A stretch of 29,190 bases of DNA. Origin: a virus. Every line of letters begins with the position of its first letter. The stretch's first letter is position 1. Shown here piece by piece: positions 1 through 29,190 of this stretch. The stretch spans positions 1 through 29,190 of IMG/VR virus record IMGVR_UViG_3300018416_000081. One strand, given 5' to 3'. A program made the translations under genes and the position numbers. The notes beneath the pieces were generated by a model that was not told the DNA's origin, did not search any database, and saw only the letters and a program-made list of their open reading frames with translations.

Positions 1-1
1 C

Positions 2-220
2 GCACCAAACGTTCCTGATGTTCCACCAATCAGTGAGGAGTTAGCCAACGAAACAATTTCTCGTATTGGTGTGGAGCCTGATGGAACTGTACTGCATGAT
101 ATTATCGGAATTAAAGGGCATGGTGTGGTCTCCATTGATAGTTCTCCATGGCGAGCATATGAGCACATCGAACGACTAGAACATATCTGCAAGATTGTTC
201 TTGCTAGCGGAAAGACTTAA
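2..220 (+). CDS. Class II aldolase/adducin-like protein, C-terminal end (partial)
   Basis: Open from the window edge to a TAA at 218-220, giving 72 residues with no visible start. The end reads G-x-K-G-H-G-V-V-S followed by an S-S-P-W-x-A-Y-E-x-I-E-R-L-E-H-I-C-K-I helix. This resembles the last strand (HGVV/HGVI) and C-terminal helix of class II aldolases such as FucA, AraD and adducin heads, where a helix with an ERLEH-type motif closes the domain. These enzymes are metal-dependent sugar-phosphate aldolases or epimerases, but the zinc-binding histidines would lie upstream of the window, so activity cannot be judged. The next gene starts 1 nt after the stop, suggesting one transcript. The alternative is an unrelated phage protein with a similar end. 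Confidence 0.5.
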   Translation, partial: APNVPDVPPISEELANETISRIGVEPDGTVLHDIIGIKGHGVVSIDSSPWRAYEHIERLEHICKIVLASGKT

Positions 221-221
221 C

Positions 222-353
222 ATGATTTTTGATTGGATCCTTAGGATACTTGCATATCTTTGGTGGGCAGCAACCTTCGTTGCATATGTGGCATTCTTTG
301 GTGCAATTATCGGAATTGTCTATGGAGTTATAACAACAGGATTTACAACATGA
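222..353 (+). CDS. Small single-pass membrane protein (43 aa)
   Basis: The ATG lies 1 nt after the stop of the preceding gene, with a purine-rich stretch (GGAAAG at about 209-214) as a possible ribosome binding site. The protein is almost wholly hydrophobic: residues 5-37 are rich in W, A, F, I, V and Y and form one or two membrane segments. The stop codon overlaps the start of the next gene (ATGA at 350-353), typical of translational coupling. No family is recognised. It could be an inner-membrane accessory protein of the early region. The ORF is too short for many gene callers, but its fit between two coupled neighbours makes it credible. Confidence 0.6.
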   Translation: MIFDWILRILAYLWWAATFVAYVAFFGAIIGIVYGVITTGFTT

Positions 354-685
354 GCATATACAGACCAGATTCTTGGCAACTAATTAAAGTTAATGGAGCG
401 TTGCAACCGCACTATCGAGTCTTTGGATCTTGGAGTGGTGGATATCTTGATGGTGATTCGTGGAGAATGAATTCAGGAATTGAGAAAGTAGAACTAGATG
501 GTGAATACTTTTTATTCCATGGAAGTAGTGGCAGCATTTATTATTGCCATCGTCATTGTTATGGTATAAGAAGTCTATACAACTCTTCAGTTCTTACGCA
601 ATATGGTGGAAACGATAACATTGAGATCCTTGATGATATGCCACAGGACATATTAAATTTTGATTGGAAAGCCACTTACGCTTGA
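350..685 (+). CDS. Hypothetical protein (111 aa), start set by ATGA overlap
   Basis: The reading frame is open further upstream, to a non-ATG start at 260, but that would overlap the membrane-protein gene almost completely. The ATG at 350 overlaps the upstream stop as ATGA, so it is the better start. The protein has many aromatic and glycine residues in its first two thirds (repeated W-S-G-G-Y and S-G-S-I-Y-Y patterns), which suggests a beta-rich fold, and an acidic tail. No catalytic motif or membrane segment is visible and no family is recognised. It ends just inside the consensus promoter of the GroES-like gene, so it is probably the last gene of its transcript. Confidence 0.65.
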   Translation: MSIYRPDSWQLIKVNGALQPHYRVFGSWSGGYLDGDSWRMNSGIEKVELDGEYFLFHGSSGSIYYCHRHCYGIRSLYNSSVLTQYGGNDNIEILDDMPQDILNFDWKATYA

Positions 686-710
686 CATATAAAACATATT
701 AGTGTATAAT
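682..710 (+). promoter_or_regulatory. Consensus sigma70-type promoter for the GroES-like gene
   Basis: TTGACA at 682-687 and TATAAT at 705-710 are separated by exactly 17 nt, matching the bacterial sigma70 consensus at every position. Transcription would start near 717, leaving a leader of about 23 nt before the ATG at 740. Its -10 context (TTAGTGTATAAT) is the same as in the promoter at 8734-8762. Confidence 0.85.
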
Positions 711-739
711 AGGTATACACTAAACAACTAGGTATAAAA

Positions 740-997
740 ATGAAAGCATTGAAAGATTTTGTAGTTGTAGCAGAAGTTGCTACTGAACGTAGGACAGACT
801 CTGGTCTAATTATCACAGCAGATCTAGCAACTGGCGCAAAGCCAGCAAAGATTATTGATGTTGGTCCATTGGTAAATGATTTACAAATTGGTGACGTTGT
901 TGCCATTAAATGGGGTGAAGCACTAGCTGTTTCAGAAGGTTCAAATCAATTAGCAGTAATTCATCAGAATTACGTCTGCGCTAAGTTTGATCAATAA
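740..997 (+). CDS. GroES-like co-chaperonin (gp31 analogue)
   Basis: 85 residues. The N-terminus (K-A-L-K-D-F-V-V-V-x-E) matches the first strand of GroES, which in bacteria reads I-R-P-L-H-D-R-V-I-V-K. It is followed by a T-D-S-G-L-I-I mobile-loop-like segment (GroES: S-A-G-G-I-V-L), then P-A-K-I-I-D-V-G-P and Q-I-G-D-V-V-A-I-K-W, which match the G-x-V-x-x-V-G and V-G-D-x-V strands of the 10-kDa chaperonin fold. In T4, gp31 replaces GroES on host GroEL so that the major capsid protein gp23 folds; the same role is inferred here. It is slightly shorter than GroES (97 aa) and T4 gp31 (111 aa). It has its own perfect sigma70-type promoter at 682-710, which suggests early, strong expression. Confidence 0.8.
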   Translation: MKALKDFVVVAEVATERRTDSGLIITADLATGAKPAKIIDVGPLVNDLQIGDVVAIKWGEALAVSEGSNQLAVIHQNYVCAKFDQ

Positions 998-1011
998 CTA
1001 AGGAGATGAGG

Positions 1012-1221
1012 ATGTTGGACATTATTAAGACTGAAGATCTTTTAGATGAGTTAGCCAAACGTTGTAGTGATCAACTCCTCGATCCTGAACCACAATACGA
1101 TGGTGTGTTATCTTTTCTAAACAGAGAAGAACTTGATGAACTTCAGAATGAGTTAATTCTTGCGTCAACACGTGCTAAGTCTTTAGCCAAGTCTTGGCGC
1201 AAAGACGATGAAATGAATTGA
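1012..1221 (+). CDS. Hypothetical protein (69 aa)
   Basis: Two in-frame ATGs exist, at 1006 and 1012. The ribosome binding site AAGGAG at 1000-1005 abuts the first and is 6 nt from the second, so 1012 is preferred. The protein is acidic and helical (I-K-T-E-D-L-L-D-E-L-A-K and E-E-L-D-E-L-Q-N-E-L), with no recognised domain. It follows the GroES-like gene after a short gap and precedes another small acidic gene, so it is probably in the same operon. Confidence 0.65.
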   Translation: MLDIIKTEDLLDELAKRCSDQLLDPEPQYDGVLSFLNREELDELQNELILASTRAKSLAKSWRKDDEMN

Positions 1222-1231
1222 GGACAAACCA

Positions 1232-1543
1232 ATGGATCTGACAGACGAACAACTTAAAGAACTTGTCAATAGGGTTGATCAGATGTTGTGGGACTTAATG
1301 AGAGAAACAAGAGTAGATCCTGTTTCTCTTTTTGCTGTAGTTCTCGGACGCTATCTGACAATGGGTATTAAAGGTGAATATGTTGAGCATTTGATGCACG
1401 TTGTCGAACATTCTATGGAAGATTTTATCGAACACATAGAAGATTATATGCCAGCCCCAGTATCTAATGATAATGTTGAACCTGTCTTGGGACAAGTCAT
1501 AAAATTTCCAACAAAGGAGAGAAAAGATGATAGTGCAGATTGA
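1232..1543 (+). CDS. Hypothetical acidic helical protein (103 aa)
   Basis: Starts at an ATG 10 nt after the preceding stop, with a weak GAGGA-type site upstream. Residues 4-75 look fully helical (L-T-D-E-Q-L-K-E-L-V-N-R, then H-L-M-H-V-V-E-H-S-M-E-D-F-I-E-H), and a polar tail carries V-I-K-F-P-T-K-E-R. No catalytic motif, signal peptide or membrane segment is visible. The last 17 nt overlap the start of the AbrB-like gene in another frame, so the two are likely translationally coupled. Function unknown. Confidence 0.65.
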   Translation: MDLTDEQLKELVNRVDQMLWDLMRETRVDPVSLFAVVLGRYLTMGIKGEYVEHLMHVVEHSMEDFIEHIEDYMPAPVSNDNVEPVLGQVIKFPTKERKDDSAD

Positions 1544-1694
1544 AGAAGATCCTGAAACTGGTGAGTTGGTTCTTCCAATCCCTGATGAAATAATGACTCA
1601 AATGAATGTAGTTATTGGTGATGTGTTGTCTTGGAGCGTTAAAGATGGTATAATCGTTCTATCAAAATTAGAACAAGGAGGATTTGATGAATGA
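1527..1694 (+). CDS. Small AbrB/MazE-like swapped-hairpin protein (55 aa), tentative
   Basis: The ATG at 1527 is preceded by AAAGGAG at about 1514-1520. The protein reads G-E-L-V-L-P-I-P-D-E-I near residues 12-22, then I-G-D-V-L-S-W-S-V-K-D-G-I-I-V-L-S. This pattern, L-P-x-P-x-E-x followed about 15 residues later by G-D-x-L-x-W and a hydrophobic strand, is like the AbrB/SpoVT/MazE DNA-binding fold (I-P-x-x-I-R-x-x-L-x-I-x-x-G-D-x-x), though the basic DNA-contact residues are largely absent. It could be a transcription modulator or an unrelated beta-hairpin protein. It overlaps genes on both sides, and its coding sequence contains a promoter for the downstream gene. Confidence 0.55.
   Translation: MIVQIEEDPETGELVLPIPDEIMTQMNVVIGDVLSWSVKDGIIVLSKLEQGGFDE
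1626..1654 (+). promoter_or_regulatory. Sigma70-type promoter inside the AbrB-like gene
   Basis: TTGTCT at 1626-1631, a 17-nt spacer and TATAAT at 1649-1654. The predicted start near 1661 gives a short leader carrying AAGGAGG (1675-1681), 5 nt before the ATG at 1687. The same TTGTCT -35 box occurs in the promoters at 2756 and 11552. Confidence 0.65.
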
Positions 1695-1884
1695 ACAATT
1701 GGATTTATTTCCAACAGACTCTACTCCCAAGTGGAAAGAGATTGAGGACGCATTAGTTTTCTATATGCAGAAAGTTATGAGTCTTGAAGAAGAATTAAAG
1801 GAAGTAAAACACGAAATAGATTTGCTTAAATTTAGCATGATGCATGAAGATGTTGACTGTGAAAAAATACTATACACAATGTAA
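1687..1884 (+). CDS. Small coiled-coil protein (65 aa)
   Basis: The start is the ATG at 1687, 5 nt after a strong AAGGAGG (1675-1681); a TTG one codon upstream is less likely. After a polar N-terminus (L-D-L-F-P-T-D-S-T-P), residues 18-50 form a heptad-like helix rich in L, E and K (V-M-S-L-E-E-E-L-K-E-V-K-H-E-I-D-L-L), suggesting coiled-coil assembly. No known family. It lies between the AbrB-like gene, with which it overlaps by 8 nt, and the MazG-like gene, and probably shares their transcript as well as having its own promoter at 1626-1654. Confidence 0.65.
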   Translation: MNEQLDLFPTDSTPKWKEIEDALVFYMQKVMSLEEELKEVKHEIDLLKFSMMHEDVDCEKILYTM

Positions 1885-1895
1885 AGGAACGTAAG

Positions 1896-2276
1896 ATGAA
1901 CGAAAACGCTATCCCAATGGTCGATGTGAAACGTTGGCTCGAAGCAGTCGGACAAACTACTGACACCGATAACGAAGCACAGCGTAATCTCTATGCGAAA
2001 CTAATCGGTGAAGAGTTCCAAGAGTTTATGACTGCATTTATTGATAATGATGATGTCGAACAGCTGGATGCTTGTGCGGATATGATTTGGGTTATTATTG
2101 GTTATGCTCTATCTCGTGGATGGGACATTGAAGGTGCATGGCGTGAAGTTACACGTTCCAACTTCTCTAAGTTTGATCCAGAAACTGGTCTGCCGATTAA
2201 GAATCCTGACACTGGCAAAATTATGAAACCTATCACATTCTCTGAACCTCAACTCAAGCAATTTATTGGTGACTGA
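1896..2276 (+). CDS. MazG-like all-alpha NTP pyrophosphohydrolase
   Basis: 126 residues. The hallmark E-E-x-x-E metal site is seen as G-E-E-F-Q-E-F (Glu39, Glu40, Glu43). The second acidic helix is D-A-C-A-D-M-I-W-V-I-I-G (Asp58, Asp62). This EExxE...xxxD arrangement is that of MazG, dUTPase-2 and PRA-PH-type all-alpha NTP pyrophosphatases, which cleave (d)NTPs to (d)NMP and PPi using Mg2+. The later V-T-R-S-N-F-S-K-F-D segment followed by G-K-I-x-K-P is typical of phage and cyanobacterial members. Phage MazG proteins are thought to adjust host nucleotide or alarmone pools; here the next gene is a deoxynucleotidase, so a role in dNTP metabolism fits. An AAAGGAAC site precedes the ATG. Confidence 0.8.
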   Translation: MNENAIPMVDVKRWLEAVGQTTDTDNEAQRNLYAKLIGEEFQEFMTAFIDNDDVEQLDACADMIWVIIGYALSRGWDIEGAWREVTRSNFSKFDPETGLPIKNPDTGKIMKPITFSEPQLKQFIGD

Positions 2277-2277
2277 T

Positions 2278-2772
2278 ATGAAAATTTACTTAGACATGGA
2301 TGGTGTAATTGCAGACTTCGATACTTGGATCGAAGGTTATAAAGAAAACGAAGCGCATACTGAACGATTTAAATCTGCAGTTGTTGAAGAAGCTGTTTTC
2401 TACAATCTGAAGCGAATGCCTAATGCTAAGAAACTTGTAAATGGTTTGATCGAACTACTTTTGGAACATCCTTCTCTTGATTTGGAAATCCTAACCAGTG
2501 TGGGAACGAAAGACCCCATTCTGGGAGAGATTGTCGCTAAACAAAAACAGATGTGGCTCGAAAAACAAAGTTGGGGATTCCTTAAAATGAATACCGTGAC
2601 AGAGAAAGTTGAGAAAGCAAACTATGCCACACCTGACACTCTGTTGATTGATGATCGTTCTGGATGCGTCAATCCTTTCAGAGAAAAAGGTGGACGTGCT
2701 ATTCTGTATAGAGACGACAGGGTAGAAGATATCTTGCAAGCGGTTGATGATCACCTTGTCTTAATGGCTTAA
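2278..2772 (+). CDS. HAD-family 5'(3')-deoxyribonucleotidase-like phosphatase
   Basis: 164 residues from the ATG at 2278, 1 nt after the preceding stop; a TTG further upstream would overlap the MazG-like gene and is not favoured. All four HAD motifs are visible: motif I Y-L-D-M-D-G-V-I-A-D (nucleophile Asp6, acid/base Asp8), motif II I-L-T-S (Thr73, Ser74), a lysine in V-E-K-A-N-Y-A (about Lys113), and motif IV L-L-I-D-D-R (Asp125, Asp126). The D-M-D-G-V-x-A-D-F start and D-D-R end are typical of the NT5C deoxyribonucleotidase group found in many T4-like phages. It would dephosphorylate dNMPs in the cytoplasm. Coupling to the MazG-like gene suggests consecutive steps, dNTP to dNMP to nucleoside. 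Confidence 0.8.
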   Translation: MKIYLDMDGVIADFDTWIEGYKENEAHTERFKSAVVEEAVFYNLKRMPNAKKLVNGLIELLLEHPSLDLEILTSVGTKDPILGEIVAKQKQMWLEKQSWGFLKMNTVTEKVEKANYATPDTLLIDDRSGCVNPFREKGGRAILYRDDRVEDILQAVDDHLVLMA

Positions 2773-2784
2773 TTAGGGTATAAT
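2756..2784 (+). promoter_or_regulatory. Sigma70-type promoter
   Basis: TTGTCT at 2756-2761, a 17-nt spacer and TATAAT at 2779-2784, overlapping the end of the deoxynucleotidase gene. The ATG of the next gene lies only 4 nt beyond the -10 box, so this transcript would be leaderless for that gene or mainly serve the gene at 2949. Confidence 0.6.
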
Positions 2785-2788
2785 TATT

Positions 2789-2941
2789 ATGTGGAAGTTG
2801 TGGGCAACTGCACTAGGTGAGAAAGCCTTTAGTACAAATTCCAGCGACTCTGATAAGGTTGCTATAATCAGAACTTGTATCGTTCTTGTTTATATCATCA
2901 CTAACCTATTCATTGTCGCTGGTGTAATCAGACATTGGTGA
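2789..2941 (+). CDS. Small membrane protein (50 aa)
   Basis: A short ORF between the deoxynucleotidase and the 178-residue protein. The N-terminus is polar (M-W-K-L-W-A-T-A-L-G-E-K-A, then S-S-D-S-D-K), and residues 24-47 form one membrane helix (V-A-I-I-R-T-C-I-V-L-V-Y-I-I-T-N-L), ending I-R-H-W. From memory of the group, similar 50-60 residue proteins with a G-E-K-A segment and an H-W end are common in aquatic T4-like phages; their function is unknown. It lacks a good ribosome binding site, and its ATG sits next to the -10 box of the promoter at 2756-2784. Confidence 0.6.
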   Translation: MWKLWATALGEKAFSTNSSDSDKVAIIRTCIVLVYIITNLFIVAGVIRHW

Positions 2942-2948
2942 ATACATT

Positions 2949-3485
2949 ATGAACATTTTTTATCTCGATAACGATCCTAAAACTTGCGCAGAGATGCATG
3001 TTGACAAACACTGTGTTAAGATGATTCTTGAATACGCACAGTTGTTGTCAACAGCACATCGTGTTATTGATGGCGAAGAGTATATTGACTTTACTAAAAA
3101 TGGTCGAAAGATCAAACGGTGGCGTCTGTCTAACGACAATATGGAACGTTTGTTGTATAAAGCAACTCACATCAATCACCCATCTGCAGTTTGGGTGCGA
3201 CAATCACAAGCAAACTATGACTGGTTGTATGTACTGTGGCGTGAACTAATGTCAGAGTATACCTATCGCTACAACAAACGTCATGAATGCGAGAAACTTG
3301 TTACTCTGTTGAAAAAAGTACCTCATAATATTAACAAAGATTTAGATTTTACAGAACCAACCCCTGCGATGCCAGATGAATATAAAGTAGACAATAACAG
3401 TATTGCTTCATATCATAACTACTATCGTGGTGCTAAAACACGAATGTTCTCTTGGAAACAAAGAGCAACACCTGCGTGGGTTTAA
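2949..3485 (+). CDS. Conserved T4-like phage protein of unknown function (178 aa)
   Basis: The N-terminus reads I-F-Y-L-D-N-D-P-K-T-C-A-E-M-H-V-D-K-H-C-V-K-M-I, followed by a helix with E-Y-A-Q-L-L-S-T-A-H-R. Further on are H-I-N-H-P-S-A-V-W-V-R and Y-x-x-Y-Y-R-G-A-K-T-R. The many conserved His, Asp, Lys and Trp residues suggest an enzyme or nucleic-acid-binding protein rather than a structural one. I recognise the pattern as one that recurs in aquatic T4-like phages, sometimes labelled pyrimidine-dimer glycosylase-like, but it does not resemble T4 DenV (endonuclease V) by eye and I do not adopt that name. It starts 7 nt after the membrane-protein gene. Confidence 0.65.
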   Translation: MNIFYLDNDPKTCAEMHVDKHCVKMILEYAQLLSTAHRVIDGEEYIDFTKNGRKIKRWRLSNDNMERLLYKATHINHPSAVWVRQSQANYDWLYVLWRELMSEYTYRYNKRHECEKLVTLLKKVPHNINKDLDFTEPTPAMPDEYKVDNNSIASYHNYYRGAKTRMFSWKQRATPAWV

Positions 3486-3492
3486 TAAAATA

Positions 3493-3499
3493 CTAAATA
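3493..3499 (+). promoter_or_regulatory. Candidate T4-type late promoter (CTAAATA)
   Basis: CTAAATA sits in the 39-nt gap before the gene at 3525. It matches six of the last seven positions of the T4 late -10 element TATAAATA and resembles the late motif of aquatic T4-like phages. Initiation near 3505 would leave a 20-nt leader with an AAAGGAG site. Confidence 0.45.
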
Positions 3500-3524
3500 C
3501 AAATGTACAGACAAAGGAGTACAC

Positions 3525-3773
3525 ATGCCAACATATAATTTTAGAGATACGAACACAGGCGAAGAATTTGAACGTTCAATGCGTATCTCTGACCTTGATC
3601 AATTCAAAATAGACAATCCCCACCTACAACAATATTTAACTGGAGCACCTGGATTAAATTTCCGTGGTGTCGGGACTAAGGCAGTCACAGACAGTGGGTT
3701 TAAGGAAGTCTTACAAAAAATACATTCACGTGCTCCTGCGTCTGACTTAACTAATTCCTCAAGCCAACTCTAG
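3525..3773 (+). CDS. Small conserved phage protein, FmdB-like N-terminus without zinc ligands (82 aa)
   Basis: A clear AAAGGAG ribosome binding site lies at about 3514-3520. The start M-P-T-Y-N-F-R-D-T-N-T-G-E-E-F-E resembles FmdB-type zinc ribbons (M-P-x-Y-x-Y-x-C-x-x-C-G-x-x-F), but both CxxC pairs are missing, so zinc is not expected. The middle has H-L-Q-Q-Y-L-T-G-A-P-G and the tail G-F-K-E-V-L-Q-K-I-H. A late-type motif at 3493-3499 suggests late expression, with the PhoH-like gene 8 nt downstream. A virion-associated role is possible but not shown. Confidence 0.65.
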   Translation: MPTYNFRDTNTGEEFERSMRISDLDQFKIDNPHLQQYLTGAPGLNFRGVGTKAVTDSGFKEVLQKIHSRAPASDLTNSSSQL

Positions 3774-3781
3774 GAGAATAC

Positions 3782-4537
3782 ATGCCAAGAAAAACTGCTC
3801 TTAAGGTAGTTGAACAATCACAATATAATGGCAATGATCAAAAGACAGCAAGCGTAAGAATGAAAGTAAGGATAGATGATTTAAAAACCTGTCCTGCGTT
3901 AACTGTCAATCAACAAAACTTTTATGACGCATATAAAAAAGGGGATACAAATATTGCGTTGCATGGTGTAGCAGGTACTGGTAAAACATACATTGCTCTC
4001 TATAAAGCACTAGAGGATGTGTTGGATAAAGGCACACCAACAAATAAGATTCTCGTTATCCGATCAGCTGTCCAATCAAGAGACATCGGACATCTTCCAG
4101 GGGACGTAGCAGAAAAACTTGCTGTCTTCCAACAACCATATCAACAAATTTGTAATAATCTTTTTAATAGAAAAGACGCTTGGGCTAAGTTAGAAGAACA
4201 AGGTGTTATTGAATTCGTTTCTACATCGTTTATTCGTGGAACAACTTTTGATGATTGTATCATTATCGTTGACGAGATGCAGAATATGAATTTTGAAGAA
4301 ATTGATACCATCATGACACGTGTTGGTTATCGTTCAAGAATTATTTGGTGTGGCGATTACCGTCAAACAGATCTAAGAAAAAATAACGACAAGAGTGGCA
4401 TCCTACAATTCTTTGAGGTTGCTAAATACATGAAGTCATTTACTCGAGTAGAATTTCAAGCAGAAGATATTGTTCGTTCTGATCTTGTAAAAGAGTACAT
4501 TTTGGCTAAATTAGAATACGAAGATAGAGAGGACTAA
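3782..4537 (+). CDS. phoH: PhoH-like P-loop ATPase
   Basis: 251 residues. The Walker A motif is G-V-A-G-T-G-K-T (62-69) and the Walker B motif I-I-I-V-D-E-M-Q-N (160-168). Between them is V-I-R-S-A-V-Q-S-R-D-I-G-H-L-P-G-D-V-A-E-K (about 92-112), the signature of the PhoH family (V-x-R-P-x-V-x-x-G-x-x-x-G-x-L-P-G). After Walker B follows C-G-D-Y-R-Q-T-D (sensor region, G-D-x-x-Q-x-D in the family). PhoH proteins are cytoplasmic ATPases related to the N-terminal half of superfamily 1 helicases. They are very common in aquatic phages, and their role (RNA metabolism or phosphate stress) is unsettled. The N-terminal 40 residues are a basic, divergent extension. An AGGAGA site precedes the ATG. Confidence 0.9.
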   Translation: MPRKTALKVVEQSQYNGNDQKTASVRMKVRIDDLKTCPALTVNQQNFYDAYKKGDTNIALHGVAGTGKTYIALYKALEDVLDKGTPTNKILVIRSAVQSRDIGHLPGDVAEKLAVFQQPYQQICNNLFNRKDAWAKLEEQGVIEFVSTSFIRGTTFDDCIIIVDEMQNMNFEEIDTIMTRVGYRSRIIWCGDYRQTDLRKNNDKSGILQFFEVAKYMKSFTRVEFQAEDIVRSDLVKEYILAKLEYEDRED

Positions 4538-4539
4538 CA

Positions 4540-5415
4540 ATGAGTTTTGAATTTGATTTCACGAAGGAACATCTAGCCGAGATTATCTCTGCCGATGCAG
4601 ATGATTGGTATGATGCTTTGTGTAATTTGCTACCCAAGTACGGTATTACTACAGAGCGTAGAGTTGCGCATTTTCTAAGTCAGTGCGCACACGAATCAAA
4701 TGGTTTTAAGAGTTTGGAAGAGAATCTAAACTATTCAGCCAAAGCACTTCGTTCTGTATTTGGTCGTTACTTTGGTGATGCTCCAAAAGCAGACGCAGAT
4801 GAATATGCTCGCAATCCAGAGATGATTGCTAATCGTGTTTACAATGATGAGTTCCGTAAATACAAAATGGGTAACGTTCAAGAAGGCGATGGCTGGCGTT
4901 TCCGTGGTCGTGGTCTGAAGCAGTTGACTGGACGTGACAACTATACACGTTTCGGTAAAACTGTAGGCATGACAGCAGAAGAAGCATCAGAGTATGTTGC
5001 GACTCCAGCAGGTGCCATTGAATCAGCATGCTGGTTCTGGGGTGCGAATAATCTAAACGATATCGCTGACACAGATGATGTTGTGAAGATGACTAAGAAG
5101 ATTAATGGTGGCAACATCGGTCTTGAAGATCGTCAACGTCGTTACAAGCATGCGCTAGAAGTACTTGGTATGGATGCGGATGACTTGGGTACAGACGATG
5201 GAGATCACGCAGAGATTCTAGATGATATCGGTGTGCTACGTAAAGGATCACGTGGTGAAGGTGTCAAGATTATGCAGGAAGCACTAGGTCTTTCTGCTGA
5301 TGGTGTCTTTGGTCCAGGAACTGAACGTGCACTAAAAGAATGGCAAGCAAAGAACGGTCTCACTGCAGACGGTATTGCTGGACCAGCAACTTTCTCCAAG
5401 TTGTTAGACGATTAA
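4540..5415 (+). CDS. Endolysin: GH19 lysozyme/chitinase-like domain plus peptidoglycan-binding domain
   Basis: 291 residues in two domains. Residues 1-215 carry the GH19 fold: A-H-F-L-S-Q-C-A-H-E-S-N-G-F (likely catalytic Glu52), a second acidic pair near 60-61, F-R-G-R-G-L-K-Q-L-T-G-R-D-N-Y and K-I-N-G-G. Residues 230-290 form a PG_binding_1 repeat (L-R-K-G-S-R-G-E-G-V-K-I-M-Q...G-L-S-A-D-G-V-F-G-P-G-T), which anchors to peptidoglycan. There is no signal peptide, so release to the wall would need a holin or membrane collapse. It starts 2 nt after the PhoH-like stop. Its GH19 domain is clearly related to the domain inserted in gp5 of this phage (F-Y-G-R-G-F-I-Q-L-T-G-R-S-N-Y), suggesting duplication or shared origin. 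Confidence 0.9.
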   Translation: MSFEFDFTKEHLAEIISADADDWYDALCNLLPKYGITTERRVAHFLSQCAHESNGFKSLEENLNYSAKALRSVFGRYFGDAPKADADEYARNPEMIANRVYNDEFRKYKMGNVQEGDGWRFRGRGLKQLTGRDNYTRFGKTVGMTAEEASEYVATPAGAIESACWFWGANNLNDIADTDDVVKMTKKINGGNIGLEDRQRRYKHALEVLGMDADDLGTDDGDHAEILDDIGVLRKGSRGEGVKIMQEALGLSADGVFGPGTERALKEWQAKNGLTADGIAGPATFSKLLDD

Positions 5416-5417
5416 AC

Positions 5418-5446
5418 TTGACTTTTTCATACTCCTGTTGTATAAT
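5418..5446 (+). promoter_or_regulatory. Sigma70-type promoter, leaderless architecture
   Basis: TTGACT at 5418-5423, a 17-nt spacer and TATAAT at 5441-5446. The ATG at 5453 lies exactly 6 nt after the -10 box, where transcription is expected to begin, so the mRNA would start with its start codon. Confidence 0.8.
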
Positions 5447-5452
5447 GGGAGT

Positions 5453-6112
5453 ATGAAATTATTTAAGCACCACACTCATGTTATACCCAAACTCAACCGT
5501 ATCACTAGCGAAGACGGTTCGAGACTATATCAAACTCCAACTGGTTCAGCCTATCCTTCTGTCACAACGGTTACAGGATTGCTTAAAAAACAAGAAATCA
5601 TTGCATGGAGAAAACGAGTCGGAGAAAAAACAGCAAACGAAATCTCAGGACGTGCTGCCCGACGAGGAACCAGAGTACATAGTCTATGCGAAGACTATCT
5701 GTCCAATAAGCAAGTCGACATCGATATGTTTGATCAAGAAATGTGGAAGTCGTTCACGCCACTCTTGGATCGCATAGATAACATACACTGCTTAGAAACC
5801 CCACTATATTCAGACCACCTCCAAGTAGCAGGTACTGTCGACTGCATAGCAGAGTTTGACGGGAAAATGTCTGTCATTGATTTCAAAACTTCTAGGCGTA
5901 AAAAAGGATATGAGGATATTCATGATTACTTCATGCAATGTTCCGCATACGCTGTGGCTTTCGAAGAAAGAACTGGGATTCCAGTTCCTAGGTTAGTCAT
6001 TTTAATGGCAGTTGATGATGAAGATCCTCTAATTTTCGTTGAGAAACGAGATACATGGGTTGATAAATTCATCTCACTACGACAGGAGTACAGGAAATGG
6101 AAAAATTGCTAG
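5453..6112 (+). CDS. PD-(D/E)XK exonuclease (Cas4/RecB/MGME1-like)
   Basis: 219 residues from the ATG at 5453; a TTG at 5438 lies inside the promoter and is rejected. Core motifs: R-G-T-R-V-H-S-L-C-E (His76, Glu80), G-T-V-D-C-I-A-E (Asp130), V-I-D-F-K-T-S (Asp143 and Lys145 of D-x-K), and M-Q-C-S-A-Y (Gln162, motif IV Q-x-x-x-Y). This order is that of RecB-type PD-(D/E)XK exonucleases such as the mitochondrial MGME1 and phage relatives. There is no Cas4-type four-cysteine Fe-S signature. It probably degrades ssDNA ends in phage recombination, repair or host-DNA breakdown. The stop overlaps the following gene by 16 nt. Confidence 0.8.
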   Translation: MKLFKHHTHVIPKLNRITSEDGSRLYQTPTGSAYPSVTTVTGLLKKQEIIAWRKRVGEKTANEISGRAARRGTRVHSLCEDYLSNKQVDIDMFDQEMWKSFTPLLDRIDNIHCLETPLYSDHLQVAGTVDCIAEFDGKMSVIDFKTSRRKKGYEDIHDYFMQCSAYAVAFEERTGIPVPRLVILMAVDDEDPLIFVEKRDTWVDKFISLRQEYRKWKNC

Positions 6113-6417
6113 TTGGTTTATTTTTGGCTGCTATACCATTATCAGGAATTGGTGAAGAAAAACAAGTTGAGAGTTTCACGATGCTATCAAAAGTCGTCTG
6201 CTCTCAGGACTATGAGGGTGTCTATGATGTTCTTAGTAAAAAACATGGTGAAGTTCCAATAATCACCACAGAAGATGCTAATAGCCTAATCACTGTCTGG
6301 ATCAATCCAGATAATGGTCGTATGACATTCACAGAACAGACAGAAACAGAAATTTGTATTATCGGCATTGGAGAGAGAACCCAACTTTTTCCAGTAACAA
6401 AAGGTATTGCCTTGTAA
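6097..6417 (+). CDS. Small secreted protein, unknown function (106 aa)
   Basis: The ATG at 6097 overlaps the end of the exonuclease gene and is preceded by ACAGGA. Residues 1-20 form a typical signal peptide (M-E-K-L-L-V-G-L-F-L-A-A-I-P-L-S-G-I-G, then E-E-K), so the product probably goes to the periplasm or stays anchored. The mature part has two cysteines (near 35 and 87), W-I-N-P-D-N-G-R-M-T-F and I-C-I-I-G-I-G-E-R. No family is recognised. Its 3' end overlaps the -35 box of the tmRNA promoter. Confidence 0.65.
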   Translation: MEKLLVGLFLAAIPLSGIGEEKQVESFTMLSKVVCSQDYEGVYDVLSKKHGEVPIITTEDANSLITVWINPDNGRMTFTEQTETEICIIGIGERTQLFPVTKGIAL

Positions 6418-6435
6418 TAACTTTTGGGGTATAAT
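6407..6435 (+). promoter_or_regulatory. Sigma70-type promoter of the tmRNA gene
   Basis: TTGCCT at 6407-6412, a 17-nt spacer and TATAAT at 6430-6435. The predicted start is at about 6442, which coincides with the beginning of the acceptor piece of the permuted tmRNA. Confidence 0.7.
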
Positions 6436-6440
6436 AAATA

Positions 6441-6765
6441 ATATGCTTGAGTTGATGACTCTTGTTGGAGGGTTTCTGGACGTGGGTGCGATTCCCACCA
6501 CCTCCACCAAAAGTATATTGGAAGTTGTTCTAGTACAGCGTTGGTTATAACCAAACTTGCTTCCCAACATAACAAGACTGCCTTGTCTGCAGCGGTCCAG
6601 TATACTTTTGATGGGGGTGAACAGGTTCGACAGGTTCATGAAGGCACGACGAGACGATAGCGTTAATGTAAATGCAAACGATAGCACTTACGCACTAGCT
6701 GCCTGATAACAGGTAAGTAGGAGTTTCAGTAGGTTTCTTGGCAACAGAATAACCTACTACTTTTG
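6441..6765 (+). ncRNA. ssrA: Circularly permuted (two-piece) tmRNA with proteolysis tag ANDSTYALAA
   Basis: The acceptor piece comes first (about 6441-6509). It ends in a T-arm (stem GTGGG 6482-6486 with CCCAC 6494-6498, 7-nt loop), acceptor strand CACCTCC (6499-6505), then A-CCA (6506-6509). The coding piece starts at 6613 with GGGGGTG, which pairs with all seven acceptor positions and gives a G3-U70 wobble, the identity element of alanyl-tRNA synthetase. It continues with GGTTCGAC, a conserved tmRNA D-loop-like sequence. The tag frame starts at resume codon GCA (6674-6676) and reads A-N-D-S-T-Y-A-L-A-A to TGA (6704-6706), followed by hairpin CCTG-ATAA-CAGG and a longer one, AGTAGGTT/AACCTACT. 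tmRNA rescues stalled ribosomes with SmpB and tags the product for ClpXP. The 3' end of the coding piece is approximate. Permutation is known from alphaproteobacteria, some betaproteobacteria and cyanobacteria. Confidence 0.92.
6510..6612 (+). other. Intervening spacer of the permuted pre-tmRNA, closed by an inverted repeat
   Basis: The segment between CCA (6509) and the mature 5' end (6613) is bounded by AAAAGTATATTGG (about 6509-6521) and CCAGTATACTTTT (about 6597-6609), complementary at all 13 positions if one G-U pair is allowed. Inside lie a perfect palindrome TTGGTTATAACCAA (about 6541-6554) and a small AGAC/GTCT hairpin. It is expected to fold back, bring the acceptor strands together and be removed by processing nucleases such as RNase P at the 5' side. 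Confidence 0.8.
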
Positions 6766-6786
6766 AATAAAACTTAGGAGGGCATT

Positions 6787-6978
6787 ATGCTTCATAAGAT
6801 TTCAGATATGTGTGATGTTGTTAATGTGATGTATGAAAAGAGTATGAACTTGCGTCGCCTGAAATATGACACTCCCAAAGAACATCAAGACCAAGCAGTT
6901 ATTCAACACCTAGTTGAAGATATACAAGCACTCGCTTTGCAGATTGGTGTTGATAAATCAAGATACGTAAAGAGATGA
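6787..6978 (+). CDS. Hypothetical protein (63 aa)
   Basis: A strong AGGAGG at about 6777-6782 precedes the ATG by 4 nt. The protein is helical and mixed-charge (C-D-V-V-N-V-M-Y-E-K-S-M-N-L-R-R, then Q-H-L-V-E-D-I-Q-A-L-A-L-Q-I-G-V), without a recognisable domain. It directly follows the tmRNA coding piece and may be transcribed through it. It couples to the next gene by an ATGA overlap at 6975-6978. Confidence 0.65.
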   Translation: MLHKISDMCDVVNVMYEKSMNLRRLKYDTPKEHQDQAVIQHLVEDIQALALQIGVDKSRYVKR

Positions 6979-7484
6979 TAGCTGCTATACTTGGTAATGG
7001 TCCAAGTAGAGTCTCTTACTTCCAAAACAAAATAAAATATGATACTGTTGTGGGATGCAACATTCCATGGACAGACGTTGACTACACCATAATTTTAGAT
7101 GAAGAGGTTGTAACTAGATGGAAAGCAGAACCGAATATGATAAAGGTTCCAGCTTATTTTAGTGTACATTCTTGGGAGTATATTGACAGACCATTACGTG
7201 CGATAGAGTTTTTCGAGCCATTCAAACTGGGTATTGTAAAACCTGGAAAGGAATATGATACTAGTGGACATGTGGCGTGTTCACTTCTTATATCAAAAGG
7301 GTATAAGGAAATTGATGTATATGGGGCAGATGTAATGTTCTCAGATACATTGAAATCACGATCTCACGATTTTTTTAAGAATCATCCAGATCCGAACAGT
7401 TCCGCTCACATACGTGGGTGGAGAAATAGATGGCAGAGGATTGTTGAAGGAAATCCAGATGTCATTATTAACTTTAGGAAGTAA
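6975..7484 (+). CDS. Rossmann-like protein with N-terminal GNGPS motif (169 aa), unknown function
   Basis: The start overlaps the upstream stop (ATGA). The first strand and loop read A-A-I-L-G-N-G-P-S-R-V, as in DUF115/MptE-like and some glycosyltransferase-related Rossmann proteins, where L/V-G-N-G-P-S begins the nucleotide-binding fold. Later segments V-G-C-N-I-P-W, D-V-D-Y-T-I-I-L-D, T-S-G-H-V-A-C-S-L-L-I-S-K-G and I-D-V-Y-G-A-D continue an alternating strand/helix pattern ending in a helix with R-W-Q-R-I-V. That architecture suggests nucleotide or sugar-nucleotide binding, for example surface-glycan modification. No catalytic residues can be assigned. Confidence 0.6.
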   Translation: MIAAILGNGPSRVSYFQNKIKYDTVVGCNIPWTDVDYTIILDEEVVTRWKAEPNMIKVPAYFSVHSWEYIDRPLRAIEFFEPFKLGIVKPGKEYDTSGHVACSLLISKGYKEIDVYGADVMFSDTLKSRSHDFFKNHPDPNSSAHIRGWRNRWQRIVEGNPDVIINFRK

Positions 7485-7485
7485 C

Positions 7486-8250
7486 ATGATGTCTAATAAA
7501 GCACTACTATTCTGCACATTCCTATGTGCGTTGATGATTTTACTGCTATTCAATATGAGAGATAACGCACAAGCCTTGACATTGCATGAAGATGTGCGTA
7601 TAATTATCTCTAAACCTCCAGCCCCTAAACCTGATGTGAAACATATTGTTAAGGTTGAATACCTAACATATAAATCATCAACTAGAGATTGGAGAAACGA
7701 AAGTTATCTTAATGATCACTACTACATCCAACCGATTGAAATTCAAGAACAGATTAACTGTCTGGCACTGAACATCTATCATGAGGCAGCAGTAGAGACT
7801 AATAAAGGTAAGTTAGCGGTGGCATTCGTCACTTTGAATAGAATGTATTCTGATAGATTCCCAAACAGTATTTGTGGGGTAGTATACGATGCTAAGTATT
7901 CAAGTTGGTGGAAAGAAAACCACGACAAAGAAGTACCACTGTTAAACCGATGTCAATTTAGTTGGTTTTGTGATGGCAAACCTGACGAAGTACGAAGTGA
8001 AAAGGCATTTGAAACTATAACTAGAATTGCGACTTATGCAGTACTAAATTATAATTATGTTGAAGATCCTACTTACGGAGCAATGTGGTATCATGCATAC
8101 TATGTTAAGCCTAGTTGGAGATATGATTTCACAAAGACGGCAACAATTGGCGCACATATTTTTTATAGGACGAAAACTAATAATGAAGAAAATGAATCTA
8201 CAAATTTCGGAAGAAAACCAGAACCAATCGTTTTTCTTGCTTATCGGTGA
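7486..8250 (+). CDS. SleB-like (Hydrolase_2) cell-wall hydrolase with N-terminal signal/anchor
   Basis: 254 residues from the ATG at 7486, 1 nt after the preceding stop, with AGGAAG at 7476-7481; upstream in-frame starts would bury it in the previous gene. Residues 6-22 are a hydrophobic signal or anchor (A-L-L-F-C-T-F-L-C-A-L-M-I-L-L-L), with a possible cleavage after A-Q-A. The catalytic domain starts near residue 91 with C-L-A-L-N-I-Y-H-E-A, the signature of SleB/CwlJ hydrolases (glutamate catalytic), followed by V-A-F-V-T-L-N-R-M, F-P-N-S-I-C-G-V-V and C-Q-F-S-W-F-C-D-G-K. SleB enzymes are lytic transglycosylases of peptidoglycan. A secreted form could act as a second, holin-independent lysis enzyme. 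The last 68 nt overlap the ClpP-like gene. Confidence 0.85.
   Translation: MMSNKALLFCTFLCALMILLLFNMRDNAQALTLHEDVRIIISKPPAPKPDVKHIVKVEYLTYKSSTRDWRNESYLNDHYYIQPIEIQEQINCLALNIYHEAAVETNKGKLAVAFVTLNRMYSDRFPNSICGVVYDAKYSSWWKENHDKEVPLLNRCQFSWFCDGKPDEVRSEKAFETITRIATYAVLNYNYVEDPTYGAMWYHAYYVKPSWRYDFTKTATIGAHIFYRTKTNNEENESTNFGRKPEPIVFLAYR
7576..7604 (+). promoter_or_regulatory. Perfect sigma70 consensus inside the SleB-like gene
   Basis: TTGACA at 7576-7581, a 17-nt spacer and TATAAT at 7599-7604, a full consensus match within coding sequence. It would start near 7611 and could serve the ClpP-like gene at 8183 or yield a shortened SleB domain. A chance match is possible because it overlaps codons of the hydrolase. 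Confidence 0.5.
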
Positions 8251-8737
8251 GATCACTCTGGAAACATGTAAAGAAATGATCGAATGGATTCTATCTGCTA
8301 ATTTTACTGAAGAGAAACCTGAAGTCTTAAATGTTATTATAACTTCCCCAGGAGGGGATTTGAATGCTGCGTTTGCTGTTATTGACGTTATGCGTGGTAG
8401 TGCTATACCAATTCGCACCATTGGCTTAGGACAAGTTGCTTCTGCTGGTTTAATGATTTTCTTAGCTGGAGAACGTGGGCAACGAATCCTTACACCTAAC
8501 ACTTCAATTCTGTCTCACCAGTATACATGGGGTGCTTTTGGTAAAGAACACGAACTGTTTGCAACTATTAAAGAGTATGATCTTACAACTAAGAAGGTTA
8601 TTGATCTTTACAAGAAAACAACAGGATTATCTGAGGCTAAGATTCGTGAATTTCTGCTACCTCCACAAGACGTCTGGCTCTCTCCATCAGAGGCTAAGAA
8701 GTTGAAGATCTGTGACCAAGTGAAAGAATTGTCTTGA
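8183..8737 (+). CDS. clpP: ClpP-like serine protease with intact catalytic triad
   Basis: The frame is open upstream, but the first 40 residues there are shadow of the SleB gene; starts at 8183 or 8192 (M-K-K-M) give the normal N-terminus. 184 residues from 8183, near bacterial ClpP (193 mature). The triad is visible: Ser87 in G-Q-V-A-S-A-G, His112 in I-L-S-H-Q-Y, Asp163 in P-Q-D-V-W-L-S-P-S-E-A, matching E. coli Ser/His/Asp and the S-x-x-E-A-x-x-x-x-x-x-D end. The oxyanion strand I-I-T-S-P-G-G-D is also present. ClpP forms a 14-subunit barrel needing an AAA+ partner (ClpX or ClpA); none is seen here, so it would use the host unfoldase or process virion proteins. Its closeness to tmRNA is notable. 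Confidence 0.88.
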   Translation: MKKMNLQISEENQNQSFFLLIGEITLETCKEMIEWILSANFTEEKPEVLNVIITSPGGDLNAAFAVIDVMRGSAIPIRTIGLGQVASAGLMIFLAGERGQRILTPNTSILSHQYTWGAFGKEHELFATIKEYDLTTKKVIDLYKKTTGLSEAKIREFLLPPQDVWLSPSEAKKLKICDQVKELS

Positions 8738-8762
8738 CATGCAAGAATAGTTAGTGTATAAT
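8734..8762 (+). promoter_or_regulatory. Perfect sigma70 promoter, leaderless architecture
   Basis: TTGACA at 8734-8739, a 17-nt spacer and TATAAT at 8757-8762; the -35 box overlaps the stop of the ClpP-like gene. The ATG at 8769 is 6 nt after the -10 box, and no ribosome binding site exists between them. Confidence 0.85.
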
Positions 8763-8768
8763 TATATT

Positions 8769-9059
8769 ATGATTGATTTGTTTAGACCTACTTGTGACTG
8801 GATTCGTAATGACTGGAATTCTAATCGTACTCGCTTTGTTGCTGAGTTGCTCGCTTGGGCTATTAGTATTGGGTGTTCGCTTACAATGGCGATTACCGTG
8901 CCTAATCCTCCCCTTATGGCTCTTTATCCTGTATGGATTACTGGTTGCGGCATCTACGCTTGGGCTGCTTATACTCGGAAATCATTTGGGATGTTGGCTA
9001 ACTACATGTTGCTTGTAGGTATTGATACAGTAGGACTTATGAGGATGATAATATCATGA
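8769..9059 (+). CDS. Multi-pass membrane protein (96 aa)
   Basis: The start ATG at 8769 is chosen over an upstream GTG that lies inside the promoter. Three hydrophobic segments are visible: about residues 26-46 (F-V-A-E-L-L-A-W-A-I-S-I-G), 49-68 (P-P-L-M-A-L-Y-P-V-W-I-T-G-C-G-I-Y-A-W) and 74-92 (F-G-M-L-A-N-Y-M-L-L-V-G-I). The second contains conserved-looking W, G and C residues. Similar three-helix proteins occur in aquatic T4-like phages without known function. It could be a transport or metabolism-related membrane protein or a holin candidate, but nothing decides this. It is probably translated without a leader and couples to the next gene by ATGA. Confidence 0.65.
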   Translation: MIDLFRPTCDWIRNDWNSNRTRFVAELLAWAISIGCSLTMAITVPNPPLMALYPVWITGCGIYAWAAYTRKSFGMLANYMLLVGIDTVGLMRMIIS

Positions 9060-9241
9060 TTGACTTTGGTAAAATATATTTTGTTCAAGAATACAAAACT
9101 TCTAAAGTGTCTCATGAAGTATCAGGCGATACTTCTTTAAATGAATTGATTGAAGCATTTGAGATGTTTCTAAAGGGTGCAGGGTTCAGTATTCCAGATG
9201 GCGCACATCTGGATATTGTATATGATGAGGAAGATACATGA
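9056..9241 (+). CDS. Hypothetical protein (61 aa)
   Basis: The start overlaps the previous stop (ATGA). The sequence suggests a beta-alpha-beta arrangement: F-G-K-I-Y-F-V-Q-E-Y strand, a helix S-L-N-E-L-I-E-A-F-E-M-F-L-K-G-A-G, then L-D-I-V-Y-D-E-E-D. It is acidic and soluble with no recognised motif. It belongs to a run of four genes (8769-10361) linked by ATGA overlaps, so they are probably made in fixed proportion. Confidence 0.65.
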   Translation: MIDFGKIYFVQEYKTSKVSHEVSGDTSLNELIEAFEMFLKGAGFSIPDGAHLDIVYDEEDT

Positions 9242-9684
9242 ATATTAAACATGAACCCATATTTGAAACGCACTTGATAGAAGAACACTATACTAAAAAA
9301 GATGGTGTTCCAGTTAAATACGTTTGTACTTCTGCTCTTGGATCTCAAGATTTTGCTGTAGATGTTTTCTATCGTGAAACCCCACATCCAGAATTTGGCA
9401 ATAGGTATTTTGGTGTCTATCGTAACATGTATGCTGCAGGTGCCCAAATTATGATCACCAATGCAGATGTTATTGAAACGCTTGATTTTTATATGGTGGA
9501 AGATAGTAATGGTGATCTAAACTATTCTACACACCGACATGATTATCGAGTTATGGATAATGGAAATATGATTGATGGTGGTCGTGCATATTGTAGGTCT
9601 AACACAAACACACGTTATTTCTTCGTTGCTGATGGTAAGCTACAAGAAAAGTGGCTTTTTGAAGACAGTGGGATTGAAGAATGA
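9238..9684 (+). CDS. Hypothetical protein (148 aa)
   Basis: An ATGA overlap with the preceding gene sets the start. Alternating short strands rich in Y, F, V and R (V-K-Y-V-C-T-S-A-L, F-A-V-D-V-F-Y-R-E-T, R-Y-F-G-V-Y-R) point to a beta-sheet protein. There is a notable H-P-E-F-G-N-R-Y and a Y-S-T-H-R-H-D-Y stretch that could bind metal. No signal peptide or membrane segment. No family recognised; the position among coupled unknown genes gives no functional hint. Confidence 0.65.
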   Translation: MNIKHEPIFETHLIEEHYTKKDGVPVKYVCTSALGSQDFAVDVFYRETPHPEFGNRYFGVYRNMYAAGAQIMITNADVIETLDFYMVEDSNGDLNYSTHRHDYRVMDNGNMIDGGRAYCRSNTNTRYFFVADGKLQEKWLFEDSGIEE

Positions 9685-10361
9685 AAGTTTATATTAGTAA
9701 ATATCGAGACCATTGGTTCTCACCTTACACATTACTTGAAAAAATCTTCTTCTGGAAAGACTGGGCGAAACGAGATGGTCCAGATTATCCAGAGTGGGTT
9801 GAGAAAACGTCTAATATACTAGAGCCTATCTCTAAAGGCACTCAGTGGATTCTTGATAAAGTCCATCCTCGTGTTGAGTATGTCAAGATCGATCGCTGGG
9901 ACACTTGGAGTATGGATAGTACACTTGCTCCGATCATCCTTCCTATGTTGAAACAGTTGAAAGAAATTCAACACGGTTCTGGTATGGTTGATATGGAAGA
10001 TGTTCCCCCTGAAATGCGCTCAACCAGCTATGAAGAGTGGGATAACCAACTTGTATTTGACTTCTACAACGATCCTGAACTATGTAAACAGAATATTGAA
10101 TCTGATGTTCATACACGATGGGCGTGGGTATTGGATGAGATGATCTTTGCATTCGAGTCCTACACTTATGAATGGGAAGAAAAATATCGGTCTGGTGAAC
10201 TTGACATTCAGTGGAAGAAACTAGAGAATGGCATGAGTGAAATGATTCATGGTCCAAATGATACGTATCAGTGTGATTATGATGGAATGAAACAAGAACA
10301 GGAGCGTATCAACAATGGATTACGTTTATTCGGGAAATACTACGGTAATTTGTGGGACTGA
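9681..10361 (+). CDS. Conserved T4-like phage protein of unknown function (226 aa)
   Basis: The start is fixed by an ATGA overlap. The protein is unusually rich in tryptophan and aromatic-acidic patches (H-W-F-S-P-Y-T-L-L-E-K-I-F-F-W-K-D-W; V-K-I-D-R-W-D-T-W-S-M-D; T-R-W-A-W-V-L-D-E-M-I-F-A-F-E). The D-R-W-D-T-W-S block and the acidic helix after it recur, as far as I remember, in many aquatic T4-like phages without assigned function. It is soluble. It is the last gene before the terminator at 10403-10427. Confidence 0.7.
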   Translation: MKVYISKYRDHWFSPYTLLEKIFFWKDWAKRDGPDYPEWVEKTSNILEPISKGTQWILDKVHPRVEYVKIDRWDTWSMDSTLAPIILPMLKQLKEIQHGSGMVDMEDVPPEMRSTSYEEWDNQLVFDFYNDPELCKQNIESDVHTRWAWVLDEMIFAFESYTYEWEEKYRSGELDIQWKKLENGMSEMIHGPNDTYQCDYDGMKQEQERINNGLRLFGKYYGNLWD

Positions 10362-10402
10362 CGACCCCCACGACGACTGTACACACTGGATAGGACTGAT
10401 AT

Positions 10403-10427
10403 AACCCCACCAAAAGTGGGGTTTTTT
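10403..10427 (+). terminator. Rho-independent terminator
   Basis: Stem AACCCCAC (10403-10410), loop CAAAA, stem GTGGGGTT (10416-10423), running into T6 (10422-10427). It closes the transcript that includes the genes 8769-10361. The next promoter begins 2 nt later. Confidence 0.88.
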
Positions 10428-10428
10428 G

Positions 10429-10457
10429 TTGACTTTTCTCTATTTTTGCGGTATACT
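10429..10457 (+). promoter_or_regulatory. Sigma70-type promoter
   Basis: TTGACT at 10429-10434, a 17-nt spacer and TATACT at 10452-10457, directly behind the terminator. Initiation near 10464 gives an 18-nt leader before the ATG at 10482. Confidence 0.75.
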
Positions 10458-10481
10458 TCTTCTTTTACATGGAAACCGCAT

Positions 10482-10625
10482 ATGAAAGTACATATCACCG
10501 ATGAATTTCATACCGTATGGTCTTTTGAGTCCAATTCTACGGAGGATATTCTCAAAATTCTTGAAGAATGGCTCAAAAATCTTGACGAAACGCCGATTTA
10601 CGACATAAATATTGAAATTCCGTGA
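10482..10625 (+). CDS. Small hypothetical protein (47 aa)
   Basis: The frame is open from 10416, but that part is terminator and promoter sequence, so the ATG at 10482 is the start. The product has a first strand (K-V-H-I-T-D-E-F-H-T-V-W-S-F), an acidic helix (S-T-E-D-I-L-K-I-L-E-E-W-L-K-N-L) and a final strand. Only a weak GGAAA site precedes it. No family recognised. Confidence 0.55.
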   Translation: MKVHITDEFHTVWSFESNSTEDILKILEEWLKNLDETPIYDINIEIP

Positions 10626-10654
10626 AAAAAACCTGAAAAAAGACAAAAAAAGTG

Positions 10655-10682
10655 TTGACTTTTTTGATAAATGTGGTATAAT
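10655..10682 (+). promoter_or_regulatory. Sigma70-type promoter, start codon 6 nt after the -10 box
   Basis: TTGACT at 10655-10660, a 16-nt spacer and TATAAT at 10677-10682. An ATG at 10689 sits at the expected transcription start; a second in-frame ATG at 10716 has an AAAGGA site and could be used instead. Confidence 0.8.
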
Positions 10683-10688
10683 ATACCT

Positions 10689-11045
10689 ATGAACTGTGAA
10701 AAAGGAAACTTCGTTATGACTACCTTCTCTAAAGAACACTTTTCTTACTCTGGTGGGTTTCTCATGTATACAGGTGACTATTCTGGTCGTCCTGTCTGGG
10801 AAGATCGTGCTGGAATCCATCCGACTCGTGTTGGTACTCCGAAAGATCTTTTCATTGCACGTTTTAAATACCGTGGTCCGATTACCAAAGCAATTTTCAT
10901 GAAAGAACTTCTTAAGAATCACACTGTTGAGTCTTACGCTGCTGCTCTCGACTCTGGTAAATCACCTCTTGATGTCCTTCGCCAGAAAAATCCTAGCTGG
11001 TACGAAAACACCATGGATAAATTTCGTTTGAAGGCAGCAGCATGA
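10689..11045 (+). CDS. Hypothetical protein (118 aa; or 109 aa from 10716)
   Basis: Two starts are possible: the ATG at 10689, which coincides with the predicted transcription start (leaderless), or the ATG at 10716 (M-T-T-F-S-K-E-H-F), preceded by AAAAAGGAA at a workable distance. The body contains G-G-F-L-M-Y-T-G-D-Y-S-G-R-P-V-W-E-D-R, F-I-A-R-F-K-Y-R-G-P-I-T and a final helix with S-W-Y-E-N-T-M-D-K-F. It is basic, soluble and without a recognised domain. Its stop overlaps the next gene by ATGA. Confidence 0.65.
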   Translation: MNCEKGNFVMTTFSKEHFSYSGGFLMYTGDYSGRPVWEDRAGIHPTRVGTPKDLFIARFKYRGPITKAIFMKELLKNHTVESYAAALDSGKSPLDVLRQKNPSWYENTMDKFRLKAAA

Positions 11046-11368
11046 GCACCCCAGCACACAAAAAAGCTGCTCGTCAGGAGCAGCATAAACTTGAGAAACT
11101 AAAGAGAGAGTATGAAGCACTTATTGGTTCTGTTAAGCGAACCAAAAAGAAACGTGAGTTTGTACCTTACGTAACAGAAAAAGTGTTCGTTAGAGAGACG
11201 CCACATTATCCAAGTCTTTCTAATGGTATTGCTGGATTTGCTGCGAAGAAAGAATCACAGGTATACACAGGTACTCTGATCAAAGGTATTGCTACTATGC
11301 ATAAGAGCAATGCAGTACCAATCATTAATAAAGAACAGGCTGAAGAAATCAGCAGAATGAGGAGATAA
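11042..11368 (+). CDS. Conserved basic phage protein (108 aa)
   Basis: The ATGA overlap sets the start. The first 40 residues are strongly basic and helical (H-K-K-A-A-R-Q-E-Q-H-K-L-E-K-L-K, K-R-T-K-K-K-R). The C-terminal half contains T-P-H-Y-P-S-L and Y-T-G-T-L-I-K-G-I-A-T-M-H-K-S-N-A-V-P, ending E-E-I-S-R-M-R-R. I recall this C-terminal block as conserved in many T4-like and other aquatic phages; its function is unknown, and nucleic-acid binding is plausible from the charge. Confidence 0.75.
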   Translation: MSTPAHKKAARQEQHKLEKLKREYEALIGSVKRTKKKREFVPYVTEKVFVRETPHYPSLSNGIAGFAAKKESQVYTGTLIKGIATMHKSNAVPIINKEQAEEISRMRR

Positions 11369-11369
11369 T

Positions 11370-11549
11370 ATGGGTGGCTGGGAAGCAGTAGGGTACGGCT
11401 TAATCTTAGTATGGTGCGGATGGATGCTTGGGCGTGATTCTATGAATAAAAAAGTCCAGATGGCTATCGAGATAACTGTACAAAACCTTATCGACAATGG
11501 TTATCTAAAGACTCGTGGTGAAGATATCCTAAAATACGACGAAGAATAA
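11370..11549 (+). CDS. Small membrane-anchored protein (59 aa)
   Basis: The ATG at 11370 follows the preceding stop by 1 nt and has GAGGAGA at about 11359-11365. Residues 5-21 form a short membrane segment (E-A-V-G-Y-G-L-I-L-V-W-C-G-W-M-L-G), followed by a helical, mixed-charge cytoplasmic tail (Q-M-A-I-E-I-T-V-Q-N-L-I-D-N-G-Y). No family recognised. Its size and coupled position support a real gene. Confidence 0.65.
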   Translation: MGGWEAVGYGLILVWCGWMLGRDSMNKKVQMAIEITVQNLIDNGYLKTRGEDILKYDEE

Positions 11550-11551
11550 CC

Positions 11552-11580
11552 TTGTCTTGCAATTTATTATGGAGTATAAT
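11552..11580 (+). promoter_or_regulatory. Sigma70-type promoter, leaderless architecture
   Basis: TTGTCT at 11552-11557, a 17-nt spacer and TATAAT at 11575-11580. An ATG follows immediately (11581) and another lies exactly 6 nt after the -10 box (11587). No ribosome binding site is present between promoter and start. Confidence 0.75.
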
Positions 11581-11586
11581 ATGACT

Positions 11587-11832
11587 ATGTTGAAAAGTTA
11601 CGTTGAATCAGAAGTAGAAAAACTAGAGAGCCAGTACCTCGCTCTCCGAATTCAGAAACAAAAACTCGATATGTTTTTTGACGTTTATCTTGAGAAATAT
11701 GATCGGTTTATGCGTGCAGACGATACTGAAAACAAATACTGGAAACTTTACCGTTCGAAATTGAAAGAGTATGAAAAAGTTGAAACAGAAATTACATCAA
11801 ACAGATACTTCAGAGGAAAATTTAGCACCTGA
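11587..11832 (+). CDS. Coiled-coil protein (81 aa), likely leaderless
   Basis: The ATG at 11587 is at the predicted transcription start; the ATG at 11581 directly abuts the -10 box and would only be usable from a longer transcript. The protein is almost entirely helical (V-E-S-E-V-E-K-L-E-S-Q-Y-L-A-L-R, Q-K-Q-K-L-D-M-F-F-D-V-Y-L-E-K-Y, K-L-K-E-Y-E-K-V-E-T-E-I), typical of a coiled coil. No family recognised. The 3' end overlaps the gp33 gene by 62 nt in another frame. Confidence 0.6.
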   Translation: MLKSYVESEVEKLESQYLALRIQKQKLDMFFDVYLEKYDRFMRADDTENKYWKLYRSKLKEYEKVETEITSNRYFRGKFST

Positions 11833-12052
11833 GAATATGTTCCAATCAGCTAATGAATTCTCTATGCACATAGAGATGATGGTAGTTGAATCTGGAATTA
11901 CTTACATGGATGCCATTTTACAATACTGTAGTGAAAATTATCTCGAGCCTAGCGACATCGCTTCTTTGATCAGTAAGTCACTGAAGGATAAACTCGAAAT
12001 GAATTTTCAGGATCTTAACTACTTGCCGAAAGCTGCACGGTTGGATATATGA
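11771..12052 (+). CDS. 33: Late-transcription coactivator (gp33)
   Basis: 93 residues. The core H-I-E-M-M-V-V-E-S-G-I-T-Y-M-D-A-I-L-Q-Y-C matches the T4 gp33 segment I-E-K-M-V-E-E-F-G-M-S-Y-L-E-A-T, followed by S-L-K-D-K-L-E-M as in T4 I-I-E-K-I-Q-S-E-A. gp33 bridges RNA polymerase and the gp45 sliding clamp and works with the gp55 sigma factor at late promoters. The neighbour order 33-59-32 is that of T4 (T4 also has dsbA between 33 and 59), which supports the call. An in-frame ATG at 11837 is an alternative start that would give 71 residues and avoid the overlap. The late motifs seen elsewhere in the window would be its targets. Confidence 0.8.
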   Translation: MKKLKQKLHQTDTSEENLAPENMFQSANEFSMHIEMMVVESGITYMDAILQYCSENYLEPSDIASLISKSLKDKLEMNFQDLNYLPKAARLDI

Positions 12053-12666
12053 TGAATGGATTTAGAGCGTATCGCTATTACCTAGCAACCAAACTCCACT
12101 TCACAAAAGATAATTACGATGTCTTTGAAAAGAGGGGTAGCGTGAAAGGTTCTGAAGCTGCGTTCATGGCTAGAAACGACAGACATATATTCAACAAGTT
12201 GGCTAGGAACTACGATACAGACAGAGAAATCATACAATACTTTGTAGCCAACTTTGCTTATCGTAACGAAGGGTTCTTGTATGAAGAATCTTCTGGTTCT
12301 GATGCTTACACCAAATGGATTAAAAACAAGCAAAGTATTACACAGATGTTTGTAGATGATCTAAGTAAAATGCTGAACACTGTAGAAACTAATAAACAAC
12401 AAGGTGCTTGTCTTTTTGAATGGGATGGGGTAGAATATCCTCTAGCGTTGACTATGTTTATTGGTAATCAGATAAATGTTGAGACACTTAGAATCATTGA
12501 TGACATCTTCCCATTTCTGACAAAGTGGACTAACAAAGGTATTATCACCGAGATTTGGAGCGATGAGTTTAGAGTTATCAAGAAATTAGTAGGATTTGTG
12601 AAGTACGATCAGTCCAAAATATTGACTGTGTGGCATAAATTTAAACACGAACTTGATGAGTTATAA
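12049..12666 (+). CDS. 59: Helicase loader (gp59)
   Basis: 205 residues (T4 gp59: 217). The N-terminus contains A-Y-R-Y-Y-L-A-T-K-L-H-F, then Y-D-V-F-E-K-R-G-S-V-K-G-S-E-A-A-F and R-N-D-R-H-I-F-N-K-L-A-R-N-Y, which line up with T4 gp59 Y-K-L-Y-L-M-I-K, Y-D-V-I-K-Y, V-S-D-A-A-Y and R-R-D-K-Y-F-F-Q-K-L-S-E-K-Y. gp59 loads the gp41 helicase on gp32-covered forked DNA during recombination-dependent replication. The gene lies between gp33 and gp32, overlaps the gp33 stop by ATGA, and has a second ATG one codon later. Confidence 0.85.
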   Translation: MMNGFRAYRYYLATKLHFTKDNYDVFEKRGSVKGSEAAFMARNDRHIFNKLARNYDTDREIIQYFVANFAYRNEGFLYEESSGSDAYTKWIKNKQSITQMFVDDLSKMLNTVETNKQQGACLFEWDGVEYPLALTMFIGNQINVETLRIIDDIFPFLTKWTNKGIITEIWSDEFRVIKKLVGFVKYDQSKILTVWHKFKHELDEL

Positions 12667-12678
12667 AGCGATAGTATC

Positions 12679-12876
12679 ATGGGTAAGACATTCAGAAAAG
12701 AAAAGCAATTTGACGATTTTTCCTCACAGCGTGGTGGGCGACCACAGAGGGAACAAAAACGCACAGCACAACGTGCGAATTTGAAGACGCTAAATAGGTA
12801 TGTTGAAGATTTTGATGATGATGTAGAACTTGATGACGAAATCTTCATCGAACATACTAAACAACATACTCCGTAA
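12679..12876 (+). CDS. Small charged protein between gp59 and gp32 (65 aa)
   Basis: The N-terminal half is very basic (K-T-F-R-K-E-K-Q-F, Q-R-G-G-R-P-Q-R-E-Q-K-R) and the C-terminal half very acidic (V-E-D-F-D-D-D-V-E-L-D-D-E), so it is probably disordered and may bind DNA, RNA or gp32. I recall a short charged ORF at this position in other aquatic T4-like phages. It has no dominant ribosome binding site. A CTAAATA motif inside it may be a late promoter for gp32. Confidence 0.6.
   Translation: MGKTFRKEKQFDDFSSQRGGRPQREQKRTAQRANLKTLNRYVEDFDDDVELDDEIFIEHTKQHTP
12790..12796 (+). promoter_or_regulatory. Candidate late promoter motif upstream of gp32
   Basis: CTAAATA, the same heptamer found before other late genes in this window, lies inside the small charged ORF about 100 nt before gp32. 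In T4, gene 32 is transcribed from both earlier and late promoters. Being intragenic, it could be a chance match. Confidence 0.3.
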
Positions 12877-12901
12877 ATACGACATAAAGGAAATACGACA
12901 T
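12875..12901 (+). repeat. Tandem 11-bp direct repeat around the gp32 ribosome binding site
   Basis: AAATACGACAT occurs at 12875-12885 and again at 12891-12901, flanking the AAGG site (12887-12890) and running into the gp32 start codon. T4 gp32 represses its own translation by binding an unstructured A/U-rich leader, so this repeat is a reasonable candidate operator. Confidence 0.6.
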
Positions 12902-13817
12902 GGATATTAACACACTACGTAAAATGCGCAACTCTGACTTCTCTAAAATCACTGGAGAATTCGATAAGATTGCAAACCCTCAGTCTGAAACTAAGTCTTA
13001 TAAAGACGATCGTTTCTGGCGTCTCGAAGGCGACAAAGCAGGTAATGGTACTGCTACAATTCGCTTCCTCCCTCGTGTTGAAGGTGATGAACTCCCTTGG
13101 GTTCGAATCTTCTCTCATGGTTTCCAAGGACCAACTGGTAAGTGGTACATCGAAAACTCGTTGACTACTATCGGTAAAGACGATCCTGTTGGAGAACTAA
13201 ACACACAACTCTGGAACTCAGGTTCTGAAGCCAACAAAGAAATCGCTCGTAAGCAAAAGCGTAAGCTGTCTTACACTGCTAACATTCTAGTTGTTTCTGA
13301 TCCTAAACATCCTGAGAATGAGGGTAAAGTATTCTTGTTTAAGTTTGGTAAGAAGATCTTTGATAAGATCATGGATAAAGCCAAGCCAACATTCGAGGAT
13401 GAGACCCCAGTCAATGTGTTTGACTTCTGGGAAGGTGCAGACTTTAAAATGCGCATGCGCAAAGTATCTGGATATGCTAACTACGATGAATCGCTATTCT
13501 TGGAGCCAGCTGCTATTGCTGGTGGGGATGACGAGAAGATTCTTAAAGTAGCGAACTCACAGTATGCTCTATCTGAATTCAATGCGCCAACTAACTTCAA
13601 ATCTTATGAAGAACTAAAGAAGAAGTTGGAAAGTGTTCTGTCTGGCGATAGCTATGCTTCTAAGAGTGCAGCAGAATTGGTAGATGAAGTTGAGATGGTC
13701 TCTGCGCCAGCACCTCAGCCTAAGTCTGCTCCTGCTCCGCAACCAAAGGCAGCAGCTGTTACTGCTGATGATGAAGATGACATGATGTCATATTTTCAGA
13801 ATCTAGCCAATGACTAA
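12900..13817 (+). CDS. 32: Single-stranded DNA-binding protein (gp32)
   Basis: 305 residues (T4: 301). The N-terminal domain (1-20) has L-R-K-M-R-N, like the basic LAST motif used for cooperative binding. The core contains F-W-R-L-E, I-R-F-L-P, W-V-R-I-F-S-H-G-F, R-K-Q-K-R-K-L-S-Y, V-F-L-F-K-F-G-K-K-I-F-D-K-I and F-D-F-W-E-G-A-D-F-K-M, all typical of gp32. The tail is an A-P-Q-P-K repeat linker (about 268-282), then an acidic end (D-D-E-D-D-M-M-S-Y-F) that recruits replication proteins. No cysteine occurs anywhere, so the T4 zinc site is absent; the usual position reads N-S-L-T-T-I-G-K-D-D-P. It coats ssDNA in replication and recombination. Confidence 0.93.
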   Translation: MDINTLRKMRNSDFSKITGEFDKIANPQSETKSYKDDRFWRLEGDKAGNGTATIRFLPRVEGDELPWVRIFSHGFQGPTGKWYIENSLTTIGKDDPVGELNTQLWNSGSEANKEIARKQKRKLSYTANILVVSDPKHPENEGKVFLFKFGKKIFDKIMDKAKPTFEDETPVNVFDFWEGADFKMRMRKVSGYANYDESLFLEPAAIAGGDDEKILKVANSQYALSEFNAPTNFKSYEELKKKLESVLSGDSYASKSAAELVDEVEMVSAPAPQPKSAPAPQPKAAAVTADDEDDMMSYFQNLAND

Positions 13818-13863
13818 GTAGTAAGCAACAGTCGTGTATTTGACTGCGCTGCTTAATTAGTGT

Positions 13864-13890
13864 AGGGAGATCTTCGGATCTCCCTTTTTT
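13864..13890 (+). terminator. Rho-independent terminator after gp32 (UUCG tetraloop)
   Basis: Stem AGGGAGATC (13864-13872), loop TTCG, stem GATCTCCCT (13877-13885), then T6 (13885-13890). It separates plus-strand gp32 from the convergent minus-strand tail cluster, whose last stop codon (13889-13891) overlaps the T tract. No T tract is present for the opposite direction. The gap 13818-13863 holds nothing else I can recognise. Confidence 0.92.
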
Positions 13891-15601
13891 ATTGTGTAGC
13901 AGGAACCATATATCTGGAGTTAGATGGATCGCCATTTCTGATTGGTTGTGGTGCTCTTTGAACGGTTGTGTTGTTGTTATTGATAACTGGAGCAGATACT
14001 GCTACGTTATTTGATTGAGCACCAGTTGCGTTCCTTTGAGCATCGGCTACATCAACTGAAGCTGTGCCAATATCAGGTGTTGTTGGTGCCTGTGGGATTA
14101 GGTCTTGCATATTAAAAGAAGCACCCTCTTGTTCTTTTAACAAGACAATTGGATCTATACCTGAGAGAGCCAGACCAGTATTATACCAAGATAGACGCTC
14201 ATAAGCAGCAGCACGTGCCATTGCTAATTCTACGCTAGTACCTTCTGCTTCTGCTGCTCTTCCTGCTTCTGCTTGCTCAGGAGTAATCTGTACACCATTA
14301 AACGTAGTGCCAGTCGCAGTGTCCATGAATGGACTTGCTGGTGTTACTGATCCTGCTGTATCAGAGGTAGCGGATGCTGGTGGAGTTTCTGCTGGTGTTT
14401 CTTGATCTCCAGCGAATGGATACCATGGACCAAATTCTACTGGACCATATAATGGAATATTAAACCCAATAGCTGGAATGCCAAATCCTGCGAAGAAATC
14501 TAGTACTGGATCAAACAGACCAGAGAAGAAATTACCGATACCAGCAAACCAATCACTAACAGTAGCTACTGCAGAATCAAAAGCTGCTCCAACATATTCT
14601 GGAATAGATTTTACAAAACCAACGATACCATCAATCATACCGTTGAATAGATCTGTGAAGCTGAATGAACTCAACCATTCAGCTGCTTTGTCAAACCCAA
14701 ACATATCCAATACCCAAGCAGTAGCACCCTTCAACATATCGAGAGGAACTGTAATTAGTGAATTGAATAGTCCTTTGATAGCACCACCAATACCTCCGAT
14801 GATACCACCTTCCATGAATCCTTCAATTGCCCCAGATACAGTATCAAAAACTGTCATAAGGATTGTTAATGGATAGAAGATTTTACTAAAGACTTTAGCT
14901 GCACCTGAGAACATAGTCGTGAAACCACTTAGGGACTTTCCAACTGATCTAAAGAAGCCGAAGATTTTAGAAATACCACTGGTAATAGGTGCAAAGATTT
15001 TGCTAATTGCTGTTCCCATAGCAGAACCTGTACTTCTCATCGACTTGAATGCGTCTGTGAGTGGTTTGAAGAAATCTGAAACTGCTGTTCCTATTTTACT
15101 AAAGAACTGACCAATCTTACCGATCTGTCCATCGCTGGCAAATACGCTCTTTAGTCTAGCGATAATTTTACCGAACCCATCCCCTACAGTTTTGAAGAAA
15201 CCACGTAGAGAATTCATAGTTTTAGTAGCTAGTTCTGTTAGTTTGGTTGGCATGATGGCTTTCATCATCGCTTTCCATGCCTTAGCATAACCAGCAATCG
15301 CTCCAACAAGACCACCCAATGCTAGACCAAGAATACCTCCAAGGAAACCGATATCTTGATCGTCTCCACCACCTTCTGTGCCACCTGCAGGTTTTACTTT
15401 TTGTCCTTTATCGATAGACTCTAACAGCGCAAGCATTTTTGCTTGTTGTCTTGCTTGTTCTAACATCTGCTCTTGAGACATGCCTGATGCCTCGATAGTC
15501 TCAGCGATTAATTCTAATCCTGCTATCTGATCATCACGCTGTCTAAGAGCGTCTGAGTTAGCTTCTTTAATAGTTTCGACTACGTCTGCTAGAGTTGCCA
15601 T
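13889..15601 (-). CDS. Probable tail tape-measure protein (gp29-like)
   Basis: 570 residues, close to T4 gp29 (590). The first 75 residues are polar and helical (V-V-E-T-I-K-E-A-N-S-D-A-L-R-Q-R, E-Q-M-L-E-Q-A-R-Q-Q-A-K). A central region (about 85-400) alternates glycine/alanine hydrophobic blocks (F-L-G-G-I-L-G-L-A-L-G-G-L-V-G-A-I-A-G) with many F-F-K/S-K-I-F repeats, which is typical of tape-measure proteins that insert in the membrane during injection. The C-terminal 150 residues are rich in T, A, P and Q. It directly follows gp26 and gp51-like genes, the place of lambda H after G/T. T4 tail length (about 100 nm) agrees with this size. Direct similarity to gp29 cannot be seen by eye. Confidence 0.6.
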   Translation of the reverse strand: MATLADVVETIKEANSDALRQRDDQIAGLELIAETIEASGMSQEQMLEQARQQAKMLALLESIDKGQKVKPAGGTEGGGDDQDIGFLGGILGLALGGLVGAIAGYAKAWKAMMKAIMPTKLTELATKTMNSLRGFFKTVGDGFGKIIARLKSVFASDGQIGKIGQFFSKIGTAVSDFFKPLTDAFKSMRSTGSAMGTAISKIFAPITSGISKIFGFFRSVGKSLSGFTTMFSGAAKVFSKIFYPLTILMTVFDTVSGAIEGFMEGGIIGGIGGAIKGLFNSLITVPLDMLKGATAWVLDMFGFDKAAEWLSSFSFTDLFNGMIDGIVGFVKSIPEYVGAAFDSAVATVSDWFAGIGNFFSGLFDPVLDFFAGFGIPAIGFNIPLYGPVEFGPWYPFAGDQETPAETPPASATSDTAGSVTPASPFMDTATGTTFNGVQITPEQAEAGRAAEAEGTSVELAMARAAAYERLSWYNTGLALSGIDPIVLLKEQEGASFNMQDLIPQAPTTPDIGTASVDVADAQRNATGAQSNNVAVSAPVINNNNTTVQRAPQPIRNGDPSNSRYMVPATQ

Positions 15602-15604
15602 CTT

Positions 15605-15793
15605 TTACCTTTTAGAATACTTTCGTTGTTCGGCTTTTCGTTTTTCTTCTTCTAAGTGTTGAGCCAACATTGTAACATATAATTCTCGCTCAAACGGTAT
15701 CATTTCTTCTAGCTCAGTCAAAGAGTATTTATGATATTGCAATAAAGCGAAATTAGTTTTATACATGTTCATAAGACTCTCATGGCTGAGCAT
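15605..15793 (-). CDS. 51: Baseplate hub assembly protein, gp51-like (62 aa)
   Basis: The start ATG overlaps the gp26 stop as TAATG. The protein is helical: E-S-L-M-N-M-Y-K-T-N-F-A-L-L-Q-Y-H-K-Y-S-L-T-E-L-E-E-M-I followed by a charged E-E-E-K-R-K-A-E-Q-R-K tail. Short proteins with a N-F-A-L-x-Q-x-H-K-Y-S-L-x-x-L motif lie between gp26 and the tape-measure gene in aquatic T4-like phages and are labelled gp51; T4 gp51 itself is larger (249 aa). The likely role is a chaperone for the tape measure. Its frame is -1 relative to gp26 and a T8 run precedes the junction, so a gp26-gp51 fusion is possible. Confidence 0.65.
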   Translation of the reverse strand: MLSHESLMNMYKTNFALLQYHKYSLTELEEMIPFERELYVTMLAQHLEEEKRKAEQRKYSKR

Positions 15794-16518
15794 TACGAAA
15801 AAAAACTGTTTAGCCCCTCAATCTTTTTCTCATGTGCATGTCCACATTCTGGACATGAATAGTTAATTGTTTTAGACAACTTCGGCATGTTTTCAAAGAA
15901 TGCTTGGATCCTTTTGAATTGTTCATTCGTTAGGTTGTCTAGGAAGTCTTTAACTTCTTTATCTGTAGCCTTCTCAATAGGGAAGGTTTCATCTTCAGTA
16001 TAAATCATATCCATACACGCAGAGATAATAGCGTACATGGCATCAGGATCGTTAGGATCTTTAATCTTTTCCATCTGCTCCATAACTTTGACAGATGGGT
16101 ATTTCATAATAACACCAACACCTTCCCATAATGGAATGTCTGTGGTTTGTCCTTCAGGAAACTCTACTTCAATATCTGCGATATTAAGATTGATGTTTAC
16201 TTTAGCCTTTTCATTTTCTTCATCACACTTTTCACATCTAATTGTTAATGTGACAATCTCACCTACGGACTTGGCACGAATCTGAGAAAAGATATACTCA
16301 AGATCAAACATAGCAATGTTTGCTGTGTCGATCTTACCGTCAAAACATTCGTCAATAACTTCTGACAATGTTCTGACCATTACAGAAGCATCTTCAGACT
16401 GCATCGCCAATAGTAGTGCCTTTTCTTGTTTGACAAGAAATGGTTTGAAAAAATAACTCTCTTTGGTAGAGGGTAGCACCAGTTTGTACTTTGGTGCAGC
16501 GTTCATAGGCAAAGCCAT
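15793..16518 (-). CDS. 26: Baseplate hub subunit / tail assembly chaperone (gp26)
   Basis: 241 residues (T4 gp26: 208). The start A-L-P-M-N-A-A-P-K-Y-K-L-V-L-P-S-T followed by F-K-P-F-L-V-K-Q-E-K-A-L-L-L-A is the signature of the T4 gp26 baseplate family. Two zinc-knuckle-like pairs are present: C95-E-K-C98 and C222-P-E-C225-G-H-A-H, which together could bind one zinc. The family acts in assembly of the central hub with gp51. The end reads N-S-F-F-S, encoded across eight T residues, directly before TAA; the gp51-like ORF begins at the last base of this stop. Confidence 0.85.
   Translation of the reverse strand: MALPMNAAPKYKLVLPSTKESYFFKPFLVKQEKALLLAMQSEDASVMVRTLSEVIDECFDGKIDTANIAMFDLEYIFSQIRAKSVGEIVTLTIRCEKCDEENEKAKVNINLNIADIEVEFPEGQTTDIPLWEGVGVIMKYPSVKVMEQMEKIKDPNDPDAMYAIISACMDMIYTEDETFPIEKATDKEVKDFLDNLTNEQFKRIQAFFENMPKLSKTINYSCPECGHAHEKKIEGLNSFFS
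15798..15805 (-). promoter_or_regulatory. Possible -1 ribosomal frameshift site (T8 run) at the gp26/gp51 junction
   Basis: On the minus strand AGT-TTT-TTT-TCG-TAA ends gp26. In its frame this contains the slippery heptamer T-TTT-TTT (15805-15799), two codons before the stop. Slipping back one base would read TTT-TTT-TTC-GTA-ATG into the gp51-like ORF, giving a gp26-gp51 fusion analogous to lambda gpG-gpGT. Only a short CTCA/TGAG hairpin lies downstream, so stimulation is uncertain. Confidence 0.45.
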
Positions 16519-16520
16519 AA

Positions 16521-16940
16521 TTAGTCTCCTTTGTTCATTTTGTGGATCAGTTTGTTCAACTCTGCGGTTGAACCTACAAATATCGCATTATTCGTCACGT
16601 TTTTATCACCTTTGGATGCCTTTGGTGCATCCAACTTTTGTTTCTGTTGATGTAGATCCATCAGTTGCTGGTTTACATCAGCCAATTGTTTAATCAGATT
16701 ACCCACAACTTCAAAAGCACGTGGGTGTTCTGATTGTTTTGCTACTTCTAGAGAATGCAAGAGTGCTTCCTGTCCCTTCTCTAGAAGATTCTTTAGGTTT
16801 TCTCTGCTATCGTCATAGTCTTTTTCAATCCGAGCATTAGGTTCTTTAATAACCTCGCCATCTTGGGTAATAATTTCTTGTGTACCCTTAGGCATTGGTT
16901 CTATATCAAAAGTCTCAGACAAATTTTCATCAATTTTCAT
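16521..16940 (-). CDS. 16: Small terminase subunit (gp16)
   Basis: 139 residues (T4 gp16: 164). Visible shared pattern with T4 gp16: an acidic start, K-D-Y-D-D-S-R-E-N-L (T4 D-D-Y-G-V-V-R-R-N-M), a long helix with L-E-V-A-K-Q-S-E-H-P-R-A-F-E-V-V-G-N-L-I (T4 A-K-N-A-D-S-P-R-H-M-E-V-F), N-Q-Q-L-M-D-L-H, and the ending N-N-A-I-F-V-G-S-T-A-E-L (T4 N-A-T-V-F-M-G-S-P-T-E-L). gp16 oligomerises on DNA and regulates the gp17 packaging motor. In T4 it lies beside gene 17; here it sits 2 nt upstream of gp26 in the tail cluster, and gp17 is not in the window. Confidence 0.88.
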   Translation of the reverse strand: MKIDENLSETFDIEPMPKGTQEIITQDGEVIKEPNARIEKDYDDSRENLKNLLEKGQEALLHSLEVAKQSEHPRAFEVVGNLIKQLADVNQQLMDLHQQKQKLDAPKASKGDKNVTNNAIFVGSTAELNKLIHKMNKGD

Positions 16941-16969
16941 ATCAATTCTTCCTAATTCTTACTTAGGGT

Positions 16970-17311
16970 TTATTTTTTGCTTTCAAAAGCAGATTTACCA
17001 TAAAAAGCTGCAACGATTGCTGCTACAGAAACAAAGTATGTTGGAGCCATGTCGCCCAAAATCTTACCAGCGTTTTCTAAGCCTAGTAGAGATGCCATGA
17101 CTACTGAGAATGGGTATAGCAACATACCAAACAAAGCAAACCAAGCCATGTTGCGCTGGGCATCACGCATCGCATCTTCATCTTCAAGACGTTTGCGCTT
17201 TGCGTCAAGCATCATCTTCATTTCTTCTGTAGAGATATGACCATCTCCGTTTACATCTGCTTCTAGTGTATCGTTAGTAGCATCTACTGTTAGTGTTTTT
17301 TTATCCGTCAT
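16970..17311 (-). CDS. EF-hand membrane protein (113 aa), holin candidate
   Basis: Residues 19-30 form a perfect EF-hand calcium loop: D-V-N-G-D-G-H-I-S-T-E-E, with ligands at 1, 3, 5 and 12 and Gly/Ile at 6 and 8. A charged helix follows (M-M-L-D-A-K-R-K-R-L-E-D-E-D), then two membrane segments, about 56-75 (M-A-W-F-A-L-F-G-M-L-L-Y-P-F) and 90-107 (Y-F-V-S-V-A-A-I-V-A-A-F-Y-G). I recall proteins of this layout in many aquatic T4-like phages, without function. Two helices, a charged tail and late location fit a holin, and no other clear holin for the endolysin is seen, but a virion membrane role is also possible. It overlaps gp54 by 4 nt. Confidence 0.75.
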   Translation of the reverse strand: MTDKKTLTVDATNDTLEADVNGDGHISTEEMKMMLDAKRKRLEDEDAMRDAQRNMAWFALFGMLLYPFSVVMASLLGLENAGKILGDMAPTYFVSVAAIVAAFYGKSAFESKK

Positions 17312-18054
17312 GCGAATAGACTCCTTATTGGGTTAAGCATTGATGATGCTCGTGATTTACCAGCATCAACTAGGGTTATCAATCTATTCGGAAGTCCATC
17401 GATCCCTTGTGGAAGATTTTCCTCAAGTTCTCCATTCCATAACTTTTGAGTGTTCCGAAAATCAGTAATATGTGCGTTAAGTAACGTTTCAGATGTAACT
17501 GAAAGATCTCTCTGAGATTCAGGTGCGTTAGACACCGTTGTGACAGGGACTGCTCTCCAATTTCTATACTGCATCGTTACTGACAGCTTCATAATATCTT
17601 TCGCTGCGTAATCCATTTGAACTGCGCCGATGGATTTAGGATATGCTTCAAAAAGTTTACAACGATAGGTTACATGCCCATCTTTACTCATCACAAGAAT
17701 AGTCATATCACAGGTATACTCGTCATAGTACCTGAATTTACGACTCTGTGGATGTTGAATAAACGACATCCAATCATCAAACATGCCTTTGACTGCCATA
17801 TCTTTATCAACGAAGAAAGATAGAGTCACTGTATCATATAGTTTTTCGTAAGGAGTTTCACGAAATTCACCGAATGTTCTATTCTGAATTGTACCATAAC
17901 TCATTCCTGGAAGTTGCGCACCATCACAGAACATTAAAACTTTCTGTAGCTTTGTTTGTCCAATTGGAACAGGTGGTGACATCTCAACCATGAACCTGTT
18001 TGTGACTGACAACCCACCTTGTTTAACTTGTGAAATAAATTCGCTTAGTGCCAT
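17308..18054 (-). CDS. 54: Baseplate tail-tube initiator (gp54-like)
   Basis: 248 residues (T4 gp54: 320). The sequence shows the tail-tube fold pattern shared by gp19, gp48 and gp54: N-R-F-M-V-E-M-S near the start, M-F-C-D-G-A-Q-L-P-G-M-S-Y-G, Y-D-T-V-T-L-S-F-F-V-D, F-D-D-W-M-S-F-I-Q-H-P, and K-L-F-E-A-Y-P-K-S-I-G-A-V-Q-M-D-Y followed by a strand (M-K-L-S-V-T-M-Q-Y-R-N-W). The longer polar C-terminus is unlike gp19. The true tube protein gp19 normally lies with sheath gp18, which is absent here, so gp54 is preferred. It would sit on gp48 and start tube polymerisation. Confidence 0.65.
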   Translation of the reverse strand: MALSEFISQVKQGGLSVTNRFMVEMSPPVPIGQTKLQKVLMFCDGAQLPGMSYGTIQNRTFGEFRETPYEKLYDTVTLSFFVDKDMAVKGMFDDWMSFIQHPQSRKFRYYDEYTCDMTILVMSKDGHVTYRCKLFEAYPKSIGAVQMDYAAKDIMKLSVTMQYRNWRAVPVTTVSNAPESQRDLSVTSETLLNAHITDFRNTQKLWNGELEENLPQGIDGLPNRLITLVDAGKSRASSMLNPIRSLFA

Positions 18055-18057
18055 TTG

Positions 18058-18678
18058 TTAACTTCCTATCATTTTTCTTTTTGAGTCTTGCCAAACATTT
18101 TCTTTTGATGCTTTTCTGAAGTTCTCGACAGGTAGCAACATAGCAGTTGCCCAATCATTAATTTCGATTATTCGAAATTGTGATCTTAGTCTAGAATACT
18201 TGTATCTTTTAACGCATGGCACAGCTGCTCTATATTTGGCAACTCCTGCGATCGTTTCCCAAGTAAACCTCATTCTTGTTGTTTCATCCATTCTTGTGTT
18301 TGATCTAAATCTCCATAACCTGTCTAATAAAATAAACCTCAAATAATAAGGTAGGTAGTGTAAGTTTAGTCCTACGAAACCATCACCCATAACACGCATA
18401 ACCAAAACGCAAGGGAATCTATCATAGTATGGCAGATCCTTTTTAGTCTCAGCATCATATATGTACATGTACATAAATCCAGGACGAATCCTCGTTCTTA
18501 GGTCTTCAGGTGACCCCCTCATAATTCTATTTGGGGTGTACTGCTTCCTTCGGAGTTTTCTTACTTCTCCGTCATACCAAGAACGTGCCTTAGTGTTCGC
18601 TGTCTCGAAGTCATATTGATGTTCTTCGAATGCGTCTTGTATTGGCGACTTTTTCGCCTGTGCTTCTGATATAGCCAT
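18058..18678 (-). CDS. Phage structural/packaging protein, candidate DNA-end protector (gp2-like)
   Basis: 206 residues. Visible blocks: S-P-I-Q-D-A-F-E-E-H-Q-Y-D-F-E-T-A-N-T-K-A, a basic stretch V-R-K-L-R-R-K-Q-Y-T-P-N, L-P-Y-Y-D-R-F-P-C-V-L-V-M, G-L-N-L-H-Y-L-P-Y-Y-L-R, and W-A-T-A-M-L-L-P-V-E-N-F near the end. The G-L-N-L-H-Y-L-P pattern is common in aquatic T4-like phages in proteins usually annotated as gp2 (protects packaged DNA ends), and T4 genes 2 and 4 are adjacent as here. I cannot verify similarity to T4 gp2 by eye. The start is the ATG at 18678. Confidence 0.5.
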   Translation of the reverse strand: MAISEAQAKKSPIQDAFEEHQYDFETANTKARSWYDGEVRKLRRKQYTPNRIMRGSPEDLRTRIRPGFMYMYIYDAETKKDLPYYDRFPCVLVMRVMGDGFVGLNLHYLPYYLRFILLDRLWRFRSNTRMDETTRMRFTWETIAGVAKYRAAVPCVKRYKYSRLRSQFRIIEINDWATAMLLPVENFRKASKENVWQDSKRKMIGS

Positions 18679-18682
18679 AATC

Positions 18683-18689
18683 TATTTAG
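18683..18689 (-). promoter_or_regulatory. Candidate late promoter motif (CTAAATA) before the gp2-like gene
   Basis: On the minus strand CTAAATA overlaps the gp4 stop codon and ends 4 nt before the ATG of the gp2-like gene, so initiation would fall on or beside that start codon. Same heptamer as at 3493 and 25861. Confidence 0.35.
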
Positions 18690-19126
18690 GAAGATATCCC
18701 TAGATCATGTTCTGTTATAATCTTGAAAGTCCAGCCTCTATCAGCTGCGTATTGTTTAGCAGCCTCCCACTTTGCCTGATTTTTAATGAATGTAGCAGAC
18801 TCGACTAAATATCTCTTAGTGCGCTTTCCTGGAAATTCTGGAGGACGTGTCTGTTTAGAAGGTTTTACCTCAATAAGATATGTTTTGAGAGTACCAGATT
18901 TATCTCGTAGCTGTATTCTGAAGTCTATGTAATACCGATGAATTCTATTGTCGGTCGGACAACGATACGGTACTACGACTTCTTCTGAACTCCATTTTAG
19001 TATTTGTGGGTTACGGTCGCACCAATTGGCGAACATAGTTTCCCAACTTGAGCGCATAATTATATTTGTGTGATTCCCCAGATACTTTTCTGGTGCAGTA
19101 GGTGTGAATTTTCTTTTATAATACAT
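18686..19126 (-). CDS. 4: Head completion protein (gp4)
   Basis: 146 residues (T4 gp4: 150). The start Y-Y-K-R-K-F-T-P-T-A-P-E-K-Y-L-G and M-R-S-S-W-E-T-M-F-A-N-W-C-D are typical of gp4/gp50. The centre has a nuclease-like pattern: H-R-Y-Y-I-D-F-R-I-Q-L (Asp) followed by Y-L-I-E-V-K-P-S-K-Q-T (E-x-K), as in PD-(D/E)XK/Mrr-type nucleases. The protein is added to the DNA-filled head before tail joining. It is the first gene of the minus-strand late cluster. Confidence 0.85.
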   Translation of the reverse strand: MYYKRKFTPTAPEKYLGNHTNIIMRSSWETMFANWCDRNPQILKWSSEEVVVPYRCPTDNRIHRYYIDFRIQLRDKSGTLKTYLIEVKPSKQTRPPEFPGKRTKRYLVESATFIKNQAKWEAAKQYAADRGWTFKIITEHDLGISS

Positions 19127-19137
19127 TCTATTGGTCG

Positions 19138-19145
19138 CATAAATA
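19138..19145 (+). promoter_or_regulatory. 48: Candidate late promoter for the gp48-gp5 operon (CATAAATA)
   Basis: CATAAATA matches seven of eight bases of the T4 late element TATAAATA. It lies in the divergent gap between gp4 and gp48, 40 nt before the gp48 ATG. Confidence 0.6.
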
Positions 19146-19168
19146 ACTTATAGGATCCTGTAACCTTT

Positions 19169-19175
19169 TATTTAG
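19169..19175 (-). promoter_or_regulatory. 4: Candidate late promoter for the minus-strand gp4 cluster (CTAAATA)
   Basis: On the minus strand CTAAATA ends 42 nt before the gp4 start codon. With the plus-strand motif at 19138-19145 it forms a divergent late promoter pair whose transcripts would overlap by a few bases. Confidence 0.5.
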
Positions 19176-19184
19176 AGAAACCAT

Positions 19185-20297
19185 ATGGCACTAGTAAATT
19201 CATACGGATCTCCACAGCAAGACGCATCTAGGAATTTTAGTCCTGGACGTTACGATGTAGGGAGCCACCAATATCCATCTGACTTGTTCAATGGGGCTAC
19301 GTTGGAAGGTTCCTCGGAGATTCTCAACACATACGGAAGCAACTACGTTATTTTCTATATTAACGTTGCGACCGATTCCAAACTATTTCAACAAACACAA
19401 ACACCGACAGTGGATGATATCCCTCCTCGTTTAAGGGGTAATATTGTTGGTCAGGAAATGTCTAAAGAAGGTTTAATCGCTGCTTTTGGCTCTATCAATT
19501 TGTTTGCTGGTGGTGCTGGTGGTGCGTTACTTGGTGGTGACGTTTCAGGTGCTGTTAAAGGTATTGCCACCGCTGCGATCCCTACAGTTGGTGCTGGTAT
19601 TGCCACAACACGTGCTCCAGATGCTACAAGATCGCAGAAACGTTTGAAAACTGCCATCGCTATGCACATCCCTAATCAGTTACAGATCCGTTACGGTGTG
19701 CAATACAGTGAAGAAGATACTGCTGCTCTATTAATGGCTAACTCTGTTGGCTCAGATGTTATCAATGCGTTTAGTGAAAATGGTTTCACAGGTGGAATTA
19801 GCGATATTGCCCAAAATAACACATCGCTCGGTGACGCTGTTACTGCTCTAACATTAGGTAATGCTCCTGGAACTGCTGGTGTCAGTGCTGCTTTAGGATT
19901 AGCGAACAACCCTAAGAAAGATCAAGTATTTAAAGGTGTAGACTTCCGTACGTTTAACTTCGAATACCAATTCTTCCCACGTAATGTTACTGAAGCTGAA
20001 AATATTATGAACATTATTCGTGAGTTTAAATACCACATGCATCCAGAGTTTAAGGACGCTAACCAATTCTTATACATCTATCCTTCTGAGTTTGATATTT
20101 TCTATTATCAAGGTGCACAAGAAAACCTCAATATCCATAAGCACACATCATGTGTTCTAACCGAAATGAACTTGAACTATACACCTAATGGAAACTTCAC
20201 TACATTTGATAATGGTATGCCAACTCAGATTAACATGACATTGACATTTAGAGAACTTGCTCTCTTGTCCAAAGAAACTGTTAAGGAAGGTCTATAA
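19185..20297 (+). CDS. 48: Baseplate tail-tube cap (gp48)
   Basis: 370 residues (T4 gp48: 364). The C-terminal third is diagnostic: D-F-R-T-F-N-F-E-Y-Q-F-F-P-R-N-V-T-E-A, I-I-R-E-F-K-Y-H-M-H-P-E-F, F-L-Y-I-Y-P-S-E-F-D-I, then N-Y-T-P-N-G-N-F-T-T-F and G-M-P-T-Q-I-N-M-T-L-T-F-R-E-L-A. These are tube-fold strands shared with gp19 and gp54. The middle (about 95-140) is unusually glycine- and alanine-rich and hydrophobic. gp48 sits on top of the hub (gp27) and carries gp54 and the tube. The stop overlaps gp53 as TAATG. Confidence 0.85.
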   Translation: MALVNSYGSPQQDASRNFSPGRYDVGSHQYPSDLFNGATLEGSSEILNTYGSNYVIFYINVATDSKLFQQTQTPTVDDIPPRLRGNIVGQEMSKEGLIAAFGSINLFAGGAGGALLGGDVSGAVKGIATAAIPTVGAGIATTRAPDATRSQKRLKTAIAMHIPNQLQIRYGVQYSEEDTAALLMANSVGSDVINAFSENGFTGGISDIAQNNTSLGDAVTALTLGNAPGTAGVSAALGLANNPKKDQVFKGVDFRTFNFEYQFFPRNVTEAENIMNIIREFKYHMHPEFKDANQFLYIYPSEFDIFYYQGAQENLNIHKHTSCVLTEMNLNYTPNGNFTTFDNGMPTQINMTLTFRELALLSKETVKEGL

Positions 20298-21151
20298 TGT
20301 ACTTCAAAGATTTTCCTCGATTTGTATATGATTTCAAATATGCAGATAAAGATATTAGAACAGAGATCGTTACTGATATAACTCGAAACGTTAGGTTCCG
20401 AAAAGAACTAATGAAAAACGTTACGCAATTTGATGAGTATGATGTTCAAGATGGTGAAACTCCAGAAATTATTGCTGAGAAACTTTATGGTAACTCTCAG
20501 TATCACTGGATTTTAATGCTATTGAATGAGCGTTACGATTACATTAGCGATTTCCCTTTAGATGAAACTGCTTTGGTTAAACACATTGAGAGTTCTTACC
20601 CTGATGTTGTGTTCAACACTAATGATGTAACTAACACTCTGTCTAATGTTGTTTTAAAAATGGGTGTGAGATATCCTGATTCATCATATTCAGAAGAAGA
20701 ATTAGCATTGAAAAACTTTATGGCTAATGGAACTGATACTACTACATATTATGGTGGCTCTTATGCTGACATTGATTCCAGCGGTAGAGTTAATGCTTCT
20801 GATGCTCGTTCTTGGCTACTTGTATCACGTGCCCAAGAAGGTGATGTTAGATTAACTACTCCAATTGGTGGTATAGACATTACACCGCAAGAAATTATTG
20901 ATCAGATTGTTGCTATTCAAAACGCAACTCCAGGCACTTTCCCATCTGCTATGTTCTTACCAAGTGCTTATTATGCCGTGCATCATTATGTTGATCATGA
21001 AGGGTTTATTGTAGATAAATCAAACCCAGAAGCCACAGCTGTATATAATGACCAATATGAAAGAGCATTAAATGAAGAGAAACGTAGGATTAAGGTTCTT
21101 GCTCCTAATATGATTGCAACAATATTGAAAAATTATAAAGATCTACTATAA
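20297..21151 (+). CDS. 53: Baseplate wedge protein (gp53)
   Basis: 284 residues, longer than T4 gp53 (196). The N-terminus Y-F-K-D-F-P-R-F-V-Y-D-F and I-T-R-N-V-R-F-R-K-E, then D-V-Q-D-G-E-T-P-E-I-I-A-E-K-L-Y-G-N-S-Q-Y-H-W-I-L-M-L-L-N matches the LysM-like part of gp53 (T4: P-R-P-E-E-L-A-N-A-I-Y-G-N-P-Q-L-Y-W-V-L). The C-terminus Y-E-R-A-L-N-E-E-K-R-R-I-K-V-L matches T4 E-N-E-K-L-R-Q-I-K-I-I. Between them (about 110-215) is a non-T4 insertion with D-S-S-G-R-V-N-A-S-D-A-R-S-W-L, a dockerin-like Asp-rich loop. gp53 completes wedges and binds their inner side. Confidence 0.88.
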   Translation: MYFKDFPRFVYDFKYADKDIRTEIVTDITRNVRFRKELMKNVTQFDEYDVQDGETPEIIAEKLYGNSQYHWILMLLNERYDYISDFPLDETALVKHIESSYPDVVFNTNDVTNTLSNVVLKMGVRYPDSSYSEEELALKNFMANGTDTTTYYGGSYADIDSSGRVNASDARSWLLVSRAQEGDVRLTTPIGGIDITPQEIIDQIVAIQNATPGTFPSAMFLPSAYYAVHHYVDHEGFIVDKSNPEATAVYNDQYERALNEEKRRIKVLAPNMIATILKNYKDLL

Positions 21152-22437
21152 TGACGACATCTGCTCAAGAGTTAAAATTTGCTGGTGATGTGAAGATTGT
21201 TAAGGCATTGATGACGTCATCAACTGGCTTTTCACAAAACATTACTGAACAGATCCAAGCTGTATCTATATTTGAAGATATTTTTTCACCATTTATCACA
21301 GGCAATCTTATTATGAAAGATGGCTTGGACTTGATTAACTTGTTTCCTATTATCGGTGAAGAAAACCTTGAGTTAGAAATTCAAACTCCCTCAATGGAAA
21401 ATGCTAGTATTATCGGAAAGTATTATGTCTATAAACTTTCTGAGCGTGAACTTATGGGCGATCGTACTCAAACATACAAATTACATTTCATCTCCCGTGA
21501 AGCATTGGTTGATATTAATAAAAAGACCAGTAAAACATTTGCTGGAAGAGTTGAAGAAATTGTACCAACATTTATTCAAGATGACGCAGTTGGGTTAGAA
21601 TCTAGAAAACGTCTTATCATTGATCCGACAACACAACACATTAAATACATTTCCAACTTTTGGAGTCCATTACAAAATATTAGATACTTGACTAACCAAG
21701 CTGTTAGTGCGGCAGGTAGACCAGATTTTGTGTTTTTCGAAAATAGAGATGGATTCTATTTTGTTAGTTTATCATCTTTATACAACAATCCAATCTATCA
21801 AGAATTTACCAAACAGAACTATACACGAGAAGTTGACGATAATGGGATGTCAGTTCGTGACATCAATGCAGATTATAAACAGATTGAAAACATCAGCGTA
21901 CCTAAAGGTTTAGATACTTTAGAAAGAACACGTGCAGGTGCCATGGCATCACGGCAATACACTTATGATGTGACGAATAAAAGATATAAAGTAAAGTATT
22001 TTAATATCAATGATGTGTGGAATTCTCAGGGACATACGAACGAGAATAAACCATTTAGTAAAAATGCTGTTATTAAAAACGCATCAAAAATCTTTACTAC
22101 TACTGACTTTTCTAATAGCTTCACTGGGTTTGATGGTGGTAATGAAGAATTTAATCATTTTCAAGAAAGAGTTTCTACTCTGTTTTTAGCAGAAGATAGA
22201 AAGATTGAAATTGAAGTTCCAGGAAGAACTGATTATACAGTTGGACAAACAGTTAAACTAAATTTAAGTAGATCAGAACCTTATTCTGTAGGAGAAGATG
22301 ATTCTGAAGATCGTGTACTTGGTGGTAAATATCTTGTTGCTGCTATCAATCACTTTGTCACAAAAGAGCGACACACTTGCTACATAGAATTGATCAAAGA
22401 TTCTACTGTCGCTAATCCAAATGGGAAATTTAACTAA
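21151..22437 (+). CDS. 27: Central baseplate hub protein (gp27)
   Basis: 428 residues (T4 gp27: 391). The N-terminal part (I-F-E-D-I-F-S-P-F-I-T-G-N-L-I-M-K-D-G) and Y-K-L-H-F-I-S-R-E-A-L-V-D-I-N-K match the first tube-like domain of gp27-type hubs, where short strands end in a G-x-L-x-x-x-D/E-G turn. The C-terminal strands I-E-I-E-V-P-G-R-T-D-Y-T-V-G-Q-T-V-K-L and G-G-K-Y-L-V-A-A-I-N-H are the typical gp27/VgrG-like end. It forms the trimeric ring that holds the gp5 spike and continues the tail tube. Stop-start TAATG overlaps link it to gp53 and gp5. Confidence 0.85.
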   Translation: MTTSAQELKFAGDVKIVKALMTSSTGFSQNITEQIQAVSIFEDIFSPFITGNLIMKDGLDLINLFPIIGEENLELEIQTPSMENASIIGKYYVYKLSERELMGDRTQTYKLHFISREALVDINKKTSKTFAGRVEEIVPTFIQDDAVGLESRKRLIIDPTTQHIKYISNFWSPLQNIRYLTNQAVSAAGRPDFVFFENRDGFYFVSLSSLYNNPIYQEFTKQNYTREVDDNGMSVRDINADYKQIENISVPKGLDTLERTRAGAMASRQYTYDVTNKRYKVKYFNINDVWNSQGHTNENKPFSKNAVIKNASKIFTTTDFSNSFTGFDGGNEEFNHFQERVSTLFLAEDRKIEIEVPGRTDYTVGQTVKLNLSRSEPYSVGEDDSEDRVLGGKYLVAAINHFVTKERHTCYIELIKDSTVANPNGKFN

Positions 22438-25400
22438 TGATGTATTATGGCGTTGTAGAAAATAGATTAGATCCACTTCAACTTGGTAGATGCCAAGTTA
22501 GGATTGTTGGTGTTCATACTCATGATAAATCAGCGTTGCCTACTGCTGATCTTCCATGGGCATATGCAGTTTCACCTATTCAATCTGCTTCAATGAATGG
22601 TATCGGAACATCACCAGTTGGACCAGTTGAAGGAACGACAGTGATGGTGGTGTTTGCCGACGGTGACAAACAAAACCCTATTATTCTAGGAACACTTGGT
22701 GGTCTATCAACGAATCCTCTACCTATTGGTCTAGATCCAGATTCACTTGATCCAACAACACCAATCGAAGATATTGTTCTAAGAACAATTCCTGGACCAG
22801 TCACTGGCAATCAGTTAACATTCTTTGATCCAAACGGTATAGCGTCTAACTTAACTGGACCACTATCACCAAATATGCGTCTGGATGGTTACGCATTACC
22901 AGAAGATACATTTATTGTTTCTATCGATGGTCCAACCACAATAACTATCAACAATCCAGTTACTGAATATCGTGAAAACATCATCACGTTTAGTCCTGTA
23001 CCAAGTAATTTATCAGATCTAATATTATCATCAATAGTCAGACGTCAGCCGACAGCTGTTGCTGGATCTGAAACTGCAGTTGCGGCACAGGCTAGTGGGC
23101 AGACAGTCAGGACATTACCTTCTGAATCTGATATTGCGACTCCACCATCTTCTACACCAGTAAACAACGACATTCCGCAAGTTCCACCAGAAAATTCTGG
23201 TGCTGATAGAAATAAAGCGATCGAAGGTATTCGTGCTATAATCGCTGCCTGCGATCAAGTTGGATTGACTACCAAAGAACAAAAAGCAGCAGTTCTCGGT
23301 ATTTGTGGTGGTGAGTCTAAATGGGTTCCCCAACAAGAATCGTATAACTACTCACTTAGTAGAATTAAACAAGTTTATAGATTTGCATCAGATGCTGACG
23401 CAGAACATTATTCACGTGCGCCAAGGAAAAACATTACTCGTGAAGAATTCTTCTCATGGGCATATGGTCCAACTCAACGTGGCGCAAACTTCCTTGGAAA
23501 CAGAAACGATGCAGATGGTGGACGTTTTTATGGGCGTGGTTTTATTCAGCTAACTGGTCGTTCTAATTATGAGCGTTATCAAAGACTGGGTACAGAACTT
23601 GGTCTTAACATTGATATTGTGAACGATCCTGAAACATTAAACACTGACATTAATGTTTCTGCTTTAATTGCTGCTCTATATTTCAAAGATCGTGTTCCAT
23701 CAAGTGTTGGTCCACAAGACCACCCTGGATATTTCTATGCTGCCAAACGTGCAGTTGGTAATAACACAGCTGACATTGCTGCCATAAAAAGAGAATACTA
23801 TGAGTATTTCTATGGCTTGGCTGCACCAGATGCACCAACTAGAACTGCAGGAACTCCTCCTGTAACAGAACCTGTTGCCGTTGGTGAACAATCAACTCCA
23901 GGAACATTCCAAGCTGGACCAAGCGCAAGAGCGATTGAAACTGGTTCTGCTGAGACAGGTTTCCGTGATCCAAACAACAAATATCCTCTTGAACAATACA
24001 TCAATGAACCAGACACTAATCGTTTAGCACGTGGTATAATTGATGGAACTGTAATTATTAAGAAAGATGGCGTTCGTGAAAGAGGCATTCCGAAGGGTGT
24101 TGTTGGTGGTGCATGGGATCAACCAGAAATTCCTTATGGAGCCAAATATCCATATAACCATGTGACAGAAACTGAGTCTGGTCACATTATTGAATTTGAT
24201 GATACTCCAAGACAAGAGCGTATTCATACTTACCACAGAACAGGAACATTTACTGAAATTGATCCTAATGGAACCCAAGTAAATTATATCGTTGGTGATG
24301 CGTTTTGGATTATGGAACGTAATGGATGTATTCACGTTAATGGTGAGTGCAACATTACAGTTGATGGTGACACTAACATCTATGCTCGCTCTGATGCTAA
24401 TGTACAGGTAGCTAATAATGCTACGGTTCAAGTTGGAAACAATCTTGATATCGGAGTCCATAACAATACAACAATGAAGGTTGGTGGTAACTTTAATCTT
24501 CAAGTTGATGGTGATTGGACTACTACTGTTAAAGGTAATGCGAACCACAAAGTTGAAGGTGCTTGGTATAACGAAGCCACAAACCAGTTTAGCGTTCTAT
24601 CAAATGGAATGTATTTGAATTCAACTTCTACCATGGACGTGTTGTCAACAGGACAGTTGAATGTTGATTACTCTCGTGGTGAATTTGGTAATGGTGCCTC
24701 AGGTGCTACTGGCGTTCCTAGCCTTGAATATACTAGAACACCTGCAGATAGTCCTTTGGAAAAACGATTTGACTACTTACAACCACCAGAGCGTGAATTT
24801 GAAGAAGTTGCTAAAGCAGAAACCCCTGATGAATTCGATACTCCAGAAGGACGTAGAAGTTCGTTTGAATTGGGTGAATCAGGTTCACCAACTGCGCTTC
24901 CACCAGTCGCTGAAGAAGCTGCCCCTGCTCCTACTGGTGGCATTCAAGTTGAAACTCCTGCTTCCTGCGATGTTATCCAAGGTGTTGAAAACTTCGGCAA
25001 TGACTTTGTCGTATCACCAAACTTTAGACTTGGTATGATGATTGATGGTGGGGTGAATGGTCCAAACCTTCTTGCTTCACAGATGGTTAAGGAAACGAGA
25101 AGTGGTCCAGATATCTTTATGACCAAACAGCAGATTGTCTGTAACATGGCAAACCTCGCACAGAATCTACTAGAACCTGCGCTTGCTGTATTACCAGAAG
25201 GTATTGGTGGGTATAACAGAAGATGGAGAATCAACTCTGGATTCCGTGCTACATCTCGTGGAATTGGATCACCGTCATCTGATCACAATAAAGGTTGTGC
25301 TATTGATATTGGTGTTCTTGTCGATGGTGGCACTGTAGAAAGAATTAACGCTACTTATGAATTGGCTTCTCAACTCGAAAGAGCGATACCATATAACCAA

Positions 25401-25562
25401 ATCATTCTTGAGTATAGAAACAGTGGTGGGCGTGTATCCGTCTGGATCCATGTATCGCTAAAACCTGAAGGTAATAGACAACAGGCATTTACTATGGTTA
25501 ACGATAGAACATACGGACAAGGTTTTCACTTAGTCACTAACGTCCCAGTTAAGAGAAGTTAA
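22437..25562 (+). CDS. 5: Baseplate spike (gp5) with GH19-like and M15-like hydrolase domains
   Basis: 1041 residues, nearly twice T4 gp5 (575). Order: N-terminal OB-fold (1 to about 95; M-Y-Y-G-V-V-E-N-R-L-D-P-L, G-R-C-Q-V-R-I-V-G-V and N-P-I-I-L-G-T-L-G-G); linker; GH19-like lysozyme (about 262-460; G-I-C-G-G-E-S-K-W with likely catalytic Glu, F-Y-G-R-G-F-I-Q-L-T-G-R-S-N-Y); triple-stranded beta-helix (about 615-747; repeats such as N-I-T-V-D-G-D-T-N-I and T-M-K-V-G-G-N-F-N); and M15-type peptidase (about 930-1010; S-D-H-N-K-G-C-A-I-D-I, W-I-H-V-S supply the His, Asp, His zinc set). T4 gp5 has only a GH24 lysozyme between OB-fold and helix. It pierces the outer membrane and digests peptidoglycan. 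Confidence 0.9.
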   Translation: MMYYGVVENRLDPLQLGRCQVRIVGVHTHDKSALPTADLPWAYAVSPIQSASMNGIGTSPVGPVEGTTVMVVFADGDKQNPIILGTLGGLSTNPLPIGLDPDSLDPTTPIEDIVLRTIPGPVTGNQLTFFDPNGIASNLTGPLSPNMRLDGYALPEDTFIVSIDGPTTITINNPVTEYRENIITFSPVPSNLSDLILSSIVRRQPTAVAGSETAVAAQASGQTVRTLPSESDIATPPSSTPVNNDIPQVPPENSGADRNKAIEGIRAIIAACDQVGLTTKEQKAAVLGICGGESKWVPQQESYNYSLSRIKQVYRFASDADAEHYSRAPRKNITREEFFSWAYGPTQRGANFLGNRNDADGGRFYGRGFIQLTGRSNYERYQRLGTELGLNIDIVNDPETLNTDINVSALIAALYFKDRVPSSVGPQDHPGYFYAAKRAVGNNTADIAAIKREYYEYFYGLAAPDAPTRTAGTPPVTEPVAVGEQSTPGTFQAGPSARAIETGSAETGFRDPNNKYPLEQYINEPDTNRLARGIIDGTVIIKKDGVRERGIPKGVVGGAWDQPEIPYGAKYPYNHVTETESGHIIEFDDTPRQERIHTYHRTGTFTEIDPNGTQVNYIVGDAFWIMERNGCIHVNGECNITVDGDTNIYARSDANVQVANNATVQVGNNLDIGVHNNTTMKVGGNFNLQVDGDWTTTVKGNANHKVEGAWYNEATNQFSVLSNGMYLNSTSTMDVLSTGQLNVDYSRGEFGNGASGATGVPSLEYTRTPADSPLEKRFDYLQPPEREFEEVAKAETPDEFDTPEGRRSSFELGESGSPTALPPVAEEAAPAPTGGIQVETPASCDVIQGVENFGNDFVVSPNFRLGMMIDGGVNGPNLLASQMVKETRSGPDIFMTKQQIVCNMANLAQNLLEPALAVLPEGIGGYNRRWRINSGFRATSRGIGSPSSDHNKGCAIDIGVLVDGGTVERINATYELASQLERAIPYNQIILEYRNSGGRVSVWIHVSLKPEGNRQQAFTMVNDRTYGQGFHLVTNVPVKRS

Positions 25563-25563
25563 T

Positions 25564-25860
25564 ATGCCAGCAGCGTACAGGGATGGGGACAAGTCAACTG
25601 GAGCAGATGGAGGTGCGCCAACTGCTGTAAGCGCATCAACATCTAAGAGTTATATTAATGGGCAGTTGGCTGCGGTATTAGGTGATCAACATGCTAGTCA
25701 CGTTATTCCTGGACCAGTGGTGCATTCTGGAGCACAAAGAGCAATTAGTGGTGCTGCTTCAAAAACATACTGGGAAGGTACAAAAGCTGCTAGAACAGAC
25801 GATCCTATCGCAGATGGAGATATTTGTGGGGCAGGATCACCAAACACTTTCATAGAGTAA
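25564..25860 (+). CDS. 5.4: PAAR-domain spike tip (gp5.4-like)
   Basis: 98 residues (T4 gp5.4: 97). It has the PAAR pattern: starts M-P-A-A-Y-R-D-G-D, then V-L-G-D-Q-H-A-S-H-V-I-P-G-P-V-V-H-S-G-A (metal-binding His pairs), D-D-P-I-A-D-G-D-I-C-G-A-G-S-P-N-T. PAAR proteins cap gp5/VgrG beta-helices with a sharp cone holding a metal ion through three His and one Cys. The gene follows gp5 after 1 nt, the usual order, and ends just before the late motif of gp25. Confidence 0.88.
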   Translation: MPAAYRDGDKSTGADGGAPTAVSASTSKSYINGQLAAVLGDQHASHVIPGPVVHSGAQRAISGAASKTYWEGTKAARTDDPIADGDICGAGSPNTFIE

Positions 25861-25867
25861 CTAAATA
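25861..25867 (+). promoter_or_regulatory. 25: Candidate late promoter for gp25 (CTAAATA)
   Basis: CTAAATA directly follows the PAAR stop and ends 7 nt before the gp25 ATG; initiation would fall within 2 nt of the start codon. No ribosome binding site is seen in this gap. Confidence 0.45.
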
Positions 25868-25874
25868 AGAAACG

Positions 25875-26267
25875 ATGGCTAGATCTACTAAAACATATTC
25901 AGATTTTGATTTTACCTTTGCTGCACACCCAGCGAAGAAAGATCTTTCACGCAAGTATAATGATAATGCTATCAAGCAGTCAATAAAAAACTTGCTTCTC
26001 ACTAGAAACTTTGAACGTCCGTTTCATAGTGAAATTGGGTCACCAATCAGACGATTGATGTTTGAACCTGCTGGTCCAATGACAGCTGTTGTTTTGAAAA
26101 GAGCGATAACTGACGTTATCAGGACTTTTGAACCAAGAGTTACAGTTCGTGATATTACGGTTAGGGATAATCTTGACAACAATGCAATTGATGTCAGAAT
26201 TGAGTATCAAATTGTCAACACATCAGACAATATGTTTCTTGATTTGACTTTAGAGAGAACACGGTAA
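25875..26267 (+). CDS. 25: Baseplate wedge subunit (gp25)
   Basis: 130 residues (T4 gp25: 132). F-D-F-T-F-A-A-H-P-A-K-K-D-L and N-D-N-A-I-K-Q-S-I-K-N-L-L-L-T-R, E-R-P-F-H-S-E-I-G-S, then the E-P-R motif (Glu86, Pro87, Arg88) in F-E-P-R-V-T-V, all hallmarks of gp25 and of TssE. The EPR motif makes the contact that holds the sheath-initiator handshake. It is in the inner wedge beside gp6 and gp53 and nucleates sheath assembly. The gp6 start follows immediately after the stop. Confidence 0.92.
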   Translation: MARSTKTYSDFDFTFAAHPAKKDLSRKYNDNAIKQSIKNLLLTRNFERPFHSEIGSPIRRLMFEPAGPMTAVVLKRAITDVIRTFEPRVTVRDITVRDNLDNNAIDVRIEYQIVNTSDNMFLDLTLERTR

Positions 26268-28106
26268 ATGGCTACAACAAATAAAAGAATTAAAGTCGCT
26301 GAACTGGATTTTGATACAATCAAAACCAATCTTAAAAACTTTTTAAGAGGGCAAGAAGAATTTACAGACTATGACTTTGAAGGTTCTGCTCTGTCTACCC
26401 TTCTTGACGTTCTTGCGTACAATACCCATTATAATAATCTTTATACTAACCTCTCAGTTAATGAGATGTTCCTTGATTCAGCCAGTAAACGTGCAAACGT
26501 AGTGTCATTAGCGAAGATGCTAGGATACACTCCAGCGTCAGCAAGATGTGCACATGCTTCTGTTAATCTTACGGTGTCGAATCCTACTGTTCAATCTGAA
26601 GTTGCCACATTATCTACTGGTCAACCATTCACAACTACTGTTGACGGTAAAGAATTTACTTTCTACAATAAAGACTCTAAGACAGTTTCTAAAAATAGTG
26701 CTGGCAAATTTGTATTTGAAGACATTGAGATTATTGAAGGTAAGCCACTAGAATTCAAATATACTGTTGAGTCAAATCAGCGTTACATTATTCCAAACAA
26801 CAATGTCGATTTAGATACACTAACTGTTCGTGTTCAAGAAACTCAAGGTTCAGATCTTTATCGTGTGTTCACACGTGTTGATAATCTAGTTGATATTACT
26901 AGCATCTCACGAGTCTACTTTATTAAAGAGATTGATGGTGGGTTGTATGAAATTAGTTTTGGTGACGGTATCATCGGAAGACAACTTTCCAATGGTAACA
27001 TTATCACATTAAATTATCACGTATCAAGTTTAGATGAGCCAAATAATGCAAGAGCATTTAGTTATGGTGGAAACTCTGTTCTTGGTAGTAATCTTGCAGT
27101 GACAACTACTTCAGTTGCTGCTGGTGGTTCATCTTCTGAAGAAATTGAATCAATTAAATTCAACGCACCAAGATTATATGCTGCTCAAAACAGAGCAGTA
27201 ACACCAGATGATTATAAGGCGATCATTCTAAACAAATTCCCAGAAGCTGGATCAGTCGCAGTTTGGGGTGGTGAAAATAATAATCCTCCAGTTTATGGAA
27301 AGACTTATATTTCAATTAAACCAAAGTCTGCGAATAAATTAACAAACTTACAAAAAGACTTCGTTAAAAATAATATTCTACAACAAAGAAATATCGTTTC
27401 AATCACACCTGAGATCGTAGATCCAGAATACTTCAACATCAAGGTAACAACTTTTGTTTACTACAATGAACGTGAAACTACTAAAACTGCGTCCGAAATT
27501 GAAACGCTAGTTAAACAAGCTATCTTTGATTATGATGATACAGAGTTACAAAAATTTGATGGTATCTTAAGATACTCTAAACTTGTTGGTGTCATTGATG
27601 ATGCTGACCAATCTATTGTTAACAATATTACACGTATTATGGTTAGAAAGCAATTTGCTCCTAGCTATAACATCAGTGCTGAGTATGTTCTTAACTTAAT
27701 TAACCCAATTTCACAAGACGGTGGTAAACAGGGTGATGTGTTTGGAACTACTGGATTCTATCTTCCTGGAGATAGTCGTGTTTATTATTTGGATGATGAC
27801 GCAAAAGGTAATGTGAGATTGTATTACATTGGCTCAAACTTTGAGCGTGTTGTCACTAACCCAACAATTGGAACTATTGATTACGAAGCTGGTGTCGTTA
27901 CTGTAAGAAACTTAACTATCGCTTCACTTGAAGGTCCAATTTTTGAAATGCAAGTTAAACCAGAATCGTATGACGTAGTTTCTGCGTTGAATCAGTTAGT
28001 ACAGGTTTCTAGAGACTTGACAACAGTTAAGGCAATTGCTGACAAGACAATTAATGGCGACCTAGAAGCTGGTTACAACTATAAATTCGAATCAATAAGA
28101 TCGTAA
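26268..28106 (+). CDS. 6: Baseplate wedge protein (gp6)
   Basis: 612 residues (T4 gp6: 660). The N-terminus has F-D-T-I-K-T-N-L-K-N-F-L-R-G-Q-E-E-F-T-D-Y-D-F-E-G-S-A-L-S-T-L-L-D-V-L-A-Y-N-T-H-Y-N, typical of gp6/gpJ-like wedge proteins (F-x-D-Y-x-x-x-G-S-x-x-x-x-L-L-D-x-L-A-Y). In the middle are Y-E-I-S-F-G-D-G-I-I-G and R-A-V-T-P-D-D-Y-K-A-I-I, the baseplate_J core. It dimerises around the hub as the inner wedge core with gp25 and gp53 and links neighbouring wedges. A gp7-like gene follows after 3 nt. Confidence 0.93.
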   Translation: MATTNKRIKVAELDFDTIKTNLKNFLRGQEEFTDYDFEGSALSTLLDVLAYNTHYNNLYTNLSVNEMFLDSASKRANVVSLAKMLGYTPASARCAHASVNLTVSNPTVQSEVATLSTGQPFTTTVDGKEFTFYNKDSKTVSKNSAGKFVFEDIEIIEGKPLEFKYTVESNQRYIIPNNNVDLDTLTVRVQETQGSDLYRVFTRVDNLVDITSISRVYFIKEIDGGLYEISFGDGIIGRQLSNGNIITLNYHVSSLDEPNNARAFSYGGNSVLGSNLAVTTTSVAAGGSSSEEIESIKFNAPRLYAAQNRAVTPDDYKAIILNKFPEAGSVAVWGGENNNPPVYGKTYISIKPKSANKLTNLQKDFVKNNILQQRNIVSITPEIVDPEYFNIKVTTFVYYNERETTKTASEIETLVKQAIFDYDDTELQKFDGILRYSKLVGVIDDADQSIVNNITRIMVRKQFAPSYNISAEYVLNLINPISQDGGKQGDVFGTTGFYLPGDSRVYYLDDDAKGNVRLYYIGSNFERVVTNPTIGTIDYEAGVVTVRNLTIASLEGPIFEMQVKPESYDVVSALNQLVQVSRDLTTVKAIADKTINGDLEAGYNYKFESIRS

Positions 28107-28109
28107 GTT

Positions 28110-29190
28110 ATGCATCAACTTGAACGTAAAAAGCTAAAAAACATAGTAGCAAGACAACTCCCTGAGCACATCAGGGAGGATTACCCAACGTTCGTAGCGT
28201 TTGTCGAAGCATACTATGATTTCCTTCAACAAAGTGGTGTTGATTTTTCTAATGTTCGTGATATTGATCGAACGTTAGATGAGTACATTACCTACTTTAA
28301 GAAAGAACTTGCGTACAATCTACCAAATATTGTAGAAGATGAACGCTTGTTGCTACAACATATCAAGGATCAGTATCTCGCAAAAGGTTCTGAAGGTTCT
28401 TATAAACTTTTATTCAAACTATTGTTTGGTAAAAATGTTCAGCTGACATATCCTGGAGATAGGATGCTTCGCTGTTCTGACGGACAGTGGAACCAAGAGA
28501 TTTCAGTTTTTGCTAGAGTTGATTATGGCGATCCTGAAGAGATTGTTGGTAAATTGGTCGATATCCAATCAGGTGCCAGAATCCTTCGTGTTTTGATGGA
28601 TAGAAAACAAGACTTGGTTGGTGAAGTAGATCGTATTGTTGCTATTGGTGGTGACATCTATGAATTTTACTTAGATAAAAAATTCTTTGGTGAAATTAAA
28701 AAAGACGATAGAATTAAATACGAAGATCAATTTCAAGCAACGATTCTTCCAGCCACAACTTTCTTGGAGGTTATTCAACCTGGAGTTGGTTTTCGTATTG
28801 GACAAGTTTTTGAAATTAAGTCTGGTGTTGGTACAGGTGCTTTGTTTAAAGTTACTCAGACAACATCGAATGGTGGTATTATTCACGGCGAGTTTATTAA
28901 ATTTGGTATTGGTTATGCCGCAGACTTTGCTGTTTCTATTCTCGCCACAAACACAGTAACAAAAGAACAAAAAATTGACACTGGTTCTTCACAAAGAATC
29001 GGTAACGATTTATCAATCACAGATTCAACTGGTGGTCTATTCGAACAGGGTTACATTCAGGCAGTAAACTATGTAACTGAGCAATACGTTGACGGTGCTT
29101 ATGCTGGTACGATTGTTCGTGAATTCTCATTGAATGCATATAACGCACAGACTAATGCTGAAGATCCTTCTATTATTCAGGTCAATCTAG
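28110..29190 (+). CDS. 7: Baseplate wedge initiator (gp7-like), N-terminal part; cut by the window end
   Basis: The ATG at 28110 follows the gp6 stop by 3 nt, and the frame is open through the window end (360 codons). It begins L-K-N-I-V-A-R-Q-L-P-E-H-I-R-E-D-Y-P-T-F-V-A-F-V-E-A-Y-Y-D-F-L, then L-L-L-Q-H-I-K-D-Q-Y-L-A-K-G-S-E-G-S-Y-K-L-L-F-K-L-L-F. I recall this start as conserved in large wedge proteins annotated gp7 downstream of gp6 in aquatic T4-like phages. The later part repeats beta-rich modules (G-A-L-F-K-V-T-Q, G-E-F-I-K-F-G-I-G-Y). T4 gp7 (1032 aa) joins inner and outer wedges and starts wedge assembly with gp10. Confidence 0.7.
   Translation, partial: MHQLERKKLKNIVARQLPEHIREDYPTFVAFVEAYYDFLQQSGVDFSNVRDIDRTLDEYITYFKKELAYNLPNIVEDERLLLQHIKDQYLAKGSEGSYKLLFKLLFGKNVQLTYPGDRMLRCSDGQWNQEISVFARVDYGDPEEIVGKLVDIQSGARILRVLMDRKQDLVGEVDRIVAIGGDIYEFYLDKKFFGEIKKDDRIKYEDQFQATILPATTFLEVIQPGVGFRIGQVFEIKSGVGTGALFKVTQTTSNGGIIHGEFIKFGIGYAADFAVSILATNTVTKEQKIDTGSSQRIGNDLSITDSTGGLFEQGYIQAVNYVTEQYVDGAYAGTIVREFSLNAYNAQTNAEDPSIIQVNL

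Follow-up and report, generated by a model that had tools for sequence, protein, structure and literature searches.

Does the segment at about 6441-6765 (plus strand) of an uncultured T4-like phage encode a working two-piece tmRNA and, if so, from which lineage does this RNA descend and what would it do during infection? The DNA analysed, called the window throughout, is a stretch of 29,190 nt (positions 1-29,190 of IMGVR_UViG_3300018416_000081), a fragment of about 29 kb from an uncultured virus. We consider it highly probable (roughly 0.88) that in this segment a T4-like phage carries an intact, permuted ssrA gene, whose two-piece tmRNA would rescue stalled ribosomes during infection and tag their peptides.

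Anatomy of the permuted gene and its precursor

A sequence-only reading of the window had proposed that the phage encodes a two-piece tmRNA, circularly permuted and with the tag ANDSTYALAA, and two programs bear this out. ARAGORN reports a permuted-class tmRNA with this tag at 6416-6797, and RF04321 (tmRNA_permuted) matches 6450-6706 over its full model (1-213) with 93.3 bits and an E value of 4.2e-17 (cut-off, 47 bits). The alphaproteobacterial model RF01849 also scores above its cut-off (70.6 bits; cut-off, 50), and the betaproteobacterial model RF01850 gives 74.2 bits (E 1.8e-24), below its cut-off of 84. For most relatives of the window tmRNA, RF01850 is the top-scoring model of the clan and is passed; the window tmRNA is among the lower-scoring copies. 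A blastn search with the window tmRNA against 50,697 phage records gave no match, which says little, since BUCT-ZZ01 and Melnitz, discussed below, have homologous genes whose DNA similarity is too low for such a search. The features on which the argument draws are as follows.

3782..4537, plus strand: PhoH-like ATPase, marker of the conserved locus
5438..6112, plus strand: PDDEXK exonuclease, conserved neighbour upstream of the tmRNA locus
6407..6435, plus strand: sigma70-type promoter TTGCCT-17-TATAAT (10/12 matches), overlapping the end of the upstream ORF (scan and relatives)
6441..6509, plus strand: acceptor (3'-tRNA-like) RNA piece with CCA end (direct reading, ARAGORN, Rfam; 5' end approximate)
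6460..6467 and 6647..6654, plus strand: strands UCUUGUUG and CGACGAGA of a helix predicted to join the two RNA pieces (lowest-energy fold only)
6482..6498, plus strand: T arm GTGGG-TGCGATT-CCCAC, 5-bp stem and 7-nt loop TGCGATT (direct reading, Rfam)
6499..6509, plus strand: acceptor 3' strand CACCTCC (6499-6505), A73 (6506) and encoded CCA (6507-6509) (direct reading, covariation)
6510..6612, plus strand: intervening sequence of 103 nt, predicted to be excised (fold, covariation)
6613..6619, plus strand: acceptor 5' strand GGGGGTG, with a predicted RNase P cut before 6613 (direct reading, covariation)
6613..6765, plus strand: coding (mRNA-like) RNA piece (ARAGORN, Rfam; 3' end approximate)
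6674..6709, plus strand: tag frame ANDSTYALAA followed by TGA TAA (direct reading, ARAGORN)
6728..6758, plus strand: 3' hairpin AGTAGGTT...AACCTACT, loop with GGCAACAGAAT (direct reading, fold; conserved in relatives)
8183..8737, plus strand: ClpP-like serine peptidase, 184 aa, triad S87/H112/D163

Direct reading confirms that the acceptor half, with its T arm and CACCTCC-A-CCA end, lies 5' of the coding half that begins with GGGGGTG; the coordinates, the tag, the seven acceptor pairs and the G3-U70 pair given by the sequence-only reading all hold. The two acceptor strands form 7/7 pairs, of which the third is the G-U pair, and a D-loop-like region and the resume site lie between the 5' strand and the tag frame. 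Position 55 of the T loop, usually U, is G in the window tmRNA and may weaken the tRNA elbow. Together with the sub-cut-off beta score, this G55 marks the window tmRNA as a divergent copy.

The acceptor stem is extended by 12 bp between 6509-6520 and 6598-6609, with covariation in relatives. Because A76 and the 11 bases after it are paired with the 12-base stretch 5' of the leader, the precursor would form one long hairpin in which the CCA lies opposite the leader, a conserved GAT/AAT that follows the intervening-sequence stem in the phage tmRNAs. The intervening sequence measures 46-147 nt in phage tmRNAs and mostly 22-57 nt in correctly read alphaproteobacterial copies. The promoter scan alone was barely above chance (3 vs 2.0 in shuffles); at the equivalent position, promoters with 10-12/12 matches are found in seven relatives (L012, L019, L031, L033, L038, L239 and L246), two of which (L019 and L031) carry a perfect TTGACA-17-TATAAT.

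The tag codons GCA AAC GAT AGC ACT TAC GCA CTA GCT GCC TGA TAA encode ANDSTYALAA and two stops, and every relative called by ARAGORN likewise has an open tag frame. For phage tmRNAs, ARAGORN reported 24 tag strings, of which two have a misplaced start; all 24 end in -LAA, -IAA, -MAA or -LVA, which argues that the degradation signal persists while the central part of the tag drifts. Unusual ends (ANDSEYRLVA, ANDSRFLMAA and ANDEQFLMAA) occur at L043 8280-8649, L055 6386-6757, L031 3189-3563 and L069 8236-8627; these tags would be useful probes of protease preference. The tag was rejected as a host marker, as 16 of the 18 genome contigs with the tag pattern carry one-piece tmRNAs, mostly of Burkholderiales. 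One of the remaining two (L093) had no ARAGORN call, and the other (L102), binned in an 'uncultured Alteromonadales' MAG, has the single permuted tmRNA, with the tag ANDSTYALAA; it looks like a phage contig, which is either misbinned or a hint of the host.

Selection and ancestry of the phage tmRNAs

Covariation was assessed in 23 distinct permuted tmRNAs from related phage contigs, including those of the window and Melnitz. The acceptor stem retains 7/7 pairs in all 23 sequences, even though at 4-69 there are 13 sequences with G-C and 10 with C-G, and both 5-68 and 6-67 appear in four standard forms; all 23 have G-U at 3-70 while the neighbouring pairs covary. When strands were swapped between relatives, acceptor pairing fell from 7.0/7 to a mean of 5.65/7, and 0 of 20,000 swap permutations paired as well as the real strands, counts that are not probabilities, the sequences being related by descent. 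The intervening-sequence stem likewise has 11.3/12 pairs in the real combinations and 7.6 in the swapped ones. Without selection, it is difficult to explain how three acceptor pairs came to change on both sides; together with the constant G3-U70, this argues that the tmRNA gene is under selection. The covariation thus suggests that selection in phages maintains both the alanine-charging pair and the tag and that such RNAs are in use.

A tree of 59 permuted tmRNAs, drawn with a midpoint root only and with wrong-register bacterial rows left out, places the window and 23 phage tmRNAs in one group of 24 members (99/95.8), in which the window tmRNA lies next to that of L012 (100/99). A branch of 99/93 separates the phage rows and five beta rows from the alphaproteobacterial rows and Melnitz; one of these beta rows, L184, sits on a long branch apart in the drawn tree, where the internal branch is weak (64/42). 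An alphaproteobacterial placement, with the RF01849 hit taken as a hint of the host, was rejected on the basis of this position outside the alphaproteobacterial group and of the relatives' beta scores. The sequence-only reading suggested capture from, or adaptation to, a host lineage that has a two-piece tmRNA; the tree is compatible with such an origin, probably on the betaproteobacterial side. By sequence comparison, the window and Melnitz carry different tmRNA lineages at one locus, either through replacement or through long divergence.

The locus, its ClpP-like neighbour and possible roles

Proteins encoded around the tmRNA in the window have matches among the T4-type families of tail, baseplate, head closure, DNA end protector and ssDNA-binding protein; in a comparison of the last of these, Pelagibacter phage HTVC008M and Methylophilales phage Melnitz come closest (52-55% identity). 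A search with PhoH alone yielded 80 viral contigs, many of which have a permuted tmRNA just downstream, and Rfam finds one in 18 of the 39 longer records of this set. The view that a permuted tmRNA is unusual in a T4-like phage is therefore not upheld, particularly as Melnitz has one at the same locus. For the 106-aa ORF upstream of the tmRNA, the only relative is in one near-identical contig. ARAGORN missed five tmRNAs that Rfam found (L017, L021, L258, L284 and L287). In L017, an HNH-endonuclease-like ORF (MSHLHHIIPKHMGG...) lies at about 4040-4690 between the promoter and the tmRNA, and a partial copy of the tmRNA leader remains upstream of it; judged by eye, the arrangement resembles that of a homing endonuclease which uses the tmRNA locus. 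Elsewhere in the window, 740-997 encodes a small GroES-like protein (PF00166, E 1.1e-06), a candidate phage co-chaperonin.

In the mechanism that we propose, the gene architecture, the selection on the acceptor and precursor stems and the open -LAA tag are observed, and we infer processing, charging, tagging and degradation from known tmRNA biology. A single precursor transcript, probably from the tmRNA's own promoter, would be cut 5' of G6613 and 3' of the CCA that ends at 6509, so that the 103-nt hairpin is lost and two base-paired RNAs are left. The two-piece tmRNA would receive alanine by virtue of G3-U70, and host SmpB and EF-Tu would deliver it to ribosomes that stall on broken mRNA in the infected cell. 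A search that detects SmpB in 10 of 14 control genomes found none in 25 related records, and use of the host protein is therefore likely. The sequence-only reading had also envisaged that the phage gene might replace host ssrA. Addition of ANDSTYALAA would then free the ribosome and mark the peptide for ClpXP-type degradation.

The unexpected element of the locus is the ClpP-like ORF, which starts 1.4 kb downstream of the tmRNA and matches PF00574 (E 8.5e-28) and ClpP chains in the PDB (E about 1e-15). Linkage was counted over ClpP clusters at 90% identity with enough upstream sequence, leaving out clusters first found by the tmRNA pattern; this gave 13 testable clusters, 10 from a ClpP-only query of viral contigs and three from the PhoH query. 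Of the 13, 12 (9/10 for the ClpP-only query) have a same-strand permuted tmRNA located 1.2-3.8 kb upstream of ClpP, and the linked clusters cover ClpP identities of 55-100%. Counted by contig in the PhoH set, a permuted tmRNA is present in 5/5 contigs with a neighbouring ClpP versus 13/34 without. A role of the ClpP-like protein as head maturation protease is disfavoured by the separate T4-type S77 head protease of the long contigs.

It is possible, although we hold it to be doubtful, that the tmRNA and the phage ClpP-like subunit form a pair in which tagged proteins pass through host ClpX/ClpA to a phage-made or mixed ClpP, which would recycle ribosomes and amino acids; this would extend our preferred explanation rather than oppose it. 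Apart from the linkage itself, the Ser-His-Asp triad intact in 65/65 ClpP-like sequences compared and the separate S77 protease are in keeping with such a pair, and in BUCT-ZZ01 the two genes lie at a great distance from each other, which means that their co-occurrence is not a matter of adjacency alone. The association is one-sided, however: Melnitz and the long contigs behind L044, L069 and L083 have the tmRNA without ClpP. The exceptional cluster (L259-L261) has ClpP without a tmRNA within the available stretch. The clusters are not independent, and common ancestry of the locus could by itself yield the linkage and account for much of the association, which is why we keep our confidence in the pair low. 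Equally tentative is the broader picture of a widespread aquatic T4-like phage group with its own rescue and proteolysis pair, usually in one gene block and working with host ClpX/ClpA.

Two further explanations compete with ribosome rescue by the phage tmRNA. The phage RNA might instead compete with host tmRNA for SmpB or ribosomes and thereby damp host quality control; the tag-less tmRNA form of phage DS6A, cited in PMC11915505 as inhibiting the endogenous tmRNA when expressed in E. coli, would be a precedent, but an inhibitor would not need the full -ALAA tag kept here or the full tags kept in relatives, and we regard this role as very unlikely. That the gene is a decaying, functionless remnant of a transduction event or of an integration site in ssrA, as G55, the low score of the window copy and the known use of ssrA as a phage integration site (discussed in PMC9004378) could suggest, is extremely improbable given the two-sided changes that preserve the acceptor and precursor stems, the open tag frames of all ARAGORN-reported relatives, the constancy of the locus across a diverse clade and the completeness of both RNA pieces, which are not an attachment-site fragment.

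Comparison with known systems

Two-piece phage tmRNA is already known, and the window is a divergent additional case. In 2022, such tmRNAs were described in marine and aquatic phages, with 53 structures among the screened phage genomes, 50 of them aquatic, and in 17 of 47 Melnitz-cluster contigs (PMC9004378); a tmRNA database of 2025, in which RF04321 is defined, contains 79 sequences from phages (PMC11915505). To this published phenomenon, the present group adds a phage clade probably of betaproteobacterial type.

Melnitz (MZ577097; PMC9004378) is, like the window phage, T4-like (Kyanoviridae) with a permuted gene, and the two share the order PhoH, PDDEXK nuclease, small ORFs and tmRNA, of which the tmRNA is annotated in the Melnitz isolate, except that the window has an extra endolysin gene. 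Both tmRNAs have 7/7 acceptor pairs with G3-U70 and a long paired intervening sequence (142 nt in Melnitz). The Melnitz tmRNA groups with alphaproteobacteria, whereas that of the window probably falls on the betaproteobacterial side, and the tag is ANDNYVPVDYALAA in Melnitz versus ANDSTYALAA in the window. A riboswitch is reported in Melnitz and the window has no Rfam riboswitch match; conversely, Melnitz has no ClpP match and the window has the ClpP-like ORF.

The betaproteobacterial tmRNAs of RF01850 share with the window ANDxxFALAA-type tags and probably their side of the tree, but their intervening sequence is 4-43 nt in five bacterial copies versus 46-147 nt in phages. The nearest isolate by ClpP is Synechococcus phage BUCT-ZZ01 (ON615601), whose ClpP-like protein is 51% identical to that of the window. 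It carries a permuted beta-type tmRNA (minus strand, about 116861-117279, corresponding to L292 16861-17279; 94.5 bits, tag ANDETFSMALAA), unannotated in the record and located inside an array of 28 tRNA calls; unlike in the window, this tmRNA is about 41 kb from the ClpP gene. This unannotated copy and the ARAGORN misses of copies found by Rfam suggest that surveys undercount phage tmRNAs. A partial literature search found no paper linking phage tmRNA to phage ClpP. The recurrence of a complete ClpP-like neighbour predicts that these phages bring, besides an RNA for tagging, a part of the machinery for degradation, and the newer aspect of this locus is the nearby ClpP-like protease gene in the window and in most relatives tested.
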